From Methanomassiliicoccus luminyensis B10 (GTDB lineage Archaea; Thermoplasmatota; Thermoplasmata; Methanomassiliicoccales; Methanomassiliicoccaceae), in the NCBI RefSeq assembly GCF_000308215.1, contig NZ_CAJE01000021.1:62001-126000 (forward strand): 64,000 nucleotides of DNA. Direction: 5' to 3'. The position numbers and the translations under genes were made by a program. This document shows positions 1-64,000 of this stretch, one piece after another. Positions within the stretch are counted from its first letter, which is position 1, and the number at the start of each line of letters is the position of its first letter. A model generated the notes under the pieces. The model was not told where the DNA came from. It saw only the letters and a program-made list of their open reading frames with translations, and made no database searches.

Positions 1-616
1 TGTCCTTGATGCGCTTCAGTCTGAAGATGTTCTCCCTCTCCATCTCCTCGAGGCGGAGCTCGATGAAACCCTCGGCCTCCTGGAGCTCAGGGATGACCTT
101 GTACTCCAGAGCGTTGACGCGCCTCTTGGTCTTCTCGATCTCGTCCAGGAGCTTCTTCATGGTGGTCTCGACCTCGGCCGCCTGCACCAGCGTCTCCACC
201 AGGTTCTCGAATGCCGTGGTCGCTTCGTCGATGTAGGTGGAGGTGCCGATCACACCGTAGCCGCGCTGGTCCACGGTGCTCTTGATGCTGTTGGTCTCGA
301 TCTCCGGCACCACCAGCCCCATGACGTTCTTGGAGCGCAGGGAGATCTCGGGATGCGCGCGATGAGCGAAGGCCGCCGACTTGACGGCGATGGCGCCGTC
401 CACGGACTGGGCCACGGCGATGCGGTCCATGGCCGCGGCGTGGTCCTTCGTCACCTTCTCGCGTATCTGCTTGGCCTGCTCCAGGATCTTGAAGAACTCG
501 AGGATCAGGCCATCCCTCTTCATCTTGAGGATCTTGTAGCCTGACTTGGTCAGCTTTATCTTGCGCTTGACCTCGAGCAGCTCAGACCGGGTTGGCTTGA
601 CCTCGTTCACCGGCAT
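1..616 (-). CDS. atpD: A-type ATP synthase subunit D (C-terminus cut by window edge)
   Basis: Reading the minus strand from an ATG at 616 gives MPVNEVKPTRSELLEVKRKI..., the typical start of V/A-type ATPase subunit D, followed by long charged helices (for example RVNALEYKVIPELQEAEGF). Subunit D is the central rotor stalk that links catalytic A3B3 rotation to the membrane ring. The start lies two bases past the stop of subunit B, so the gene is the next cistron of the operon. About 205 codons are visible and the frame is still open at position 1, so the stop is outside the window. Confidence 0.93.
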   Translation of the reverse strand, partial: MPVNEVKPTRSELLEVKRKIKLTKSGYKILKMKRDGLILEFFKILEQAKQIREKVTKDHAAAMDRIAVAQSVDGAIAVKSAAFAHRAHPEISLRSKNVMGLVVPEIETNSIKSTVDQRGYGVIGTSTYIDEATTAFENLVETLVQAAEVETTMKKLLDEIEKTKRRVNALEYKVIPELQEAEGFIELRLEEMERENIFRLKRIKD

Positions 617-618
617 TT

Positions 619-2010
619 TCACTCACTCTTTCTGTGGGCGGGGTGGTACTTCTCGATGTACTTCCTGTCGATCCTGGACAGCTGGTTCTCCGGCAGGATG
701 GCGATGAGCTCCCACGCGATCTCAAGGGTGGTCTCGATATCCCTGTCCTCGTCCTTGCCCTGCCTCACGAACTTGTTCTCGAAGGCATCGGCGAAGTCCA
801 GGAACTTCCGGTCCCTCTCCGAGAGAGCGTCCTTCCCGACGATGGCGACGAGACCCCTGAGGTCACGGCCTTCGGCGTAGGCGGCGTAGCACTGGTCCGA
901 GACGGCCTTGTGGTCCTCGCGGGTCAGCCCGGGACCGATACCGGCGTTCATCAGCCTGGACAGGGAAGCGCCCACGTTGATGGGCGGGTAGATGCCGGCG
1001 CGGAGGAGGTCCCTCGACGCCACTATCTGTCCCTCGGTGATGTAGCCTGTGAGGTCGGGAATGGGGTGAGTGATATCGTCGCCCGGCATGGTCAGGATGG
1101 GGATCTGGGTGATGGAGCCCTTCTTTCCCTTGATACGGCCGGCCCTCTCGTACAGGTTGGCCAGGTCGGTGTACATGTACCCCGGATAGCCACGGCGGCC
1201 GGGCACTTCCTCACGAGCGGCGCCGATCTGCCTCAGAGCCTCGCAGTAGTTGGTGATGTCGGTCAGGATGACCAGCACGTGCATGTCCAGCTCGAAGGCG
1301 AGGTACTCGGCGGTGGTGAGCGCCAGTCTCGGAGTGACGATCCTCTCGATGGCGGGGTCGTCGGCTAGGTTCATGAAGACCACCGCGCGCTTCAGGGCGC
1401 CGGTCCTCTCGAAGTCGGCCATGAAGTACTGCGCCTCTTCGGCGGTGATGCCCATGGCGGCGAAGACCACGGCGAACTCCTCATCGGAGCCGCGCACCTT
1501 GGCCTGACGAGCGATCTGCAGGGCCACGTCGTTGTGCGGCAGGCCGGACCCGGAGAAGATGGGCAGCTTCTGCCCACGCACCAGGGTGTTCATCCCGTCA
1601 ATGGAGGATATACCGGTCTGGATGAACTCCTTCGGCTCCGCGCGGGCCCACGGGTTGATGGCCGCGCCGTTGATGTCAAGGCGCTGCTCGGGAGTGATGG
1701 CGGGACCGCCGTCGATGGGGTCGCCGGCACCGTTCAGGATCCTGCCCAGCATGTCCTTGGACACCGGCATCTTCATGGTCTCGCCGAGGAACTTGACCCC
1801 GGCGGCCCTCTCGATGCCCGAGGTGCCCTCGAACACCTGGATGACCACGGCGGTCTCGGAGGTGTCAAGCACCTGGCCCCTCTTCTGGGACCCGTCGGGC
1901 ATGGTCACGGTGGCCAGCTCCTGGTAGCCGATGGGCTCGGTCTTCTCGACGAACACCAGCGGTCCGGCGATCTGCGAAATGGTGCGGTACTCCTTGGAAA
2001 CGATGCTCAT
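619..2010 (-). CDS. atpB: A-type ATP synthase subunit B
   Basis: 463 residues, full length for the non-catalytic B subunit of the archaeal A1 head. It has the alpha/beta-type core, but the P-loop position reads GSGLPHND and lacks the GKT of the catalytic subunit, as expected for B. The conserved run [20 protein letters not shown] is present. The ATG at 2010 follows a G-run in the end of atpA that can act as ribosome binding site; the two genes are 3 bases apart. With subunit A it forms the hexamer whose interfaces bind nucleotide. Confidence 0.97.
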
Positions 2011-2013
2011 GGA

Positions 2014-3741
2014 TTAACCCCCCAGGTTCTCGAACTGGCCATCCATCTCGTCGATGATGGCGCTCAGCTCCTGGTCGATGTTGTCCTCGAACTTGGACTT
2101 GGCCAGCCTGTTCCTGACGGGGAGGGCGATGATGGCGTCCACGGAGGCGCCGGAGTCGACCGCCTTGGTGGAAAGGTCGGCGAAGTGCCTTATCAGCTTC
2201 ATGTAGGTGTACTGGCGGGGCATGGGGCAGTAGGTGTCCACCTTGTGGTAGGCGTTCTGCTGCAGGAAGATCTCACGGATCATCCTCGCCACCTCCAGGG
2301 TCATCTTCTGCTCGTCCGGAAGGGCGTCCGACCCGACTAGTTGCACGACCTCCTGAAGCTCGGCCTCGCGCTGCAGGACCTCCATGGCCCACTGCCTCAG
2401 GGCGGGGAAGTCCTCGGCCACGTTGGCCTTGTACCAGGGGTCCAGGTTGTTGGTGTACAGGGAGTAGGAGGTCAGCCAGTTGATGGCAGGGAAGTGCCTC
2501 CTCTCACGGAGCTTGGAGTCCAGGGCCCAGAACACCCTGACGATACGCAGGGTGTTCTGCGTGACGGGCTCGGACACGTCGCCGCCGGGCGGGGAGACCG
2601 CGCCCACCACGGAGACGGAACCGGTGGTGCCGTTGAGGTTCTCGGTGCGGCCGGCCCTCTCGTAGAACTCGGACAGCCTGGCGGCGAGGTAGGCGGGGAA
2701 GCCTTCCTCGCCGGGCATCTCCTCAAGCCTGGAGGATATCTCCCTCATGGCCTCGGCCCACCGGGAGGTGGAGTCAGCCATAAGGGACACGTTGTAGCCC
2801 ATGTCCCTGTAGTACTCGGCGATGGTCATGCCGGTGTAAACGGAGGCCTCACGGGCCGCCACAGGCATGTTGGAGGTGTTGGCGATGAGAACGGTCCTCT
2901 GCATGAGAGGCTCGCCGGTCTGGGGATCCTCCAGCTCGGGGAAGGTCGCCAGGACCTCGGTCATCTCGTTGCCGCGCTCGCCGCATCCGATGTAGACGAC
3001 GATCTCGGCGTCGGACCACTTGGCCAGCTGCTGCTGGGTGACGGTCTTCCCGGTCCCGAAGGCCCCGGGGATGGCGCCGGTGCCGCCCTTGGGCAGGGGG
3101 AACATGGTGTCCAGCACCCTTTGGCCGGTGATGAGAGGAATGTCCGGAAGCAGCTTCTTGCCGAAGGGCCTGCCGTTACGGACGGGCCACTTCTGCAGCA
3201 TGGTGAGGTCCTTGCCGCCGACGTTGGCCACCACTTCGTCGATGGTGTAGTTGCCGCCGCGGATGTCGCCGACGACGCCGCGGACGCCGCTGGGGACCAT
3301 GATCTTGTGGGTCATGTAGAACTCTTTCACGGTGCCGAGGACGGCGCCGGGGCCCACCTTGTCGCCCTTCTTGGCCACGGGGACGAACTCCCACTTCTTG
3401 CTGTGGTCCAGACCGGGAGCGGAGACCCCCCTGGTAATGAAGTCGCCCATGGTCTTCATCAAGACCGGCAGGGGCCTCTGAATGCCGTCGTACACGCTGC
3501 TCAGCAAACCGGGGCCGAGCTCGGCCACCAGGGGCTGGGCGGTATCGATGACCTTCTCCCCGGGCCTCAGGCCCGAGGTCTCTTCATAAACCTGGATGAT
3601 AGTCTTGTCGCCGGAGATCTTGATGACCTCCCCCATCAGGCCCTCTTCCCCGACCTGCATGACATCATACATTTTGGGGGAGATGCCGGTCGCGGTCACC
3701 ACTGGTCCGGCTACTCTGTAGATCTCTCCTTGCTTTGCCAT
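2014..3741 (-). CDS. atpA: A-type ATP synthase catalytic subunit A
   Basis: Catalytic subunit of the A1 head, 575 residues from the ATG at 3741 ([15 protein letters not shown]). The longer frame to 3777 would overlap subunit F and is not needed; the chosen start leaves one base after the atpF stop. The P-loop GAFGTGKT lies near residue 228, followed by [11 protein letters not shown] and [16 protein letters not shown], both diagnostic of the A subunit. The long non-homologous region between about residues 115 and 190 is the insert that sets A apart from F-type beta subunits. No intein is present, although this subunit carries one in some archaea. Confidence 0.97.
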
Positions 3742-3742
3742 T

Positions 3743-4048
3743 TTAATCCCTCTCGGTCTTGTACAGATCAACGCCAATAGCGCTCTTCACTTTCTCCCTG
3801 AGGTCGCCCTCGTCGCCGCCTACCTGGATGACGACCGGGGAGATGCTCTCCAGCGCCTTCCTGCGGGTGTTGGCCGACACTCTCGACAGGTCCTTCGCAT
3901 CGACCGCCAGAATGCCCACGGAGCTGTCGTCTATGATCGACAGGATGGCCTCTTCGAACCCCTCCGGCTGCACGGCGTAAACTCTAGTAACTCCTGCCAG
4001 GCGGAAACCCAGCACGAACTCTTCACGACCCAGAACCGCGAACTCCAT
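3743..4048 (-). CDS. atpF: A-type ATP synthase subunit F
   Basis: 101 residues with the small Rossmann-like fold of subunit [20 protein letters not shown], then the [15 protein letters not shown] strand. Subunit F binds the central stalk with D and has a regulatory role in the family. The ATG at 4048 overlaps the TGA of subunit C by one base, so translation is probably coupled. It lies between C and A, as in other archaeal atp operons. Confidence 0.95.
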
Positions 4049-5109
4049 CAGATCACCAGCAGGTTCTTTATGACATCAGGGTCCATCCCGGAGGCCTTTC
4101 CGCGGGCGATTATCCTGAGGTTGTCCACTTCGACCTTCTTCCTGATAATATAGTTGATCACCGGCAGGACCGATAGCGGGTACAGGAGGGAGAAGCTCTC
4201 CGCCTCCTTGGTCAGGTACTTCTGCAAGCTCAGCATGACATCGTTGAGGGACCCGGTCCTCTTGGCCTTGTCCAGACCCTCCTTGATGTCGTCGTAGAAG
4301 GGAAGTTTGGAAAGTTCGTCGACCATCTGGTCGAACGAGTCTATCGCGGCCAGCCTGCTGAGCTCCTTGACGTTCAGGTATCTGCCGCCCTCGATGAAGT
4401 AGGGGCGGACCTTGTCCAGGGGCAGACCGGCCTGCTTCAGCTTGAGCAGGGTCCTCAGGTTGGACACGTCTATCTCACGTTCTATGAACGTCAGGAACAG
4501 CTTCTTGGGCTTGGTGTTGGGCAATATGGCGTCCTGAAGCTTGACATAGTATATCTTGTCAAGATAGTCCTCCACCGGCGCTATGGTGCCGCTCTTCTCG
4601 AACGTTGCCACCACGTCCTCCGGTACGCCGAACCCGCCCTTCTTGCGGAGGGCGTCCAGGACCTCGGACGGGCCGTCCAGGGCAAGGAGGCCTTTGAGGT
4701 ACTCCTCGTCCAGTATGCCGGCGGGGACCAGGTCCTCCAGGATCTCCTCCTGGGTCGCGCCGGAGTGCTTGCCGCGCAAGATGGTCTTGATGTTCCAGAC
4801 ATCCCACCTCATGAGGTAGGAGGCTATCATTTCCTTAAGCTCCCCGGTGCAGAACCCGATGATGGTCCGGTACGTGCGCGCGAGGTTCCGAGAAGTGCCA
4901 AGCTCAATGAGGTCGACCCCCGAGTACTGGGAGGCCAGCTCGGTCATCTCCACCTTGTACTGGGTCTCCCCCATGAACCTGCCTATCTCGTTGAGGTCCA
5001 TCATCAGCAGCTTCGGGTAGTTGTCCTTGGTCAGCAGGAGGCTCTTCTGTGCTTTGACCCTCGCGGTCGCGTACGCGTAGTTGCCTCTTTTACGACCTAG
5101 TCCAATCAT
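4048..5109 (-). CDS. atpC: A-type ATP synthase subunit C
   Basis: 353 residues, the usual length of the archaeal C (V-type d) subunit, an all-helical funnel that joins the central stalk to the c-ring. The start MIGLGRKRGNYAYATARVKA is typical, and the three helical repeats can be followed to the end (TFIEREIDVSNLRTLLKLK in the second; VDNLRIIARGKASGMDPDVI in the third). It sits between subunits E and F. Confidence 0.95.
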   Translation of the reverse strand: MIGLGRKRGNYAYATARVKAQKSLLLTKDNYPKLLMMDLNEIGRFMGETQYKVEMTELASQYSGVDLIELGTSRNLARTYRTIIGFCTGELKEMIASYLMRWDVWNIKTILRGKHSGATQEEILEDLVPAGILDEEYLKGLLALDGPSEVLDALRKKGGFGVPEDVVATFEKSGTIAPVEDYLDKIYYVKLQDAILPNTKPKKLFLTFIEREIDVSNLRTLLKLKQAGLPLDKVRPYFIEGGRYLNVKELSRLAAIDSFDQMVDELSKLPFYDDIKEGLDKAKRTGSLNDVMLSLQKYLTKEAESFSLLYPLSVLPVINYIIRKKVEVDNLRIIARGKASGMDPDVIKNLLVI

Positions 5110-5126
5110 TTATTCACCCAGTGCTC

Positions 5127-5684
5127 TCACTCGAACAATATGTTCGATACGTTCTTCAGCTCCTTGTCCCAGATGCTTTCCAGGATGGTCCGGAAGCGGA
5201 GGTCCAGCCGCACCGTCCCGTCCTCGCTCTCGATGAGCAGGCCGGGCTCCATGTCGATCTCGGTCAGCGAGGCGGCCCCCCGCAGACCGGCCAGTAGGTC
5301 GGCCTCGCCCGTGGGGCAGTACACCTTGGGGCGGGAGATGACCTTCTTGCCCTCGGCCAGTATCTTCTTGTACAGGGCGGATTTCTCTTTGGGGCCCATC
5401 GCCGAAAGGTCCTGGAGCGTCTCCTCGAAGGTCCTGTTCAGGACCTCCTTCCTTTTGTTGAGGACGACCTTTTTGGCCTCCAGTTCGGCACTGGACAGTT
5501 CCTGCCGCCTCATGCGAAGGATGGCCTCTTGGAGGTCCTTCTCTTCCTGCCTCTGAATCTTCTCGATCTCGGAGTCGGCGTCCTTCATTATCCTGGCCCT
5601 TTCTTCCTCGGCCCGTTGGATGCGGAGGTTGGCCTCCTGCTGTGCGTTCTCCAGGATCTCGTTGGCTACTTTATCCAATGCCAT
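5127..5684 (-). CDS. atpE: A-type ATP synthase subunit E
   Basis: 185 residues. The N-terminal half (about 15-85) is a charged coiled coil and the C-terminal part is the globular domain that contacts the A1 head. Subunit E pairs with H to form the peripheral stalks. It lies between the proteolipid gene and subunit C in the same operon. Motif conservation is low in this family, so the call rests on length, coiled-coil character, the C-terminal LDLRFRTILESIWDKEL motif and gene order. Confidence 0.92.
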   Translation of the reverse strand: MALDKVANEILENAQQEANLRIQRAEEERARIMKDADSEIEKIQRQEEKDLQEAILRMRRQELSSAELEAKKVVLNKRKEVLNRTFEETLQDLSAMGPKEKSALYKKILAEGKKVISRPKVYCPTGEADLLAGLRGAASLTEIDMEPGLLIESEDGTVRLDLRFRTILESIWDKELKNVSNILFE

Positions 5685-5714
5685 TCACAAGCCTCTCGAT
5701 GATATGAATCCCCT

Positions 5715-5942
5715 TTACTTGAGGAACCATAGCAGGGCAGCAATGACGAAACCAAAGAGAACGATCGTCTCCGGAAGAGCCATCAGGACCAGGCCCTTAC
5801 CGAGCTTCTTCTCATCCTCGGCGACCATTCCGATGGCCGCAGCACCGATGTTCGACTGAGCGATACCAGTGCCGAGCCCAGCCAGTCCAATCGCGATTCC
5901 AGCGCCTATTGCTATCAATCCAATCTCTGCTACCATTTTCAT
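5715..5942 (-). CDS. atpK: A-type ATP synthase proteolipid subunit K (c-ring)
   Basis: 75 residues forming one hairpin of two membrane helices (about 6-30 and 50-73) with a polar loop (EDEKKLGKG). The ion-carrying carboxylate is the Glu of ALPETIVLFG in helix 2, and GTGIAQ in helix 1 provides a possible ligand Gln. Gln plus PET is reminiscent of Na+-binding rings, but the coupling ion cannot be decided from sequence alone. A single hairpin per subunit contrasts with the duplicated c subunits of some methanogens. The start overlaps the stop of subunit I by 4 bases; an alternative ATG lies two codons inside. Confidence 0.95.
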   Translation of the reverse strand: MKMVAEIGLIAIGAGIAIGLAGLGTGIAQSNIGAAAIGMVAEDEKKLGKGLVLMALPETIVLFGFVIAALLWFLK

Positions 5943-8032
5943 TCCTCCACTGTGTACTTGCGGTTAATCTTCAAGGGGTTGAACTCCAACCCGCCTCCGG
6001 TATAGAATTTCTTAAAGAATTCGACATACTGCAACCTTATGCCGTGTATGCCGGCCGAGATTATCGCCATGATGAAGATCATCAGGTGACCGACGACGAA
6101 TATGGCAAGAGCGGCTATCAGTATGAGCACGTCCGTGGCCGAAGCTGCCCCGCCGACGCCGGCCGCGAGCATCCCGATGGACATGTAGTTGAACGCCAGG
6201 GCCATTCCGGCCTTGGACATCCCTATCGCTGCCAGACGAGCATAGGATATCACGTTGCTGAGGACCTCCGGGATCTCCATGAGGACGATCCCGCCCTCTC
6301 CCACGACCGCCAGCACGAGGCCGGCTATGAAGAGCCCTATGCCCAGCAGGAACCCGATGTTCTCGGTGATTATCAGATCATGGCCGCTGATGAACACGTC
6401 GATGATGACGGGGAGCAAGCAGGCGAAGCCCAGGAAGATCATCAGCCACGATCCCTTCTCCATGATGGCATGCTTTATGCCGTGGCGGATGGCGATGTTA
6501 TACATGCCCAGGATCAGCCCGAAGATCAGGTGGGCGAGGCCGACCCACAAGGTCGCGTACAGCAGCAGCGTGACGTTGCCCAGCTTGGTAACGTACCCAA
6601 GGTTCACATCGAAACCGCCGATGGTGAAAAGCGTATGGGGGATATCGATGCCGAGAAGCTCGGCCCACGTGACGGACCACATGCCCTCCGAGCCTCCGGA
6701 GTGGACATTGGTGAACTCGATGCCCATCATGTCGCCGAACAGGAACAATCCGAAGAAGGCGGACCACAAACCGCCGTAGAACAACATGGTGGCGATGGCG
6801 CGCCAGTCCTTGCTGACACACATCTTCAGGCCCAGTGCGCCGAGGATGATGAACGGGATGGCGTACCCCACGTCACCCACCATGAACCCGAAGAATAGCG
6901 GGAAGAAGATCGACAGCAGTATGGTGGGGTCGATCTCATTGTAGCTTGGAGTGGAATACAAGTTCGTAAAGTAAGTGAAGCGGCCGGCGAGCTTGCCGTG
7001 CTTCAGTGATACCGGGGCCTCCTCGGAAGCAGGCTCGTTGCCCTCATCGGTGGCGAACATGCCCACATCCTCGTGCTCCTCCGCGGGCTCCTCATGATGC
7101 TTCCGCTCCTTGTTCTCCAGCACCTCAATGTGAATGGAATCGCCAAAACTATCGGAGAAGGCCTTGCAGATATCGTCGAAGGACCTGGTGGGGACCCAGG
7201 CCTCCAGGATGAAGGAATGTGCGGAAGCGCCCATGCGGATGGGCAGTTCGGCCTTCTCCACCTCGATGCTCAGGTACTCGTCGGAAGCGAGGATCGCGGC
7301 GGCATGCTTCTCCCGCAGCTCGGATAGCTTCTGCTCGGTCTCTTCGAGGTCCTTTCTGGCGCATGAGATGTCGGCCTCCAGCTTGGAGGCCACTTCACGG
7401 GGGTTGCCCGTCCCGTCGGGCACCGCGGTCTGAGAGAACCCATACTGGGCGAGGACACGCTGGGCCTCTTCGGCCATGGCGATGGGCACGAACAAGGCGA
7501 TGAAAGTACCGTCCTCAGTGGTGAAGAGCTCGTATTCGCCGTTGAGCGCATCCCTCAGGCCCGGTTCGGGATCGGAGTGGACGTTGCCGGTGATCACGCT
7601 GAGGCAGCTATAGCCTCTGTAAGCCTCAAGGTCCAGGGGGATGCTCCGGTAAGGCCGGAGAGCGGCCAGACGGCCCTCCATCTCGTTCAGCTGACCCTGT
7701 CGGGTATTTTTCGACTCGGCCACTGACTGGACGTCGGACTCGATCTCCGCGACGGTCGAACCGAGGTCGGCCTTGACCTTGGAGACCGGCATGCACTCCC
7801 CTCCCTTTACAGGCACGATGTCAAGGTCCTTTTCAGCGGACCGCAGCTTGAGAAGCTTGTGCGAGGCGTCGGAGGCCTCCGGGAGCGGCGCTCCGAGAGT
7901 GAAGCCTTCCGTCTCGGGAGAGAAATCAATAACGTGGACCTTCTCCAGGCTATAGAGAAGGTTCACGGTCGCCGGCAATTTGTCCTTGGTCCCTACGACC
8001 AAGATCCTACTCATTGGTTCCGGCAGAAACAT
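5939..8032 (-). CDS. atpI: A-type ATP synthase subunit I (a subunit, ion channel)
   Basis: About 697 residues: a soluble N-terminal arm with coiled coils (roughly 1-370) and a C-terminal membrane domain with about eight helices (for example ILLSIFFPLFFGFMVGDVGY and VISYARLAAIGMSKAGMALA). The conserved Arg in SYARLAAIGM is the likely channel arginine that works against the K-subunit Glu. Three starts are possible: TTG at 8047, ATG at 8032 and ATG at 8014. GAGAGGA six bases upstream of 8032 makes that ATG the best choice. The gene overlaps the end of subunit H. Confidence 0.95.
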   Translation of the reverse strand: MFLPEPMSRILVVGTKDKLPATVNLLYSLEKVHVIDFSPETEGFTLGAPLPEASDASHKLLKLRSAEKDLDIVPVKGGECMPVSKVKADLGSTVAEIESDVQSVAESKNTRQGQLNEMEGRLAALRPYRSIPLDLEAYRGYSCLSVITGNVHSDPEPGLRDALNGEYELFTTEDGTFIALFVPIAMAEEAQRVLAQYGFSQTAVPDGTGNPREVASKLEADISCARKDLEETEQKLSELREKHAAAILASDEYLSIEVEKAELPIRMGASAHSFILEAWVPTRSFDDICKAFSDSFGDSIHIEVLENKERKHHEEPAEEHEDVGMFATDEGNEPASEEAPVSLKHGKLAGRFTYFTNLYSTPSYNEIDPTILLSIFFPLFFGFMVGDVGYAIPFIILGALGLKMCVSKDWRAIATMLFYGGLWSAFFGLFLFGDMMGIEFTNVHSGGSEGMWSVTWAELLGIDIPHTLFTIGGFDVNLGYVTKLGNVTLLLYATLWVGLAHLIFGLILGMYNIAIRHGIKHAIMEKGSWLMIFLGFACLLPVIIDVFISGHDLIITENIGFLLGIGLFIAGLVLAVVGEGGIVLMEIPEVLSNVISYARLAAIGMSKAGMALAFNYMSIGMLAAGVGGAASATDVLILIAALAIFVVGHLMIFIMAIISAGIHGIRLQYVEFFKKFYTGGGLEFNPLKINRKYTVEE

Positions 8033-8351
8033 CGAAGGTCCTCTCAAGATGTTGCCTTATGTAGGCTTTCGCTTTGGGAACCCTGTCATTGGCCTTGGTG
8101 CCAAGGATGTTCGATTCTCCGGTCCCCTTCTTCAGCAGTTCGTCCCTTTGGATGGCGAGGATACGCTTTTCCTCAGCCAGCTGGGACTCGCTGTTGGCCT
8201 TTGAGGCGCTCTCGGCCTTTTGGATCCTGTCAGCCGCATCCCTTCGAGCGGCGGCGATGATGGCCCTTTGCTTCTCATCGGCCTGCTCGATCAAAAGCTT
8301 GGCTTTAGCCTCAGCGTCCTTTACTTGGAGAAGTGTCTCAGATTTGCCCAC
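8007..8351 (-). CDS. ahaH: A-type ATP synthase subunit H (peripheral stalk)
   Basis: 114 residues, nearly all one amphipathic charged coiled coil rich in Ala, Glu, Lys and Arg, as in the H subunit that pairs with E in the peripheral stalk. The start is GTG at 8351 with GGAGAGA directly upstream. It is the first gene of the operon, followed by I, K, E, C, F, A, B and D, and is the gene nearest the promoter at 8391-8400. Confidence 0.88.
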   Translation of the reverse strand: MGKSETLLQVKDAEAKAKLLIEQADEKQRAIIAAARRDAADRIQKAESASKANSESQLAEEKRILAIQRDELLKKGTGESNILGTKANDRVPKAKAYIRQHLERTFDVSAGTNE

Positions 8352-8390
8352 AGCTCTCTCTCCGGAAGGTTTGATGGGAATATACTCCTG

Positions 8391-8400
8391 ATATTTAAAG
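8391..8400 (-). promoter_or_regulatory. TATA box of the ATP synthase operon
   Basis: On the minus strand CTTTAAATAT lies about 45 nt upstream of the ahaH GTG. Initiation about 26 nt downstream would give a short leader that still contains the Shine-Dalgarno sequence. No other promoter-like sequence is evident before the nine-gene cluster. Confidence 0.65.
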
Positions 8401-8538
8401 GGTTCCGACTTAGTCAGTTGGACCCATCAGCCTGGTTGGCTGTTCTAAAAAAAGCGAACTTGTTGATGCTATAAAGGCCTTTTTGATGGACCATCGGACT
8501 CTGCTCGGCAGGGTTGCAGAGAGCCGCTCGAAGTACCC

Positions 8539-9012
8539 TCATGGGCACGGGGTGAGAGGGTCGGGGCCGCTGTAGCGGCGTACCTCGACCTTGCTCTCCT
8601 CAAGGACCTTCCTCGACAGCTCATCGACGTAGTCGTCCTTGTACACTATCTCCCTGATCCCGGCGTTGACCAGGATCTTGGCGCACAGCACGCAGGGGAA
8701 GTTGGTGATGTAGATGCTGGCATCCTTGACGCTCACGCCGAAGTAGGCCGCCTGGATGACCGCGTTCTGCTCGGCGTGGACCCCCCGGCACAGCTCGTGG
8801 CGCGTCCCTGATTCAATGTGGTTGACCAGCCTGACGCAGCCGACCTCGGCGCAGTGCTTGAGGCCTTTGGGGGCCCCATTGTACCCGGTGGTGAGGACCC
8901 GCTTCTCCTTCACTATGACGGCGCCCACGTTCCGGCGCAGGCAGGTGGACCGGGTGGCCACCAGCTCGGCCATGCGCATGAAGTAGGTATCGTTGTCCGG
9001 CCTGCCGTTCAT
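8539..9012 (-). CDS. dCMP deaminase family protein
   Basis: 157-residue zinc-dependent deaminase of the cytidine/deoxycytidylate superfamily. The zinc site is visible as HAEQN (His ligand and catalytic Glu) and PCVLC (two Cys ligands), with TGYNGAPKGLKHC near the N-terminus as in dCMP deaminases and ComEB-like proteins. The likely reaction is dCMP to dUMP for thymidylate supply. It is a single gene on the minus strand, divergent from the signal peptidase gene. The exact substrate is inferred from family. Confidence 0.9.
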   Translation of the reverse strand: MNGRPDNDTYFMRMAELVATRSTCLRRNVGAVIVKEKRVLTTGYNGAPKGLKHCAEVGCVRLVNHIESGTRHELCRGVHAEQNAVIQAAYFGVSVKDASIYITNFPCVLCAKILVNAGIREIVYKDDYVDELSRKVLEESKVEVRRYSGPDPLTPCP

Positions 9013-9080
9013 TGGTCATCCCATTCGCTACCGACCATATCTAGATTTCCGAGCAGGTAGTGTGACCGTGTAGGGAACGA

Positions 9081-9088
9081 TTTTATAC
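9081..9088 (+). promoter_or_regulatory. TATA box of the signal peptidase gene
   Basis: TTTTATAC lies about 26 nt upstream of the GTG at 9111, so the predicted transcript starts at or next to the start codon (leaderless). Confidence 0.6.
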
Positions 9089-9110
9089 TCATTATATCCC
9101 TTGTGCGCTC

Positions 9111-10049
9111 GTGTCCGAGGGGGAGCAGACCAGTTCCTTATTATCATCGCTTAAGGCCTTCATCGTGGCCCCCCTGATCTTCATCATCATCCTCGGCGCC
9201 ATCTTCGCCTACAGCGGCATCTGGCCGCCCCTGGTGGTCATAGAGTCCAAGAGCATGCAGCATGACGCTTACCAGGCCAGCGACTACGTCGGCCCCAGCA
9301 GCATCGGGGCCATCGACACCGGGGATATCGTCATCGTGAAAGAGGTGAACGGCCTCGGTGACGTGGTGACTTACGTCGAGGGCGCCACGTCGGGTTTCGA
9401 GACCTACGGCGAGTACGGGGACGTGGTGATCTACTACAAGTCAGGCATGGCCAAGCCCATCATACACCGGGCCATAGTGGAGCTGGAGTACAACGAGACG
9501 GGGGGCGGGTTCGACGTGCCATCGCTGCTGGACCTTCCAGATGATGCGTGGTCGGTGTCCCCCGGGCCGCAACAGGTGTGGAACCTCCAAGGGTTCCTGA
9601 TCCTGTACGATGTAGGGTATGCCGAGGTCACCGTGAGCATCGACCTCAACGCCATGCTGGATACCATGGGGAGCAACGCGCACGGCGGCCTCATCACCAT
9701 GGGGGACAACAACTGGTACACCAACAACCAGGGCGGCAACATAGGCCGGTACGATCAGGGATTCCTTTCCGTCAAGGAGCCCATCGAGGGGGACTGGGTC
9801 ATCGGCAAGGCCCGCGGCGAGCTGCCCTGGTTCGGGCTGCTGAAGCTGTGGTTCACCGGCACCGCGCCGGAATACACCCCGCCGAACAGCCAGACCAACC
9901 TGTTCATCACTCTGGGCGTGGTCATAGGGGTGCCGATCGTGCTGGACACCGCCAATACCCTGCTGAAGAAGCGGGGCGTGCACATGTTCGGATGGACCGG
10001 GAAGCTCAGCACCAGGCGCCTGTGGACCAGGCTGAAGGGCAAAAGATGA
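9111..10049 (+). CDS. Signal peptidase I, archaeal/ER type (S26B)
   Basis: 312 residues with a GTG start. An N-terminal membrane helix (about 15-36) is followed by VIESKSMQH, where Ser48 is the predicted nucleophile. The second catalytic motif is IIHRAIVEL: a His replaces the bacterial Lys, as in the S26B/Sec11 branch. The GDNN motif follows, and a second membrane helix lies near the C-terminus (LFITLGVVIGVPIVL). The enzyme cleaves Sec signal peptides at the outer membrane face. It is longer than minimal Sec11-like enzymes because of a large insert between the catalytic motifs and the C-terminal anchor. Confidence 0.88.
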   Translation: MSEGEQTSSLLSSLKAFIVAPLIFIIILGAIFAYSGIWPPLVVIESKSMQHDAYQASDYVGPSSIGAIDTGDIVIVKEVNGLGDVVTYVEGATSGFETYGEYGDVVIYYKSGMAKPIIHRAIVELEYNETGGGFDVPSLLDLPDDAWSVSPGPQQVWNLQGFLILYDVGYAEVTVSIDLNAMLDTMGSNAHGGLITMGDNNWYTNNQGGNIGRYDQGFLSVKEPIEGDWVIGKARGELPWFGLLKLWFTGTAPEYTPPNSQTNLFITLGVVIGVPIVLDTANTLLKKRGVHMFGWTGKLSTRRLWTRLKGKR

Positions 10050-11291
10050 TCAGATCAGGGTGGTCTGGTTCTTGGGCCGGTAGTTCTTGATGCCCTGGAG
10101 GATCTCGTCCTCCTCCAGGATTTTCTTCGTTTCCACCACCGGCACGGAGGACTCTATCTCCTTGGTGCGCCCCCCGCGGCCGAAGGACCTCACCCGGGCA
10201 TGAATGATGCCCAGCATGTCCAGCTCGGATATGAGGTCGGTGACGCGCCTCTGCGTGAGCACGGTCACGCTGACGATCTGGCTTATCTCCCGGTACGTTT
10301 CGTACACGTCCCCGGTGGTCAGCCGGCCCTCTCCCCTCTCCTCCTGGAGCATGATGGCCATGAGCACCAGCTTCGACTGCGTCGGCAGCGTGCGTATCGC
10401 CTCCGTAACGCAGTCCAGCTCGATCTTGTTCTTGGCCTTGTACACGTGCGCCTCGGTGACCTTGTCGTCCCCGTTGCGCTCGGCGATCTCCGCCGCCACT
10501 CTCAAAAGGTCGAGGGCCCTGCGGGCGTCCCCGTGCTCCTGGGCGGCCAAGGCCGAGCAGAGCGGGGGCACACTGGGGTCGATGACGCCCTGGTAGAACG
10601 CGAGATCGGAACGCTGGTTCAGGATATCCCTCAGCTGCTCGGCATTGTACGGCGGGAACACCATCTTCTCCTCGCCCAGGCGGCTTTTCACGCGAGGATC
10701 GAGGAACTCGGTGAACTTGAGGTCGTTGGAGATGCCGATGAGCGATACCTTGGCGTTCTGGAGGTCGTCGTTGATCCTGGAGAGATGGTAGAGGACGTCG
10801 TCGCCGGATTTGTACACCAGTTTGTCCAGTTCGTCCAGGACGATGATCACGACCCTGTTGGTCTCATCGATCTTCTCCCGTAGGATGTTGTACACACGCT
10901 CGGTGCTCCAGCCAGTGAAGGGGATGCGGTCCTTGAACTTGTCATCGGTGAAGAAGGTGTTGCCGATGTTCTGCAGGACACCGTACTGAGTGTCCACCAC
11001 CTCGCAGTTCATGTACAGGTAGTGAACGCGGTTGAACTGGGAGTCGGCCTTCTTTATCTCCTTCTCCAGGTACTTCACCGAGGCGGTCTTTCCCGTCCCG
11101 GTCTTGCCGAAGATGAGGACGTTGGACGGCCGGTCGCCCTTGAGGGCGGTGACCAGGATCGAGGCGAGCTGGTTGATCTGCTCCTTGCGGTGGGGCAGCT
11201 CGTCCGGGATGTACGACGATCTGAGGATCTCACGGTTGCGCTGGAAAATGCGCTTCGAGTTCAAGTATGGTTGGAATATGTTCTCTTCCAA
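10050..11291 (-). CDS. cdc6: Orc1/Cdc6 replication initiator
   Basis: AAA+ initiator of archaeal replication, about 413 residues. Walker A is GKTGTGKT, Walker B IIVLDELDKL, followed by sensor 1 (SLIGISNDLKF), DPRVKSRLGEE and a C-terminal winged helix (about residues 310-395). The open frame extends to 11501, but the extra N-terminus is low-complexity and runs through the ORB motifs. The family normally starts just before IFQPYLNSKRIF, which fits a TTG at 11291 preceded by a G-rich run. The upstream intergenic region carries two ORB-like sites, the usual cdc6-origin arrangement. Confidence 0.95.
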   Translation of the reverse strand: MEENIFQPYLNSKRIFQRNREILRSSYIPDELPHRKEQINQLASILVTALKGDRPSNVLIFGKTGTGKTASVKYLEKEIKKADSQFNRVHYLYMNCEVVDTQYGVLQNIGNTFFTDDKFKDRIPFTGWSTERVYNILREKIDETNRVVIIVLDELDKLVYKSGDDVLYHLSRINDDLQNAKVSLIGISNDLKFTEFLDPRVKSRLGEEKMVFPPYNAEQLRDILNQRSDLAFYQGVIDPSVPPLCSALAAQEHGDARRALDLLRVAAEIAERNGDDKVTEAHVYKAKNKIELDCVTEAIRTLPTQSKLVLMAIMLQEERGEGRLTTGDVYETYREISQIVSVTVLTQRRVTDLISELDMLGIIHARVRSFGRGGRTKEIESSVPVVETKKILEEDEILQGIKNYRPKNQTTLI

Positions 11292-11330
11292 ATAGCCGCC
11301 CCCACAGGTCCTGCCAGAAGGTACCACCCT

Positions 11331-11354
11331 TACCCCACATGTTCCATTGGAAAT
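11331..11354 (-). promoter_or_regulatory. ORB-like site 1
   Basis: The minus strand reads TTTCCAATGGAAC followed by GGGGT. The dyad plus downstream G-run matches the origin recognition box bound by Orc1/Cdc6, with one departure from the TTCCAGTGGAA core. Confidence 0.55.
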
Positions 11355-11460
11355 CGGCAGGACCTCGGTAATCCGTCGTATAGAGGAAGTTGCTAATGTA
11401 GTTTTTCTCCCGGCACTCCCCAGGCGTGCGTCGGACGCCGCGCGGACGTGATGCCGGGAG

Positions 11461-11488
11461 ACCCCCACCCCTTTATTTCCACTGGAAC
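11461..11488 (-). promoter_or_regulatory. ORB-like site 2
   Basis: The minus strand reads GTTCCAGTGGAAAT, then AAA and a long G-rich run (GGGGTGGGGGT). It is a near-perfect ORB dyad plus G-string, in the same orientation as site 1 and about 130 bp farther from cdc6. Confidence 0.7.
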
Positions 11489-11697
11489 GCGATCTCGCCA
11501 CCCCCGACCCGGGCGGAGCCCCCCCGACGACGTGGACGAACGGGGCGCGGCTCCCGATCGAGACGTTCTTGACGCGATGAGACGGGGGGATGAGGGAGGG
11601 AGCGAAACATCCAGATACCTACATCAGCATCCATCGGATACCGGGAACGTGCGTTTTCGGAAGAAGTGTGAGACGTTAGACGAAGAAACTACTTACG

Positions 11698-11708
11698 TTA
11701 ATATATAG
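11698..11708 (+). promoter_or_regulatory. TATA box of hflX
   Basis: TTAATATATAG is centred about 26 nt upstream of the hflX ATG at 11730, predicting a leaderless transcript. Confidence 0.6.
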
Positions 11709-11729
11709 AGAAGAGAAGGAAGAAAGAGA

Positions 11730-13013
11730 ATGACAGCGAACGAGAACGACCATCGGGACGAGGAGCGGACTGCGGCGATAGTCACATTGACCGAGGATTT
11801 GCTTGAGTTCGAGGACCTTGCCCGGTCGGCCGGGTATTCGGTCCTCTACGAGTCGATCCAGAGGAGGCGCGGTCCCGCCAGGAACACTTTCGTGGGCAAG
11901 GGAAAGCTGGAAGAGCTGAAGAAGCTCCTGAAGGAGCGCCCCGTACAGGTCCTTCTCATCAACGGCGACCTCAGGCCGTCCCAGCATTATCTCCTGGAGA
12001 ACGAGCTCAAGGTCGAGTGCGTCGACAGGATCAGGCTGGTCCTCAACATATTCTCTACCAGGGCCTTCTCCAGGGAAGCAAGGTTGCAGGTCCTCCGGGC
12101 GCGGCTACGCTACGAGATCCCCTTCCTGAGAGAATGGGTCCACAACGCCAAGTCCGGCGAGCACCCCGGCTTCCTCGGCGCCGGCGAGTACGAGACCGAC
12201 GCGTACTACGAGCTTATCCGTCGCCAGCTCAGCAGAGTAGAGCAGGAGCTCGCCAAGATGGACCGGGACCGCTCCCTGAGAAGGGACCAGAGAAAGAAGA
12301 GAGGTTTCTGCACCGTCGCCATCGCCGGCTACACCAATGCTGGAAAATCCTCGCTGCTCAACATCCTTGCCGACGAGCGCTCTCTCGTCGAGAATAGAAT
12401 GTTCTCGACCCTGTCGACCACCACCGGCCGCCTCGAGGAAGGGGTCAACAAGCAGATACTCCTTACCGACACCATCGGCTTCCTCAGCGACCTGCCGCAT
12501 TTCATGATCGAGTCGTTCAAGAGCACCATCGATGAGATCTACTACGCTGACCTGGCGCTCCTGGTGATCGACGCCTCTGATCCGGATGACGTATTCCGCA
12601 AGAAGCTGGAAACATCGGCTGGCATACTGTTCCCGGAGGTCGACCCCTCCTCCATAATCATCGTCCTCAGCAAGCTGGACAAGGTCCGGGATGTCCGCGC
12701 CAAGGCGATCCTGGCAGCTTCCACGGTGCCGTGCCAGGAGGTGGTGGCGGTATCCTCCATGAGTGGGGAAGGGATGCCCCAGCTCCGCGAGGCCATCGCT
12801 CTCACCTTCCAGTTCCCCGTGGAGATGCGCTTCCGGCTCCCTCATGGTGAAGGGGTGGAGGCCTTCCTGTCCTGGCTGCACGACCACACCGAGGTCCTCT
12901 CGGTCGACTACGGCGACAGCGTGGAGGTCCATCTGTTCTGCCGGGAGAAGGACCACTCCAATATCGTCTCCCGGGTCGTGGCCCTCAAAGGCACCCCTGT
13001 TTCCACTGCATGA
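11730..13013 (+). CDS. hflX: GTPase HflX
   Basis: 427 residues. The N-terminal HflX domain contains FVGKGKLEELKKLL, followed by the glycine-rich linker (GEHPGFLGAGEYETD) and a coiled coil. The G domain starts near residue 195: G1 GYTNAGKSS, G3 DTIGF, G4 LSKLDKV. HflX is a ribosome-associated GTPase that splits or rescues stalled ribosomes. It stands alone, transcribed away from cdc6 across the candidate origin. Confidence 0.95.
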   Translation: MTANENDHRDEERTAAIVTLTEDLLEFEDLARSAGYSVLYESIQRRRGPARNTFVGKGKLEELKKLLKERPVQVLLINGDLRPSQHYLLENELKVECVDRIRLVLNIFSTRAFSREARLQVLRARLRYEIPFLREWVHNAKSGEHPGFLGAGEYETDAYYELIRRQLSRVEQELAKMDRDRSLRRDQRKKRGFCTVAIAGYTNAGKSSLLNILADERSLVENRMFSTLSTTTGRLEEGVNKQILLTDTIGFLSDLPHFMIESFKSTIDEIYYADLALLVIDASDPDDVFRKKLETSAGILFPEVDPSSIIIVLSKLDKVRDVRAKAILAASTVPCQEVVAVSSMSGEGMPQLREAIALTFQFPVEMRFRLPHGEGVEAFLSWLHDHTEVLSVDYGDSVEVHLFCREKDHSNIVSRVVALKGTPVSTA

Positions 13014-13136
13014 GAACGGTGCTGCGAAGGCCTCTAGGATATCGGATCGATTACGAGGTCAGGTAACAGACCCGGTGCGCATCGGGGAAAGGCGTTCCAC
13101 AGGAAATAGAGGGGTCCCCCTCTTGCGGCACGCCCT

Positions 13137-13487
13137 TTACTTCAGCCCGAAATCGCGCTTCTTGAGGCCGAGCTCCTGCTCATACTTCATGGGAAGGTTC
13201 CAAGCCAAGTACTCGACGTCGTCCATCTGCTTGACGAAGGCGGCCCTGCTCTTCTCTTCCATGAGCTTGCGGAACTTGCGGACGTTCCTGTGATAGGTAA
13301 AGGTCCAGATAGCCCCTATGAGGAGCACGACAGCGCCGATCCCCAGAATCCAGTAGCCCCAGGCGCCCAGCTGTTTGAAGTTGTTCCCATACAGGTCCGA
13401 GATGCTGACGATCAACATTATCAGCCCGACAAGGTCGAGGCCCGCAGAAAGCGCTCCGGCCTTCTCTACCGTGAACGGCTTTGCCAT
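13137..13487 (-). CDS. Small two-helix membrane protein
   Basis: 116 residues with two predicted membrane helices (about 12-32 and 43-64) and a charged cytoplasmic tail of about 50 residues (RNVRKFRKLMEEKSRAAF). I do not recognise the family. An ATG start at 13487 with an AT-rich element about 26 nt upstream suggests a leaderless message. The 120 bases between it and hflX hold nothing I can identify. Function unknown. Confidence 0.65.
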   Translation of the reverse strand: MAKPFTVEKAGALSAGLDLVGLIMLIVSISDLYGNNFKQLGAWGYWILGIGAVVLLIGAIWTFTYHRNVRKFRKLMEEKSRAAFVKQMDDVEYLAWNLPMKYEQELGLKKRDFGLK

Positions 13488-13582
13488 GTGCCGACATCTC
13501 TGAACGATTATTCAAACATTGGGAAATGACTTAGCCTGATTGTAATGGGCCCTTCCAAGGTCCGGGGGCCGGCTCCAGGGTC

Positions 13583-13945
13583 ATGCCCCCGGCCCGGCGC
13601 CACCCCCATGCTTTGTTCTTGCTGGCATGCCTCTCCGTGCTCGCCCTCATGCTGTTGTCGGACTTCTCGCCCCCGCCGGCCGACGACATCCCCGCCCTCG
13701 ACCAGGGCGGGGGCGAGCTCACCTGCCTGGTGCTGAGCTCGAGGACCACCGCGAAGGGGCATGTGCTGAACCTGACCGACGCCGGGGGCAACCTCGCGAA
13801 GGCCTTCTGCCCCCTCGACGTGGCCGGGGCGGCGCCGCCGGACGGCGCCCTGGTGCGCATCGTGGCAGAGCCGTCGTCGGACGATCCCGGCTTCCTGTTC
13901 GTCCGCGAGCTGGAGATCCTCCAAGGTCCCGGCGGGAAGGATTGA
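13583..13945 (+). CDS. Small exported protein, possible OB-fold domain
   Basis: 120 residues. Residues 9-27 are a hydrophobic signal or anchor (ALFLLACLSVLALMLLSDF), followed by a Pro-rich linker and an approximately 80-residue beta-rich domain: GELTCLVLSSRTTAKGHVLN, LVRIVAEPSSDDPGF, FVRELEIL. Strand spacing resembles OB-fold nucleic-acid-binding-like domains, but this is a weak impression. It ends 30 bases before tiaS and may be co-transcribed with it. Confidence 0.6.
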   Translation: MPPARRHPHALFLLACLSVLALMLLSDFSPPPADDIPALDQGGGELTCLVLSSRTTAKGHVLNLTDAGGNLAKAFCPLDVAGAAPPDGALVRIVAEPSSDDPGFLFVRELEILQGPGGKD

Positions 13946-13975
13946 TATGGCCACGCTCCTTACGAGGCCGACATA

Positions 13976-15265
13976 ATGTACGTAGCCGCCGACGACACCG
14001 ATTCCTCCACGTGGATGTGCACCACCTTCCTGGCAACGGAGCTGGTGGCGGCGATGGGGGATCTCGACCTCATCGGACCGCCCCGGCTGGTCCGCCTGAA
14101 CCCGGCGGTGCCGTGGAAGACCCGGGGCAACGGGGCCATCTGCCTCAGGGTCGGCCGCGGCGCCGGGCTGAGGCGCTCCATCGGGCGCATCGGGGGCAGG
14201 GAGGTGTTCTGCTACCCCCGCTCGACAGGGGAGCCGGACGCCGGAGAGGTAATGGAGCGCTGCTCCAGGGTCATGGACAAGTGGTCCCAGCTGGACGACT
14301 CCGACCCCGGCCTGGTGATCTCGGAACGAAGGCCGGACCCCGGTCTGTACCGGCGGGCGGTCAGCAGGATCATCACCAAGGAAGAAGCCCTGGAAGCGGT
14401 GAGGAAGGTCGGCGGGACGACTTACCAGCTGAACTCCGGGCGCGGGATCATCGGCGCCGCCAGCGCGATGTCGTGGGTGCCCATGGACCGCACCTACGAG
14501 GTGCTGACGTATCGTCGCCGGGACCGCTGGGGCACTCCGAGGGACGTTTCGGTCGAGGATGTCAGCCTAATCGACGAACGGTTCCCCTCCACCTTCAACA
14601 ACTTCGACCACCACTCCGGCCGGCCGGCCATCATACCGCACACCACCTGCCCCATCCTCTACGGCGTCCGGGGGGACTCGGCCATGGAGCTGATCGAGGC
14701 ATACCGGTCCATCGCCTCGGAGGAGGTGGAACGCTGGATGCTGTTCATGACCAACCAGGGGACGGACGAGCATATCATACGCCAGTGGACCGCCCTGGAG
14801 GCGAACTCCTCGTACGAGATCGTGGGGACGGTCGCCGGCATGCCCCATACCGTCCCGGGCGGCCACGTCATCTTCCGCCTGGCCTCCCAGGGGGAGGAGG
14901 TGGACTGCGCCGCCTACGAGCCGTCCAAGGAGTACCGCCAGGTGGCGCGGGCCCTGCGGCCGGGGGACCGGGTCAGGGTGCTGGGGGAGCTGAGGGAGAC
15001 CCCCAGGACGCTGAACATCGAGAAGATGGAGGTCCTGGAACTAGCGCCGTCCCGGCTCAAGGTCGCCAACCCCTCCTGTCCGCAGTGCGGCAGGAGGATG
15101 AAGTCCGTGGGGGCCGGCCAGGGCTACCGGTGCCGGGAGTGCGGGACCAAGAAGAGGGACCCGGTGACGGAGGGGGAGGAGCGCTCCCTGAAGCCAGGAT
15201 GGTACGAGCCCCCGGTGTGCTCCCGCCGCCACCTCTCCATGCCGCTGTCGCGGATGGGCCGCTGA
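13976..15265 (+). CDS. tiaS: tRNA(Ile2) 2-agmatinylcytidine synthetase TiaS
   Basis: 429 residues. TiaS attaches agmatine to C34 of tRNA-Ile(CAU) so that it reads AUA codons. The N-terminus MYVAADDTDSSTWMCTTFLA carries the ADDTDS metal/ATP motif, then NPAVPWKTRGNGAICLRVG. An OB-fold follows (about 280-350, VVGTVAGMPHTVPGGHVIF-like region), and a C-terminal zinc ribbon (CPQCGRRM ... YRCRECGTK) ends the protein. Domain order and length match the archaeal family. Confidence 0.95.
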   Translation: MYVAADDTDSSTWMCTTFLATELVAAMGDLDLIGPPRLVRLNPAVPWKTRGNGAICLRVGRGAGLRRSIGRIGGREVFCYPRSTGEPDAGEVMERCSRVMDKWSQLDDSDPGLVISERRPDPGLYRRAVSRIITKEEALEAVRKVGGTTYQLNSGRGIIGAASAMSWVPMDRTYEVLTYRRRDRWGTPRDVSVEDVSLIDERFPSTFNNFDHHSGRPAIIPHTTCPILYGVRGDSAMELIEAYRSIASEEVERWMLFMTNQGTDEHIIRQWTALEANSSYEIVGTVAGMPHTVPGGHVIFRLASQGEEVDCAAYEPSKEYRQVARALRPGDRVRVLGELRETPRTLNIEKMEVLELAPSRLKVANPSCPQCGRRMKSVGAGQGYRCRECGTKKRDPVTEGEERSLKPGWYEPPVCSRRHLSMPLSRMGR

Positions 15266-15274
15266 CATCGACCA

Positions 15275-15288
15275 ATGACGAACGTCAT
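15275..15288. repeat. Inverted repeat upstream of the thiolase TATA box
   Basis: ATGACG-AA-CGTCAT, a perfect 6-bp dyad just upstream of the TATA-like stretch at 15298-15307. It could be an operator. Confidence 0.35.
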
Positions 15289-15297
15289 GACCGGCAA

Positions 15298-15307
15298 ATA
15301 TTTTATA
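15298..15307 (+). promoter_or_regulatory. TATA box of the thiolase gene
   Basis: ATATTTTATA stands out in GC-rich DNA about 70 nt upstream of the GTG start. The predicted leader of about 45 nt contains AGGAG before the start. Confidence 0.6.
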
Positions 15308-15375
15308 GGGAACTCCTCTGGCGTGCCGGGATGGGAGCATCGCTCCTTCTATGAGATAACCAGGAGATCGATCTG

Positions 15376-16554
15376 GTGAAAGATGTCGTCATACTCAGCG
15401 CCGCCCGCACCCCGGTCGGCAAGTTCGGAGGATCACTGAAGAGCTTCACCGCCCCCCAGCTGGGCGCGTTGGCCATCGGCGCGGCCGTCAAGCGGGCCGG
15501 GCTGGAGCCGAGCGATGTGCAGGAGTGCATCATGGGCATCGTGCTGTCCGCCGGAGTGGGGCAGAACCCCGCCCGGCAGGCGGCCGTCAAGGCCGGCTTG
15601 CCGATCGAGATCGGCTCGCTGAACGTCAACAAGATCTGCGGCTCCGGCCTGAAGTCCGTCATGCTCGCCGCGAACTCCATACGGGCCGGGGAGCACGAGG
15701 TCCTGGTGGCCGGAGGCATGGAGAGCATGAGCATGGCCCCCTACCTCCTGACCGAGGGGCGTTTCGGCTACCGCCTGGGGGACAACACCATTGTCGACCA
15801 CCTCGTAAGGGACGGCCTGTGGGACTCCTTCAGCGACAGCCACATGGGCAACACCGCGGAGACCGTGGCGGAGCGGTTCAACGTCACCAGGCAGGAGGCG
15901 GACGAGTTGTCGTACCAGAGCCACGTTAAGGCGGCGGCGGCCCAGAAGGCCGGGAAGTTCGACAAGGAGATCATCCCCGTCAAGGTCAAGAGCAAGAAGG
16001 AGGAGATCGAGCTCAGGCAGGACGAGGGCGTGCGCGCGGACACCTCGATGGAGGCGCTTGCCAGGCTCAAGCCCGCCTTCAGGGAGGGCGGCATCGTCAC
16101 CGCCGGGAACGCTTCCCAGCTGAGCGACGGGGCCGCCGCGGTCATCGTGACATCGAGGGAGTTCGCGGAGTCCCGCGGGCTGAAGCCCCTCGCCTCCATC
16201 GTGGACTACAACACCGCCGGCACCAGGCCGGAGTGGATCATGGAGGCCCCCATTCCGTGCACCAGGGCGCTGCTGCAGAGGAACAACCTGACCATCAAGG
16301 ACATCGACCTGTTCGAGCACAACGAGGCCTTCGCCACCGCCTCCGTCGCGGTGAAGAGGGAGCTGCAGGTGCCGGACGACCGCTTCAACGTCAACGGCGG
16401 CGCGGTGGCTTTGGGTCATCCGATCGGCTGCTCCGGCGCCAGGGTGCTGACCACCCTCATCCACGCCATGCACGACCGCGGCGCCAACACCGGCCTCGCG
16501 ACCCTGTGCCTGGGCGGCGGCAACGCCGTGTCCATGATAGTAAAGCGGGAGTGA
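15376..16554 (+). CDS. Acetyl-CoA C-acetyltransferase (bacterial-type thiolase)
   Basis: 392 residues, a full biosynthetic/degradative thiolase. The acylation Cys is in NKICGSGLKSVM (about Cys89). The C-terminal catalytic motifs are NVNGGAVALGHPIGCSGAR and CLGGGNAVSMI. It resembles bacterial AtoB/PhaA thiolases more than the shorter archaeal thiolase that normally sits with HMG-CoA synthase and a DUF35 protein. No mevalonate gene is nearby. It probably condenses two acetyl-CoA, or runs in reverse. The GTG start is supported by AGGAG 10-15 bases upstream. Confidence 0.93.
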   Translation: MKDVVILSAARTPVGKFGGSLKSFTAPQLGALAIGAAVKRAGLEPSDVQECIMGIVLSAGVGQNPARQAAVKAGLPIEIGSLNVNKICGSGLKSVMLAANSIRAGEHEVLVAGGMESMSMAPYLLTEGRFGYRLGDNTIVDHLVRDGLWDSFSDSHMGNTAETVAERFNVTRQEADELSYQSHVKAAAAQKAGKFDKEIIPVKVKSKKEEIELRQDEGVRADTSMEALARLKPAFREGGIVTAGNASQLSDGAAAVIVTSREFAESRGLKPLASIVDYNTAGTRPEWIMEAPIPCTRALLQRNNLTIKDIDLFEHNEAFATASVAVKRELQVPDDRFNVNGGAVALGHPIGCSGARVLTTLIHAMHDRGANTGLATLCLGGGNAVSMIVKRE

Positions 16555-16616
16555 GATCAAGACGCATGCCGGTCTGGCCGCCGGCAGGATCTCGATCCCT
16601 GGCGGCCCAAACTCAT

Positions 16617-17168
16617 TTATCCCATCATGCGGCAGTCATCGAAATAACCGCGGTCAAGACGTATCCTTCGATCAACCGCTTTTTTCAGCTCAGTAGCAAC
16701 TCCGACACTGCCTCCTTCGGCAAAAGCCAACGCGATCTCCTTGTTCTTCTTGGCAATCTGCACTGCAGGAACGAAATCCCCATCGCCTGCAACCAGGATG
16801 ATTTTGTCAAGCCTATCGTCATAAGAGCACTCCATTAATCGGGTGGCGATGAGAATATCCACTTTCTTCTGTCGAGGGATTAGTATGTGCTTCTGGCATA
16901 TTGGGCAAGTACGGCCTTCATCCTTGACATATCCGAGTTCAACCTGGAACTTGTCGAGATATGACAATCTGTCGAGGAAACGTTGCTTCTTTTCCCGATA
17001 CGAGGACGACTCCGGTGGAAGAGCATCGAACACGTAGGTCCTAGCTCGTTCATAGCCATAGCAAAGCTTGTCGCTGAACTTCTGATAGTCCAACTTCCCG
17101 CTCAATTGAAGGACGTTAGCTAAGTTCTGAAGATACATTCCGTCGAGCAATACTGCTGCCCTCTCCAA
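16617..17168 (-). CDS. NYN-domain (LabA/DUF88-like) putative ribonuclease
   Basis: 183 residues. The PIN-like NYN fold is indicated by VLLDGMYLQN (first Asp), QKKVDILIATRLM (middle Asp) and ILVAGDGDFVPAV (DGD), the acidic residues that bind metal in this family. A CPIC motif sits in the middle and may form half of a metal site. Base composition of the gene and its upstream region is clearly lower in GC than the neighbours, suggesting recent acquisition. Substrate is unknown. It is convergent with the thiolase gene. Confidence 0.8.
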   Translation of the reverse strand: MERAAVLLDGMYLQNLANVLQLSGKLDYQKFSDKLCYGYERARTYVFDALPPESSSYREKKQRFLDRLSYLDKFQVELGYVKDEGRTCPICQKHILIPRQKKVDILIATRLMECSYDDRLDKIILVAGDGDFVPAVQIAKKNKEIALAFAEGGSVGVATELKKAVDRRIRLDRGYFDDCRMMG

Positions 17169-17190
17169 AGTATCACCATTACAAGTAGTA

Positions 17191-17222
17191 CCCGTCCCTT
17201 TCCCCTGCGAGAAAGAGACGGG
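17191..17222. repeat. Hairpin upstream of the NYN gene
   Basis: CCCGTC followed by CTTTC pairs with GAAAG and GACGGG across a short loop. It lies in the 289-bp gap between the NYN and M20 genes. It could be a terminator or a trace of transferred DNA; the rest of the gap is AT-rich without a recognisable gene. Confidence 0.35.
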
Positions 17223-17457
17223 GGATAATAGTGCTACGCCATTCTACATTGCCAGGATTTAAAGATTGTCCATACTGGTAATTTTTCTCACGAACAATAA
17301 AAAGTTCAACGCGAACCGCTGCATCTCCCGGTTTGCCCTGCCACGCTCCTCAATGGGTGCGGGCATGGGCCCCTGCCACTCGACACGATGTGCGGTCCGG
17401 ACCAACATGCTTTATTCACCCCATCCCATCTATGTCCGGTGATGGATCCTGACTTCC

Positions 17458-18696
17458 TTGGATGAGCTCGCAGCATCGGTCGAGGCGTACCGCAAAGACA
17501 TGATCAAGGAGATGCAGGCCATGCTCCGCATCCCCTCCATGGGGCCGGAGAACGGCGGGCAGGGCGAGGTGGAGAGAGCGCGGCACCTGGAGAAGGTGGT
17601 GCGCCTCTGCGGGTTCGAGGACGTGAAGGTGTACAGCTCCCCGGACGAGCGCGTCGCATCAGGGGTCCGGCCGAACATCCTAGCCAGGAGGAAGGGGAGG
17701 AGCGACCGCACCATCTGGATCGTCTCGCACATCGACACCGTCTCCGCCGGGGATGAGAAGAAGTGGACCTACCCGCCCTTCGACCCCCAGGTGGTCGACG
17801 GCAGGATCTACGGGCGCGGGGCTGAGGACGACGGGCAGGCCGTGATATCGTCGATCTTCGCGGCCAGGGCCCTCCTGGACACCGGCCTGGAGCCGGAGCT
17901 GTCCGTCGGCCTGGTCCTGGTCGCCGACGAGGAGGCCGGCTCCGACCACGGCATCAAGTTCCTCATCGACCAGAACCTCTTCGGCAAGGATGACCTGTTC
18001 TACGTCCCCGACTCCGGCGACGACAAGGGCTCCGTAATAGAGGTCGCGGAGAAGTCCATCGTCTGGCTGAGGATCACGACCAAGGGAAAGCAGGTGCACG
18101 CCTCCACTCCGGCGCTGGGGTTGAACGCCCTGACGGTCGGCGCGGAGTTCATGCTGTTCCTGCGGGACCACCTGTACGGCAAGTTCAACGAGGAGGACCC
18201 CCTCTTCATCCCCGCGGCCTCCACCTTCGAGCCGACCAAGAAGCCCGCCAACGTGGAGAACATCAACACCATCCCGGGCGAGGACGTGGTGTTCTTCGAC
18301 GCTCGATTGCTGCCCCGCTACGACCCCCAGGACGTGGTGGAAACGGCGCAGAAGCTGGCCAAGGTGTTCGAGGAGCGTACCGGGGCCAAGATCACCGTGG
18401 AGGGGTCCAGGGTGGACCTGGCGGGACCGGCGTCCTCGCTGGAGACCGACGGCCTGGCCGCTCTGAAGGATGCCGTCAAGAGGGTGCTCGGGATCGAGCC
18501 GGCCATCATCGGCGTGGGCGGCCAGACCTGCTCCAACTGGTTCCGCCGGGCCGGGTGGGACGCCTACGTGTGGCAGACCGTGGACGAGACCCTGCACCAG
18601 GTCGACGAGTACACCCGCATCGACTCCATGGTCGGCGACGCCAAGGTGTTCGCGGTCCTACTGGCCAATCTGTGCTATCCCGGGCAGTTCAGGTGA
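17458..18696 (+). CDS. M20-family metallopeptidase / deacylase
   Basis: 412 residues, close to ArgE/DapE/ACY1-type M20 enzymes. The first metal His-Asp motif is IVSHIDTV, the bridging Asp lies in GRGAEDDGQ, the catalytic Glu-Glu pair is ADEEAGSDHG, and a C-terminal His ligand lies in DETLHQVDEY. The dimerisation (lid) domain is about residues 195-300. The start appears to be TTG at 17458, since an in-frame stop lies 18 bases upstream. Physiological substrate (peptide or N-acyl amino acid) cannot be assigned. Confidence 0.88.
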   Translation: MDELAASVEAYRKDMIKEMQAMLRIPSMGPENGGQGEVERARHLEKVVRLCGFEDVKVYSSPDERVASGVRPNILARRKGRSDRTIWIVSHIDTVSAGDEKKWTYPPFDPQVVDGRIYGRGAEDDGQAVISSIFAARALLDTGLEPELSVGLVLVADEEAGSDHGIKFLIDQNLFGKDDLFYVPDSGDDKGSVIEVAEKSIVWLRITTKGKQVHASTPALGLNALTVGAEFMLFLRDHLYGKFNEEDPLFIPAASTFEPTKKPANVENINTIPGEDVVFFDARLLPRYDPQDVVETAQKLAKVFEERTGAKITVEGSRVDLAGPASSLETDGLAALKDAVKRVLGIEPAIIGVGGQTCSNWFRRAGWDAYVWQTVDETLHQVDEYTRIDSMVGDAKVFAVLLANLCYPGQFR

Positions 18697-18697
18697 C

Positions 18698-19351
18698 CTA
18701 CTTCCTCACGGCATAGCGGAGCCACACCGCCCCGCCCTTCAGCTTGCGGGAGGACTTGAGGTCGAGATCGATCACGCCCTCTTCCGAGCCGAGGTCGGGG
18801 GCCTTGAACATTGAGCGCGGGGAGGACCCGCCGACCAGCTGGGGATGCACCACCACGCTGACCTCGTCCACCAGCCCCTCGCGCAGCAGCACGCCGTTCA
18901 GGGTGCCTCCGCTGTCCACCCTCACCGTTTTAACGCCGTAGCGCTCGTTCAGCTCCTCCAGCGCGGCGCGCACATCTACCTTGTCCTTCCCGGCGGTGAT
19001 GATGTCCACCCCCGCATTCCTCAGATAATCCAGGTGCTCTTCGGGAGTGGAGGCGGAGCACAGCGCCACCCCGGCCCGCCAGTACATGGAAGGCACGATC
19101 TTCTCCCACGTCTTGAAGCGCCCCCGGCCGTCCACGACCACCAGCAGGGGGAGGGACGGGTCAGTGGCCCCATCGTTCTCCCACTCGCAGGGGTCCGGCT
19201 GCATCATCGTTTCCGAACCGCACAGAGTGGCATCCTCCTTCCAGGTCGGGATGAGCGAATAGTAGAGGCCTATGTCGATCGATACCCAGTCTATCCGGCC
19301 GTCCACGCTGACGGCGTTGTGCAGTATCACGTACGGGAGCATGCGAACCAT
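18698..19351 (-). CDS. Diaminohydroxyphosphoribosylaminopyrimidine reductase (archaeal riboflavin pathway)
   Basis: 217 residues from the ATG at 19351; the open frame continues to 19435 but family alignment favours MVRMLPYVILHNAVSVDGRI. The fold is the dihydrofolate-reductase-like RibD C-terminal domain: NAVSVDGRIDW at the start, then the NADPH-binding VRVDSGGTLNGVLLREGLVD. It reduces the ribosyl group of the pyrimidine intermediate before riboflavin synthesis. Its stop is 2 bases from that of the convergent peptidase gene. Confidence 0.88.
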   Translation of the reverse strand: MVRMLPYVILHNAVSVDGRIDWVSIDIGLYYSLIPTWKEDATLCGSETMMQPDPCEWENDGATDPSLPLLVVVDGRGRFKTWEKIVPSMYWRAGVALCSASTPEEHLDYLRNAGVDIITAGKDKVDVRAALEELNERYGVKTVRVDSGGTLNGVLLREGLVDEVSVVVHPQLVGGSSPRSMFKAPDLGSEEGVIDLDLKSSRKLKGGAVWLRYAVRK

Positions 19352-19404
19352 GGCACTAACGCGGGAGCGACGTAAAAGGATGACGGGGAGGTGGCCGAAA
19401 GCGC

Positions 19405-20412
19405 TCAGTCCGAGAACAGCCGGTCCAGCATCCACTTGCTGTCGAACTTGATGATGTCCTCGTACTCCTGGCCGGTGCTGAGGAACGCTATGGGCTTGCC
19501 GATGGAGTGGGCGATGGACAGCGCCGCCCCGCCTTTGGCGTCGGCGTCGATCTTGGTGAGAATGATGGCGTCGATGCCCACGGCCTTGTTGAACGCGGTG
19601 GCCTGCTCGATGGCATCGTTCCCGGCCAGCGCGTCCCCGACAAAGATGATGAGGTGCGGGTTGACGACCCTCTTGATCTTCTTCATCTCGTCCATGAGGT
19701 TGGCGTTGGTCTGCATGCGCCCGGCGGTGTCGACCAGAACGACATCGCGCCGCTTGGCCTTGGCGTGCTCGACGGCATCGTACGCGACGGCGGCGGGGTC
19801 GCCCCCGGCCTGGTGCTTTATGATCTTGGATCCCAGGCGCTCGGAGTGAATGGTCAGCTGCTCGATCGCTCCGGCGCGGAAGGTGTCGGAGGCCGAGAGC
19901 ACGGACGTCAAACCCTGCTTCTGCAGGCGGTTGGCGATCTTGGCGATGGAGGTCGTCTTCCCGGTCCCGTTGATGCCGACGAACATTATGACCACCGGCT
20001 TCTCGTGGTCCTTGACGAACTCGTCGAAGTCGAACTCGCTCTTCTCCAGGACGTTCTGGATGGAGCTCTTGAGCCCCTCCTCCACCACCTGGTCGAGATC
20101 GTACTTCCGGCCGATCCTCTTGCCCTGGAGGGAATCCCGCACCCCCGCCTTTATCTCCTCGACGACCGGCAGGGCCACGTCGGACTCCAAAAGACCCAGT
20201 TCAAGCTCCCACAGAATGTCATCGACCTCGGACTGGTCGATCTTGCGGCCGCTGTCGCCGACGGCCTTGAGGACCTCCGGGGACGGTTCCTTGTGCGGCG
20301 CCTGCGCCGGGGCCTTTACCTCGGCCTCAGGCTGCGCCTTCTCGGCCTCGCCTTCCTGCTCGTCGCCCTTGCCCCTCAGGGAGGCAAGCTTCTTCTTGAG
20401 CGACTCGAACAA
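19405..20412 (-). CDS. ftsY: Signal recognition particle receptor FtsY
   Basis: 335 residues: an acidic/charged N-terminal region (about 1-60), the N helical bundle, and the SRP GTPase domain with G1 GINGTGKTTSIAKIA, DTAGRMQTNANLMDEM, and G4/G5 LTKIDADAKGGAAL. FtsY docks SRP-ribosome complexes at the membrane. It is the third gene of the conserved archaeal LX-pfdA-ftsY cluster; 16 bases separate it from pfdA. Confidence 0.97.
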   Translation of the reverse strand: MFESLKKKLASLRGKGDEQEGEAEKAQPEAEVKAPAQAPHKEPSPEVLKAVGDSGRKIDQSEVDDILWELELGLLESDVALPVVEEIKAGVRDSLQGKRIGRKYDLDQVVEEGLKSSIQNVLEKSEFDFDEFVKDHEKPVVIMFVGINGTGKTTSIAKIANRLQKQGLTSVLSASDTFRAGAIEQLTIHSERLGSKIIKHQAGGDPAAVAYDAVEHAKAKRRDVVLVDTAGRMQTNANLMDEMKKIKRVVNPHLIIFVGDALAGNDAIEQATAFNKAVGIDAIILTKIDADAKGGAALSIAHSIGKPIAFLSTGQEYEDIIKFDSKWMLDRLFSD

Positions 20413-20428
20413 GGCGGACCACCTCGCC

Positions 20429-20851
20429 TTATCCCAACTGCTGCATGGCCTGCATCTCTTGCTGGACCGCCATGGACAGCTGGTCGGCCTGCTGCTCCAG
20501 GGCTATCCTGCGCTCGTCCAGCTTCTTCATGGTATCCACGAGCTCGTTGGCCCTGGACTCCATGGTCTTGACGGCCTCGTCCATGGACTTCTCCACCGAT
20601 ACCCCGGTGCCGAGGCCCACGATGGCCTTGCTGTTGGTGGCGACCTTGGCGAAAATGAAAGAGTTCCCGCCGATGGGAACGAGGAGCTCGGAGCCCTCCG
20701 GGGCGTCCTTGTACCGGGTCAGGGTCTCCTTGGCCCTGGCAAGCTCCTCCAAAGACATTTGCACGAGCTGCTGGTTCTGGGCTATGCTCTCCAGCTGGGT
20801 GCGGTAAAGCTCCAGCGCGGACATGGCCTGGCGCAGCTCGGCCTCGTTCAT
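20429..20851 (-). CDS. pfdA: Prefoldin alpha subunit
   Basis: 140 residues with two long coiled-coil helices (about 1-55 and 90-138) and a central hairpin region (LLVPIGGNSFIFAKV), the prefoldin alpha pattern. Prefoldin hexamers (two alpha, four beta) hold unfolded proteins for the chaperonin. The start overlaps the end of the ribosomal protein LX gene by 4 bases (ATGA). Confidence 0.95.
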   Translation of the reverse strand: MNEAELRQAMSALELYRTQLESIAQNQQLVQMSLEELARAKETLTRYKDAPEGSELLVPIGGNSFIFAKVATNSKAIVGLGTGVSVEKSMDEAVKTMESRANELVDTMKKLDERRIALEQQADQLSMAVQQEMQAMQQLG

Positions 20852-21081
20852 TGAGCCCCTCCGGCCAGGTGCTGGACCACCGGGTTGGTTATCTCTTCGC
20901 CACTGATGCTCTTGATCTCGTTGATCCTGATCTGCTGTCTGTTGAGCTTGTGGCGGCTCCCCAGGTTGGAATAGATTTGCTCGGTGACGCCGGCCTCGTT
21001 ATCAGCGGCGACCTCGATGCTGAACTTCTGCCAGCTGAACTTGCCGGTCTTGAATTCACCAGTAGCGCGGTAAGCGTTCAT
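20848..21081 (-). CDS. rpl18a: Ribosomal protein LX (eL20/L18a)
   Basis: 77 residues (MNAYRATGEFKTGKFSWQKF ... ITNPVVQHLAGGAQ), the normal length of archaeal LX. The open frame extends far upstream to 21627, but only this part is the family domain. ATG at 21081 has GAGAGGA upstream. First gene of the LX-pfdA-ftsY operon; a TATA-like GTTTATTG near 21117-21124 on the minus strand can serve it. Confidence 0.95.
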   Translation of the reverse strand: MNAYRATGEFKTGKFSWQKFSIEVAADNEAGVTEQIYSNLGSRHKLNRQQIRINEIKSISGEEITNPVVQHLAGGAQ

Positions 21082-21140
21082 ATAATCCTCTCTTGCCCTT
21101 GGAAGGTAATCAATACAATAAACCTTTTGGTCTTGAACGG

Positions 21141-21148
21141 TTTTAATA
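21141..21148 (+). promoter_or_regulatory. TATA box of the radical SAM gene
   Basis: TTTTAATA, centred about 25 nt before the GTG at 21169, which supports that start and a leaderless transcript. A GTG at 21154 is the in-frame alternative. Confidence 0.5.
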
Positions 21149-21168
21149 ACTTCGTGTCCCAGACCATC

Positions 21169-21984
21169 GTGGCCTACCATCCCGGAGGGCGTTTTCCCGC
21201 CCTGTCGGTGACGGGGGGGCGGTGCGAGCAGCAGTGCGACCACTGCCAAGGCCATTACCTCAAGGGCATGGGCCCGGCGACCACGCCGGGGGCGCTGATG
21301 GAGAGGGCCGCGGAGCTTGAGAGAAAGGGCGCCCGGGGCTTCCTGCTGAGCGGGGGGTGCGATGGGGCGGGGCGCGTGCCCCTGGCCCCCTTCGTCCCGG
21401 CCGTCCGGGAGATCAAGGAGCGGACCTCTCTGCTGGTCAACCTGCACACCGGACTGGTGGACGGGGGCGCCGCGGCCGAGCTGCTGTCCTCCGGGGCCGA
21501 CTGCTTCTCCGTGGACGTGGTCCAGGACCGCGGCGTGATAAGGGAGGCGCTGCACCTGGAGGCGTCGCCGCAGGACTACGCCGCCACCCTGGAGGCGCTG
21601 TCCCCTGCGCCGAGGCTCGTTCCGCACATATGCGTGGGGTTGCAGTCCAAGGACGGGGAGAGGCGGTCGCTCGAGCTCGTCGCCGGGTACGACATAGCGG
21701 CCCTGGTGGTGCTGGGCCTGGCGCCCGCCAGAGGGACCCCCTGGGACGGGAGGACCTGGGACCTCCGCCGCCTGCCCCGCTTCGTGGAGCAGGCCTCGTC
21801 CCTCCTGGACGCCCCGGTCCTGGTGGGGTGCATGCGCCCCCGGGGGCAGTGGGAGGTGGAGCTGGAATGCATCAAGGCCGGGGCCGCCGGGATAGTGAAC
21901 CCCTCCTCCCGGGCGGTGGAGGGGGCCATCTCTCTAGGATATTCTTTCGAGAAAAGAGAGGAGTGCTGCTCCTTTCACCGGTAG
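21169..21984 (+). CDS. Radical SAM protein, biotin-synthase-like
   Basis: About 271 residues. The radical SAM cluster motif CEQQCDHC (Cx3Cx2C) lies near residue 18. LLSGGCDGAGRVPL, NLHTGLVD, DCFSVDVV and VPHICVGL follow the TIM-barrel strands. The protein belongs to the archaeal group annotated as biotin synthase homologues of unknown function. The last residues include a Cys pair (EECCSFHR). It is divergent from the LX operon, and its 3' end overlaps the next, convergent gene by 10 bases. Confidence 0.82.
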   Translation: MAYHPGGRFPALSVTGGRCEQQCDHCQGHYLKGMGPATTPGALMERAAELERKGARGFLLSGGCDGAGRVPLAPFVPAVREIKERTSLLVNLHTGLVDGGAAAELLSSGADCFSVDVVQDRGVIREALHLEASPQDYAATLEALSPAPRLVPHICVGLQSKDGERRSLELVAGYDIAALVVLGLAPARGTPWDGRTWDLRRLPRFVEQASSLLDAPVLVGCMRPRGQWEVELECIKAGAAGIVNPSSRAVEGAISLGYSFEKREECCSFHR

Positions 21985-22790
21985 ATGGCGCTCCTGGCGT
22001 ACTTCTTCTTGATCGGGATGGTGTAGGCGATCCACGCCGCGTAGAACCCCATGAACAGTATCCCGAACAAGGTCATGAACCCGACGAAGGTGGACGACAG
22101 GGCCCTGTGCACGGTGTAGGTCGCGTCCACCGAGCCTTCCGCGGCGTTCACCACCAGGTAGTAGGTGCCGAAGCTGGCGCTCAGGGGGAACTCCAGGTCC
22201 ACCCCGCCGGAGGCGTCGCCGGTGTACACCACCGAGAACTGCTTCAGCTTGACCATGTCGCCGGCGTAGAGCAGGTAGTTCGACTCCGAGATTATCAGCG
22301 CCTCGGCCGGGACGTCGGTCCTCACGTTCACCTTGTCAACGGTGGTCAGGCCGAACCGGTCCCGGCTCAGGAAGGTCGCCGTGGTGGACGTCGAGCTCGA
22401 CTCCATGGAGTAGTTGGCGATGGCGTTGGACAGGAACGGCGTGAGCAGGAGCACGACCATCACGGCGGCGACGGCGATGATCACGAGGCTGCGTCGCTGC
22501 ACGGTCTTGAGAATGAAGTACTTCGAGCTCGAACTCTTGGTGTACTTCAGCTCGAGCATGCGGAAGATGAAGCTCTCCACCCCCGCGACCAGGGCCATGA
22601 GGATGACGAAGTACAGGAACGCGCCGACGTTGAAGTAGAAGGGCTTCAGCTGTATGGAGCCGTCGACCACGATCAGGATGATGGCCGCGATGAACACCAG
22701 GACGACCTGCGCCATCATCAGCCGCTCCTTGGTGCGGCGGATCTGTTCTAGCTTGTACCCTCCTTGGAAGGTCTCCTTGTCAAAGCCCAT
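21975..22790 (-). CDS. Membrane protein with extracytoplasmic beta domain
   Basis: 271 residues. Predicted membrane helices lie at about 26-44, 52-72, 100-120 and 238-258. Residues 125-235 form a Ser/Thr-rich beta-type domain between helices 3 and 4 that would face outward. A TATA-like GATATTTATCC is visible on the minus strand near 22822-22832. I do not recognise a family and infer no function. Confidence 0.7.
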   Translation of the reverse strand: MGFDKETFQGGYKLEQIRRTKERLMMAQVVLVFIAAIILIVVDGSIQLKPFYFNVGAFLYFVILMALVAGVESFIFRMLELKYTKSSSSKYFILKTVQRRSLVIIAVAAVMVVLLLTPFLSNAIANYSMESSSTSTTATFLSRDRFGLTTVDKVNVRTDVPAEALIISESNYLLYAGDMVKLKQFSVVYTGDASGGVDLEFPLSASFGTYYLVVNAAEGSVDATYTVHRALSSTFVGFMTLFGILFMGFYAAWIAYTIPIKKKYARSAIYR

Positions 22791-22855
22791 GCGACCCCCG
22801 TAGGGATTTTAACCTGCGGATAAATATCTTTCCGCCTGATTCACTGCGTTGGACA

Positions 22856-24085
22856 CTATGTCTGGCCATCGCTCTCGCCGGGGGCGTCCAGCGTGGCCAT
22901 CTTCCTCGCGATCATGAACACCGCCATGTACGCGGGGGCCTCGCACCGCCCCTCGAAAGTCGCTCTTTCTCCGCGCAGCTCCACCTCCGCCCTCCCCCTG
23001 ACGAACAGCTCCACCGGATCGTCGGTGTAGATGTCCGGCACGGCGTCCCGCAGCGGTTCGAAGCCGTCGAGCTCGTCCCTCTCCATTGTGGTGACCCTCA
23101 GCCCGGTCTTCCCGTGCAGGCTGCCCGGAAGGCGTATCAGGCGCTTTATGTCGCTGGTGACCGGCTCGTCGATCTCGGAGGTGAACATCGGCCGGGCCTC
23201 CTGGTCCAGCAGGCGGAGGAACAGCTCCACGTGCCTCTTGTCCCTGAAGTGGGCCAGCTCGTTCTTCTCCAGCATAAGCTGGGCGCCGTCCTTCCTGCCG
23301 GTCTTGGTGTAGAGATCGTCCAGCATGCCCCTGATCACCGCATCCGGCACGCCTTTCAGCGACGGGAACCTCTCCCGCAGGTCCTCCAGGTCCCGGGAGC
23401 GCATCTCCTCCACCAGCCATACCATGCCGTTGCGCATTCTGCGCCTCCAGCCTCCCGACCTCTCGGACGGCACGGAGCGCACCCTGCTCTCCTGCACGTT
23501 CCCCACGAAGCTCTTGGCGCTGACCACCCGCTCCGGGAACACCCATTCCATGTTGAGGTCGGTGCCGGCGATGTAGTCGACGATCTCCCTCCGCTCGTGG
23601 CTCTTCAGGGTGACCAGGCGGGCGTCGGCGACGTGGATGTGATACCCTCGGCCGCCGGAGAACACGATCTTCAGGTCGGAGTCGTCGAACCCCAGGTCCC
23701 CCAGCAGAAAATCGTCCAGCAGCCGCAGCAGCTCGACCTTGATGCGGGCGAGCATCTCAGGGTAGGACAGGGACTCCGCCCCCGGGACGTGGTCGGCGTC
23801 GAGGTCGAAGATGAGGTCCGCCCCCGCCCAGCTCTTCTCCTCCATGGTGGGGGCTCCTGGGTACTGATAGTACGCGGTGGAGTAGTACGCGTGCGACGGG
23901 ACCTGGGAGCGCAAGAAGTAGTGCAGGTCCGCGGGGGCGGGGAAGCCGATGTGCCTCTGCACGAAGGTGCGGTCGAAGAACATGAACCCGAACTCCCTCC
24001 GCTCGAACCGCGCGGGCGGCGCGGGGGGGCGCTCCTGGTAGTAGCGGCGGAACCACCCCATCATGAAGTCCTGGTCCAGTCCCAT
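22856..24085 (-). CDS. priS: DNA primase small (catalytic) subunit PriS
   Basis: 409 residues of the archaeal-eukaryotic primase family. Catalytic motif DLDADH, the nucleotide-binding SGGRGYHIHV, and later TSDIKRLIRLPGSLHGKTGL (third Asp and basic residues) are intact. PriS makes RNA/DNA primers with PriL, which is not in this window. The protein contains only one Cys (near residue 384), so the zinc knuckle seen in Pyrococcus-type PriS appears absent. Gene start ATG at 24085. Confidence 0.93.
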   Translation of the reverse strand: MGLDQDFMMGWFRRYYQERPPAPPARFERREFGFMFFDRTFVQRHIGFPAPADLHYFLRSQVPSHAYYSTAYYQYPGAPTMEEKSWAGADLIFDLDADHVPGAESLSYPEMLARIKVELLRLLDDFLLGDLGFDDSDLKIVFSGGRGYHIHVADARLVTLKSHERREIVDYIAGTDLNMEWVFPERVVSAKSFVGNVQESRVRSVPSERSGGWRRRMRNGMVWLVEEMRSRDLEDLRERFPSLKGVPDAVIRGMLDDLYTKTGRKDGAQLMLEKNELAHFRDKRHVELFLRLLDQEARPMFTSEIDEPVTSDIKRLIRLPGSLHGKTGLRVTTMERDELDGFEPLRDAVPDIYTDDPVELFVRGRAEVELRGERATFEGRCEAPAYMAVFMIARKMATLDAPGESDGQT

Positions 24086-24127
24086 CGCTCATGAAATGGC
24101 CTTACCGATTAAATCATTTGCCGCCCC

Positions 24128-25228
24128 TCACAGCACCTCGAGCCTCTGCGCCTCCTCGGTGTCGATCCTGGTCCCGGTGACCAGCAGCGCCAGGAGCGCC
24201 AGCGGCACCGTCAGCCATATGGATGTCGCCACCGAAAGGATGCCGGCCGCGGCGGCCGTGGTCAGCGCCACCCCCGTCGCGGCGAACACGTCCGAGACCA
24301 CCGCCACGCTCCCGCTCCCCGCCGGCAGGAACACCTGGGCCGTGATCGATAGGGTGGATGCCACCACCACCGCGGGCAGGGACGCTATCGAGCCCAGGGC
24401 GGCCATGACCATGAACAGCCGGCCGAACTCCAGCGCCCAGATGGGGACGGTGAGCCCCGCCGCGGCCATGGTGAGCCTCCGGTTGGCCCCCTGCGAGTTC
24501 ACCAGGGCCTGCCCGAAGGACCTCGCCGTCTTGTCCAGCGCCCCCTCCAGCCGGTCCGCCCCCTCCCCCCGCCGGAGCCGCCTGGCCGCCCTGGTGGCAA
24601 CGCTCCCCGCCTTCGATATTATGTCGGGGTGCCGCAGCACCAGCAGGATCACGATGTTGGCCAGGACCACCAGGCCCACCACCGCGGTGATGACCATCCA
24701 GGCCTGGAAGGGCATGATGGGGAACAGCAGGACCGCCGACACGATCATGACCGCCGTCACCAGCATGACGTCCATGAGCTTCTCCTCCACGATGCTCGCC
24801 AGCCCCGAGCCGATGGGCACGCAGGCCTCCTTGTTCACCCCCACGATCCTGACCGCGTCGCCGAGGACCTTGACCGGGGTGAGGTCGTTGAGGGCCTGCC
24901 CCACCAGCAGCTGCACCAGGCTGGTGCGGAACCTTAGCTTCTGGTCCGCGGCGAGCAGGAGGACGTGCCACCTGACCGCCCGGAGAAGTATGCTGAGCAG
25001 GAACAGGGCCACCGCCGCGCCCAGCAGGAACAGGTCCACCGAGGCCAGCTTGTCCGCCAGGTCCCGGGGGTCGGCCTGGAGGACCAGGCCGCCCACCAGG
25101 ATGACCGATATGGCCGCTATCGCCGCGTACCTCTTCCAATGCCTTTTCCATCCGGAGGCCATCTTGATTAGCCATGGGAGCGGCCTCCACATAAGCCAGC
25201 GCCGCTCCGGCGGCGCTTTCGGAAGCAC
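24128..25228 (-). CDS. UPF0104/LPG-synthase-like integral membrane protein
   Basis: Up to 366 residues with about eight membrane helices, of the COG0392 family (flippase-like domain of lysylphosphatidylglycerol synthases). RAVRWHVLLLAADQKL and TPVKVLGDAVRIVGV match the family's recurring motifs. Possible starts: GTG 25228, ATG 25192, ATG 25162. A TATA element about 26 nt upstream of 25228 favours a leaderless GTG. A lipid transport or modification role is possible but unproven. The overlapping frame 24114-25190 is a compositional shadow. Confidence 0.82.
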   Translation of the reverse strand: MLPKAPPERRWLMWRPLPWLIKMASGWKRHWKRYAAIAAISVILVGGLVLQADPRDLADKLASVDLFLLGAAVALFLLSILLRAVRWHVLLLAADQKLRFRTSLVQLLVGQALNDLTPVKVLGDAVRIVGVNKEACVPIGSGLASIVEEKLMDVMLVTAVMIVSAVLLFPIMPFQAWMVITAVVGLVVLANIVILLVLRHPDIISKAGSVATRAARRLRRGEGADRLEGALDKTARSFGQALVNSQGANRRLTMAAAGLTVPIWALEFGRLFMVMAALGSIASLPAVVVASTLSITAQVFLPAGSGSVAVVSDVFAATGVALTTAAAAGILSVATSIWLTVPLALLALLVTGTRIDTEEAQRLEVL

Positions 25229-25250
25229 AGCCTCGGATGAAATTCGACAG

Positions 25251-25265
25251 GCCTAAATACGTATT
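25251..25265. promoter_or_regulatory. Shared divergent TATA element between UPF0104 gene and htpX
   Basis: GCCTAAATACGTATT contains the palindrome AATACGTATT and reads as a TATA box on both strands: about 26 nt from the minus-strand GTG at 25228, and placing a plus-strand start about 9 nt before the htpX ATG at 25293. Confidence 0.5.
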
Positions 25266-25292
25266 CCCTGATGATGGTGAACAGGTGTTAAG

Positions 25293-26171
25293 ATGGGAGC
25301 AGTCTCTGCTAACCTTCGTGTTCTAATGATGTTCCTGGTCCTTAGCGGCATCTTTGTCGCTATCGGCTGGGCCGTCGGTGCGATCTTCTTCAACGACTGG
25401 GTCGCCGGAGCGCTGATATTCCTAGTGATCGCGGCAGCCATGAACATAGTATCCTACTTCTTCTCCTCGAAGATAGTGCTAGCATCTTATCGAGCAAAGG
25501 TGGTCTCCGAGGCCGATGCGCCCCGGCTGTACCGCATCGTGCGGAACATCTCCCAGACCGCCGGGCTGCCCATGCCACAGGTGGCCATAGTTCCCACCCA
25601 GACGCCCAACGCCTTCGCAACCGGCAGGAACCCCAAGCATGCCACCGTGGCCGCCACGGAAGGTATACTCAACCTCCTGAACGATGACGAGCTCACCGGC
25701 GTGCTGGCGCACGAGATGGCCCACGTCAAGGACCGCGACATCCTGGTGATGAGCGTCGCCGCCACTCTGGCGGGTGCGATATCGTACGCCTCGAGGTCGT
25801 TCTTCTGGGGCTCCATGTTCGGCGGCGGCAACCGCGACAACGGCAACATCCTCATCGCCGTGATCGTGGCCATCACCGCGCCCATCGCCGCGCTGATGCT
25901 GCAGATGGCGGTGTCCCGCAGCAGGGAGTACCTGGCCGACAGGGAGGGAGCGGAGATGATCGGGAAGCCCCTCTACCTCGCCAGCGCCCTCAGGAAGCTG
26001 GAGGCGGGGAACCGCGCCCGGCCCATGCAGTTCGGCAGCCCCACCTCCTCCGGGATGTGGATCGTCAATCCCTTCAAGGGCGGCGGGCTGGTGAACCTGT
26101 TCTCCACTCACCCTCCCATGGACGAGAGGATCAGGCGCCTGGAGAACATGGCCTCCGGCATAAGGATGTAA
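25293..26171 (+). CDS. htpX: HtpX-like membrane zinc metalloprotease (M48B)
   Basis: 292 residues. Two N-terminal membrane helices (about 10-30 and 35-57) precede the HExxH site in VLAHEMAHVKDRDI; the third zinc ligand is the Glu of SREYLADREGAEM. A further hydrophobic pair (about 145-155 and 185-207) follows the active site. HtpX proteases remove misfolded membrane proteins. The ATG is preceded by AGGTG. Confidence 0.95.
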   Translation: MGAVSANLRVLMMFLVLSGIFVAIGWAVGAIFFNDWVAGALIFLVIAAAMNIVSYFFSSKIVLASYRAKVVSEADAPRLYRIVRNISQTAGLPMPQVAIVPTQTPNAFATGRNPKHATVAATEGILNLLNDDELTGVLAHEMAHVKDRDILVMSVAATLAGAISYASRSFFWGSMFGGGNRDNGNILIAVIVAITAPIAALMLQMAVSRSREYLADREGAEMIGKPLYLASALRKLEAGNRARPMQFGSPTSSGMWIVNPFKGGGLVNLFSTHPPMDERIRRLENMASGIRM

Positions 26172-26172
26172 A

Positions 26173-26201
26173 CTTCTTCCTTCCCCCTTTCTTCATTTTT
26201 T
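26173..26201 (+). terminator. Pyrimidine-rich terminator after htpX
   Basis: A continuous C/T stretch ending in six Ts directly follows the htpX stop, typical of archaeal T-run termination. Confidence 0.5.
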
Positions 26202-26205
26202 ATGA

Positions 26206-26889
26206 TCAGAACAGGAGGTCGTCCTCCAGCCCCTGCCGCCGCACGAAGCGGTACGGCATCTCCAGGCTGTAGACCTCGCTCAGGGCATGGTGCACGTCGG
26301 TGCCGACCGATATCTTGACCCTTCCGCGGAACGCGGCGTAGCGGTCCCTGGCCAGCTCGTAGAACGGCACCCCGTCCCTCTTGTACGGCCACGCGGTGTT
26401 GATCTCTACGAACAGGCCGTGGCCCCGGAGGTGCTCCGCCAGCTCCGGGGGGCTCAGGTCCTTGAAGTTCATCTCCAGGTCGTTGTGGGCGAGGCCGCAG
26501 GGGACCTTGAGCTGCGAGAGGAGGGGCTCCAGGCCCTCCACGGTGGTGCCGCGGTCGGTCTGCACGTACTCGAACAGGACCAGGTCGAGCTGGTTCAGGA
26601 GGTCGATCGGCAGGTTGTCGAGGTCGCACCGGCGGGGGTCAGTGTCAATCTCCACGCCCGCCAGGACCTTGACGTCCGGGTAGCGGCGCCCCAGATCGCG
26701 CAGCAGGTCCAGGTACTCCGGGAACTTTGGGGCCCTGAGCGAGCGGACCTTGGAGGTCTCGAAATGGTCGGTTATGGCGATGTGCGTCAGGTGGCCCTTC
26801 GACGCCGCTCCCACGATCTGCTCGGGGGTGTAGTCGCCGTCGGAGTACAGGGTGTGGGTGTGCAGGTTGATCAGTGAACCTGCTCCCAT
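26206..26889 (-). CDS. PHP-domain metal-dependent phosphoesterase
   Basis: 227 residues from the ATG at 26889, which has GGAG 4 bases upstream; the longer frame to 27453 is read-through inside the upstream gene. PHP motifs: NLHTHTLYSDGD (first HxH), ITDHFE (third), AGVEID (Glu), GLAHND, and GTDVHH (C-terminal Asp/His). The family includes histidinol phosphatase and related phosphoesterases; the substrate is not clear. The start overlaps the end of the HPS/RraA gene by 19 bases, so the two are co-transcribed. Confidence 0.88.
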   Translation of the reverse strand: MGAGSLINLHTHTLYSDGDYTPEQIVGAASKGHLTHIAITDHFETSKVRSLRAPKFPEYLDLLRDLGRRYPDVKVLAGVEIDTDPRRCDLDNLPIDLLNQLDLVLFEYVQTDRGTTVEGLEPLLSQLKVPCGLAHNDLEMNFKDLSPPELAEHLRGHGLFVEINTAWPYKRDGVPFYELARDRYAAFRGRVKISVGTDVHHALSEVYSLEMPYRFVRRQGLEDDLLF

Positions 26890-28166
26890 TTCTCCAGCTC
26901 CTGCACCTTGGAGAGGGTGCCGCCGCGCTTTATCTCCTCGCGCACGCGGTTCTCCCGCTCCGCCACGTCCAGGGAGCGGTTGGCGATCTCCACCGCCATC
27001 TCCTGCGGCACCACCACCACGCCGCTCTCGTCGCCGATGATCCAGTCCCCGGTGCGGACCACCATCTCCCCGCAGATGATCTCGTGCCCGATGCCGCCGT
27101 ACCCCTTGGGCTCCCCGGCGTTGGGGGCGATGTGGCGGGAGAACGCCGGGAACCCCATCTCGTAGATGGCCTCGACATCGCGGACGGCGCCGTCGATGAC
27201 CACTCCTCTGACGCCCCTCATGCGGCCGCTCCACGCCGCCAGCTCGCCGAACACCGCGATGTCGCTGCCCCCCGCGTCGACGACCAGGACATCGCCGTCG
27301 CTGGCCCGGTCGATGGCCTCCACCGGCTTGGCCCAGTCGCCCTTGGATGTCTGCACGGTGAGAGCGCGGCCCACCATCTTTACGCCGTGATCGATGCGGG
27401 GCAGGATGTTCTTCATCACTCCGCTCTTGTGCTGGGCGTCGGCGATGTTGCACGTCGACACCTTGGAGAACGCGGTGAACAGCTCATCCTTCCCGTACTT
27501 CTTCGAAAGCTCATTGGCGATGCCCTCGCCTGAGAGCATGGCGTCCTTGACCTTGCGGGTTGCGGCCGTCACGTTCTCGGCCTTGATGATCCCCCCGCCC
27601 ACGATGACGATGGACGCCCCGGCCTTCATCAGCTCGGGGGCCGTTTCCGACGTTATCCCCCCGGCCACGGCGATGGGTATGGACACTGCCTCGGACACCT
27701 TCTTCAGCACTTCCAGGGGGGACGAGCTCCCCTTCATTTGCTCGTCGATCCCCACGTGCAGGCAGATGTACGAAGCTCCGAGCTCCTCGGCCCTCTTCGC
27801 TCTCGACGGACGATCGACCACCCCGATCATGTCCACCATGACCTTAGCGCCGTACTGCCGCGCCGACAGCACCGCCTCGCGGATGGTGCCGTCGTCGGAG
27901 AGGCCGAGCACCGACACTACGTCCGCGCCGCCCTTCGCCGCTATCTCCACCTCGGCCCCGCCGACGTCCATGGTCTTCATGTCCGCGACGATGACGTGTC
28001 CCGGGAACGCCCTCTTCAGGGTGCGGATGGAGTCCACTCCCTCCGATTTGATGAGCGGGGTCCCCGCCTCGATCCAATCAGCTCCCCCTTCCACGGCCTC
28101 TCCGGCGATCTCCACCGCCCGCTTGAGGTGCATCAGGTCCAGGGCCACCTGCAGCACGGGTTTCAT
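26871..28166 (-). CDS. Bifunctional 3-hexulose-6-phosphate synthase / RraA-like protein
   Basis: 431 residues from ATG 28166. Residues 1-210 are the orotidine-decarboxylase-like HPS domain: LQVALDLMHL, DWIEAGTPLIKSEG, VADMKTMDVGG (catalytic Asp/Lys), VAGGIT and VIVGGGI. Residues about 215-420 are an RraA-like domain: CNIADAQHKSG, DVLVVDAGG, GVVIDGAVRD. HPS condenses formaldehyde with ribulose 5-phosphate or runs backwards to make pentose phosphate in archaea; the fused domain's role is not settled. The isomerase partner (PHI) is not in the window. A TATA box 26 nt upstream makes ATG 28166 the leaderless start. Confidence 0.92.
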   Translation of the reverse strand: MKPVLQVALDLMHLKRAVEIAGEAVEGGADWIEAGTPLIKSEGVDSIRTLKRAFPGHVIVADMKTMDVGGAEVEIAAKGGADVVSVLGLSDDGTIREAVLSARQYGAKVMVDMIGVVDRPSRAKRAEELGASYICLHVGIDEQMKGSSSPLEVLKKVSEAVSIPIAVAGGITSETAPELMKAGASIVIVGGGIIKAENVTAATRKVKDAMLSGEGIANELSKKYGKDELFTAFSKVSTCNIADAQHKSGVMKNILPRIDHGVKMVGRALTVQTSKGDWAKPVEAIDRASDGDVLVVDAGGSDIAVFGELAAWSGRMRGVRGVVIDGAVRDVEAIYEMGFPAFSRHIAPNAGEPKGYGGIGHEIICGEMVVRTGDWIIGDESGVVVVPQEMAVEIANRSLDVAERENRVREEIKRGGTLSKVQELEKWEQVH

Positions 28167-28187
28167 GGGTGATGGAAGCCCTCTTCT

Positions 28188-28196
28188 CATTATAAG
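28188..28196 (-). promoter_or_regulatory. TATA box of the HPS/RraA-PHP operon
   Basis: CTTATAATG on the minus strand, 26 nt from the ATG at 28166. It decides that start over the GTG/ATG frame further upstream. Confidence 0.6.
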
Positions 28197-28310
28197 GGTT
28201 TCCAGCCGTCCGTTTGGTGATGTCCCTCAACGCGCTCCCTCGGCCCAGAAAGCCGCCGCAACCTGTGGGTCCTTCATGAGCGGCTGACAAAGATCTTTGA
28301 GAAGTGGCCG

Positions 28311-28319
28311 GATAAATCT
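28311..28319 (+). promoter_or_regulatory. TATA box of the KaiC-like gene pair
   Basis: GATAAATCT about 33 nt before the ATG at 28349; predicts a leader of under 10 nt. Confidence 0.45.
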
Positions 28320-28348
28320 TTAGTGTAGAAAGGTTTACCTCAGCCCCG

Positions 28349-29071
28349 ATGTCGGAAGGCGTGGCGCGAGCGAGGTGCATTACTGGAATAGAGGGCCTCG
28401 ACTCCATCCTGGGAGGCGGGATACCGGCGGGAAGCATGGTCCTCGTGACCGGCGTTCCTGGGGCCGGCAAGACCTCGCTGTCCCTGGAGTTCGCCATCCG
28501 CGGGGCCGTCATGGGCGAGAAGTCCCTGGTGCTGACCACGGTGGAGAGGCCGGAGAAGCTCCTGTCCTCCGTACCGGAATACGACTTCTACGACTACAAG
28601 CTCATGATGGACGGCACCCTGGCCATCATGGAGGTCCAGGAGCTGCTGGACAACCCCTCCACTTACGGTCGTCCGGAGACCAGGGAGGACATGATCAAGC
28701 TGGCCGAGAACCTCTCCAAGTACATCGGCGAGAACGAGATCAAGCGCCTGGTCGTCGATTCGTTCTCCACCATGTTCTACGGCTTCGAGGACGGCACCAT
28801 CGTGCGCGACATGCTGCTGGTGCTGTCCGAGATGACCTACGTCAAGAACTGCACCTGCATGCTCATCTCCGACGCCGACCCCAAGGTCAGCATCGAGAGC
28901 CTCATCGCCGACGGGGTCATCGTGCTCGGCAACCACGAGCGCAAGACCGACCTGCTGCGGACGATGCAGGTGCTGAAGATGAAGGCCGCCTCCCACTCCC
29001 GATCCAAGTATGTCATCGACCTTACCAGCGCGGGCGTGCTGGTCACTCCCATGCTGAGGGGTGGGATATGA
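28349..29071 (+). CDS. KaiC-like RecA-superfamily ATPase
   Basis: 240 residues, one KaiC/RadA-type domain. CITGIEGLDSILGGGIPAGS is the classic KaiC-like lead-in, Walker A is GVPGAGKTS, and Walker B is RLVVDSFSTMF. Single-domain KaiC-like ATPases in archaea serve regulatory or motility roles (ArlH belongs to this superfamily). The stop overlaps the start of the next gene by 4 bases (ATGA), and a pilin-like gene follows, so a role linked to surface filaments is conceivable. Confidence 0.88.
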   Translation: MSEGVARARCITGIEGLDSILGGGIPAGSMVLVTGVPGAGKTSLSLEFAIRGAVMGEKSLVLTTVERPEKLLSSVPEYDFYDYKLMMDGTLAIMEVQELLDNPSTYGRPETREDMIKLAENLSKYIGENEIKRLVVDSFSTMFYGFEDGTIVRDMLLVLSEMTYVKNCTCMLISDADPKVSIESLIADGVIVLGNHERKTDLLRTMQVLKMKAASHSRSKYVIDLTSAGVLVTPMLRGGI

Positions 29072-29649
29072 GCGACGATGTCAGCGGCCAGGTGGCCCAG
29101 CAGCTCAGCGACGTCGGCCCGGCCGTGGCGGTGGCGCTGGAGTTCCCGGTGGAGAAGTACTTCGAAGTTCTGCGCGGCCTGGTGGAGGAGTTCGCCAAGG
29201 AGAGGAAGATAGACTGCATATACATCTCCGCGGCGGTGCCCGCGACCACCATCCAGGCGACCTTTGACGCTCTGGAGATGGACTCCGGGAGCACGTCGTT
29301 CATCGACTGCATCTCCCAGATGACCATGGGCCCTCAGGAGAAGGGCACCGACCGGTTCATCTATGTTGAAAGCCCCACCTTCCTGGAGAACGTGGTGCTG
29401 AAGGTCCAGTACCTGATGCGCAAGCTCGGCGAGGGGCCGAAGCTGGTGGTGGTCGATTCCGTCAACGCCCTGTCGTTCCACAACGATACCAAGATCCTGT
29501 CGGAGTTCCTGCACATACTTATCAGCGGACTGAGCTCGAAGGACGCGTACCCTGTGATCCTCTCGATGAAGGAATCCCTGCGCCCGGAAGTGCATGAAAT
29601 GCTTGCTCTAGTGTGCGATCAAGTGATAACTTTGGAAGGGCCAGAGTGA
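29068..29649 (+). CDS. KaiC-like partner protein without a P-loop
   Basis: 193 residues. The secondary-structure pattern and KLVVVDSVNALSFHND (Walker B-like) match the KaiC-like fold, but no Walker A GxxGxGKT is present, so ATP hydrolysis by this subunit is unlikely. The ATGA overlap with the active ATPase suggests they form a complex. Function is not recognised; pairing of an active with a degenerate RecA-like subunit is the main clue. Confidence 0.75.
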   Translation: MSDDVSGQVAQQLSDVGPAVAVALEFPVEKYFEVLRGLVEEFAKERKIDCIYISAAVPATTIQATFDALEMDSGSTSFIDCISQMTMGPQEKGTDRFIYVESPTFLENVVLKVQYLMRKLGEGPKLVVVDSVNALSFHNDTKILSEFLHILISGLSSKDAYPVILSMKESLRPEVHEMLALVCDQVITLEGPE

Positions 29650-29657
29650 AGTTTAAT

Positions 29658-29670
29658 TTATGATTCTATA
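29658..29670 (+). repeat. 13-nt motif shared by the two pilin-like upstream regions, copy 1
   Basis: TTATGATTCTATA occurs here and at 30372-30384, each time upstream of a pilin-like gene. Confidence 0.5.
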
Positions 29671-29722
29671 TTATTATCAGCGCAGATACGCAGGGTTCCT
29701 CAAAGATACCCATGCAGAAATC

Positions 29723-29730
29723 TTTATAAT
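29723..29730 (+). promoter_or_regulatory. TATA box and strong RBS of the pilin gene
   Basis: TTTATAAT lies about 60 nt before the ATG. The leader ends with GAAGGAGGACTATAA, a full Shine-Dalgarno sequence, in contrast to the leaderless genes around it; high expression is likely. Confidence 0.6.
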
Positions 29731-29787
29731 GCGCTCAAAAAATCGCGACATCGCGGTAGATAACACTACCCAGAAGGAGGACTATAA

Positions 29788-30294
29788 ATGATGAAGTTGA
29801 AGAAGAGCATGAAGAACCGCTCTGCAGTGTCCCCTGTGATTGCCACCATCCTGATGGTCGCTATCACTGTGGTCCTTGCGGCTGTTCTGTATGTGATGGT
29901 TATGGGATTCGGGGAAGACCCCGGCAACAACCCGAACGGGTCTATCGGCCCCGCTCAGAGATTGGCTGAAGACAGTTACAAGGTCGGGGTAGGCTCGATC
30001 ACTTCGACCGAGGTTCTGGTGTCCGACTGCAAGGTTAACCTGCTATACAATGGACAGGCAGGCGCGGCCATAGATGCAGATGAAGCTAGTGCAAAAGAGA
30101 TAATTAAGGTCGGAACTGAACCAAACGTAGTATCTATATCTGGACTGTATCAGGACGTTGACGGAAACGACAAGATATCTGCTGGTGACACCATTCTGAT
30201 CACCGGAGGCGCCGCTCTGCCTGCAGGCAACTACGAAGTGAAGCTTCTGGGCCCCAACGCTCAGATAGCGGCTTGCACGTTCACCGTGTACTAA
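29788..30294 (+). CDS. Archaeal type IV pilin-like protein
   Basis: 168 residues. The N-terminus is KNRSAVSPVIATILMVAITV followed by more hydrophobic residues: a basic leader, a peptidase-type cleavage region around SAVSP, and a hydrophobic helix, as in archaeal pilins with the Pilin_N/DUF1628 domain. The remaining 125 residues form a small acidic beta domain. Processing would be by a PibD-type prepilin peptidase, not in the window. GC content is lower than the flanks. It follows the KaiC-like pair by 138 bp with its own promoter. Confidence 0.85.
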   Translation: MMKLKKSMKNRSAVSPVIATILMVAITVVLAAVLYVMVMGFGEDPGNNPNGSIGPAQRLAEDSYKVGVGSITSTEVLVSDCKVNLLYNGQAGAAIDADEASAKEIIKVGTEPNVVSISGLYQDVDGNDKISAGDTILITGGAALPAGNYEVKLLGPNAQIAACTFTVY

Positions 30295-30302
30295 ACATTT
30301 CA

Positions 30303-30328
30303 ATCCCTTTCCATTTTATTTTTTTAAT
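30303..30328 (+). terminator. T-rich terminator after the pilin gene
   Basis: CCCTTTCCATTTTATTTTTT just after the pilin stop. The region to 30480 otherwise holds the shared 13-nt motif and AT-rich promoter sequence (TTAATATAAG at about 30389). Confidence 0.55.
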
Positions 30329-30371
30329 CAATATATTTTAAGACATACGAACTCCATTTTACTTTTATCCA

Positions 30372-30384
30372 TTATGATTCTATA
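30372..30384 (+). repeat. 13-nt motif shared by the two pilin-like upstream regions, copy 2
   Basis: Identical to 29658-29670; here it lies directly upstream of the TATA-like TTAATATAAG. Confidence 0.5.
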
Positions 30385-30480
30385 CAAATTAATATAAGTC
30401 CCGACGTTCCAAACAATTCTCCCGCTCTAAAACACGGAGCGTGGTGGTTAACGAAACGGGTCTGGAGAATTCATAACAAG

Positions 30481-30951
30481 TTGGGAGCGTCAGCAGTGGC
30501 CGGTACGGCCGCCGCGGCCGGCATCACCATGGTGCTGGCGGCGATGTTGTTCGGGGGCGTCGGTGACGTAGGCGATCATATCGAGATATCTCCGTTCGGC
30601 GCCTTCACCAAGGTGAAAGCGACGGGTGACAACACCGTCCGCATGGACTTCGGCACGTTCGCGCCAACGCCGATGTTCGTAAACTGCAAGCTGGTCATAA
30701 GCCCACCGTCAGGGGACCGTCTGCTTTCCTGGAACTTCACTCAGGTGGACGGCAAGATTATTGCTGTCGATGACGGGGCCAATGACGGCTTCACGCTGCA
30801 CGTCACCGATCTGGGAGGCGAAGGCAAAGTGTCCATGGGCGACTTCGTGACCCTAAATGCGGACGAGGACATGGAACAGGGCGAATGGACGGTCAACATG
30901 GTCCACGCTCCGACCGGGGGCAGCATGGCAATGAAGACCTTCACCAGGTGA
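30481..30951 (+). CDS. Pilin-like secreted protein
   Basis: 156 residues from a TTG. GASAVAGTAAAAGITMVLAA is a hydrophobic N-terminal helix without the Lys-rich leader of the preceding pilin. The rest is a beta-type domain of 120 residues with similar layout to the first pilin, including the acidic phrase GKVSMGDFVTL that parallels DKISAGDTILI there. GGAG lies 13 bases upstream of the TTG. The start is uncertain, and it could be a minor pilin or a diverged copy. Confidence 0.6.
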   Translation: MGASAVAGTAAAAGITMVLAAMLFGGVGDVGDHIEISPFGAFTKVKATGDNTVRMDFGTFAPTPMFVNCKLVISPPSGDRLLSWNFTQVDGKIIAVDDGANDGFTLHVTDLGGEGKVSMGDFVTLNADEDMEQGEWTVNMVHAPTGGSMAMKTFTR

Positions 30952-30970
30952 GCCAAACCACTTCCACCAT

Positions 30971-30980
30971 CATTTTATTC
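30971..30980 (+). promoter_or_regulatory. TATA box of the small winged-helix gene
   Basis: CATTTTATTC, centred about 27 nt before the ATG at 31003; leaderless start predicted. Confidence 0.45.
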
Positions 30981-31002
30981 TCGGCCGGCCTAAAGGCGCA
31001 GC

Positions 31003-31215
31003 ATGCAGTCCTCGGAGGACCGCCACGCCGTCATCAAGGAAGCTCTGAGGGGCAAGAGCCTCACCACCATCGAGCTCGAGGCAGCCCTCGAGGAGCGGGG
31101 CGCACGATGCCCCGACGACCTCGCCCGAACGCTCAACATCATGAGGCGCAAAGGCCTGATTAGGGGGGCCGTGTCCACCGAGCGGGGCGGATGGGTGTGG
31201 TGGACCGAGGACTAG
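31003..31215 (+). CDS. Small winged-helix protein
   Basis: 70 residues folding as a single winged helix: helix 1 DRHAVIKEAL, helix 2 TTIELEAALEERG, recognition helix DDLARTLNIMRRKGLI, wing RGAVSTERGGWVWW. Possible DNA-binding regulator of the neighbouring surface genes, by position only. The TATA box supports the ATG. Confidence 0.65.
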   Translation: MQSSEDRHAVIKEALRGKSLTTIELEAALEERGARCPDDLARTLNIMRRKGLIRGAVSTERGGWVWWTED

Positions 31216-31243
31216 CGTTATCTATCGGGGCCGACGGTACACA

Positions 31244-32130
31244 ATGACGATGGAGACCATCGCAGTCGGGGGCAGAGAGAGGGAGTTCATTCTTCACCTG
31301 CCAACGGGCGGTACCGAAGGCCTTCCTCTTATCATCGCCCTGCACTCGCTGAACAGCAATGCCAGGCTGATGGAGTTCATGACCGACCTGTCTCTGAGGG
31401 CCGACGAGCGCGGGTTCGTGGCGGCGTACCCGCAGGGCACTGGACCGGCCGGCAAGCGTTCGTGGAACGCGCTGTTCTGCTGCGCCGAGGCCAGGGCGCA
31501 AAAGGTCGACGACGTCGGGTTCGTATCCGAGCTCATCGAGCTGATGAAGGAGCGCTACGGCACCAGGGAAACGTTCGTCACCGGCTTCTCCAACGGCGGC
31601 ATGCTCGCCCACGCGGCGGGATCATGCTGGCGGACAAGATCGACGCCATCGCCACGGTGGGAGCGACGATAGGTCCGGGGATGTGGGGCATGACGCCGCC
31701 GCGGCCGGTCCCCGCCCTCCTGATAAACGGGACCGTCGACCGGCTGGTCCCTTACGACGTGGCGAGGACCGATCCGCTCCTCTCGGCCAGGGAGGCCGTT
31801 CGCTACTGGGTGGAAAAGAACGGCTGCAATCCCGAACCGATGGTGAACGACACCGCGGAGATGATCATGGAAAGATATTCGGGCGGCAGGGACGGAAGCG
31901 AGGTCCTGGCCTGCCGTGTCAAGGATGCCGGCCATGTGTGGCCGGGGGGCCGCGTGCACACCAGCGCGGACCATGACCCCGGCACCGTCCGTGCCACGGA
32001 CATGATCGTACACTTCTTCGAGTCGAAGATCAGCGGGTTCAGAGCTCGAAGTCATCCTCCTTCTGGTGCATCCTCGGCCTCGGCTGGGGCACCTTCTTGG
32101 CCCGCGGGACCGCGGGATAGTACGCTATGA
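31244..32130 (+). pseudogene. PHB-depolymerase-like esterase with a frameshift
   Basis: Two frames together make one alpha/beta-hydrolase of the LpqC/PHB depolymerase type. Frame 1 (31244-31672) gives the start MTMETIAVGGREREFILHLP and the nucleophile motif TGFSNGG. After about 31617 homology continues one base back, in the frame reading IMLADKIDAIATVGATIG, with the acid motif LLINGTVDRLVPY and the His motif DAGHVWPGG. One missing base in the GCGGCGGGA run would explain it. All catalytic residues are intact, so it may be a recent mutation, a sequencing error or, less likely, programmed -1 shifting. The second frame overlaps the convergent RDD gene. Confidence 0.8.
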
Positions 32131-32539
32131 CCAGGGTCCTGGCGACGCCGTCGGACCACCGCTTGCGGGGGTCCCCCTCAATGGCCAGGCCGACCGCCAC
32201 GTCGAAGGGGAGGAAGATGTACCAGAACAGTTTCGGTATCGAGCGTATGAAGGTTTGCCGGTAGGTCCTGCGCTCGCGCATGGACACCACCTTCAGGTGC
32301 ACCAGCAGCTTGCCCACGGTGCGGCCGTAGCGGCCCTCCAGCAGGCCCGAGTAGAGGAACCACGCCACCCCCGCGCTCAGGCCGGTGACGATGGCGCGGT
32401 CGGAGATCGTCAAAAAGCTCAGGGCGAACCAGATGGGCACGAAGATCAGCGCGATGTCGATGAACCCCGCGACAAATCTCCTAAGCCAGTGGGAGCGAAG
32501 CGCTCCGCTGCTCTCGAGTATATCAAATCCTGTGTGCAT
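32039..32539 (-). CDS. RDD-family membrane protein
   Basis: 166 residues. RRFVAGFIDIALIF carries the Arg and Asp typical of the RDD family, and LLEGRYGRTVGKLLVHLKVV the second conserved block. Three hydrophobic segments (about 22-40, 47-68, 105-127) fit the family. Function of RDD proteins is mostly unknown; some act in Na+/H+ exchange. AT-rich promoter-like sequences lie at 32570-32603 on the minus strand. Confidence 0.8.
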   Translation of the reverse strand: MHTGFDILESSGALRSHWLRRFVAGFIDIALIFVPIWFALSFLTISDRAIVTGLSAGVAWFLYSGLLEGRYGRTVGKLLVHLKVVSMRERRTYRQTFIRSIPKLFWYIFLPFDVAVGLAIEGDPRKRWSDGVARTLVIAYYPAVPRAKKVPQPRPRMHQKEDDFEL

Positions 32540-32708
32540 CCCGAATCCCGGCAGGGGATTCTCGGCCTGTGAAATAAGCTTTTTGTCCCAGTTAATTTAT
32601 AAAAAACTGGAATGTTGACAATGGTGCACCTCCGATCGCCCATCATTCATCACCGGTCAGCACGATAGTCCTCTTCATCGGTGCAAGGCTCCCACAGCCC
32701 TTCTTCGG

Positions 32709-32717
32709 AATAAATTT
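32709..32717 (+). promoter_or_regulatory. TATA box of the ArsC-like gene
   Basis: AATAAATTT about 70 nt before the ATG at 32783. The predicted leader carries AGAGGA 7-12 bases before the start. The gap 32540-32782 holds this and the RDD promoter, with no further gene seen. Confidence 0.45.
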
Positions 32718-32782
32718 ATCGATGCAACGGTCGCCATATTCTCATACCCGTTCCGCCTTCCGGAGTCAAGAGGAACGATCAC

Positions 32783-33226
32783 ATGGTCGACCGGGATCAC
32801 GAAGCGCCCAAGAAGCGCGTGCTGTTCATCTGCTGCCACAACGCCGCCCGCTCCCAGATGGCGGAGGCCCTCCTCAACGCCCGGTACGGGGAGAGGTTCC
32901 GCGCCTTCTCCGCCGGCACCGAGCCGAGCGAGGCGATCGACCCCCTGGCCATGGAGGCGATGAAGGAGATCGGCATCGACATGTCCAAGCAAAGGACCAA
33001 GAGCGTGGACGAGCTCATCCGCATCCAGGCGGTGTTCGATTACGTCGTCACGGTATGCCCGAAGGCCCGCATGACCTGCCCCTACTTCCCCGCCCCGGAA
33101 CAGGTGCACGTCGGATTCGACGACCCCGAGGACCTCGAGGGGAGCGAGGAGGAGCGCATGGCCCTGATGCGAAAGGTCCGCGACGACATCGGGGAGTGGA
33201 TCGACCGCTTCTTCGGGTCCCGCTGA
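32783..33226 (+). CDS. arsC: Arsenate reductase / low-molecular-weight phosphatase family
   Basis: 147 residues. The P-loop is [15 protein letters not shown] (Cx5R with the catalytic Cys), then FSAGTEP and the Cys-rich [10 protein letters not shown] that would supply the resolving Cys pair of thioredoxin-coupled Ars[13 protein letters not shown] follows. Arsenate reduction to arsenite is the likely reaction. The gene is convergent, with 2 bases between stops, with an ArsB/NhaD-type permease, which strengthens the arsenic assignment. No ArsR-like regulator is visible nearby. Confidence 0.85.
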
Positions 33227-33228
33227 GA

Positions 33229-34470
33229 TCACAGGACGCTGAGGAAGAACCAGTACACCAGGCAGTTCAGCGCGGTGAGCGGGACCCCCACCTTGGCGAA
33301 CTCCAGGAAGGTGAGCGTGCACCCCTCCTTCTCGGCGTTCTGGATGATTATGACGTTGCTCGCCGCCCCCAGGATGAACAGGTTCCCGGCGATGGTGCTC
33401 CCGGCGGCCAGCGCAAGCATCTCGTTCGGTCCGGCCCCGGCCTGCATCAGCAGCGGCATGATCAGCGCGACGTAGGGGACGTTGGAAACGAGCTGGCTTA
33501 TGCCAACGCTCATCCCCAGAATCACCGGCACCGAGGCGATCCCCTCCACGCCGCCGACCAGCCCCTGGAAGAATCCGGTGGACCACACCGCCGCCATCAG
33601 CACGAACATGGAGGCGAAGAACACCAGGGTCGGCCAGTCCACCTTCCTGACGATGTCCGCGCGCTGGGGGGAGAACACCACTATCGGCAGCGCGGCGGCG
33701 ACGGCGATGAGGGTGAGCGGGAAGTCGTACTGTGGCGCGATATACGCCACCGAGATCTTGGCCGCAATGGCCACGGCGATGATGGCCAGGGACGCCTTGC
33801 ACAGGCGGGCCAGCCGGGGGTCCCCGATCGGCTCCTCATGATGCTCCAGCTCCCTCGGCGCGAACTCCTTCCTGAAGAACAGCTTGAGCACGAGGTACGC
33901 GAGCAGCAGGTTCACCAGTGTGGGGAGAAGCAGGAGCGAGAAGAACGACACGAAAGGGTCCGGGACGCCCCCGCTCACGGCGATGAGCAGGTTCTGGGGG
34001 TTCCCGATAGGGCTCATGGCGCTGCCGATGGTGACGGCGAACGCCAGGGACAGCAGCATCAGCTTCGGCGAGATCTTGTACCTCGAAGCGTAGTGCAGCA
34101 CCAGGGGCGTGCCGATGATGGCCAAAGTATCGTTCATCAGGAAGGCGGAGAGCAGCCCGACGGAGAACAGCATCAGCAGGATTAGACGGTCCACGCTCCC
34201 GGCCCGGTCGAAGATGGAGTGCGCCATGTGGAAGAGGTACCCGCTACGGTGCAGGGCCTCCCCCACGATGAACATGCCCAGCAGGAACAGCATCACGTCG
34301 AGGTCGATCGCCGCCAGCGCGTCCGGTATGCTGATCTGCATCGTCGCCAGCACCGCCACCGCGCCGCCCAGCATGACCTGCCAGATCTTCAGGCGGAACC
34401 TGCCGACCTGACGCACCGCGATGAGCGCGAAAACGATGAACATGACGATGACCGGGACGCTCAGCTCCAT
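33229..34470 (-). CDS. ArsB/NhaD-type (ion transporter superfamily) permease
   Basis: 413 residues from the ATG at 34470; the open frame to 34698 adds a non-homologous tail. About 11 membrane helices are present. The signature IGNPQN and the symmetrical TIAGNLFILGAASNVIII place it in the ArsB/NhaD/CitM superfamily. With ArsC opposite, arsenite export is the favoured role, but Na+/H+ exchange cannot be excluded. A TATA box 26 nt upstream decides the start and makes the mRNA leaderless. Confidence 0.85.
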   Translation of the reverse strand: MELSVPVIVMFIVFALIAVRQVGRFRLKIWQVMLGGAVAVLATMQISIPDALAAIDLDVMLFLLGMFIVGEALHRSGYLFHMAHSIFDRAGSVDRLILLMLFSVGLLSAFLMNDTLAIIGTPLVLHYASRYKISPKLMLLSLAFAVTIGSAMSPIGNPQNLLIAVSGGVPDPFVSFFSLLLLPTLVNLLLAYLVLKLFFRKEFAPRELEHHEEPIGDPRLARLCKASLAIIAVAIAAKISVAYIAPQYDFPLTLIAVAAALPIVVFSPQRADIVRKVDWPTLVFFASMFVLMAAVWSTGFFQGLVGGVEGIASVPVILGMSVGISQLVSNVPYVALIMPLLMQAGAGPNEMLALAAGSTIAGNLFILGAASNVIIIQNAEKEGCTLTFLEFAKVGVPLTALNCLVYWFFLSVL

Positions 34471-34493
34471 CGGCGCCGGGGACCGCCGAGGGC

Positions 34494-34503
34494 GGATATA
34501 AGC
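34494..34503 (-). promoter_or_regulatory. TATA box of the ArsB/NhaD-like gene
   Basis: GCTTATATCC on the minus strand, about 28 nt from the ATG at 34470. Confidence 0.6.
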
Positions 34504-34836
34504 AATATGTACAATGCTAGCGGGGGTCGCGCGCCCCCATGGTCCCAATCGATGCGGCCTCGTCCTGGGCGTGACAGGATCGTTCGGGTCGGAACTATAG
34601 TGCGCCTCAAAAAGAGAGCATAATGAGCCTAGATGCCCGTTTGGACCGAGGCCAATGTTCCGGCGACCGGAGCGAGGGCGGACATGGGCTAGGAGCAAAG
34701 AGGCCTCGCCGTCCGCCGTGCTCGCCCCTATGTCTCTATCGAACGCAGTGCATGAGGGAAAGAGTTACCCTGAGGGGGCGGCTCCGCTATGGAGCGCCTC
34801 GCGGACGCCTCATCGCTCAGGGCCGAGAGCGAGCTC
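34504..34836. other. Gene-free, potentially structured region
   Basis: No convincing coding frame. Several inverted repeats occur: GCGAG then GGCGGAC (about 34670-34690) pair with GTCCGCC and CTCGC (about 34708-34722); GCTCC/GGAGC around 34781-34797; and GAGAG/CTCTC at 34825-34838 just past the Lys-rich ORF stop. A structured RNA or terminators are possible. It does not match the RNase P or SRP RNA motifs I know. Confidence 0.3.
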
Positions 34837-34959
34837 TCACTTTTTCTTCTTGGTGGTCTTGGCCGCCGGCGCGGGCGCTGCCTTGCTCTTGGTGCTGGCG
34901 ACGGCCTTGGCCGCGGGGGCTTCTTCCTTCTTGGCGCTGGTCTTGGTCTTGCATGCCAT
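34837..34959 (-). CDS. 40-residue Lys/Ala/Pro-rich basic protein
   Basis: The minus-strand frame from ATG 34959 encodes MACKTKTSAKKEEAPAAKAV followed by 20 similar residues, ending in four lysines. Composition resembles histone H1 tails: only Ala, Lys, Pro, Thr, Ser, Glu, Val and one Cys. GGAG lies about 12 bases upstream, and GTTAAATCC at 35006-35014 fits a TATA box. A GAGAG/CTCTC hairpin follows the stop. It may bind nucleic acid; no family is recognised and expression is unproven. Confidence 0.55.
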   Translation of the reverse strand: MACKTKTSAKKEEAPAAKAVASTKSKAAPAPAAKTTKKKK

Positions 34960-35005
34960 TATTATACACTTCTCCTTTGCGAGAGAGAATAGCGGGACCC
35001 TTTTT

Positions 35006-35014
35006 GGATTTAAC
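35006..35014 (-). promoter_or_regulatory. TATA box of the Lys-rich small gene
   Basis: GTTAAATCC on the minus strand, preceded by the AT-rich ACAATA; places transcription start near 34984, leaving a leader with GGAG. Confidence 0.4.
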
Positions 35015-35088
35015 TATTGTTTGTAGTCAGATGAGACGGGAACAGAATCGGAAATCTATTTGTCGGAGCCCCGCTTAGTGGTGGCCGC

Positions 35089-35628
35089 ATGGACGTCAGG
35101 CTGTACGTTTACGACGAGGACCAGTGCGATCCCAAGAAGTGCACCGGGAAGAAGCTGGTGCGCTTCAAGCTGGCTCAAGAGGTGCCGTCCCTGAGGCGAG
35201 TGCCGTACGGGGCCGTCGTGCTCACGCCGTTCTCGCAGAAGTCCATCTCCCGCGAGGACGCCGGCAAGGCCCAGGCGCACGGCCTGCTGGTGATGGACAT
35301 GTCCTGGAACAGCATCGAGGGGTTCCCCAAGCTCCGGGGCGACCTCCAGCAGCGTGCCCTGCCGTACATGCTCGCCGCCAACCCGGTGAACTGGGGCAAG
35401 CCGTTCAAGCTGTCCAGCGTGGAGGCGCTGGCCGCGTCCCTCTACATCATGGGGTACAAGGATCAGGCCCGGGCGATCCTCTCCAAGTTCTCGTGGGGGG
35501 AGCAGTTCCTGAAGCTGAACCAGGAGCCCCTGGACCGCTACTCCGAAGTGGAGACCAGCGCCGAGGTGGTGCGGATCCAGATGGAATATGTGCCGCCGGA
35601 GCGGCCGGAAAAGGGCGAGGAAAAGTAG
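35089..35628 (+). CDS. tsr3: Tsr3-type rRNA aminocarboxypropyltransferase
   Basis: 179 residues. Family signatures: DEDQCDPKKCTGKKL near the N-terminus, VMDMSWNS (usually LDCSW), RALPYMLAANPVNWGKP, and FSWGEQFLKLN near the C-terminus. Tsr3 transfers the aminocarboxypropyl group of SAM to a hypermodified uridine of small-subunit rRNA. Full length for an archaeal member. Confidence 0.93.
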   Translation: MDVRLYVYDEDQCDPKKCTGKKLVRFKLAQEVPSLRRVPYGAVVLTPFSQKSISREDAGKAQAHGLLVMDMSWNSIEGFPKLRGDLQQRALPYMLAANPVNWGKPFKLSSVEALAASLYIMGYKDQARAILSKFSWGEQFLKLNQEPLDRYSEVETSAEVVRIQMEYVPPERPEKGEEK

Positions 35629-35708
35629 TTGCACCCCCTCGCTCCAATATATTCGAGCGCCATTTTCGAGAACCCCCGGGTTACGTTGATATGGTGGGTC
35701 GACGTGGC

Positions 35709-35734
35709 CTGATTGCAGTCGAAATGGCAATCAG
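35709..35734. repeat. Perfect inverted repeat upstream of mcm
   Basis: CTGATTGC and GCAATCAG (8-bp arms) flank a 10-nt loop, between the tsr3 stop and the mcm TATA box. It may be the tsr3 terminator or an operator for mcm. Confidence 0.4.
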
Positions 35735-35765
35735 CCAGATTGGCGTTGGCCGGCGATAGAACGTA

Positions 35766-35773
35766 TCATATAC
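35766..35773 (+). promoter_or_regulatory. TATA box of mcm
   Basis: TCATATAC about 50 nt upstream of the GTG at 35821; the leader includes GCGAGGAAAAG directly before the start. Confidence 0.5.
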
Positions 35774-35820
35774 GGACAATCGGTTAACGGAAGGCTCTGC
35801 GGAGAGTTGGCGAGGAAAAG

Positions 35821-38800
35821 GTGGAAGGTTTGCCCAGCGAAGACATGGACCATGAGGACACCGCGGTCAACAGCATTCCCCAGGAGAACCAGTACGGGGA
35901 TGAGCAGCGCCGCAAGGACGTTGACGTCAGCATGGTCTCCAAGTGGGAAGCGTTCTTCCAGGGCACCGAGTACATGCAGAAGGTCCGCGAGGTAGCGGAC
36001 CTGTACCCCGACGTCCGGAGCATAGTGGTGGTGTACGCCGACCTCGACCGCTTCGACGCCGACCTGGCCAAGTACCTCCTGGACCACCCCGACCTCGCCC
36101 TCCTGGCCGGCAAGCAGGCCATCAAGAATCTCATGCACCAGGAGATGCGCAAGGCCGAGATCAACCTCCGCATCATCGAGCTCCCCAGGGACTCCCGGGT
36201 GGAGATCCGCGACCTCCGGGCCAAGCACGTCGGCAAGATGGTCTCGGTGGAGGGCCTGGTGCGCAAGGCCACCGAGGTGCGGCCGAAGATCACCGATGCC
36301 TTGTTCCAGTGCATGCGCTGCGGGCACGTCATCAAGGAGCAGCAGGAAGGCCTGTTCTTCAAGGAGCCGATGGAGTGCTACAAGGAGCAGGAGGGCTGCG
36401 GGCGGTCGGCCGGAACGACCAAGTTCAAGCTGTTGACCGAGGAGAGCCGCTTCGTGGACACCCAGAAGGTGGAGGTCCAGGAGAGCCCCGAGGGGCTGAG
36501 GGGCGGGGCTCAACCGGAAAGACTGACCGGTTACCTCGAGGACGATGCTGCCGGCTCTGTTGCCCCGGGGGACCGCATCACCCTGAACGGCATCCTGCGC
36601 TCCGTGCAGAAGGGGCAGCCCAACAAGTCAACGCTGTTCGACATCAACCTCGACGTCATCTCGGCCGAATCGCAGCGGCACGAGTACGAGGAGATCAACA
36701 TCACCCCGGAGGACGAGGCCAAGATCATCGAGGCGGCGCGCTCCCCCGGCCTGTTCAGGAACATCATCGCTTCCATATCCCCGACCATCTTCGGCTACGA
36801 CACCGAGAAGGAATCCCTCGCATTGCAGCTGTTCGGCGGCGTCCCCAAGAACCTGGACGACGGGACGCGCATCAGGGGTGATATCCACATCCTGCTGGTC
36901 GGAGATCCGGGTGTGGCCAAGTGCGTGGTCGGCGATACCGAGGTCGTCATGGTCGGCGGGCCGGCCCGCAAGATCAAGGACATCGTGGACGAGGGCTTGA
37001 GGAACGGCAAGGTCGAGGAGGTGGACGACGGCGTGTCCGCCGCGGTGGACCTGTCGGTGCTGACCTTCACCGCCCGCGGCAGGATGGAGGCCGGAAAGGC
37101 GGTCCGGGTGTGGAAGAGGACCTCTCCGAAGACCATGATCAAGGTCACCACCGCCGGGGGGCGCACCGTGACGGTGACGCCGACGCACCGCCTGTTCCTG
37201 CAGAACGTGGTGAGGATCAGGGCGGTGCCGGTGACCGACATCAAGGTCGGCTATCACATCGCCGTTTCCGCTGGACCTTTCGAGCCATGGGACCACAGCA
37301 ACCTGGGGGGAGGGTGCGGCCTGGACTTCGACGAGGTGGTGTCGAAGGAGGAGGTGCCCGCGGCGGAGGAGTGGGTGTACGACCTGGAGGTCGAGGACAG
37401 CCACAACTTCGTCACCAACGGCATACTGTCGCACAACAGCCAGATGCTGAGGTACATGTCCCGCCTGGCCCCGAGGGGCATATACGCGTCCGGCAAGTCG
37501 TCATCGGCGGCCGGTCTTTGCGTCGCGCCCGAGACCACTATCATCGTGAACGGGAGGCCGGTCCCCATCGGGGAGTTCGTGGAGACCCGCATGAAGGCTC
37601 CAGTGGAAGTGAAGCCCTCTCAGTGGGAGGAAAGGGTCGACGGCCAGTATAGAATTGCGACAATGTCGGACATGCGCCAGACACAGAAAAAGGTGCTGTC
37701 CATGTGGCGCATCAAGACCCCTTCATTTCTTGTGGAACTCATAGAATCTTCGGGAATGCGGCTGACGCTCACCCCAGAGACAAAAGTGTGGACCAAGCCA
37801 GATGGGGTAAATGAGGGGTGGCAGAAGGCGTCAGACATCAGGGAAGGCCAGGCGATCCTGGTGCGGGACCCCGGCTCCGACGTCTTCCGGTGGAGCGAGG
37901 TGAGTTCTACAGGCAAAAAGAGCGCCGATCTGCCGCCGTTCGTGTACGATCTCACTGTCGAGGACAGTCACTCCTTCCTCGCCAACGGCTTCGTGGTGCA
38001 CAACACCGCCGCCGCGGTGAAGGACGATTTCGGCGAGGGAAGATGGACCCTGGAGGCCGGCGCGCTGGTCCTCGCGGACAAGGGGATGGCTTGCATAGAG
38101 GAGAACCAGCCCGTCCTGACGAACCACGGCTTCAAGGCAATAAAGGAAGTGAGGCCGGGCGACCAGATCATCAACTTCGACGGTGGCTACCACGTTGCCA
38201 CCGTCAAGAGGCTTATAAAAAAAGGGCTCAAGGAAACCATCAAGCTCTACCTGTACAGCGGTGACATCATCGAGTGCACTCCCGATCACAGGATACTGAC
38301 AGGCGAGGGCTGGAAGGAGGCCGGTGAACTCTGTTCCACGGACGCCATCAAGGTGCCTGCCGACTATCGCTGGCCCATTGTCGTCCGCAAGGACGCCGTG
38401 GAAAAGGGATTTATCCACGGCTTCGCGCTGTGTGATATATACACTAACGAAAGGTCCATCAAGAACGGGCTTGGATTCTCTTGTGCCTCAAAAAATGAGG
38501 GTCGGGCAAGATATGTACTAGATCTTCTCGAACGGCACTACGATATCAAGACCGTGTCAGAAACACTGCGAAAGGCAAGAAGGACCTTCATCAGGGGAAG
38601 AGAGGTCAACTGGTCGGAGAGCACCAGCTACCAGTTCAGCTCGGCCCCGTTAAAGAAAGACGTAATGTCACTTTTCCATAAGGATCACATCGACCTGGAG
38701 GACCGTGACTATTGCCTGGGCTTCCTAGCTGGCGTCCTTAGTACCGATTGCTGCACCTCGCACAAGCAGGGCACCTATGGGACCAAGCATATAATCGACA

Positions 38801-41352
38801 TTGGTGTAGGCAGAAGGAAGTACGGTCCTGGATGGACCGAACGGAAGCAGCGCTTGCTCATGGCGCTGTTCCAGAGCTTCGGCATCATGGCCGTCAAGCG
38901 GAGGAGGAAGGTCCAGATTCACTCCATGGACAGCTACAATCGAGCGGTCGAGCTTATCGGACCCCTAGTGGTCGGTAAGAACAGGAGCAAACTCTATCCC
39001 GTGGAGGCCAAGTCCAGGATCAGCTCCTACGATACCTGGCTGGACGGCGAATACGTCGACTGGCTGGCATCGGTCAAGTTCAATACTAGCAAGACAGTGA
39101 AGTTGGGGTTGCACTCCAGGATTTACAGGGCCACCAATAAAAGAAAGGTGACCACGACCCTGATGGAGACCCTGCGGCCTCATTGGAGCGAGATCACCAA
39201 TGAGCCGTTCAGAGATCCGTCCAAGAACTACCTGTTGAACCCGGTGACCCGCATAGAGCCTGGAGGTCTCAGGCCAGTCTATGACCTCATCATCAACGGA
39301 GAGCCCAACTTCCTCCTGTCCGGAGGCATCGTTCACAACTGCATCGATGAGCTCGACAAGATGACCGATCAGGACCGTTCGTCGATGCACGAGGCCATGG
39401 AGTCTCAATGCTACGACGATCAAACTGAGATCTTGACCAATATTGGCTGGAAATACTTTAAGGATCTGGACGAGGAGGACCTTGTAGCGTCTCTCACTAA
39501 AGATGGAGAGCTAAGGTTCGTCAAGCCGACCAAGTACATCGAGACGTACTACGACGGGGACATGTATTACATACAGGGGAGGCAGGTTGATCTGGCTATC
39601 TCCCCAAACCACAAGCTGTACGTCTCGATCCACCAGCGGGCCGATGAGTGGCAGCCGTTCAAGCTTCGCAGGATGGATGAGATTCCTCTGCAGAAGATGC
39701 TCAAATTCAAAAGGAACGCCTCGTGGCAGGGCCGCGAGGCGGACACGTTCCGCCTGCCTTCGGTTCTCAAGCTCGGGAACCAGGCGCGGGTGGGCCGGAT
39801 AGCCAAGAGATCCACCCCCATGGATGATTGGCTGGAATTTCTGGGCTATTTCCTGTCAGAGGGCAGCGTGCAGAGGCTGAACGGCGTCCCATTTAGGGTC
39901 CACATTACTCAAACGAAGAGCGAAGAGAAAATCCGCAAAATAGACGCCTGCCTATCTCGCCTTGGCTATACATACTCCTACGATGGGCATAATTTTGCCA
40001 TATCGGACAAGCAGCTGGCATCCTATCTGGCAAAGCTTGACTATTGCCACCAAAAATTCATTCCGAGAGAATTCCTCGAGCTGTCACCCAGGCAGTTGTT
40101 GATCATATTCGAAGCCATGATGCTGGGGGACGGCCACTTCAATGAAAGGACCGGGCATAGTGTCTATGGTACTTCGTCGAAGCGATTAGCTGACGATCTC
40201 CAGGAACTGGCCCTGAAAATAGGTGTTTCAGCCAATATAACGGTTAGAGTGCCAGGAAGATATGTGGCCGATCTGAGAGGTCAGAACATCACCTACAGTG
40301 TTCCGCATTACTCTGTATCGTTCATCGATGGTTACCGGCGTAGCATGAACCAGCCGATGATCAACTGTGGCAGGCGAAGAAACATCACCAAGGGCCATTA
40401 CGCTGGCAAGATATTTTGCGTTGAAGTTCCGGATCACATAATCTATGTCCGTCGAAATGGAAAGCCGGTGTGGTGCGGCAATAGCGTTTCGGTGGCCAAG
40501 GCCGGCATCACCGCCACCTTGCAATGCCGCTGCTCCCTGCTGGGTGCCGCAAACCCCAAGTACGGCCGCTTCGAGGAGCATCAGTACATTGCCGACCAGA
40601 TCAACATGCCCCCGGCGCTGCTGTCGAGGTTCGATCTCATATTTGCCATGACCGACAAGCCATCGGCGGAGAAGGACGCCAACATCACCGCGCACATCCT
40701 CAAGTCACACCGGCGCGGCCAGGTGCGAAAATATGAGGACCCCGCAGCACTGGTAGGGGTGGACGGGGAAAAGATCCTGAGCGACACCACCGCAATGCTC
40801 CCGGTCTTCGACCGGGACTTCTTCCGCAAGTACGTAGCGTACTCGAAGAAAATCAACCCAGTGATGAACGATGAAGCGGTGAAGTTGATCTCCGACTACT
40901 ACCTGAAGATCAGGAAGCAGGGGGAGGGCGAGGGCGCCTCCGTTCCGATAACCGCCAGGCAGCTGGAGGCGTTCGTTCGCCTGTCGGAGGCATCGGCGAG
41001 GGCAAGGCTTTCGCGCGTGGTGGAGGCTGATGACGCCGCCCGTGCCGTCCGCGTGGTGGAGTACTACCTCAGAAAGATCGCCGGCGAGGGGGACAAGCTG
41101 GACTTCGACATCATCGCCACCGGCACCAGCCACTCCCAGAGGGAGCAGATCGGGATACTGAAGAAGCTGATCTCCCAGCTGAGCAAGGATGCCGACCCCC
41201 GGAAGGGCGTCAGCGCGGAGGAGCTGTTCAAGGCGGCCGGCTCGGAGGGCATAGCCGAGGACCGCGCGAAGACCCTTATAAAGAGGCTAAGTCAGAGCGG
41301 GGAAGTTTATTCACCCTCCAACGGCTATTACAAGCTCGCCTCGGAGGGATGA
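35821..41352 (+). CDS. mcm: MCM replicative helicase precursor containing four inteins
   Basis: An uninterrupted 1843-codon frame. Removing four inteins (172, 162, 416 and 358 residues) leaves a 735-residue MCM. The N-terminal domain has a zinc motif starting at Cys164 (CMRCGHV). The AAA+ core reads GDPGVAK-S (Walker A, split by intein 1), KSSSAAGL-TAAA (split by intein 2), GMA-CIDELDKM (Walker B, split by intein 3), and AMESQ-SVSVAKAGI (split by intein 4). Then come GAANPKYGRF and the arginine finger LLSRFDLIF, with a C-terminal winged helix. The GTG start has GAGG upstream. All four must splice to give active helicase. Confidence 0.96.
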   Translation: MEGLPSEDMDHEDTAVNSIPQENQYGDEQRRKDVDVSMVSKWEAFFQGTEYMQKVREVADLYPDVRSIVVVYADLDRFDADLAKYLLDHPDLALLAGKQAIKNLMHQEMRKAEINLRIIELPRDSRVEIRDLRAKHVGKMVSVEGLVRKATEVRPKITDALFQCMRCGHVIKEQQEGLFFKEPMECYKEQEGCGRSAGTTKFKLLTEESRFVDTQKVEVQESPEGLRGGAQPERLTGYLEDDAAGSVAPGDRITLNGILRSVQKGQPNKSTLFDINLDVISAESQRHEYEEINITPEDEAKIIEAARSPGLFRNIIASISPTIFGYDTEKESLALQLFGGVPKNLDDGTRIRGDIHILLVGDPGVAKCVVGDTEVVMVGGPARKIKDIVDEGLRNGKVEEVDDGVSAAVDLSVLTFTARGRMEAGKAVRVWKRTSPKTMIKVTTAGGRTVTVTPTHRLFLQNVVRIRAVPVTDIKVGYHIAVSAGPFEPWDHSNLGGGCGLDFDEVVSKEEVPAAEEWVYDLEVEDSHNFVTNGILSHNSQMLRYMSRLAPRGIYASGKSSSAAGLCVAPETTIIVNGRPVPIGEFVETRMKAPVEVKPSQWEERVDGQYRIATMSDMRQTQKKVLSMWRIKTPSFLVELIESSGMRLTLTPETKVWTKPDGVNEGWQKASDIREGQAILVRDPGSDVFRWSEVSSTGKKSADLPPFVYDLTVEDSHSFLANGFVVHNTAAAVKDDFGEGRWTLEAGALVLADKGMACIEENQPVLTNHGFKAIKEVRPGDQIINFDGGYHVATVKRLIKKGLKETIKLYLYSGDIIECTPDHRILTGEGWKEAGELCSTDAIKVPADYRWPIVVRKDAVEKGFIHGFALCDIYTNERSIKNGLGFSCASKNEGRARYVLDLLERHYDIKTVSETLRKARRTFIRGREVNWSESTSYQFSSAPLKKDVMSLFHKDHIDLEDRDYCLGFLAGVLSTDCCTSHKQGTYGTKHIIDIGVGRRKYGPGWTERKQRLLMALFQSFGIMAVKRRRKVQIHSMDSYNRAVELIGPLVVGKNRSKLYPVEAKSRISSYDTWLDGEYVDWLASVKFNTSKTVKLGLHSRIYRATNKRKVTTTLMETLRPHWSEITNEPFRDPSKNYLLNPVTRIEPGGLRPVYDLIINGEPNFLLSGGIVHNCIDELDKMTDQDRSSMHEAMESQCYDDQTEILTNIGWKYFKDLDEEDLVASLTKDGELRFVKPTKYIETYYDGDMYYIQGRQVDLAISPNHKLYVSIHQRADEWQPFKLRRMDEIPLQKMLKFKRNASWQGREADTFRLPSVLKLGNQARVGRIAKRSTPMDDWLEFLGYFLSEGSVQRLNGVPFRVHITQTKSEEKIRKIDACLSRLGYTYSYDGHNFAISDKQLASYLAKLDYCHQKFIPREFLELSPRQLLIIFEAMMLGDGHFNERTGHSVYGTSSKRLADDLQELALKIGVSANITVRVPGRYVADLRGQNITYSVPHYSVSFIDGYRRSMNQPMINCGRRRNITKGHYAGKIFCVEVPDHIIYVRRNGKPVWCGNSVSVAKAGITATLQCRCSLLGAANPKYGRFEEHQYIADQINMPPALLSRFDLIFAMTDKPSAEKDANITAHILKSHRRGQVRKYEDPAALVGVDGEKILSDTTAMLPVFDRDFFRKYVAYSKKINPVMNDEAVKLISDYYLKIRKQGEGEGASVPITARQLEAFVRLSEASARARLSRVVEADDAARAVRVVEYYLRKIAGEGDKLDFDIIATGTSHSQREQIGILKKLISQLSKDADPRKGVSAEELFKAAGSEGIAEDRAKTLIKRLSQSGEVYSPSNGYYKLASEG
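36922..37437 (+). other. MCM intein 1 (mini-intein, Walker A site)
   Basis: 172 residues (MCM residues 368-539) inserted between Lys and Ser of GDPGVAKS. Starts CVVGDTEVV; block B is TVTPTHRLF with its His; ends in GILSHN, with Ser as the first C-extein residue. No LAGLIDADG endonuclease domain, so it cannot home by itself. Confidence 0.93.
37519..38004 (+). other. MCM intein 2 (mini-intein, pre-sensor 1 hairpin site)
   Basis: 162 residues (MCM residues 567-728) between KSSSAAGL and TAAA. Starts CVAPETTII; ends GFVVHN followed by Thr. Block B reads TLTPETKVW, with Thr where the conserved His is expected. No endonuclease domain. Confidence 0.92.
38092..39339 (+). mobile_element. MCM intein 3 (Walker B site, endonuclease-containing)
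   Basis: 416 residues (MCM residues 758-1173) between GMA and CIDELDKM. Starts CIEENQPVL; block B TPDHRIL; ends GGIVHN followed by Cys. A LAGLIDADG-like motif FLAGVLSTD is clear, but a second equivalent is not (the nearest, WLASVKFN, is degenerate), so cleavage activity is doubtful. GC is lower than in the exteins. Confidence 0.92.
39409..40482 (+). mobile_element. MCM intein 4 (sensor 1-proximal site, endonuclease-containing)
   Basis: 358 residues (MCM residues 1197-1554) between AMESQ and SVSVAKAG. Starts CYDDQTEIL; block B SPNHKLYV. Two LAGLIDADG motifs, FLGYFLSEGSV and EAMMLGDGHF, keep their acidic residues, so the homing endonuclease may be active. It ends VWCGN before Ser: the usual penultimate His is Gly. 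GC is lower than in the exteins. Confidence 0.92.
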
Positions 41353-41356
41353 ACTC

Positions 41357-41650
41357 ATGATAACGCTGAGGATGCACCGATGCGGCAAGGACCTGGTCCT
41401 AGCCGCCGCTGACAAGGACCTGCTCAACCACAAGTTCGCCGAGGGAGAGCTCCGCCTGGACGTGCGCAAGGAGTTCTACGAGGGCGAGGACGCCTCGGAG
41501 GAGATGCTCCTCAACCGCCTGTCCATGTGCACCGTGGCCAACCTGGTGGGCGAGGAAACGGTCGGTCTGGCCATCAAGCATAGCTATATCAACAGCGATT
41601 GCGTACTCACGATAGCTGGCGTTCCCCACGCCCAGCTGGCCAAGATGTAA
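41357..41650 (+). CDS. DUF424 family protein
   Basis: 97 residues of the archaeal DUF424 family: RMHRCGKDLVLAAADKDLL at the start, then CTVANLVGEETVGLAIK and VLTIAGVPHAQL. Its function is unknown, but it usually lies beside translation genes. Here it sits 4 bases after mcm and directly abuts nmd3, so the three are probably one transcript. Confidence 0.9.
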   Translation: MITLRMHRCGKDLVLAAADKDLLNHKFAEGELRLDVRKEFYEGEDASEEMLLNRLSMCTVANLVGEETVGLAIKHSYINSDCVLTIAGVPHAQLAKM

Positions 41651-42679
41651 ATGTTCTGCGTTAAGTGCGGCAAGGAGGGGAGGACCTACGACTCCCTGTG
41701 CTCGGAGTGCTACCTGAGCAGCAACCGCTTCACCTCGGTGCCGGAATACCTCGATCTCACCATCTGCGCGCACTGCGACGAGTACTACGTGGACCGGAAG
41801 TGGAAGCACTACGACGCCGAGGAGGACGCCGTGCGCGACTTCGCCGAGGAGAGCCTCCTGCTGCGACATGACGCCCGGCTCCAGGTGCTGGAGACCGGCA
41901 TCGACAAGATGGACGCCAAGAACTACCGGGTGAAGATGCTGGCGCACCTCCTGCATGAGGACCTGGAGGTGCTGGAGGAGAACGACACCACCGTGCGGGT
42001 GAAGAGGGGAGTATGCCCAAAGTGCAACAAGATCCAGGGCAACTACTTCGAATCGATCGTCCAGGTACGCCCCACCGGCAAGCGCTTCTCCGATCAGGAG
42101 AAGGACGAGGTCCTGAGCCGCTCCATGAGGCACGTCGAGAACGTGGCCAAGGAGAGCAGGGAGGCCTTCATCGCCAAGGTGGCGCAGGCCCACGGAGGGT
42201 TCGACCTGTACGTGAGCACCATCGCGCTGGGGAAGACGCTCTCCCGGGACCTGGTATCAACGTACGGCGCGGAATACAAGGAGTCCTCCAGCCTGCAGGG
42301 GCAGAAGGACGGCCATGACATATACCGGGTCACGTACCTGGTGCGCCTTCCCCCCTATCGCGTCCGGGACATCGTTTCCATCCGCGACCGCCTGTACCTG
42401 GTGCACAGCACTGGCCCCCAGTCCGCTAAGCTCCGGGACCTCAAGAGCAACGAGTTCCTGGCGGTCCCGAACGTCGACCTCCGTGAGGTGAAGGTCGTGG
42501 GCACCAAGAGCGACGTGGTCGACGCCGTGGTCCTCTCCGAATCGGAGAGGGAGTTCCAGATCATGCACCCTACCACCTTCGCCACGGTGGAGATCAAGAA
42601 GCCCCGCAAGTTCGAGCGGACCGGCGACACCATCAAGGTGTTCCCCTACGAGGGCGAGCTATACTTCCTCGGCAACTGA
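41651..42679 (+). CDS. nmd3: Nmd3-like ribosome biogenesis protein
   Basis: 342 residues. N-terminal zinc binding sites FCVKCGKEG, CSECYLSS and ICAHCDEYYVDRKW, with a further CPKCNK near residue 118, match archaeal Nmd3. Eukaryotic Nmd3 is the 60S export adaptor; in archaea it is thought to act on the large subunit. The ATG follows the DUF424 stop with no gap. Confidence 0.92.
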   Translation: MFCVKCGKEGRTYDSLCSECYLSSNRFTSVPEYLDLTICAHCDEYYVDRKWKHYDAEEDAVRDFAEESLLLRHDARLQVLETGIDKMDAKNYRVKMLAHLLHEDLEVLEENDTTVRVKRGVCPKCNKIQGNYFESIVQVRPTGKRFSDQEKDEVLSRSMRHVENVAKESREAFIAKVAQAHGGFDLYVSTIALGKTLSRDLVSTYGAEYKESSSLQGQKDGHDIYRVTYLVRLPPYRVRDIVSIRDRLYLVHSTGPQSAKLRDLKSNEFLAVPNVDLREVKVVGTKSDVVDAVVLSESEREFQIMHPTTFATVEIKKPRKFERTGDTIKVFPYEGELYFLGN

Positions 42680-42685
42680 GCCTTA

Positions 42686-43423
42686 TCACCCGAACCGTTC
42701 CTTCACCAGGCGCTCGAAGTGCGCGCACGCCTCTTCCACGGCGTCCTTGCCGCCCTTGAACACCACCTTGTTGCCCTTGCTCCTCCACTCCAGCGAGGGG
42801 ATCGAGGCGATCCTGACGTCGTGCGCATGAACGACCTCCTGGAACAGCGGCTCCAGCATCGCCTCGCCCTGCCACACCGTCAGCTCCTTCTCGTAGTTCC
42901 CGCCGTCGGCGATCAGCGGCAGGATGTGCTCCCGAAACATCGGCACCAGCTCGTTGGGGAACCCTGGAAGGCAGAACACCGTCATGCCGCCCTTGGCGGC
43001 CTCGACGCCGCAGGCCGCGCCGGTAATGTTCTTCACCGCCCTCGCTCCGCGGGGGACCCGGGCCATGCGCCTGATGATGTCGTTCATGACGACCTTCCTG
43101 CCGCGCATCCTGGTCAGAGACTCCTCCAGCCACACTGCGGCCTCCTCGTCCACGTGAAGTTCCGTCCCCAGCCACGCCGCCACCGCTTCCCTGGTGATGT
43201 CGTCGAGCGTAGGTCCGAGACCCCCGGTCACCACCAGGAGCTGGATGCCGGAGGCCTCCGCGTGCCGCAGCGCGCCGACGATGGCGGCTTCATCGTCCCC
43301 GATCACCTGCAGCATCTCCACCCTCTCCCTCCTCGAGCGCACCATGCCTATCAGCTCGACAGGGTAGGGGTCGATCTCCCCGGTCAGCAGCTCGTCCCCG
43401 ATGTGCAGGATCCCGATCCTCAT
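42686..43423 (-). CDS. CinA N-terminal/MoaB-like domain protein
   Basis: 245 residues. ILHIGDELLTGEI, LLVVTGGLGPTLDDITREA (the MoCF-type binding loop) and MTVFCLPGFPNELVPMF are typical of COG1058/CinA. Only the N-terminal domain is present, with no nicotinamide-nucleotide amidase domain. Family members include ADP-ribose and FAD pyrophosphatases, so nucleotide hydrolysis is likely. It follows the ABC exporter genes on the same strand after a T-rich stretch. Confidence 0.88.
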   Translation of the reverse strand: MRIGILHIGDELLTGEIDPYPVELIGMVRSRRERVEMLQVIGDDEAAIVGALRHAEASGIQLLVVTGGLGPTLDDITREAVAAWLGTELHVDEEAAVWLEESLTRMRGRKVVMNDIIRRMARVPRGARAVKNITGAACGVEAAKGGMTVFCLPGFPNELVPMFREHILPLIADGGNYEKELTVWQGEAMLEPLFQEVVHAHDVRIASIPSLEWRSKGNKVVFKGGKDAVEEACAHFERLVKERFG

Positions 43424-43509
43424 ATCCGGCGCGCATCTTCATTCACCTGGATAAAATGAGCGCCGCCAGAGCAGCGGCCCCCGCCCGGGCCGGCATGGTG
43501 CGAAAAGGT

Positions 43510-43530
43510 CCAAAAAAGGAAAAAAGGGGT
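43510..43530 (-). terminator. T-rich terminator after the ABC exporter operon
   Basis: Minus-strand CCCCTTTTTTCCTTTTTTGG just past the permease stop; separates the exporter from the CinA-like gene. Confidence 0.55.
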
Positions 43531-43539
43531 TTAAGCGGC

Positions 43540-44415
43540 TTACGCAGCCATCTCCCTGCGCTTGAACAGGAAGTAGGCCAGGGCCAGGGGGATCACCGTC
43601 CAGGCGATCATCACCCCGACGGATTCCCATATCTTCGGGTAGAAGAGATAGGTGGTGAAGTCGCCGAACCCTTCTATGGTCTGGGTCCAGATCTCGTCCA
43701 CAGGGTAGGGGGTCTGCATGATGTAGCTCAGCGTCTCCCCCGCGAAGGTGGGAATGAACCAGGGCTTGATTCCGCCCAGGGCGCCCAGCAACGACCCCGC
43801 GATGTTGAACACGAAGAAGAACAGCGCGAAGGTGAGGATCAGCGAGCCCGTGGACCCCTTCATCAGCGAGCTGATGAAGAACGCCACCGCCAGCGCGGAA
43901 ACGCCGTACAGCACTGAAAGCAGGCCGGAGTACAGTATCAGCCAGGAGACCCCGCCGGTGTCCGAGATGACCAGCCCCGCTACCAACGTGATCACGTAGT
44001 AGAGCCCCATCACTAGGACCATGGCCCCGCACGCGGAGAGGAACTTGCCTGCCAGGATGGTCCCCCTCTTCACCGGGTTGGGGAACAGCAGGTAGCCGGT
44101 GCGGCCCTGGAACTCCGATACTATGGCATCGCCCCCGAACAGCGTGGCGGCGATGATGACCAGAGTGCTGGCGAAGCTGATGTATTGGTACGCGACCTCA
44201 TCGAAGGTCATGCTGGGGCGGTCGGTGGTCAGCAGGAGCGCGGTGATCAGCGCCAGGACCAGGCCCTCGATGATCAGCATGCCCAGCAGGCGCCGGCTGC
44301 GCAGGAACTTCAGGATGTCGTACTTGGCGACGATGCCCACCTGCTTTATGTCGGACGGCAGCGCGGCTTGTGCGTCACTCTTGGCGAACTCGGTGGTTGC
44401 GTTAACGGTCGTCAT
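43540..44415 (-). CDS. ABC-2 type exporter permease
   Basis: 291 residues with six membrane helices (about 42-62, 76-96, 123-148, 155-182, 192-212, 258-282). The helix 2-3 loop FGGDAIVSEFQGRTGYLLFPNP is the conserved ABC-2 (NatB/NosY-like) region. It forms an exporter with the ATPase encoded 4 bases upstream. Substrate unknown. Confidence 0.88.
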   Translation of the reverse strand: MTTVNATTEFAKSDAQAALPSDIKQVGIVAKYDILKFLRSRRLLGMLIIEGLVLALITALLLTTDRPSMTFDEVAYQYISFASTLVIIAATLFGGDAIVSEFQGRTGYLLFPNPVKRGTILAGKFLSACGAMVLVMGLYYVITLVAGLVISDTGGVSWLILYSGLLSVLYGVSALAVAFFISSLMKGSTGSLILTFALFFFVFNIAGSLLGALGGIKPWFIPTFAGETLSYIMQTPYPVDEIWTQTIEGFGDFTTYLFYPKIWESVGVMIAWTVIPLALAYFLFKRREMAA

Positions 44416-44419
44416 GGGA

Positions 44420-45355
44420 TCACCTCGACTCTTCGATGAGGTTCATGTACAGCGACTCCAGGGCCACCCCGGACTCCTTGAACGACACGATCGAGAAGCC
44501 CAATGTCTGCAGGTCGGTGAGCAGGCGGGCCTGGGCCTCGTCCCCTCCGGCCAAGGAGAGGACGAACTGGTTCTTCCCGGACGCCCGGAGCTCGGACACG
44601 CCTTCGAGCTGGGAGATGCGGTTCAGCCCCTCCCCTCCGACGTTCTGCACGGTGCGGACCTCCATCCTCCTGATGTTGACGGTGTTGACAAGCTCGTTGA
44701 CGGAGCCGCTCTTCAGCAGCTTCCCGCGGTTGATCAGGGCGACGTCGTCGCACACCTCCTGCACCTCGTTAAGAAGGTGGGAGGACATGAACACGGTGTA
44801 GTCCTGCTTCTTCAGCTCGCGCAGGATGTCCCTGACCTCGAACATGCCGCGGGGATCGAGCCCCGAGGTCGGCTCGTCCAGTATGATTACCGCCGGCTCG
44901 TGCAACATGGCCTGCGCCAGGGCTACCCTCTGCTTCATGCCCTTGGAGAACTTCCCGACCTTCTTGTCCGCCCACTCGGTCATCTTGACCGTTTCCAGTA
45001 CGATCTGGGAGCGAGACCTGATGTCCTCCGGGCTCATCCCCCTGAGCTCGCCCAGGTAGGCCAAGGTCTCTCTCGGCGTGAGGTAGGGATAGAACTCCGG
45101 CGTCTCTACCACGGCGCCCACGTTGGACAGCGCCGTCTTGGGCTCCTTGAGCACGTCCACCCCGTTCAGGAAGGCCGATCCGCCGGTGGCGGACAGCATG
45201 TTCGTCAGGATCTTGATGGTGGTGGTCTTCCCCGCCCCGTTGGGGCCGAGGAAGCCCATGAAGGAGCCTCTGCGGACGGTAAGGTTGAGGTTATCCACAG
45301 CCTTGAACCCCGCGAAGTCCTTCGTCAGGTTCTGAATGACGATAGGTTCTGCCAT
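44420..45355 (-). CDS. ABC-2 exporter ATP-binding protein
   Basis: 311 residues. Walker A GPNGAGKTTT, Q-loop VVETPEF, signature FSKGMKQRVALAQA (replacing LSGGQ with FSKGM, usual in this subfamily), Walker B VIILDEPTSGLDP, and the H-loop SSHLL. The C-terminal 80 residues are the extra domain of CcmA/NatA-type ATPases. A TATA-like CTATACTTC is visible on the minus strand near 45403-45411. Confidence 0.93.
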   Translation of the reverse strand: MAEPIVIQNLTKDFAGFKAVDNLNLTVRRGSFMGFLGPNGAGKTTTIKILTNMLSATGGSAFLNGVDVLKEPKTALSNVGAVVETPEFYPYLTPRETLAYLGELRGMSPEDIRSRSQIVLETVKMTEWADKKVGKFSKGMKQRVALAQAMLHEPAVIILDEPTSGLDPRGMFEVRDILRELKKQDYTVFMSSHLLNEVQEVCDDVALINRGKLLKSGSVNELVNTVNIRRMEVRTVQNVGGEGLNRISQLEGVSELRASGKNQFVLSLAGGDEAQARLLTDLQTLGFSIVSFKESGVALESLYMNLIEESR

Positions 45356-45508
45356 TTCGTTTCCCCTAAGCTTCCTATCAATGCTAGAACGCTTCTTAGG
45401 ATTGAAGTATAGTCAGCTTATGAACCTTTTGCATGGGTTTTTTCCGTTGGGTGCAATGCCGGCCGCGATTTGGACATAGAGGCGGTCCCGGGCGCCTACC
45501 TGCCAGCC

Positions 45509-45519
45509 TACTTATTTAT
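45509..45519 (+). promoter_or_regulatory. TATA box of the fumarate hydratase operon
   Basis: CTTATTTATCG, about 47 nt before the ATG at 45561; leader contains GGGGCGGGA near the start. Confidence 0.5.
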
Positions 45520-45560
45520 CGCCGCCGGGGCATTGAGGTGGACATAACGGGGCGGGAACG

Positions 45561-46421
45561 ATGAAAGATCCTATCGAAGAGGCGGTGGTGCAGATCCTCC
45601 GCGAGGCGGTCACCTACCTGCCGGGCGACGTGGCCAGGGCGCTGGCCGAGGCGGAGAGGAAGGAGCCGAGCCCGATCGCCCGGACCCAGCTGCGGACCAT
45701 CCTCGACAACATCGATGCCGGCGGCCGCCTGGCCGTGCCGATGTGCCAGGACACCGGGGTGCACCTGTTCTTCGTGTCCGGCAAGCTCAACGGCGGCATT
45801 GAGGGGAGCATACGCAGGGGAGTGGCGAGGGCCACCGCCCAGATCCCGCTGCGCCCCAACGCCGTGCACCCGCTGACCCGGCAGAACCCCGGCACCAACG
45901 TCGCCGACGGCCTGCCCTATGTCTCGTTCCATCCCACCGACGACGAGTTCGTGGAGATCACCGTCATGCCCAAGGGCGCCGGCTCGGAGAACATGTCCGC
46001 CCTTGCGATGCTCACCCCGTCCCAGGGCCTCAAGGGCGTCAAGAGCTTCGTGCTCGACACCGTCATCAAGGCCGGGGGGAGGCCCTGCCCGCCGACCATC
46101 GTGGGCGTGGGCATCGGGGGCACCGCCGACCTGGCCTGTTCCCTCGCCAAGAAAGCGCTCCTCCGCCCCCTGGATGAGGAGAACAGGGACCCCGGCCTGG
46201 CCGCTCTGGAGGCCGATCTCGCGGAGGCCCTGAACCTCACCGGCATCGGGCCGATGGGGCTGGGAGGAAGAACTACCGTGCTGGGCGTGCGGATCGCCAC
46301 CGCATACTGCCACACCGCCAGCCTCCCGGTGGCGGTGAACCTGCAGTGCTGGGCCGCCCGCCGGGCTACCGCAAGGGTCCACCCCGACGGAAGAGTGGAG
46401 ATGATGGGAGGGGGGAGATGA
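45561..46421 (+). CDS. Fumarate hydratase class I, alpha subunit
   Basis: 286 residues. Iron-sulfur Cys candidates lie in VPMCQDTGVHLFF, DLACSLAKKA and AVNLQCWAARR; GVGIGGTAD and GPMGLGGRTT are conserved in class I fumarases and L-tartrate dehydratases. Alpha and beta subunits correspond to the two halves of bacterial FumA. The reaction is fumarate to malate in a partial TCA route. The stop overlaps the beta start by 4 bases (ATGA). Confidence 0.92.
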   Translation: MKDPIEEAVVQILREAVTYLPGDVARALAEAERKEPSPIARTQLRTILDNIDAGGRLAVPMCQDTGVHLFFVSGKLNGGIEGSIRRGVARATAQIPLRPNAVHPLTRQNPGTNVADGLPYVSFHPTDDEFVEITVMPKGAGSENMSALAMLTPSQGLKGVKSFVLDTVIKAGGRPCPPTIVGVGIGGTADLACSLAKKALLRPLDEENRDPGLAALEADLAEALNLTGIGPMGLGGRTTVLGVRIATAYCHTASLPVAVNLQCWAARRATARVHPDGRVEMMGGGR

Positions 46422-47008
46422 ACCTCAGGGCGCCGCTGTCGGAGGAGGAGGTCCGCTCCCTGAAGCTGGGGGACGAGGTCAGCGTGAGCGGCACGGTGTT
46501 CATAGGGCGGGACGAGGTCCACATCCGCGCGCTGGAGATGCACGAGAGGAAGGAGCCGCTGCCAGTGGACCTGAACGGCGGCGTCCTCTTCCATTGCGGC
46601 CCCATCGCCAGGCAGGCGGACGGCGGGTGGGAGATCATCGCCGCCGGCCCCACCACTTCCTCGCGCATGAACTCCCTGGAGCCGGATTTCATCGAGGCCT
46701 TCGGGATCAGGGCGATAATAGGCAAGGGCGGCATGTCGCGCCCCACCGTGGAGGCGATGAAGGAGCATGGCTGCGTGTACCTGGCGTTCCCGGGGGGCGC
46801 GGCGGTGCTGGCGGCAAAGGGCATCCGCGAGGTGAAGAAGGTGGAGTGGCTGGACCTGGGGATGCCGGAGGCGCTGTGGGTGGTAGAGGCCGAGGACCTG
46901 GGGCCGCTCACGGTGGCGATAGACGCCCGCGGCAACTCATGGTATGACCGGGTCGACCAGGAGGTGCAGAGGAACCTCTCCGCCGCCCGGGCCCGCCTGG
47001 GCCTTTGA
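46418..47008 (+). CDS. Fumarate hydratase class I, beta subunit
   Basis: 196 residues from ATG 46418. GDEVSVSGTVFIGRDEVH, HCGPIARQADGGWEI, GPTTSSRMNSLEPDFIE and IIGKGGMSRPTVEAMKEHG are the conserved beta-subunit blocks. The earlier in-frame ATG at 46346 is within the alpha gene and not needed. Gene order alpha-beta and overlapping stop/start indicate a stoichiometric complex. Confidence 0.93.
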   Translation: MNLRAPLSEEEVRSLKLGDEVSVSGTVFIGRDEVHIRALEMHERKEPLPVDLNGGVLFHCGPIARQADGGWEIIAAGPTTSSRMNSLEPDFIEAFGIRAIIGKGGMSRPTVEAMKEHGCVYLAFPGGAAVLAAKGIREVKKVEWLDLGMPEALWVVEAEDLGPLTVAIDARGNSWYDRVDQEVQRNLSAARARLGL

Positions 47009-47012
47009 CCGC

Positions 47013-48020
47013 TTACTTCTCCTCGTCGCCGCGCTTGGTGAGCAGCTCAGGCTTGAGCCTCACCCGGTAGCGGAGGAACAGGGCGGATATGATGGTCACG
47101 AGGGACATGGACAATCCCACCACCATCATGGAGTGCGGCATGTCGTAGTCTCTGATGAAGCCGGAATTGCCCGGCAGAGTGCTCTTTTTCAGCTCCACGT
47201 TCGCGGTGTTCTCGCGCAGCGGGAAGAGGATCTTCGTCATCGTGGAGGTCACGAAGCCGCTCTTGCTGAAGGTGATGGTGTACTCCCCGGAAGGCACCTT
47301 GAAATAGTATCCGCCGTCGTCGTCGGTCACGTTGGTGTATCTGAGCCCGCCCTTCGATTCCAAGGTCACCAGGACCCCTTCCAGGGGAGTGCCGTCATAG
47401 GTGACCTTGCCCACCAGCCAGGACGGCTGCTCCGCCATGACGATGAGCACGTTCGACACCACCCCGCGCTTCACATCCACTTCGGAAAAGCTGATGTTGT
47501 ATCCCTCTTTCTCGGCGCGGAGCAGATAGAGCCCCGGGGTGACGTTCTCTATCGTGAAATTCCCGAAGGGGGCCGTGCTCACCGCACCATAGCTCGCGGT
47601 CCCGTTGCTTAGCGTAATGGTGACATTGGCCACCGTGGAGATGGCGTCGACCACCTGGCCGGTAACGGTGCCCAGGACCTCGTACATGGTGAAGTCCAGG
47701 CCGCCCCCCTCCGATATCCCGTGATATGTGGTGTTGGCCCTATGGTCCTTCAGCGTGGCGGAGATGTTGTACACGCCCGTGGCCAGGGGCAGGGTGTAGC
47801 CTCCTCCCGAATCGGTGAGCGTTGAAACGATATGGGTGCCGTTGCTGGCGTACACCGCGGTGATGTTGACGCCGCCGAGACCGTTCCCGTCCGCGTCCTC
47901 TACCAGACCGACGACGGAGAACTCCCCCAGGATGGAGGCATCCTCCTCCGCCAGGGCCGTTCCGCCCGTCAGCACGGTAGCTAGAAGGGCGAAGCACAGG
48001 ACCAGGGAGACGGCTTTCAT
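47013..48020 (-). CDS. Surface protein with repeated carboxypeptidase-regulatory-like domains
   Basis: 335 residues from ATG 48020. Signal peptide at 1-23 (VLCFALLATVLTGGTALA), then about three beta-sandwich repeats of the CarboxypepD_reg/PEGA type (GLVEDADGNGLGGVNIT, GQVVDAISTVANVTITL, GKVTYDGTPLEGVLVTL), and one C-terminal membrane helix (about 303-323) with a basic tail. It is likely anchored outside the cell. Many N-glycosylation sequons (NIT, NGT, NVT) support surface location. The open frame upstream of 48020 is not homologous. Confidence 0.82.
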   Translation of the reverse strand: MKAVSLVLCFALLATVLTGGTALAEEDASILGEFSVVGLVEDADGNGLGGVNITAVYASNGTHIVSTLTDSGGGYTLPLATGVYNISATLKDHRANTTYHGISEGGGLDFTMYEVLGTVTGQVVDAISTVANVTITLSNGTASYGAVSTAPFGNFTIENVTPGLYLLRAEKEGYNISFSEVDVKRGVVSNVLIVMAEQPSWLVGKVTYDGTPLEGVLVTLESKGGLRYTNVTDDDGGYYFKVPSGEYTITFSKSGFVTSTMTKILFPLRENTANVELKKSTLPGNSGFIRDYDMPHSMMVVGLSMSLVTIISALFLRYRVRLKPELLTKRGDEEK

Positions 48021-48063
48021 GGCACCGCCCCAACGTCCTCTGGAGATAAAACCCTTGTTCACA

Positions 48064-48081
48064 ACGTTATTGGAATAACGT
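48064..48081. repeat. Perfect inverted repeat between the surface-protein and Lhr genes
   Basis: ACGTTATT-GG-AATAACGT, 8-bp arms. It lies just upstream of the minus-strand TATA-like GTTTTATCT (about 48047-48055) and about 120 bp upstream of the lhr TATA box: an operator candidate. Confidence 0.5.
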
Positions 48082-48199
48082 GCCAACCGGGGCCGGACCT
48101 TGTCACAACGCGGCGAACTACGAGCGTAGCCAGATGTACGTTCTAGACCGCCCCGCTCCGAGATCGGCGGCATGGAACTTTCGAAGCACTGCCCGAAAC

Positions 48200-48208
48200 C
48201 ATATAATA
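48200..48208 (+). promoter_or_regulatory. TATA box of the Lhr-like helicase gene
   Basis: CATATAATA about 46 nt before the ATG; ACGGAGA lies 8-10 bases upstream of the start. Confidence 0.55.
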
Positions 48209-48249
48209 GGAGCAGGGGGAATCGCGCGTGATTCGAACGGAGACCGACG

Positions 48250-51200
48250 ATGCATAAGGTAACAAAACGGTACAAGAAGGACGAGGTCATCGCGCTCCTG
48301 GATCCTCTGATCGCCAAGTGGTTCAACGGGCGGTTCAAGGACTTCACGGAGCCCCAGTCCTACGCCGTACCTCTTATCCACGACAGGCAGAGCGTGCTGG
48401 TGTCCTCGCCCACCGGATCGGGCAAGACCCTCACCGCCTTCACTTCGATCATCAACGAGCTGTTCAAGTGTTCCAAGGAGGGGAAGCTGGAGGACCGCGT
48501 GTATGCGATATATGTGTCCCCGCTCAAGGCCCTGGCCAACGACATCAATAAGAACCTGGAGGAGCCGCTCCGGGAGATGAGGGAGGTGGCCGAGAAGGAG
48601 GGTGTGGAGTTCCCCTCCATCCGCGTGGGCGTGAGGACCGGCGACACGTCGCAATCGGACCGGCAGAAGATGCTGCGCAAGCCGCCGCACATCCTCATCA
48701 CCACGCCGGAGACGCTGGCCCTGGTGCTGGCGGCGCCGAAGTTCCGCGAGAAGCTGGCCAAGACGGAGTACGTCATCGTGGACGAGATCCACGAGGTGTG
48801 CGACTCCAAGAGGGGGGTGTTCCTCTCGCTGACCTTGGAGAGGCTGCAGGACCTGTGCCCCCGCCCCATCGTGCGCGTCGGTCTGTCGGCCACCCTCGCG
48901 CCCATAGAGGAGGTGGCCCAGTACCTGGTGGGGTACGAGGACGGCAAGCCCCGCGACGTGAACGTGGTCGAGATCATGAGGCAGAGGGACCTCGACGTCA
49001 GGGTGATATGCCCAACCGACGACATGACCGCGCTGCCGTATGAGATAGTGAACTCCAAGATGTACGACATGCTCTACGAGATGATCCAGGAGCATCGCAC
49101 CACCATAGTGTTCACCAACACCAGGTCCGGCACCGAGCACGTGGTGTTCAAGCTCAAGGAGCGCGGCCTGGAAGGCATCGAGGCGCACCATGGCTCCCTG
49201 GCCAAGGAGACCAGGCTGGACGTGGAGGAGCGCCTGAAGAAGGGCCAGCTGAAGTGCGTGGTGTCGTCCACATCCCTGGAGCTGGGGATCGACATAGGGT
49301 CGGTCGACCTGGTGTGCCAGATCGGTTCCCCCAAGTCGGTGGCCAAGGGGCTGCAGCGCATCGGCCGCAGCGGGCACGGCCACGGGCTGACCTCGAAAGG
49401 ACGCATGCTGGTGTTCGAGAAGGACGACCTGGTGGAGTGCGCCGTGCTGTGCAGGGCCGCGCACAACAAGCACATCGACCGCGTATCGATCTCGGAGAAC
49501 TGCTTGGACGTTCTCTCGCAGAGCCTGGTGGGCATGTCCCTGGAGAAGAGGTGGGACGTGCCGGAGGCGCTGAAGCTGGTGCGCCGCTCGTACTGCTACC
49601 GCAACCTGCCGGAGAAGCAGTTCCTGGAAGTTCTGCGCTACCTCGGCAGCAAGGACGCCTTCGAGGGAGTGTACCCCAAGCTGTGGTTCGACGAGGAGGA
49701 GAACCGCTTCGGCAAGCGCGCCGGCTCGCGCATGATATACTTCCTGAACCTCGGCACCATCCCCGAGGAGGCGAACTACAAGGTGTTCACCGACAAGGGC
49801 GGCATGATCGGCGACCTGTCGGAGAAGTTCGTGGAGCGCCTCTCCACCAGGGACGTGTTCGTGCTGGGCGGCCGTTCGTACGAGTACGTGCGCACCAAGG
49901 GCATGAAGGTCTTCGTGAAGGAGGCCTCCGGCCGCAAGCCCACCGTGCCGTCATGGAGCGGGGAGATGCTCCCGCGGTCGTTCGACCTGTCCATGGGCGT
50001 GGCGACCTTCAGGCGCGAGCTGAAGGAGAGGCTGGGGGACAATCCCGACGAGGTGCTGGAATGGCTCACCTCCTTCGGCATCGACCTCGGCTCGGCGCAG
50101 TCCATCCTCTCGTACTTCAAGGAGCAGCAGGCCGCCTGCGACTTCATACCGGGCGACAGGGAACTTGCCATCGAGGGCTACATCGACATGTCCGGCAATT
50201 ACAGCCTGGTGTTCCACTTCCCCTTCGGGAGGAGGGTCAACGACGCCCTCTCCCGGGCGTACGCCTTCGTGCTGACGCAGCAGATGGGTTGCAACGTATC
50301 GGTGTCCATCACCGACGACTCCTTTATGGTCTCCTCGCCCAAGCGCATCGAGATCAAAGGCATCGAGAAGCTCCTCAGCTCGACGATGCTGGAGAGCACG
50401 CTGTCCCGGGCCATCAAGGACTCCGAGCTGTTCAAGCAGAGGTTCCGCCACACCGCCTCCCGCAGCTTCATGATCCTGCGCAACTACAAAGGCCGCGAGG
50501 TGTCGGTGGGGCGGCAGCAGGTCCGCTCCTCCTACCTCCTCGAAGCGCTGGGCGATCTGGAAGGGGTCCCTGTCATCGATGAGACGTACCGGGAGATCAT
50601 GGAGGACGTGATGGACGTCAAGAACGCCCAGCACATCCTGCGGCTCATCGAGAGCGGGGAGATGAAGGTCAAGGTCATCGACTACACCTCCGCCCCCTCC
50701 CCGTTCGCGCACAACGCCATCCTGGCCGGCATATCCGACATGGTGCTCATGGAAGATCGCGGCGCCCTGCTCCGCGAGCTGCACCGCAGAGTGCTGTCGA
50801 AGGTGCTCGGCGCGGAGGTTTCGGAGTTCGAGTTCACCGAGGACCAGGTCGTACCCTACTTCAGGCAGCGCATCGGGTTCGTGTCCACCAAGGACGACCT
50901 CCTGGCCCTGATACGAAGGGCCGGGCCGCTGCGGGTGCTGAAGGAGAAGGGCCGGAGCGTGTACCCCTACACCCTCGCCGACAGAGGGTCCGTGGACGAG
51001 TGGTCGCGGGAGCTGATCCAGGAGGGAGCGATATCGTCGGTCTACATCGACGACGCGTATTTCGTCCCGACCGAGGATCTCCCCTCCTACCTCTCCGCCC
51101 TGGCCAAAGAGCGCGACCTCAATGATGCGGACCGGCGCATCCTGGAGGAGCTGAAGGAGGAGCGCTCCCCCGTCGAGCTCGCGGAGAAGACGGACCTGGC

Positions 51201-53634
51201 ATCGGAGAAGGTGCACCAGTCCCTGCGCAAGCTGGAGGCTGCCGGCATGGTCGGCCGGACCGGCTACCGCGACGGGAAGTGGCGCTACCGCGCCCGCGAG
51301 GTGGAGCGGAAGAACCGGCAGGAAGCGATGGACGAGGTGCTGCTCCGCTATCTAGAATGCTTCGCCCCCGCCTCCGCGGAGGAGCTGTCCTTCGCCCTCG
51401 GCATCAACGACCAGGAGGTCCGCCGGGCCCTCGCAGACCTGGTGCAGGAGGGCCTGGTATCGGAAGGCCGCTACCTGGTATCGGAGCACCAGCAGTACAT
51501 GCTCCGGAAGGATTACCTGAGGCTCAAGACCAACGACCTCAACGCCTACGATCACCGCACCGTGGAAGCGTACCGCCGCTCCAAGCAGGACGGGCCGTTC
51601 GCCACCATCGACGAGCTGATGGACCTCTACGGCGACATCGGGATGCCTCTGGACGCCTTCTACCGCGTGGAGAACTTCGACCTCCGGGAGTGGGAGGAGA
51701 TGCGCCGCTCCGGGAAGCTGCTGCTGGGCCGCTTCCTGCGCGGCCGGGTGCGGTACGTGCGCAACGCCGACGCCCCCGCCTACGTGGCGGCGTACCGGCA
51801 GAACAACCTCAAGCCCCTGGACCGCCGGGTCCTCGACATCATCAGGTCGAACGGGGAGGAGGGGACCACCCTCCGTCAGATCGGCGCCGCCATCGGTAGC
51901 GCCAGCACCAGGGAGGAGGTCATGGAGAGCGTGGGGCGCCTGGACCGCAACATGCACATCGTGCGGCGGTTCGAGGAGAGGGAGGAATGGTCGTCCGAGA
52001 ACGTCTACCTCCCCTACAACGCCCCGGAGTTCAAGGGCGACCCTTACGAAGCCATCGTGGAGCGGTTCGTCCGGGCCTACGGCCCCGTGTCGATATACTC
52101 CATCACCACCGCCACCCAGTTCCCCATCGCCGAGGTCAGCGCGATGCTCAAGAAGCTGGACGTGGAGACCATATCGGTGGGAGAGGCGCGCGAGGAGATG
52201 TACGTCCTCCGCGACGAGGTGCCGAAGCTGGCCAAGGCCGTCCGCACCGAGCAGGCGGCGCGCATAGTGTCGCTGTACGATCCCGGGGTCCAGTCCCTGT
52301 GGGCCTCCATCGCCTCGAAGTATGGGGACCGGTGGATCTTCCCCATCGTGGCCAACGGCCGCCTCGTCGGCGGGGTGGAGAAATGGAACATGAGCGGATG
52401 CATCGAGGTGCGCGATCTCGACCTGGAGGGACCGGAGCATCTGCCCGAGGCCCTGGAGGCGCTGGACCGCTTCATGTCCTACTACAACATGATGGGCTAC
52501 GACATCGTGCGCATCAGGGAGGTGCTCGGCAGCTCCCCGGAGAACGCCCCCCAGGAGGTGGCCGATGTCCTCGCCGCCCACGGCTACGACCGCCTGGGCG
52601 ACATGTTCGTCAAGGGCAACATGGTGAGGGAGCACCGCCCCTGGGAGCAGGTGCTCTCCTACGTGCTGCAGAAGCAGCACCTCGATCCCCACCAGCGCTT
52701 CACCAACGTGGTCGATGCGGTCAAGGTCATGGGAGGCCTGCGCTCCGACGCCGAGGCGGCGCTGCGGTGCAAGAACCGCATCCCCCTGAAGAAGATGTTC
52801 GACATGGGCTTCCTGGTGAAGGTGGCGGCCATCCCCGACTACGTGACGTACACGAGCCTGGAGTTCGCCGGCCTGTGCCGCCGGGCCAAGGACCGCAAGG
52901 TCACCGAGGACATGCGCTATCTGATGCGGATCATCAAGGAGAACAAGCCGATGTCCCGGAACCAGCTGTTCGACCACTCCCCCCTGGGCCACCGCGCCAC
53001 TTACGACGCCCTCAGGGCGCTGTCGGACGGGACCATGATCTACACCGACCAGAACAAGCGGGTGAGGCTGGTTCCCGAAGCTCCCCTGGAACCGCTGGAG
53101 GCGAGGAGGGAGATAGTCCGCCACTGCTTCCGCAACTTCGGGGTGTTCACCGCGGAAAACCTGTCACGGTACCTTCGACACGAGCTGCCGATGAAGGACC
53201 TCCGCTCCATCCTGGCCGACCTGGAGAGGGAAGGCTTCCTGGTAAAAGGGTTCCTCGTGGACGGGGACGAGAGCGTCCACTGGATCCTCAAGGAGGACCT
53301 CCCCCGGCTGGCCAAGGCCAAGTTCTCGGAAAGCTTCGTCCTCGGCCCGGAGGACAACCTGCACACCTACCTCGCGGAGTGGATAAGGCAGCAGCGCGGC
53401 GGCTCCTACTACTCCCTCGTCATGGACGGCCCCGCCATGATCGGCTCCTTCCGGGGAAAGGTCAAGGCCAGCGACGTGGTGGTCCAGGAGTTCACCGGGG
53501 ACAGCGAGGCCAAGGCCCTGCTGACCAAGCACCTCAAGGCCCTGGGGCTGACCATCAGGGTCCCCAACGACAACGAGATCCCCGACTGGGAGGTGCAGGA
53601 GTTCTACGAGAAGACCCATCCCGGGGAGGTGTGA
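48250..53634 (+). CDS. lhr: Lhr-like superfamily 2 DNA helicase, extended C-terminus
   Basis: 1794 residues. The core (about 1-930) has Walker A SSPTGSGKT, motif II DEIH, motif III GLSATLAP and motif VI QRIGRSGHG, with the Lhr-specific winged helix and beta-barrel regions. Beyond about residue 940 come tandem winged helices (LNDADRRILEELKEE..., APASAEELSFALGINDQEV, APEFKGDPYEAIVERFVRAY) and a C-terminal part resembling the Lhr-CTD/YcaQ region. Archaeal Lhr is often only about 900 residues, so this is the long form known from bacteria or longer. The role is DNA repair-type unwinding; a glycosylase-like activity of the C-terminal region is only a possibility. Confidence 0.93.
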   Translation: MHKVTKRYKKDEVIALLDPLIAKWFNGRFKDFTEPQSYAVPLIHDRQSVLVSSPTGSGKTLTAFTSIINELFKCSKEGKLEDRVYAIYVSPLKALANDINKNLEEPLREMREVAEKEGVEFPSIRVGVRTGDTSQSDRQKMLRKPPHILITTPETLALVLAAPKFREKLAKTEYVIVDEIHEVCDSKRGVFLSLTLERLQDLCPRPIVRVGLSATLAPIEEVAQYLVGYEDGKPRDVNVVEIMRQRDLDVRVICPTDDMTALPYEIVNSKMYDMLYEMIQEHRTTIVFTNTRSGTEHVVFKLKERGLEGIEAHHGSLAKETRLDVEERLKKGQLKCVVSSTSLELGIDIGSVDLVCQIGSPKSVAKGLQRIGRSGHGHGLTSKGRMLVFEKDDLVECAVLCRAAHNKHIDRVSISENCLDVLSQSLVGMSLEKRWDVPEALKLVRRSYCYRNLPEKQFLEVLRYLGSKDAFEGVYPKLWFDEEENRFGKRAGSRMIYFLNLGTIPEEANYKVFTDKGGMIGDLSEKFVERLSTRDVFVLGGRSYEYVRTKGMKVFVKEASGRKPTVPSWSGEMLPRSFDLSMGVATFRRELKERLGDNPDEVLEWLTSFGIDLGSAQSILSYFKEQQAACDFIPGDRELAIEGYIDMSGNYSLVFHFPFGRRVNDALSRAYAFVLTQQMGCNVSVSITDDSFMVSSPKRIEIKGIEKLLSSTMLESTLSRAIKDSELFKQRFRHTASRSFMILRNYKGREVSVGRQQVRSSYLLEALGDLEGVPVIDETYREIMEDVMDVKNAQHILRLIESGEMKVKVIDYTSAPSPFAHNAILAGISDMVLMEDRGALLRELHRRVLSKVLGAEVSEFEFTEDQVVPYFRQRIGFVSTKDDLLALIRRAGPLRVLKEKGRSVYPYTLADRGSVDEWSRELIQEGAISSVYIDDAYFVPTEDLPSYLSALAKERDLNDADRRILEELKEERSPVELAEKTDLASEKVHQSLRKLEAAGMVGRTGYRDGKWRYRAREVERKNRQEAMDEVLLRYLECFAPASAEELSFALGINDQEVRRALADLVQEGLVSEGRYLVSEHQQYMLRKDYLRLKTNDLNAYDHRTVEAYRRSKQDGPFATIDELMDLYGDIGMPLDAFYRVENFDLREWEEMRRSGKLLLGRFLRGRVRYVRNADAPAYVAAYRQNNLKPLDRRVLDIIRSNGEEGTTLRQIGAAIGSASTREEVMESVGRLDRNMHIVRRFEEREEWSSENVYLPYNAPEFKGDPYEAIVERFVRAYGPVSIYSITTATQFPIAEVSAMLKKLDVETISVGEAREEMYVLRDEVPKLAKAVRTEQAARIVSLYDPGVQSLWASIASKYGDRWIFPIVANGRLVGGVEKWNMSGCIEVRDLDLEGPEHLPEALEALDRFMSYYNMMGYDIVRIREVLGSSPENAPQEVADVLAAHGYDRLGDMFVKGNMVREHRPWEQVLSYVLQKQHLDPHQRFTNVVDAVKVMGGLRSDAEAALRCKNRIPLKKMFDMGFLVKVAAIPDYVTYTSLEFAGLCRRAKDRKVTEDMRYLMRIIKENKPMSRNQLFDHSPLGHRATYDALRALSDGTMIYTDQNKRVRLVPEAPLEPLEARREIVRHCFRNFGVFTAENLSRYLRHELPMKDLRSILADLEREGFLVKGFLVDGDESVHWILKEDLPRLAKAKFSESFVLGPEDNLHTYLAEWIRQQRGGSYYSLVMDGPAMIGSFRGKVKASDVVVQEFTGDSEAKALLTKHLKALGLTIRVPNDNEIPDWEVQEFYEKTHPGEV

Positions 53635-53718
53635 GGGCCCCCGACCGTTTTTATGCACATTCGCACGTGCGGCCAGAGCCCCCGACCCCATCGTGCCGGA
53701 CTGCCTTAACAGTGGTAA

Positions 53719-53727
53719 GATATAAAA
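53719..53727 (+). promoter_or_regulatory. TATA box of the HTH regulator
   Basis: GATATAAAA, about 29 nt before the ATG at 53752. Confidence 0.65.
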
Positions 53728-53729
53728 AC

Positions 53730-53744
53730 GTTAACACCTTTAAC
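53730..53744. promoter_or_regulatory. Dyad between TATA box and start of the HTH regulator
   Basis: GTTAA-CACCT-TTAAC. Its position just after the TATA box would suit autorepression. The core TAACACCTTT recurs at 55582-55591 upstream of the ABC importer. Confidence 0.4.
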
Positions 53745-53751
53745 CGCCCTC

Positions 53752-54129
53752 ATGAAGATACCCTGCGAGCTCATCGTTTGGTATGTCCTTCCTTCGATAA
53801 GACGAGAGCTGGCCAGGGAGCTGGTGGAGAAGCACAAGCTCACCCAGGCAGAGGTCGCCAGGCGGTTCGGCGTCACGGACGCGGCCATATCCCAGTACCT
53901 GAAGTCCAAGAGAGGGACCAACAAGGAGCTGGAGACCAGCGGCAAGTACGAGGAGTTCAAGGCCGAGATCGCCAAGGCCGCCCAGCGCATCGTGGACGGC
54001 TCCGACATAGTGACGGAGACGTGCCGCATCTGCGACATGGTGAAGAAGAGCGGCATGCTGGTGTCGGTCTACGAGGCTTACACCGGCGTCAAAGCCCCTG
54101 CCTGCGTGTGCCCTGAGTCCATGCAGTGA
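53752..54129 (+). CDS. HTH regulator with C-terminal Cys motif (COG2522-like)
   Basis: 125 residues. An XRE-type helix-turn-helix (about 25-58): LTQAEVARRFGVTDAAISQYLKSKRG. The C-terminal part carries ETCRICDMV and APACVCPES, four Cys that could bind a metal or Fe-S cluster. It belongs to a group of archaeal regulators seen near metal or redox genes. The 3' end overlaps the convergent ogg gene by 41 bases. Confidence 0.85.
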   Translation: MKIPCELIVWYVLPSIRRELARELVEKHKLTQAEVARRFGVTDAAISQYLKSKRGTNKELETSGKYEEFKAEIAKAAQRIVDGSDIVTETCRICDMVKKSGMLVSVYEAYTGVKAPACVCPESMQ

Positions 54130-54934
54130 CGTCCTTCTTCCTGGCGGGGTCCTCCGCCATGTACAGGTACTCCTGGGCATAGCCGGCATAGGGGCCGAAG
54201 TGCTTCCGGGCGTACCCGCTCACTTTCCGATAGCTTCCGGTGACCCCGTATATCTCCCGCATGGCCCGGGCGATGCGCACGTCCACCGGGCAGGCCTCCA
54301 GGTGATCGAGGGAGAACAGCGCTATGCAGTCGGCGACCTTGTCCCCGATGCCCTTCACGGTCTTCAGGTACGAGATCGCCCCCTGGTAGTCCAGCTCCTT
54401 CAGCTTCTCCAGGTCGAACTCCCCCGACGCTACTGAGCGGGCGTAGGCCTTGATCCAGTCGGCGCGGTACCCCAGGCGGCAGCAGGCGATGTCCCCGCCG
54501 CCCTCCGCGATCTCCTCGGGGGCGGGAAAGGCGTACTTGCCGCCCCCCAGCTCGCGACCGTAGGTCTGGCACAGGGCGGCGATCATCTTCTTGATGCGGG
54601 CGACGTTCGAGTACGACGCCAGGAGATATGACGCGGAGCACTCCCAGGGGTCCTGGCGCATGATCCTGAGCCCTCTGAACCGGCCGATGACGCTGGCGAT
54701 GCGCGCATCCCTCGATATGTCGGCGTAGATGGCCTCCAGGTCATCATCGAGGCGGAGGTAGCGAGAGAGGAACTTCTCGTCCGCGTTGCCCTCGATGTCA
54801 AGGCGGTCCCCCCGCTGCCGCAGGCGGATCACGCGGTCGCCGACCACCCCGCTCCACCACTCCCCGTCCCGCTGCCAGCGGAACGACTGCCCGCAGTCCA
54901 GGGTGTACTCCAGATCGAACTCCGGCACTCTCAT
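54089..54934 (-). CDS. ogg: 8-oxoguanine DNA glycosylase (OGG family)
   Basis: 281 residues. LDCGQSFRWQRDG is the OGG1 N-terminal signature; the helix-hairpin-helix with catalytic Lys is LKTVKGIGDKVADCIALFSL, and the catalytic Asp lies in CPVDVRIAR. The enzyme removes 8-oxoguanine and cleaves by beta-elimination. Length matches the archaeal Ogg1 branch rather than the shorter AGOG or Ogg2. Confidence 0.93.
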   Translation of the reverse strand: MRVPEFDLEYTLDCGQSFRWQRDGEWWSGVVGDRVIRLRQRGDRLDIEGNADEKFLSRYLRLDDDLEAIYADISRDARIASVIGRFRGLRIMRQDPWECSASYLLASYSNVARIKKMIAALCQTYGRELGGGKYAFPAPEEIAEGGGDIACCRLGYRADWIKAYARSVASGEFDLEKLKELDYQGAISYLKTVKGIGDKVADCIALFSLDHLEACPVDVRIARAMREIYGVTGSYRKVSGYARKHFGPYAGYAQEYLYMAEDPARKKDVTAWTQGTRRQGL

Positions 54935-54941
54935 GTCCGCA

Positions 54942-55424
54942 TCAGCGCTTGTACCCGAAGCGGCGGAGCAGCTCGCGCCGCTTTTTGATGTCCTCTTCCC
55001 CCTCCACGCCGAGAGGGGTCTGCCCGTCCACCACCCCGATGATCCCGCGGCCCTTCTCCGTCACGGCCACGATGACCTCGGCCTCGTTGGCGGTGGCGCA
55101 GAATATCCCGCAGACCTCCGGCACGTCCTTGACGCTCCTCAGGACGTTGATGGGGTACGCGCCCATTATCACGATCACGAAGGAGTGCCCCGCCCCGATG
55201 CGAACGGCATTGTCGACAGCGCACTCCACCAGGGCGCCGTCGTTCCCTTCCCTGCGCACCAGCCGGTCGCCGGACGCTTCGCAGAAGGCGATGCCGAACT
55301 TAATCCCCGGCACCGAGCCCACGAGGGCCTCGTACAGGTCCTCGGCGGTCTTAATGAAATGGGACTGGCCGACGATTATGTTGGAGTCGGCCGGCTTCCT
55401 GAGGGCGACTGCCTCGGTCTTCAT
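54942..55424 (-). CDS. Adenosine-specific kinase family protein (DUF355)
   Basis: 160 residues matching COG1839/DUF355: NIIVGQSHFIKTAEDLYEAL, KFGIAFCEASG, GHSFVIVIMGAYPINVL, and VIVAVTEKGRGIIGVVDG. A homologue from Pyrobaculum was described as an adenosine-specific kinase. It lies 7 bases upstream of ogg on the same strand; the two may be co-transcribed. Confidence 0.88.
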   Translation of the reverse strand: MKTEAVALRKPADSNIIVGQSHFIKTAEDLYEALVGSVPGIKFGIAFCEASGDRLVRREGNDGALVECAVDNAVRIGAGHSFVIVIMGAYPINVLRSVKDVPEVCGIFCATANEAEVIVAVTEKGRGIIGVVDGQTPLGVEGEEDIKKRRELLRRFGYKR

Positions 55425-55562
55425 GATATCACGTGCCCAGAACAGCCCCTTCCGGCGATAAATATCCTTTTACGCTTCGGAAGCCCGCGCCCCTTTTTCC
55501 AAGGAAGCTAGATGGACTGAGCCAAGCTTAATCAGCCATATTTCTTCGTCTAAGTAACAAAC

Positions 55563-55571
55563 GCTTTATAT
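55563..55571 (+). promoter_or_regulatory. TATA box of the FecBCD-like operon
   Basis: GCTTTATAT about 37 nt before the ATG at 55604. TAACACCTTT at 55582-55591 overlaps the predicted transcription start and matches the dyad at 53730-53744. Confidence 0.6.
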
Positions 55572-55603
55572 GAAAATGCCGTAACACCTTTCTGGTAATT
55601 CTT

Positions 55604-56680
55604 ATGCGGAGGAAACCCATCATAGCTTTGGCTCTGGTCGCCGTCATAATCGTGGCTAGTGTGGGAGCATACTACGCCACAGCGGGCAAGAGCGATCCTG
55701 ACGGCCCCATCGACCCGACATCCGTCACTATCACCGACAGCTCGGGGACGAGCGTCACCATTGAGATGCCCATTACCGCGGTAGCGGTCACCAATACCAA
55801 CGCCGCCAAGTTCATGCAGGTGCTGGGCGTAGCCGATCTGGTCAAGGGATCTGAGGAGACCACCCGGACGATGCTGCCCGAGATATATGGTGACACTGAT
55901 GACATCGGCAAATACAGCGCCCCCAACGGGGAAGACATCCTCTCCTCCGGGTCCAAAATCCTGATCACCCAGTTCAGCTCCAGGGGCATCACCAATTACG
56001 ACGAGCTCACCGCTATGGGGATCAAGGTCATACGCCTCGACATGTACGGCGAGACCATGCTGGAGGACCTCCAGAAGTTCGCGTCCCTGTTTGCCCCGTC
56101 CGCTCAGGAGAAGGCGAACGAATACATTGCAATGTACACCGAGGTGGTGGACCGAGTGCTCGCCCTCGACACGGACAGCAGCGATGATCCCAACTTCCTG
56201 TTCGAGTTCCTGAGCATGAAGAAGCCCTACTCTGACAATTCCGAGCTCAGCAAGATCGCGGAGAGCATCGGCGCCGTGAACTGCATCGGATATCTCCATC
56301 CTAGCGCCACCGGGGCGACCTCGGACGTGCAGGCGGCAGCGCTGCTGAACTGGGACAAGCTCAACGGCATCGACTATATCTTGATCAGGGGCACGATCTC
56401 GGACACCTCCACTCCTCAGTCGCAGTTCGACAAGTTCCTCGCCGTGGACATTCTGTACGAGGAGTTCACCGCCATTGACGCGGGCCATGTATACGTAATC
56501 GACACCGACGTCCTATCCGGGCCCCTGGACTATGTCGGGTATGTCTGCATCGCCATCGCGCTGGGCCTCGATGTCGGCGACCTTGATCCCTCGGCGCTCG
56601 TCGCGGACTTCAACGAGAAGTACGGGTTCAGCTACGGCAAGACCCAGTTCGTGTTCAACGTCGGCCCGGTACCTGCTTGA
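55604..56680 (+). CDS. ABC importer substrate-binding protein (iron complex/cobalamin type)
   Basis: 358 residues. Signal/anchor at 5-27 without a lipobox Cys, so it is probably held by the uncleaved helix. The FepB/BtuF-like domain follows: SVTITDSSGTSVTIEMPITA, EDILSSGSKILITQFS, MGIKVIRLDMYGETMLEDL, and a C-terminal VYVIDTDVLSGP. It binds siderophore, heme or corrinoid; which one cannot be told. First gene of a three-gene operon. Confidence 0.88.
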   Translation: MRRKPIIALALVAVIIVASVGAYYATAGKSDPDGPIDPTSVTITDSSGTSVTIEMPITAVAVTNTNAAKFMQVLGVADLVKGSEETTRTMLPEIYGDTDDIGKYSAPNGEDILSSGSKILITQFSSRGITNYDELTAMGIKVIRLDMYGETMLEDLQKFASLFAPSAQEKANEYIAMYTEVVDRVLALDTDSSDDPNFLFEFLSMKKPYSDNSELSKIAESIGAVNCIGYLHPSATGATSDVQAAALLNWDKLNGIDYILIRGTISDTSTPQSQFDKFLAVDILYEEFTAIDAGHVYVIDTDVLSGPLDYVGYVCIAIALGLDVGDLDPSALVADFNEKYGFSYGKTQFVFNVGPVPA

Positions 56681-56702
56681 GCTAGATAGCAAGGGTGAGC
56701 AT

Positions 56703-57881
56703 ATGGCGGAAGCGGACAAGGTCACGGAGGCGGAGAGGACCGGCCTGATGGACATCCTGAGGAACAGGATCTCTTACGACGGACTGGAGGGCGCCTACAA
56801 CGTCACCGTGAGGAAGAGGGTGACGTTCATCCTATTCCTGCTCGCACTGACCGTAATCGCTTCGGTGGCGGCCCTTGGGATCGGTTCTGTCGACATACCG
56901 GTAACGGATACCCTGAGGGTTATCGGCCACGCCCTGTTCCCCTCTCACATTGAGGGGCCGGAAAGGGAATGGTACTCCGCCATCATTCTGAACAGCAGGA
57001 TGCCCCGGGTCTTCATGGCCGTCATCACCGGCCTGAGCCTGGCCATGTCAGGCGTCATAATGCAAGGCATCCTCAGGAACCCCCTGGTGAGCCCGTTCAC
57101 GCTGGGGGTCTCCTCCGCCGCATCCTTCGGTGCGGCCATGGCCCTGGTATACGCGCCCATGATGTTCGGCGCGGTCTACTATGAAAGCGCGACCTTCCTC
57201 GGACAGCCGATAGCCGTCAAGAACCTGTTGCTCATACTCTTCTCGTTCCTGTTCGGGTTGGGGAGCGTGGGGCTGGTCCTTTTGATATCGAAGAGGGGGG
57301 ACGTCTCTCGGTCCACCATGATCCTCTCTGGCGTGGTGATAAGCTACCTCTTCCAAGCCGGGATATCATTCGCGAAGTACATCTCCAATGACGACGCGTT
57401 GCGGGAGATAACCCTCTGGCTCATGGGAGGCATGTGGGGGGTGACCTGGGGCTCCGTGATCATGCTGCTCCCGATAGTGGTGGTATGCTTCGGGCTCATG
57501 GAGAAACTGACCGTGGACATTAACACGCTTTCAACGGGGGACGAGGTGGCCAGCAGCCTGGGGATCAGCGTGAACAAGCTGAGGACATCGGGACTGGTGC
57601 TTTCCGCCCTGGTAAGCTCCGCCTGCCTAGCCTTCACCGGCATCATCGGGTTCATTGGACTGATGGCGCCGCACATCTGCAGGAGGTTCATAGGCAACGA
57701 CAACCGGTACCTCCTGCCCGCCTCGGCCTTGATGGGCGCGCTCATCCTGCTGATATCGGACACCGTAGCCAGGATGATTATCAGTCCCTCCCAGCTGCCG
57801 GTGGGGGTCATAATGTACATCATCGGCGGCATATTCTTCATATGGCTCGTTACCCGGAAGAACTGGAGGAACATGGCGTGA
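56703..57881 (+). CDS. ABC importer permease (FecCD/BtuC family)
   Basis: 392 residues from ATG 56703 (GGGTGA just upstream). About ten membrane helices; family motifs LNSRMPRVFMAVITGLSLAM, GVIMQGILRNPLVSPFTLGV, and the coupling helix GFIGLMAPHICRRFIG. The N-terminal 38 residues are a charged extension beyond the usual start. Confidence 0.92.
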   Translation: MAEADKVTEAERTGLMDILRNRISYDGLEGAYNVTVRKRVTFILFLLALTVIASVAALGIGSVDIPVTDTLRVIGHALFPSHIEGPEREWYSAIILNSRMPRVFMAVITGLSLAMSGVIMQGILRNPLVSPFTLGVSSAASFGAAMALVYAPMMFGAVYYESATFLGQPIAVKNLLLILFSFLFGLGSVGLVLLISKRGDVSRSTMILSGVVISYLFQAGISFAKYISNDDALREITLWLMGGMWGVTWGSVIMLLPIVVVCFGLMEKLTVDINTLSTGDEVASSLGISVNKLRTSGLVLSALVSSACLAFTGIIGFIGLMAPHICRRFIGNDNRYLLPASALMGALILLISDTVARMIISPSQLPVGVIMYIIGGIFFIWLVTRKNWRNMA

Positions 57882-58672
57882 GGTTCAACGTCGAGAAGGT
57901 CTGTCAGAGCTACGACGCCCTGGAGGTATTGAAGGACATCAGCTTCACGGCCGAGGCCGGGGAGGTCGTTGCGCTCATAGGGCCGAACGGCTCCGGAAAA
58001 TCGACGTTGATCAAGACCATATGCAACGTCAAGCCCGCCCTTTCCGGGCGCATCGATATCGACGGCACCGATATCGCCGCTATGGACAAGAAGGACCTCG
58101 CGAAGCTCATCGGCTATGTGCCGCAAAGCTATGCGTACTCCGCGTTCTCCACCGTGTACGACACTGTCCTGATAGGCAGGCGGCCGTACATGGAGTGGTC
58201 TTACACCAGGAAGGACCTCAGGATCGCCGCTGAGGCGATGACGGCCATGAAGGTGGACGACCTCGCCGACCGCTACGTGAACGAACTGTCGGGGGGACAG
58301 ATGCAGAGGGTTTTCCTCGCCCGCGCCCTGGCCCAGGACCCGCGGTTCTACCTGTTCGATGAGCCGACCAGTTCGCTGGACCTGAAGAACCAGCTGGATG
58401 CCATGAAGATCATGAGGAGCATCGTCAAGACAAGGGGGTCTGGGATGATAGTCGCGCTCCACGACCTCAACCTGGCCTTGCGGTATTCGGACAAGACCCT
58501 GGTGATGAAGGACAAGGGCGTGTACGCCTTCGGGAGGCCTGAGGATGTGATCATCGAAAGGATGATACGCGATGTATACGGCGTCAGCGCGGAGATCGTG
58601 GAAGGGAAGCACGGGAGGTATGTACAGCCCTACGACGATCCTGACAGGGACCCTCTGGTGGCCACGATATGA
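57878..58672 (+). CDS. ABC importer ATPase (FecE/BtuD family)
   Basis: 264 residues. Walker A GPNGSGKST, Q-loop YVPQSYAY, signature ELSGGQMQRVFLARAL, Walker B FYLFDEPTSSLDL, H-loop VALHDLNLAL. The GTG at 57878 overlaps the permease stop (GTGA) and has GGAGG about 9 bases upstream, so it is preferred over the in-frame ATG 57842 inside the permease gene. Confidence 0.92.
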   Translation: MRFNVEKVCQSYDALEVLKDISFTAEAGEVVALIGPNGSGKSTLIKTICNVKPALSGRIDIDGTDIAAMDKKDLAKLIGYVPQSYAYSAFSTVYDTVLIGRRPYMEWSYTRKDLRIAAEAMTAMKVDDLADRYVNELSGGQMQRVFLARALAQDPRFYLFDEPTSSLDLKNQLDAMKIMRSIVKTRGSGMIVALHDLNLALRYSDKTLVMKDKGVYAFGRPEDVIIERMIRDVYGVSAEIVEGKHGRYVQPYDDPDRDPLVATI

Positions 58673-58769
58673 CATTGCCCCCTCGCGATGCCAGCGAAGG
58701 ACACCACCATCGGGTCGTTCCGCGCGGTCCGGGGCAATGTTATTAGCTCAATAGAGGATTTGCCGCCTC

Positions 58770-59570
58770 ATGCTGTACGTCGGGCCGGCGGGCTATCCTC
58801 CCGGCAGCAAGGGCGCGGTGCAGGCCGTGGAGAACGTGAAGGCGCTGGGGCTGAACGCCCTGGAGGTGCAGTTCGGCAGGGGCGTCAACCTGAGCGACGA
58901 GCGGGCCCTGGAGCTTGGGATCAGGGCAAAAGGCATCGGCGTGGCGCTGAGCGCCCACGCCCCCTACTACATCAACTTCAACTCCGACGCCGCGGGCAGG
59001 GCGAAGAGCGAGGACTGGCTGCTCCGCTCCCTTCGTGCCGCCACCCTGTTCGGCGGCCGCATCGTGGTGGTGCATGCCGCCTCGTACATGGGAACGAGCT
59101 CGGAGAAGGCCACCGCGGCGGTGGTGGAGGGCGTCCGCGCGGTCCGCAAGGTCATGGAGAACGAAGGCCTCACCCCCGCCATCGGCCTGGAGACGATGGG
59201 GAAGACGGGGAGCTGGGGCACCCTGGAGGAGATAGCCGCGGTCATGAAGGAGGTCGACGGCGTCGAGCCGGTGGTCGACTTTGCCCACATCCACGCCCGA
59301 CGGCAGGGTTGCCTCCGCACCGCCGAGGACTTCAGGGCGGCGCTGGACGAATGGCTGGCCATCCATCCTGGCCGCCTGCACTGCCACTTCAGCTGCATCG
59401 AGTACACCGCCAAGGGGGAGAAGCGCCATCTCCTCCTCGAGAGCAGGGACCCCGACTTCGCGCACCTCGCCCCACTTCTTCCCAAGTGCAGCAGGGACGT
59501 GACGGTCATCAGCGAGACCCCCGACCCCTCCGGCGACGCCGTGCGCATGAGGGAGATGCTGGAGCAGTAG
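58770..59570 (+). CDS. Endonuclease IV-like AP endonuclease / TIM-barrel protein
   Basis: 266 residues of the AP endonuclease 2/Nfo family: LNALEVQFGRGV, ALSAHAPYYINF, RIVVVHAASYMG, IGLETMGKTGSWGTLEEI, VVDFAHIHAR and HCHFSCIEYT provide the His, Glu and Asp zinc ligands at the expected strand ends. It cleaves at abasic sites if it is a true Nfo; this shorter archaeal form could have another sugar-phosphate substrate. GTTATTAG near 58738 may be its TATA box. Confidence 0.85.
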   Translation: MLYVGPAGYPPGSKGAVQAVENVKALGLNALEVQFGRGVNLSDERALELGIRAKGIGVALSAHAPYYINFNSDAAGRAKSEDWLLRSLRAATLFGGRIVVVHAASYMGTSSEKATAAVVEGVRAVRKVMENEGLTPAIGLETMGKTGSWGTLEEIAAVMKEVDGVEPVVDFAHIHARRQGCLRTAEDFRAALDEWLAIHPGRLHCHFSCIEYTAKGEKRHLLLESRDPDFAHLAPLLPKCSRDVTVISETPDPSGDAVRMREMLEQ

Positions 59571-59602
59571 ATGTTCTCAGCCGCTTAATGATATGTCGAC
59601 AA

Positions 59603-59611
59603 CTATTTATC
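59603..59611 (+). promoter_or_regulatory. TATA box of the zinc-ribbon protein gene
   Basis: CTATTTATC about 50 nt upstream of the TTG at 59659; GGGGAGGGGA precedes the start. Confidence 0.5.
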
Positions 59612-59658
59612 TCAACAAATCCTGGCTTGACTGGCTCCATCGCGGGGAGGGGATCTAG

Positions 59659-60843
59659 TTGTCCGATTCAGCGGCAAACCACATTGAAGAGAGCTTCGAG
59701 TTCGATTGTCCAGAGTGCGGCGCTCACATTGAGGGGGAGGTCGACCGCTGCCCCAAGTGCGGGGTGGAGTTCGTCATTGAGGAGGTCTCCGAGGCAGAGT
59801 GCCCCCAGTGCCACGAGACCATCCCGGTGGACTGCCTGAAATGCCCCTACTGCGGGCTTGCCTTCAGCGCTCCCTCGGAGGCCGAGGAGCCCCGGGCGGA
59901 GGTCCAGGAAGCGCCGGTGGAGGTGCGGCCGGCGATCGAGCCCGAGCCGGCAATGACCGAGATCGAGGAGGAGCCGCTCACCCCGGTGTTCAGGGCCGAG
60001 CCGGAACCGGAGCCGCAGATCGAGGCGCCTTCCGCACCCGTCTCCGCCCCCGCGAAAGCTCCAGCGGAGGACGGCCCCGCCGCCCCGGACCGGCTGAAGG
60101 ACGAGTTCTCAGAACTGGTCGGAAGGGTCAAGCCGCTTCTCGCGCTGGCCAAGGACTTCAGCATCGACGCCGTGGACGCCCGCAAGCTCATCAACCGCGC
60201 CGTGGAGCTCGGCAAGAACAAGGACGTGGAGGGTGCCGTCAGGACCCTCCGGGAGTGCTCCGCCGCGCTGGACCAGGCCATCGGCGCCTACATGGACAAG
60301 GAGTTCTCGGTGCTGGAGGAACTGGCCGAGGTGGCCAGGAAGACCGGCGGCGATCCCGACCCCATCGTGGCGGCCACCGAGAGCGCCAGGGCGATGCGCG
60401 CCCAGGGCGACGTCGAGGGGACCCTGACCAAGATCCGCGCCGGCAAGAAGTTCGCCGAGCAGCTGACCGGGCCGTACGTTTCCGCCCACGAGATGTACGA
60501 GGCCCTGGAGAAGCTGGTGCAGACCTCCGAGATCTTCTTCCTGGACGTGAGGGAGATCCGCAAGGTCCTGGGCGAATCGAAGGAGGCCGGGGAGAACGGC
60601 GACTGGAACACCATGGCCGCCCTGGCCCGCAAGGGGCGCGAGGACCTGGTCCGCATGCTGCCCGATCTCCTGAAGGGAGAGATGCACAAGGCCAAGCAGT
60701 CCATGATGGAAGCGAAGCTCCAGGGCAGGGACGTCAATGCCGGGGTCAAGGCCCTCAAGGAAGCGGCGTCGGCCGTGAAGCTGAAGCGCTACGAGGACGC
60801 GCTGTACCTGATGGCCGATCTCAAATCCTCCAAGAGCGCGTGA
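59659..60843 (+). CDS. Double zinc-ribbon protein with helical domain
   Basis: 394 residues with a TTG start. Two zinc ribbons: CPECGAHIEGEVDRCPKCG (about 16-34) and CPQCHETI ... CLKCPYCG (about 49-68). An acidic Pro-rich linker (70-140) leads to an all-helical Ala/Lys/Glu-rich domain (about 145-390) with repeating roughly 60-residue units. No enzyme motif. Convergent with the DnaA-like gene; their ends touch. A protein-interaction or scaffolding role is a guess. Confidence 0.7.
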   Translation: MSDSAANHIEESFEFDCPECGAHIEGEVDRCPKCGVEFVIEEVSEAECPQCHETIPVDCLKCPYCGLAFSAPSEAEEPRAEVQEAPVEVRPAIEPEPAMTEIEEEPLTPVFRAEPEPEPQIEAPSAPVSAPAKAPAEDGPAAPDRLKDEFSELVGRVKPLLALAKDFSIDAVDARKLINRAVELGKNKDVEGAVRTLRECSAALDQAIGAYMDKEFSVLEELAEVARKTGGDPDPIVAATESARAMRAQGDVEGTLTKIRAGKKFAEQLTGPYVSAHEMYEALEKLVQTSEIFFLDVREIRKVLGESKEAGENGDWNTMAALARKGREDLVRMLPDLLKGEMHKAKQSMMEAKLQGRDVNAGVKALKEAASAVKLKRYEDALYLMADLKSSKSA

Positions 60844-62688
60844 TCACGGCCGTATCGGTTCCAGCTCCCTCTCCAGAACGGCCTTCTCCTGGACGTTGAG
60901 GCTCTCCGGGCTTATCGACAGCAGGAAGACGGCGCTCCTCTCCGACACCTGGTCCACCAGGGAGCGGACGAAGCGTATCACCCCGTCGAAGGTGGCGGTG
61001 CTGATGAGGTAGTGCAGGTCGTCCAGAAGTACTATCGAGCGCCCCTCCCGGCGGACGTGGTCCTCCACCAGCCTCACGATCTTCTCCAGCGAGGGCTGCA
61101 CGGTCCTCTCGTCCCTGGACTCGTATTCCGTCATCCAGTAAACGTCGGCCTTCCGCCCGGCCAGCCTGGTCCGCACCGCCGAGGGGTTGCTGCGGGTGAA
61201 CACCTGGGCGCGGAAGCCCATGTCCAGCATGGACAGCAGCAGGTCGTAGGAGCGGTCCGGCCTCGATTCCTCGACCAGGTAGGAGCGCTTCTCCACCAGC
61301 TCCGGGAGCCTGCCGCTCTCGGGGACCTCCGCGCTCCCCAGAACCTCCCGCGCCAGCTCCAGGGTTATGTCCGAACGCATCAGCGAGGCGAAGGCGATGA
61401 CGCGGTCCATCTCGCTCCCCAGCTGGCTGATGTTGTCGGAGAACCGGTCGGCCACGAAGCCCATGACCTCCTGGGGGATCTCCAGGCCCTCCTCGATCAC
61501 CATCCTCTCCAGGATGTTCACCCTGGCCCGGCGGTCCGGCGGGGACAGGTCCACCACCAGCCCCGGCTCCAGGCACGAGGACAGGCGCTCCGACAGCGCG
61601 GGCACCTCTCTCAGCGGGCGGTCCGAGGTGAGCACCACCTGCTTGCCGCCGGACAACAGCGAGCTGATAGTACGGAACAGCTCCTCTTGCATCCTGTCCC
61701 TGCCGGCGGCGGACTGCAGGTCGTCCACCAGCAGAACGTCCGCCCGCTCGATGCCCTGGCGCAGTTCCCCGTTCCGGGAGGACAGCGACTCCACCTGCTT
61801 CTCGTCCAGCGACTCCAGCGGCAGGTACAGCACATTGGCGTCCGGACGCCCCTTCCTCACCTGGTTGCCGATGGCCTGCAGCAGGTGCGTCTTGCCCAGC
61901 CCGGACCGCCCCTGCACCAGCAGGGGGTTGTATGTTTCCCCGGGGCTCCCCGCCACGGCCCTGGCGGCGGCCTCGGCGAAGCGCGAGCCGGGGCTGAGCA
62001 CGAAGTTGTCGAAGGTATAGAATGGGTCCATGCGAGGGAGCATGGCCGTCTGCTCCCCCGAGGCGCACTGGGGGCAGTACCCCAGGAGATCGGTCGGCCC
62101 CCCGCACTCCGGGCAGGTGGACATCTCAGGGCCCAGGGAGCGCATCTTGTGGTACTGGAGCACCATATCGTAGATCCCCAGGACCTGCTTGTCGGCCTTC
62201 TCCCCCACGATGACCGCGGCGGAGCGGAAAGTGTCCATCAGGTGCTCGCTGATGTTCCCGGGGTCGGCGTTCCGGAGCTTCTCCTGGCGCAGCTTGTCCG
62301 CCGAGGGGCGGTCCTTGGGGGCGCCCAGCCTTCTGACGCGGGCCTGGGGGAACAGGGCCTCGAGGTCATTCAGCCCCACCTTGCCGTGCAGCGTGATCGC
62401 CGCCTCCGGTTGGACCGAGTCGAACCACAGGTACCGGGCCGCCTTGTCCCCCAGGAACCACATCTCCTCGGAGCCGGGAGGCCTGAACACGTACATGCAC
62501 AGGATGGGGATGCCAGCGGAGAGGGAGATCAGGCCTTCCGAGCGCTCTCCCTCCTTGGACAGGCTTACCTTCAGGTATCCTGCGTGGGAGGCCCCCTTCG
62601 CCTTCTCAAGGGCCTCCGTGACAATGTTCTCGCCTCCTCTCCATCGGGAGGCGATCTGTCCCTGCGGGACTCCCAGCTCAAGTAGCAC
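60844..62688 (-). CDS. DnaA-type AAA+ ATPase with zinc ribbon and DUF835-like C-terminal domain
   Basis: 614 residues, GTG start. Residues 1-185: unrecognised alpha/beta domain. Residues 192-208: zinc ribbon CPECGG ... CPQC. Residues 222-455: DnaA-type AAA+ core, with DPFYTFDNFVLSPGSRFAEA, Walker A GRSGLGKTHLLQAIG, Walker B DVLLVDDLQ, sensor 1 LTSDRPLREVP and PPDRRARVNIL. Where bacterial DnaA has the arginine finger (SRFEWGL) this reads SSCLEPGL, and the sensor II Arg of NIRELEGAL is Ser (NISQLGSEM). Domain IV is replaced by residues 468-611, DUF835-like, with SIVLLDDLHYLI. It is not a standard initiator; a signalling or remodelling ATPase is more likely. Confidence 0.82.
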   Translation of the reverse strand: MLLELGVPQGQIASRWRGGENIVTEALEKAKGASHAGYLKVSLSKEGERSEGLISLSAGIPILCMYVFRPPGSEEMWFLGDKAARYLWFDSVQPEAAITLHGKVGLNDLEALFPQARVRRLGAPKDRPSADKLRQEKLRNADPGNISEHLMDTFRSAAVIVGEKADKQVLGIYDMVLQYHKMRSLGPEMSTCPECGGPTDLLGYCPQCASGEQTAMLPRMDPFYTFDNFVLSPGSRFAEAAARAVAGSPGETYNPLLVQGRSGLGKTHLLQAIGNQVRKGRPDANVLYLPLESLDEKQVESLSSRNGELRQGIERADVLLVDDLQSAAGRDRMQEELFRTISSLLSGGKQVVLTSDRPLREVPALSERLSSCLEPGLVVDLSPPDRRARVNILERMVIEEGLEIPQEVMGFVADRFSDNISQLGSEMDRVIAFASLMRSDITLELAREVLGSAEVPESGRLPELVEKRSYLVEESRPDRSYDLLLSMLDMGFRAQVFTRSNPSAVRTRLAGRKADVYWMTEYESRDERTVQPSLEKIVRLVEDHVRREGRSIVLLDDLHYLISTATFDGVIRFVRSLVDQVSERSAVFLLSISPESLNVQEKAVLERELEPIRP

Positions 62689-62725
62689 GGTCTTCGGGCG
62701 AGGGAACGCCTCATGGAGATAAAAG

Positions 62726-62734
62726 CATTTATAC
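62726..62734 (-). promoter_or_regulatory. TATA box of the DnaA-like gene
   Basis: GTATAAATG on the minus strand about 42 nt from the GTG; initiation near 62704 leaves a leader of about 16 nt. Confidence 0.55.
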
Positions 62735-62990
62735 CCCAGTAGCCAGAAAACTCACTACCTCGATCATGGGCTGAATAACATCGTTCACAAAGATGCCATT
62801 TCAATGACGGCATGTACTAAACCCCCAAGCGCATCGTTCCCCATGAGCAGGCCGCACAACGCGGTAGCTTTCCAATATGAACTGCATGTAGCCAGAGTGC
62901 GAATTGCATAGTCGGCGACACCGACCAGATGTTCCGCACCGTCAAAAGATATAGGACGACAGGAGGTACAACAGCAAGTTGGGCAGCTGA
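62735..62990. other. Gene-free region upstream of the TnpB remnant
   Basis: No credible coding frame; mixed composition, lower in GC than the flanks. It probably contains the eroded left part of the IS1341-type element, but I see no recognisable TnpB motif here. Confidence 0.35.
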
Positions 62991-63221
62991 TCGCTCGCCG
63001 AGCTGGCTCGGTTCGTCCGGTATGAGGCGGAGGCGCTAGGAAAGCAAGTAACGCTTATCGATCCACACTACACCTCCCAGACCTGTTCCGAATGCGGTCA
63101 CGTATCTCGAAGCAACAGAACAGGAAGGCAGTTCAGCTGCATCCGGTGCGGGTTCACGCTCGATGCAGGCACGGGAAGGCGGCAGGCTCCGTGTCAGCGA
63201 GCCGAACGCAGCGAGCGATGA
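62991..63221 (+). pseudogene. TnpB (IS200/IS605-IS1341 type) C-terminal remnant
   Basis: An open stretch between stops at 62988 and 63219 translates to ARFVRYEAEALGKQVTLIDP, then HYTSQTCSECGHVSR and FSCIRCGFTLDAG: the RuvC-flanking segment and CxxC...CxxC zinc ribbon of TnpB. The expected DADxNAA motif is broken after LDAG, and the N-terminal two-thirds are missing, so the gene is dead. Confidence 0.8.
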
Positions 63222-63236
63222 GGCCGAGCTCAGCTG

Positions 63237-63262
63237 CAAGCCCGCATATTTATGTGTGGGTA
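63237..63262 (+). mobile_element. Right-end hairpin of the IS1341-type remnant
   Basis: Downstream of the TnpB remnant CAAGCCCGCATATTTATGTG continues into TGGGTAG. The imperfect hairpin (CCCGCATA / TATGTGTGGG) and its CAAGCCC...GGGTAG frame match the conserved right end of archaeal IS200/IS605-family elements, where the omega-RNA scaffold ends. Confidence 0.55.
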
Positions 63263-63313
63263 GCCGACGGGCCGATTACCGCCTCCTGGTCCAGCGGACC
63301 CCGGTGAAGAAAG

Positions 63314-63321
63314 TTATAAAT
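63314..63321 (+). promoter_or_regulatory. TATA box of the tRNA-Thr gene
   Basis: TTATAAAT about 33 nt upstream of the mature tRNA 5' end. Confidence 0.6.
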
Positions 63322-63350
63322 CAGGGGATGGCTTGAAGGAGCACCGCTAT

Positions 63351-63454
63351 GCCACTGTAGCTCAGCGGCAGTCCGGTCGTTGATGGCCAGACCGCGAAAG
63401 AGCGACGGTTTCGTAAACCGTAGGCCGGGGGTTCGATCCCCTCCAGTGGCTCCA
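63351..63454 (+). tRNA. tRNA-Thr (anticodon CGT), with a D-arm insertion and encoded CCA
   Basis: Acceptor GCCACTG/CAGTGGC, D stem GCTC/GAGC, anticodon stem ACGGT/ACCGT with loop TTCGTAA (anticodon CGT, reads ACG), T stem GGGGG/CCCTC with loop TTCGATC, discriminator T, then CCA. A 29-nt insertion separates the D loop from the 3' half of the D stem; without it the tRNA is a normal 72-mer. G1-C72, C2-G71 and U73 fit archaeal threonine identity. Confidence 0.9.
63371..63399 (+). other. Probable tRNA intron in the D arm
   Basis: 29 nt between AGCGGCA and GAGC (boundaries can slide by one G). It can form a CGGTC/GACCG hairpin. Archaea have introns at such non-canonical positions, removed by the splicing endonuclease, but I could not draw a clean bulge-helix-bulge. 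Confidence 0.6.
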
Positions 63455-63471
63455 CTCATTCTTCCGGGAGC

Positions 63472-64000
63472 TTACTCTCTGGTCAGGTACTCCTTCACGA
63501 TCTTCATCGCGCACACGTCCCCGCACATCGAGCAGCCCTCGCTGCCGGGGGTGATGCCCCGGGCGCGATACTCCCGCGCCTTCTCCGGGTCGAGGGCCTC
63601 GGCGAACATGCCCTCCCAGTCCAGGGCCTTGCGCGCTTGTGACATCCTGAGGTCGCGGTCCTTGCCCCGCCCCCGGGCCGCGTCGGCGGCGTGGGCGGCG
63701 ATCTTGCTGGCGATGAGCCCTTCCTTTACGTCTTCCGGCGTCGGCAGGGACAGGTGCTCCGCTGGGGTCACGTAGCACAGGAAGTCCGCGCCGTGGTAGG
63801 CGGCCAGCGTCCCCCCGATGGCGGCGGTGATGTGGTCGTAGCCAGGCGCGATGTCCGTGACCAGCGGCCCCAGCACGTAGAACGGCGCGCCGTCGCACAC
63901 CGCTTTCTGCAGCCTCACGTTGGCCTCGATCTGATCCAGGGGGACGTGCCCCGGGCCCTCCACCATTGCCTGCACGCCGGCCTTGCGGGAGCGGCGGACA
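63472..64000 (-). CDS. thiC: Phosphomethylpyrimidine synthase ThiC (N-terminus cut by window edge)
   Basis: The last about 175 residues of ThiC; the frame is open to position 64000, so the visible start at 63975 is not real. Conserved [55 protein letters not shown], and the C-terminal cluster motif [11 protein letters not shown] (spacing Cx2Cx3C). ThiC converts aminoimidazole ribotide to the thiamin pyrimidine by radical SAM chemistry. The stop is about 20 bases from the convergent tRNA. Confidence 0.95.

Follow-up and report, generated by a model that had tools for sequence, protein, structure and literature searches.

A DnaA-type AAA+ domain joined to DUF835 in Methanomassiliicoccus luminyensis and its relatives across Thermoplasmatota

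The locus and its protein

The window analysed here is a stretch of 64,000 nucleotides, bases 62001-126000 of contig C21 of M. luminyensis, whose genome of 2.62 Mb is divided into 26 contigs. Close to its end lies a gene whose sequence gives the domain order N-terminal domain, four-cysteine ribbon, AAA+ domain of the DnaA clade and DUF835 (Table 1). The residue numbering of an earlier sequence-only reading of this gene was correct to within a few residues.

Table 1. Features of the DnaA-type gene and its surroundings (window coordinates)
Feature	Residues	Position	Strand	Remarks
Orc1/Cdc6		10050-11501	-	profile search
Convergent neighbour: double zinc ribbon + helical protein		59659..60843	+	tail to tail with DnaA-type gene
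DnaA-type AAA+ / DUF835 protein	614 aa	60844..62688	-	GTG start; stop codon 60844-60846
N-terminal alpha/beta domain	1-118	62335..62688	-	pLDDT 94.2
Conserved YDMVLQYHKM motif	173-182	62143..62172	-	
Four-cysteine ribbon CPEC...CPQC	192-208	62065..62115	-	probably zinc-binding
DnaA domain III-type AAA+ domain	220-452	61333..62031	-	
Walker A GRSGLGKTH	260-268	61885..61911	-	intact
Walker B LLVDDLQ	319-325	61714..61734	-	intact
Arginine-finger position (E. coli R285)	Cys372	61573..61575	-	residue alignment
Sensor II position (E. coli R334)	Ser421	61426..61428	-	residue alignment
DUF835 domain	475-609	60862..61266	-	Pfam
End of thiC (presumed)		63472..63975	-	upstream of DnaA-type gene, same strand

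Structure prediction, which the sequence-only reading had proposed for the N-terminal region, gave a confident model of the N-terminal domain (pLDDT 94) but no clear fold match, with nothing in the PDB below E 0.03. Homologues of residues 1-123 show weak similarity to DUF2226 and DUF4388. The ribbon in front of the AAA+ domain had already been read as a zinc ribbon, and its cysteines (C192, C195, C205 and C208) are almost invariant among orthologues; the Pfam score is weak (DUF7575, E 0.06). A helical repeat of about 87 residues, which elsewhere sits just before the YDMVLQYHKM motif, is absent from M. luminyensis' own family.

The C-terminal DUF835 domain (PF05763, 74.6 bits against a gathering score of 33.1) is well conserved, and several DUF835 paralogues occur in the M. 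luminyensis genome. PMC5847659 lists DUF835 among the output domains of archaeal response regulators, as an inactivated KaiC-like (iKaiC) domain. The DUF835 proteins in that list combine it with REC and PAS modules, and none pairs it with a DnaA-type AAA+ domain as here.

Elsewhere in the window, Orc1/Cdc6 was found about 10 kb from the start, where it had been placed before. The contig carries orc1/cdc6.1 at C21:72152-73240 and a second copy at C21:3589-4665. Both genes and their ORB motifs have been reported on contig CAJE01000021, with the ORBs at 73.3 kb, in a study that makes no mention of DnaA (Borrel et al. 2014, PMC4153887). Window positions 55604-58672 (+) probably encode an ABC transporter for metal chelates, with binding protein, permease and ATPase, judged by eye from the translations.

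Affiliation of the AAA+ core

DnaA is normally regarded as the bacterial initiator, absent from archaea. The claim of a DnaA-type AAA+ domain in an archaeon was weighed against other AAA+ clades. The claim holds. Among NCBIfam models, DnaA (TIGR00362) ranks first with 240.5 bits over residues 218-452, followed by Hda with 101 and the IstB helper with 41, and in Pfam Bac_DnaA (PF00308) covers residues 221-380 with 152 bits. The closest PDB relatives by sequence are the B. subtilis DnaA structures 8btg and 8bv3 (E about 1e-59). Bacterial DnaA domain III is also the best match by predicted fold: an AlphaFold2 model superposes on 8bv3 with a TM score of 0.90, normalised by target, and domain III of B. 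subtilis DnaA shares 44% identity with the protein in the structural match. The likeness extends over Walker A and B, sensor I, box VII and the lid. By sequence, the core belongs to the DnaA clade, and an origin from IstB, DnaC or Hda was dismissed on the scores, in which DnaA lies far ahead.

The rest of bacterial DnaA is missing. TIGR00362 aligns only through model positions 102-337 of 437, and the absence of domains I and IV keeps the protein under the equivalog cut-off of 343.9. Residues 1-217 show no match to DnaA profiles that would represent domain I. No profile match was obtained for domain IV, the C-terminal helix-turn-helix that binds DnaA boxes, and DUF835 occupies its place, as the earlier reading had it. 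The protein thus differs from bacterial DnaA in having DUF835 behind the core and other domains in front of it, and in occurring in archaea that use Orc1/Cdc6.

Two other AAA+ proteins invite comparison. Hda (the DnaA regulatory inactivator, TIGR03420) likewise consists of the DnaA AAA+ module and lacks domain IV, but it has neither DUF835 nor a cysteine ribbon; its score here falls short of the equivalog cut-off of 194.8, and it ranks well below DnaA in every relative tested. Orc1/Cdc6 is also an AAA+ initiator, but of a different AAA+ clade and with a winged-helix domain. Its profile matches the protein marginally (15.8 bits, E 0.0045), and does so in the DUF835 region.

Distribution and architectures in Thermoplasmatota

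The protein is one of a family spread across the phylum Thermoplasmatota in several architectures, a point absent from the sequence-only reading. A PF00308 search of M. luminyensis and 60 relatives gave strong matches (145-220 bits) in 20 of the 61 genomes, which share the architecture of the window protein; the single weak match is an IstB-like protein by sequence. With a family profile built on the ribbon and AAA+ region, and matches counted at E up to 1e-15, the family was found in 22 of 147 genomes of the order, in 109 of 300 genomes and 43 of 91 genera of the class, and in 36 of 293 genomes of a phylum sample. Some genomes carry several copies. Within the order sample it is absent from all f2 genomes listed, with gaps in several f1 and f3 genomes. 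PF00308 matches in control archaea are probably generic AAA+ matches, since TIGR00362 at E 1e-20 finds none of these archaea and only the ten bacterial controls. Literature searches for archaeal DnaA, with most subscription papers outside their scope, returned nothing relevant and no description of this family.

Members of the class that were examined have the N-terminal domain and DUF835 in common. In architecture A, found in the class, the N-terminal domain is followed by one helical repeat, usually the cysteine ribbon, AAA+ and DUF835; versions with two repeats occur in other groups of the phylum (L171, L173, L176). Architecture B has seven to eight repeats, AAA+ and C-terminal zinc ribbons (L162/L215, L163/L217). 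Architecture C begins with a segment resembling a signal peptide, followed by Fn3, a transmembrane segment and AAA+ (L165, L170). Architecture D, of about 430 residues, has a coiled N-terminus, AAA+ and a charged tail (L166-L169, L172, L174, L175, L179). In architecture E, a divergent AAA+ gene stands beside a separate gene for the N-terminal region and DUF835 (L182-L185; L218-L220). The helical repeat thus precedes the core one to eight times; in L162 it has no specific Pfam family match. Its match in B-type proteins (E as low as 2e-76) ties architectures A and B to one ancestral fusion. Domain IV was found in no architecture or member examined.

Such recurrence bears on the origin of the gene itself. 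DnaA is otherwise a bacterial family, and a full-length bacterial DnaA on a Nanoarchaeota MAG contig (L056:482-1852) groups with a Bacteroidota sequence and is probably contamination. For the window gene, contamination is refuted and can practically be dismissed, because the same gene, fusion and neighbours recur in numerous archaeal genomes obtained independently, including two that consist of a single contig (G201, G208), and because the gene lies on the same contig as Orc1/Cdc6.

Catalytic and DNA-contact residues

The M. luminyensis protein keeps Walker A and B and sensor I (K266, D322, D323, D356) as well as the R281 equivalent. Two interface residues had been described as seemingly lost, the arginine finger and the sensor II arginine, and alignments to DnaA do place C372 on the RSRF motif and S421 on NIRE. 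The losses are real in this protein but do not extend to most of its relatives. Among 58 non-divergent archaeal sequences (some of them close relatives, so that the counts are not independent), the Walker A lysine is invariant and the R281 equivalent is arginine in 57. The finger is arginine in 55, the remainder being two lysines and the single cysteine of the window protein, and sensor II is arginine in 54, with all four losses within family f1. Only M. luminyensis, among the non-divergent members seen, has lost both; other f1 members have lost sensor II alone. In nine further, more divergent sequences most of these residues are gone. The idea that the whole family has lost its catalytic residues was accordingly dismissed. 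Judged from these alignments, the ATP switch of the family is normally intact, as the finger and sensor II counts indicate, and the losses are specific to the M. luminyensis lineage.

The same losses, together with the deletion of the helical repeat and a long branch in the tree, might mean that in this lineage the ATPase is decaying into a pseudo-enzyme of little remaining function. This seems distinctly unlikely. The frame of 614 residues is intact, Walker A and B, sensor I and the R281 equivalent are kept, and DUF835 remains well conserved. Close pairs show dN/dS of 0.04-0.17, indicating purifying selection, and these include pairs of the same family without the sensor II arginine (about 0.17). 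Distant pairs (L023/L025, L024/L021) were left out because dS is unreliable there.

For contact with single-stranded DNA, we take the relevant positions of E. coli DnaA to be V211, K243 and R245. In Methanomassiliicoccales outside f1, the first is hydrophobic (I/V/L) and the second basic in 13 of 13 sequences, and the third is arginine in 10 of 13, so that single-stranded DNA may still be bound there. In the rest of the class these positions drift.

Gene neighbourhood

The tail-to-tail pairing with the double-zinc-ribbon gene is conserved in 20 loci across the class, and among the Methanomassiliicoccales genomes listed, all that carry the DnaA-type gene also match the zinc-ribbon gene. The latter also occurs in relatives without the DnaA-type gene, which weakens the idea of an obligate partnership. 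On the other side stands a gene that we take to be thiC by sequence recognition rather than profile search, and a tRNA-Thr (CGT) gene lies between it and the DnaA-type gene (window 63376-63454, +).

In relatives, gyrB and then gyrA follow beyond thiC in the opposite direction. gyrB is close to the DnaA-type gene in 14 loci of two lineages (Methanomassiliicoccales and f8), and in the seven genomes of these lineages that have it on one contig with orc1/cdc6.1, the distance between the two is 41-50 kb. Neither the gyrBA neighbourhood nor this distance was part of the earlier reading. A gyrase-linked, origin-proximal position hints at chromosome biology; shared synteny could also explain it.

If the hint is followed, the protein might still work on the chromosome as an ATP-dependent regulator related to single-stranded DNA or supercoiling near the origin, for example by modulating Orc1/Cdc6, MCM or gyrase, as DnaA and Hda do in bacteria. 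The gyrase neighbours, the origin distance and the contact positions kept in Methanomassiliicoccales outside f1 fit such a role, which we nevertheless regard as fairly unlikely. The protein has neither the dsDNA-binding domain IV nor the helicase-loading domain I, and many close relatives do without the gene (all f2 listed, several f1 and f3). The contact residues are lost elsewhere in the class, membrane-anchored and coiled forms exist elsewhere, and linkage to the origin is looser in another family, where the gene is 160 kb from orc1/cdc6.1 (G286).

Signalling context and proposed function

In other lineages, DnaA-type genes keep company with KaiC-like and DUF835 genes. In L212, a gene of the Fn3-transmembrane-AAA+ form precedes a KaiC gene and a 7TM-DUF835 gene; a Rad51/KaiC-like gene adjoins the DnaA-type gene in L209 and, by gene cluster, in L210. 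In L216, a helical-DUF835 gene follows the AAA+ gene at a gap of 4 bp, and in the split form (L218-L220) the gene for the N-terminal domain and DUF835 adjoins the divergent AAA+ gene.

Two wider patterns were seen alongside. Near the DnaA-type gene, L198:3-6335 and also L203, L204, L221 and L224 have a conserved run of three genes, for a KaiC-like ATPase, a protein with a zinc ribbon and a large protein with CARDB repeats. Many genomes of the class show an expansion of DUF835, with as many as 33 matches in G229; the domain often lies in ORFs of about 1400 residues. Family f22 rarely has it, and f2 genomes mostly have one copy.

The protein is probably not an origin initiator. A DnaA AAA+ module of bacterial origin may instead have been taken over to serve as an ATP-dependent assembly switch in signalling of the DUF835/KaiC type, a proposal that we consider about evenly poised between right and wrong. 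The signalling part is suggested by the company that the domains keep. A switch is favoured over replication initiation because domains I and IV are missing while the ATP machinery is intact in most relatives, and because DUF835 is attached, membrane and multi-copy forms exist and the neighbours are KaiC-like. The earlier suggestion of an ATP-dependent switch that may not bind DnaA boxes still offers the best-fitting reading.

Under the signalling proposal, the bacterial DnaA motor (domain III) would have been separated from the initiator parts and become one module of a multi-domain protein. On binding ATP, the AAA+ domains would join head to tail by way of the DnaA-type interface, the assembly would cluster the DUF835 and N-terminal domains, and the clustered domains would signal to partners in an archaeal network of the KaiC/DUF835 type. 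In most relatives, disassembly would be timed by hydrolysis that depends on the arginine finger and sensor II. With both lost, the M. luminyensis copy would probably bind ATP but hydrolyse it inefficiently, so that it would switch off poorly and act more as an ATP-bound scaffold.

A conserved archaeal family that keeps the DnaA motor without its DNA-binding and helicase-loading parts indicates that the motor is separable from initiation, and it would add a bacterial part to archaeal signalling. Natural variants with and without the arginine finger and sensor II offer a way to probe the role of each residue in DnaA-type assembly.

Evolutionary origin

In a tree of 69 AAA+ domains, a single archaeal clade was not rejected (AU p 0.556), and a branch with support 92 separated the sequences of the class from the others. 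The tree singles out no bacterial donor lineage.

In bacteria, dnaA commonly lies near gyrB. The location beside a gyrase of bacterial type is relevant to the question of how archaea obtained this enzyme. PMC9348778, which makes no mention of DnaA, considers gyrase to have reached Euryarchaeal group II in one transfer from bacteria. Together, these points make a joint transfer worth testing, as an idea rather than a result. A Thermoplasmatota ancestor might have taken up bacterial gyrase along with a piece of the origin region, with dnaA near gyrB-gyrA. The motor would then have lost its DNA-binding domains, fused to the helical repeat, then new, and to archaeal signalling domains, and become an ATP-driven assembly switch throughout the phylum. 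Its gene would have stayed next to gyrase and close to the origin, and the switch might inform KaiC/DUF835 signalling of the state of supercoiling or replication. As a whole, this scenario is speculative and unlikely to be right in all its steps.

Some of the gyrase genes are themselves interrupted. The gyrB adjoining the DnaA-type gene in L188 (L188:11280-14549) contains an intein with an HNH endonuclease motif, and an intein is probable in gyrB of L189, L190 and L192, judging from the similar lengths (1073-1101 residues across these).

Follow-up and report, generated by a model that had tools for sequence, protein, structure and literature searches.

The D arm of the tRNA-Thr(CGT) gene at positions 63351–63454 of the window (the whole stretch of 64,000 nucleotides that was analysed, from the human-gut methanogen Methanomassiliicoccus luminyensis B10, whose assembly comprises 2,620,233 bp in 26 contigs) is interrupted, and this interruption is confirmed as a real feature. 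Very probably, we are dealing with a working gene whose intron is of the ordinary, protein-spliced archaeal kind and lies at an unusual site, which we take to be tRNA position 20/21. The observations in favour of an intron are a bulge-helix-bulge (BHB) motif, its conservation and covariation, the single copy of the gene, the existence of intronless orthologues equal in length to the spliced product, and the presence of a splicing endonuclease gene; counted against it are the unconstrained fold, the helix register returned by RNAalifold and a central non-pair in 12 of 52 genes in combination with an enzyme type described as strict. In the proposed mechanism, the D arm of the pre-tRNA would fold as a BHB composed of the D stem, a 3-nt bulge, the central helix AGCG/CGCG, a second 3-nt bulge and the intron hairpin; a fused, homodimer-type splicing endonuclease would then cut both bulges and the exons would be joined to give the 75-nt mature tRNA. 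Cutting and ligation in the cell are predicted here from sequence, and the A.G opposition in the central helix would presumably be tolerated.

The interrupted tRNA-Thr(CGT) gene

The 29-nt insertion in the D arm is present as the first-pass annotation had described it, and the normal tRNA that was said to result from removal of 63371–63399 is indeed obtained: excision of the 29 nt leaves a 75-nt sequence (72 nt plus CCA), identified by ARAGORN as an intact tRNA-Thr(cgt). Removal of the BHB-defined segment 63370–63398 yields the identical product, and the intron is assigned to this latter segment because it is the one favoured by the BHB frame (Table 1). Archaeal tRNA introns are usually cut between the second and the third nucleotide of each bulge; with the cut after the second bulge nucleotide, the ends of the intron would be 63370 and 63398.

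Table 1. Features of the tRNA-Thr(CGT) locus, in positions of the window
Feature	Position	Strand	Basis or pairing
TATA-like TTATAAAT upstream of tRNA-Thr(CGT)	63314–63321	+	sequence inspection
tRNA-Thr(CGT) gene, CCA encoded	63351–63454	+	sequence, ARAGORN, Rfam
Exon 1, tRNA nucleotides 1–20	63351–63369	+	BHB frame
Outer helix h', 5' strand = D stem GCTC	63360–63363	+	pairs with 63400–63403
Central helix H, exon strand AGCG	63364–63367	+	3/4 pairs here
5' bulge GC/A (slash, cut)	63368–63370	+	BHB frame
29-nt intron, D loop, between nucleotides 20 and 21	63370–63398	+	BHB frame and cut rule
Intron helix h, 5' side: GTC, C mismatch, GGTC	63371–63378	+	pairs with 63385–63392
Intron helix h, 3' side: GGCC, A mismatch, GAC	63385–63392	+	pairs with 63371–63378
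Central helix H, intron strand CGCG	63393–63396	+	pairs with AGCG
3' bulge AA/A (slash, cut)	63397–63399	+	BHB frame
Exon 2, nucleotide 21 to CCA	63399–63454	+	BHB frame, spliced product
Outer helix h', 3' strand = D stem GAGC	63400–63403	+	pairs with 63360–63363

Neither the tRNA model of Rfam nor ARAGORN in bacterial mode expects an intron in the D arm; on the unspliced gene, both report a damaged or truncated tRNA-Thr(cgt) starting from 63376, with an Rfam score of 29.8 bits for a cut-off of 29 bits. When introns are allowed, ARAGORN assigns the wrong isotype, 'tRNA-Arg'. A gene that standard tools barely call (29.8 bits) might be taken for a pseudogene in decay that has received an insertion at random, but this reading is hardly credible given that all exon stems are intact and CCA is encoded, that a TATA-like motif lies upstream, that the insertion site is kept across the order and that no other tRNA-Thr(CGT) gene was found in the genome. 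Another intact copy had been named by the first-pass annotation as evidence against an intron; the search of the genome gave none, the next-best match being tRNA-Thr(GGT) with 83% identity over 54 nt, in an assembly that is 99.69% complete as estimated by tool and lies about 17 kb below the published size (PMC4153887). The third Thr tRNA gene found in the genome is that of TGT (ARAGORN). Inspection by eye of ten tRNA-Thr(CGT) loci revealed an AT-rich motif resembling the TATA-like element upstream of all of them.

Downstream of the tRNA gene, on the minus strand, lies a ThiC gene (PF01964, E 7.1e-84). Just upstream, at 63006–63170 (+) of the window, there is a TnpB/Cas12f-like remnant (PF07282, E 1.4e-16), with stops further upstream in frame. 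Screening of the whole 64-kb window with Rfam gave a tRNA match only. A group I or II self-splicing intron was considered and rejected, 29 nt being too short and no catalytic core being matched by Rfam.

The bulge-helix-bulge motif and its distribution

The intron of tRNA-Thr(CGT) displays two 3-nt bulges with the flanking helices h and h', h' being a D stem of four pairs; the length of the bulges follows from a frame fixed by position, and pairing was tested on both sides. The intron hairpin is formed by GTC (63371–63373) and GAC (63390–63392), a C.A mismatch, GGTC/GGCC and a GTTGAT loop, while the central helix AGCG/CGCG contains an A14.G mismatch and three good pairs. The first-pass annotation saw no obvious strict BHB and considered that a relaxed motif would be needed; this finds no support here, as another register provides exact 3-nt bulges with one central pair (A14.G) missing, and all four pairs are present in 40 of 52 orthologues. 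The CGGTC/GACCG hairpin proposed there is in the wrong register and leaves no BHB; it was rejected as the splice structure, its cloverleaf having an energy of −32.3 kcal/mol vs. −38.5 kcal/mol with the BHB (6.2 worse). The insert is not a product of chance: 29 of 41 genomes of the order have an insert at this site, and 0.5% of 20,000 shuffles of the insert itself reach the pairing observed in B10.

The 3-4-3 frame (bulge, central helix, bulge) fits all 52 distinct orthologous genes, B10 included, a number that covers the genes matched by a regular expression in which the exon letters were fixed, after collapsing identical sequences. Four central pairs are formed in 40 of these genes and three in the remaining 12, among them the B10 gene; the versions of the helix are AGCG/CGCT (30 genes), AGCG/CGCG (12), AGCG/CGTT (8) and AGTG/CACT (2). 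Intron length ranges from 16 to 31 nt and the intron helix comprises at least 3 bp in every case (52/52). When each gene was compared with 2,000 shuffles, the largest fraction that reached a gene's own pairing was 0.45%, the B10 motif being among the weakest of the 52 in the shuffle comparison. Covariation was analyzed on 26 distinct genes; alignment A1 excluded L053, L066 and one of the two identical genes of G016 and G033. Changes on both sides are seen at all six pairs of the intron helix, and one compensatory change from C-G to U-A occurs in the central helix. The covariation score of the whole structure is 0.253 vs. 0.132 in shuffles, none of the 500 being as high, and on four of five measures no shuffle reaches the motif, the fifth being reached by 47 of 500, with the shuffles in both comparisons ignoring relatedness. 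Moreover, the motif lies above all slid versions on all five measures.

Folding without constraints places the B10 pre-tRNA in a non-cloverleaf structure at −47.5 kcal/mol, 9 kcal/mol below the BHB cloverleaf (−38.5 kcal/mol), with a central-helix pair probability of 0.001; the mean pair probability of this helix exceeds 0.5 in 35 of the 52 genes. RNAalifold, run on the 26-gene alignment, shifts the register of the central helix slightly (18–47, 19–46). D-loop length is variable among tRNAs, which together with a default fold devoid of BHB would fit an insert that is retained and lengthens the D arm of the mature tRNA. We nevertheless consider retention very unlikely: the fixed 3-nt bulges and the conservation of the central helix on its intron side, with the rest free to vary (52/52), are readily explained only by a splice motif, exactly this piece is absent from the intronless orthologues, and in nine tRNA-Ala(CGC) genes the corresponding site is occupied by introns of a similar kind whose central helix is fully paired. 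In favouring a spliced intron, we weigh covariation above the thermodynamic folds because the latter ignore modification, proteins and tertiary contacts.

Intron-bearing tRNA-Thr(CGT) was identified in 29 of the 41 Methanomassiliicoccales genomes searched, where G012 (67% complete) and G013, in which no tRNA-Thr(CGT) gene was found, are scored as misses. Spurious matches of the regular expression, in L067 at 771 and in L098 at 166, were disregarded. The gene is intronless in all nine genomes of the f2 family and in G040. All ten intronless orthologues align gap-free to the 75-nt spliced B10 tRNA, with 3, 4, 4, 4, 4, 5, 10, 10, 10 and 17 differences out of 75. The last value, far above the others, belongs to G040 (L098, G040:C34), and a divergence of 17/75 would be compatible with a possible replacement of this gene from outside. 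Scanning one genome per species (84,980 species) with the exact pattern yielded 47 stretches with an intron-bearing gene, whose titles refer to Methanomassiliicoccales, Thermoplasmatota/Thermoplasmata or Euryarchaeota, one being 'Methanomicrobia archaeon DTU008'; no bacterial or crenarchaeal title is present among these 47 stretches from the 84,980 species scanned. In a draw of 243 genomes from the phylum, the matches listed include full-length ones of at least 99.9 bits in 11 of 11 genomes of the order outside f2. Among the same listed matches, none of the 22 genomes of f2 shows a full-length high-scoring one, and neither does any of the 210 genomes from outside the order, where differently built introns are possible.

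The splicing endonuclease and other tRNA introns

The genome encodes one PF01974 protein, 351 aa in length, at L106:1465–2520 (minus strand, G000:C21), with PF01974 and PF02778 each matched in two stretches. It aligns along residues 33–337 with the A. fulgidus alpha-prime-2 enzyme (2gjw/1r0v) and, as in this type, contains the N-terminal and catalytic domain units twice in one chain; the active form would be a homodimer. The endonuclease is present in 40 of the 41 genomes (B10 included), 39 of them with two matches, G034 having one match and G025 none. In chain 2cv8, which we take to be that of S. tokodaii, about 10 extra residues are found between the YGK and LQLS motifs, an insertion that we would read as the CSL, the specific loop of crenarchaeal enzymes. 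No insertion between these motifs is seen in the relatives whose alignment covers the site (29 loci, some partial), nor does the B10 enzyme, which has no insertion at the site with respect to A. fulgidus, show the CSL/ASL loop with its conserved Lys that is associated with broad specificity. Passages in reviews, including PMC4033280, describe fused dimer-type endonucleases as limited to canonical BHB motifs, and the strict enzyme type agrees with the strict 3-4-3 frame seen in most orthologues.

Other tRNA genes of B10 are interrupted as well. Anticodon-loop introns are found by ARAGORN in the tRNAs for Asn, Tyr, Trp and Ser(CGA). The gene of tRNA-Lys(CTT) (L048:157–261, +, G000:C26) has a T-loop (59/60) intron with a full 3-4-3 BHB (TTCG/CGAA), and that of tRNA-Arg(TCT) (L109, minus strand, G000:C13:214000–214400) has inserts in both the anticodon loop and the T loop, the T-loop one with a full BHB. 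The D loop of tRNA-Leu(CAA) (L108, minus strand, G000:C12:691300–691700) is interrupted by about 25 nt that give no full BHB, and a relaxed motif is possible for this insert. Two further tRNA loci were noted, a partial tRNA-Asp(GTC)-like 3' fragment (L046, G000:C21:31461–31519), possibly a tRNA remnant or an integration site, and two identical tandem tRNA genes (L024, G000:C12:387273–387537) called tRNA-Ile(gat) by ARAGORN.

Among relatives, D-arm introns at a shared site are found in tRNA-Ala(CGC) (L105, L134–L137, L218–L221) and tRNA-Thr(GGT) (L092, L095, L097, L222), being present or absent between close relatives. Those of tRNA-Ala(CGC), from nine relatives and at 20/21, all exhibit full 3-4-3 motifs (9/9), including AGTG/CACT and AGCG/CGCT. 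For the tRNA-Thr(GGT) introns of four relatives, also at 20/21, the frame was read by eye, the automated frame search having missed it owing to a T.T in the D stem; read in this way, the central helix is full in G036 (AGAG/CTCT) and contains an A.C mismatch in G019, G022 and G025.

It could be argued that the insert is removed only through a relaxed specificity acquired by the endonuclease of this order, a broken central helix being a normal substrate. The A.G of 12 of the 52 tRNA-Thr(CGT) genes, the A.C in the tRNA-Thr(GGT) introns of three genomes and the D-loop intron of tRNA-Leu(CAA), at which no motif was found with the BHB criteria used, would be accounted for in this manner. On the other hand, the canonical helix is complete in 40 of the 52 tRNA-Thr(CGT) genes, the T-loop introns of tRNA-Lys(CTT) and tRNA-Arg(TCT) in B10 are canonical, as are the tRNA-Ala(CGC) introns in nine cases out of nine, and the enzyme is devoid of the loop linked to broad specificity, so that we regard an acquired relaxation as unlikely and retain an ordinary BHB intron as the preferred reading.

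Relation to known archaeal introns

The kind of intron described here and its 20/21 position are already known in archaea, the position being uncommon; 20/21 appears on the list of archaeal tRNA intron sites in the relevant part of PMC4090602. The first-pass reading of an intron at a non-canonical position is supported by our analysis, and its statement that few euryarchaea have introns outside the anticodon is in line with passages of PMC4090602 and PMC4033280, where euryarchaeal non-canonical introns are described as few. Canonical archaeal introns at 37/38, which also occur in B10, have the same geometry of 3-nt bulge, 4-bp helix and 3-nt bulge, whereas the tRNA-Thr(CGT) intron sits in the D loop and has its outer helix formed by the D stem. 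As described in parts of PMC4090602 and PMC8450103, the non-canonical BHB introns of Thermoproteales and others resemble it in being short and protein-spliced, in their BHB and in the use of site 20/21, and their hosts likewise have tRNAs with several intron sites per genome. However, most cases known from these sources are in Crenarchaeota and Thaumarchaeota, whose endonucleases are heterotetramers, whereas the present ones belong to an order of methanogens in which the enzyme is fused and of the alpha-prime-2 type.

According to the corresponding section of a 2014 review (PMC4033280), Korarchaeum cryptofilum is the only archaeon with both a homodimer-type endonuclease and non-canonical introns. 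The order studied here resembles this alpha-2 case in the coexistence of the two, but the Korarchaeum enzyme is said in the same section to carry a specific loop (PMC4033280), and none is seen in the alignments of this order. No report on tRNA introns of Methanomassiliicoccales was found in the titles and abstracts of the papers retrieved by full-text searches, although GtRNAdb may already list the B10 intron; the passages on introns in the genome comparison PMC4153887 mention only a group II intron. As far as searched, the order-wide spread together with a loop-less dimer-type endonuclease is new.

For annotation, it follows from the above results that standard ARAGORN and Rfam models truncate or mis-type this tRNA-Thr(CGT). 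The intron is of interest mainly because the enzyme that would cut it belongs to a class regarded as strict. In reviews, non-canonical tRNA introns are linked with broad-specificity endonucleases (parts of PMC4033280), and a methanogen order, one member of which was cultured from the human gut, that combines such introns with a loop-less dimer-type enzyme offers a direct test of this intron/enzyme rule. We tentatively propose that the loop-less alpha-prime-2-type enzyme might handle the whole non-canonical set, that is, the 20/21 introns of tRNA-Thr(CGT), tRNA-Thr(GGT) and tRNA-Ala(CGC) plus the T-loop introns at 59/60, the 20/21 introns coming and going among closely related genomes as though they moved from one tRNA gene to another. 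If true, this would break the accepted link of non-canonical introns with broad-specificity endonucleases, and would mean either that no site is closed to a strict motif or that the enzyme tolerates a broken central helix.
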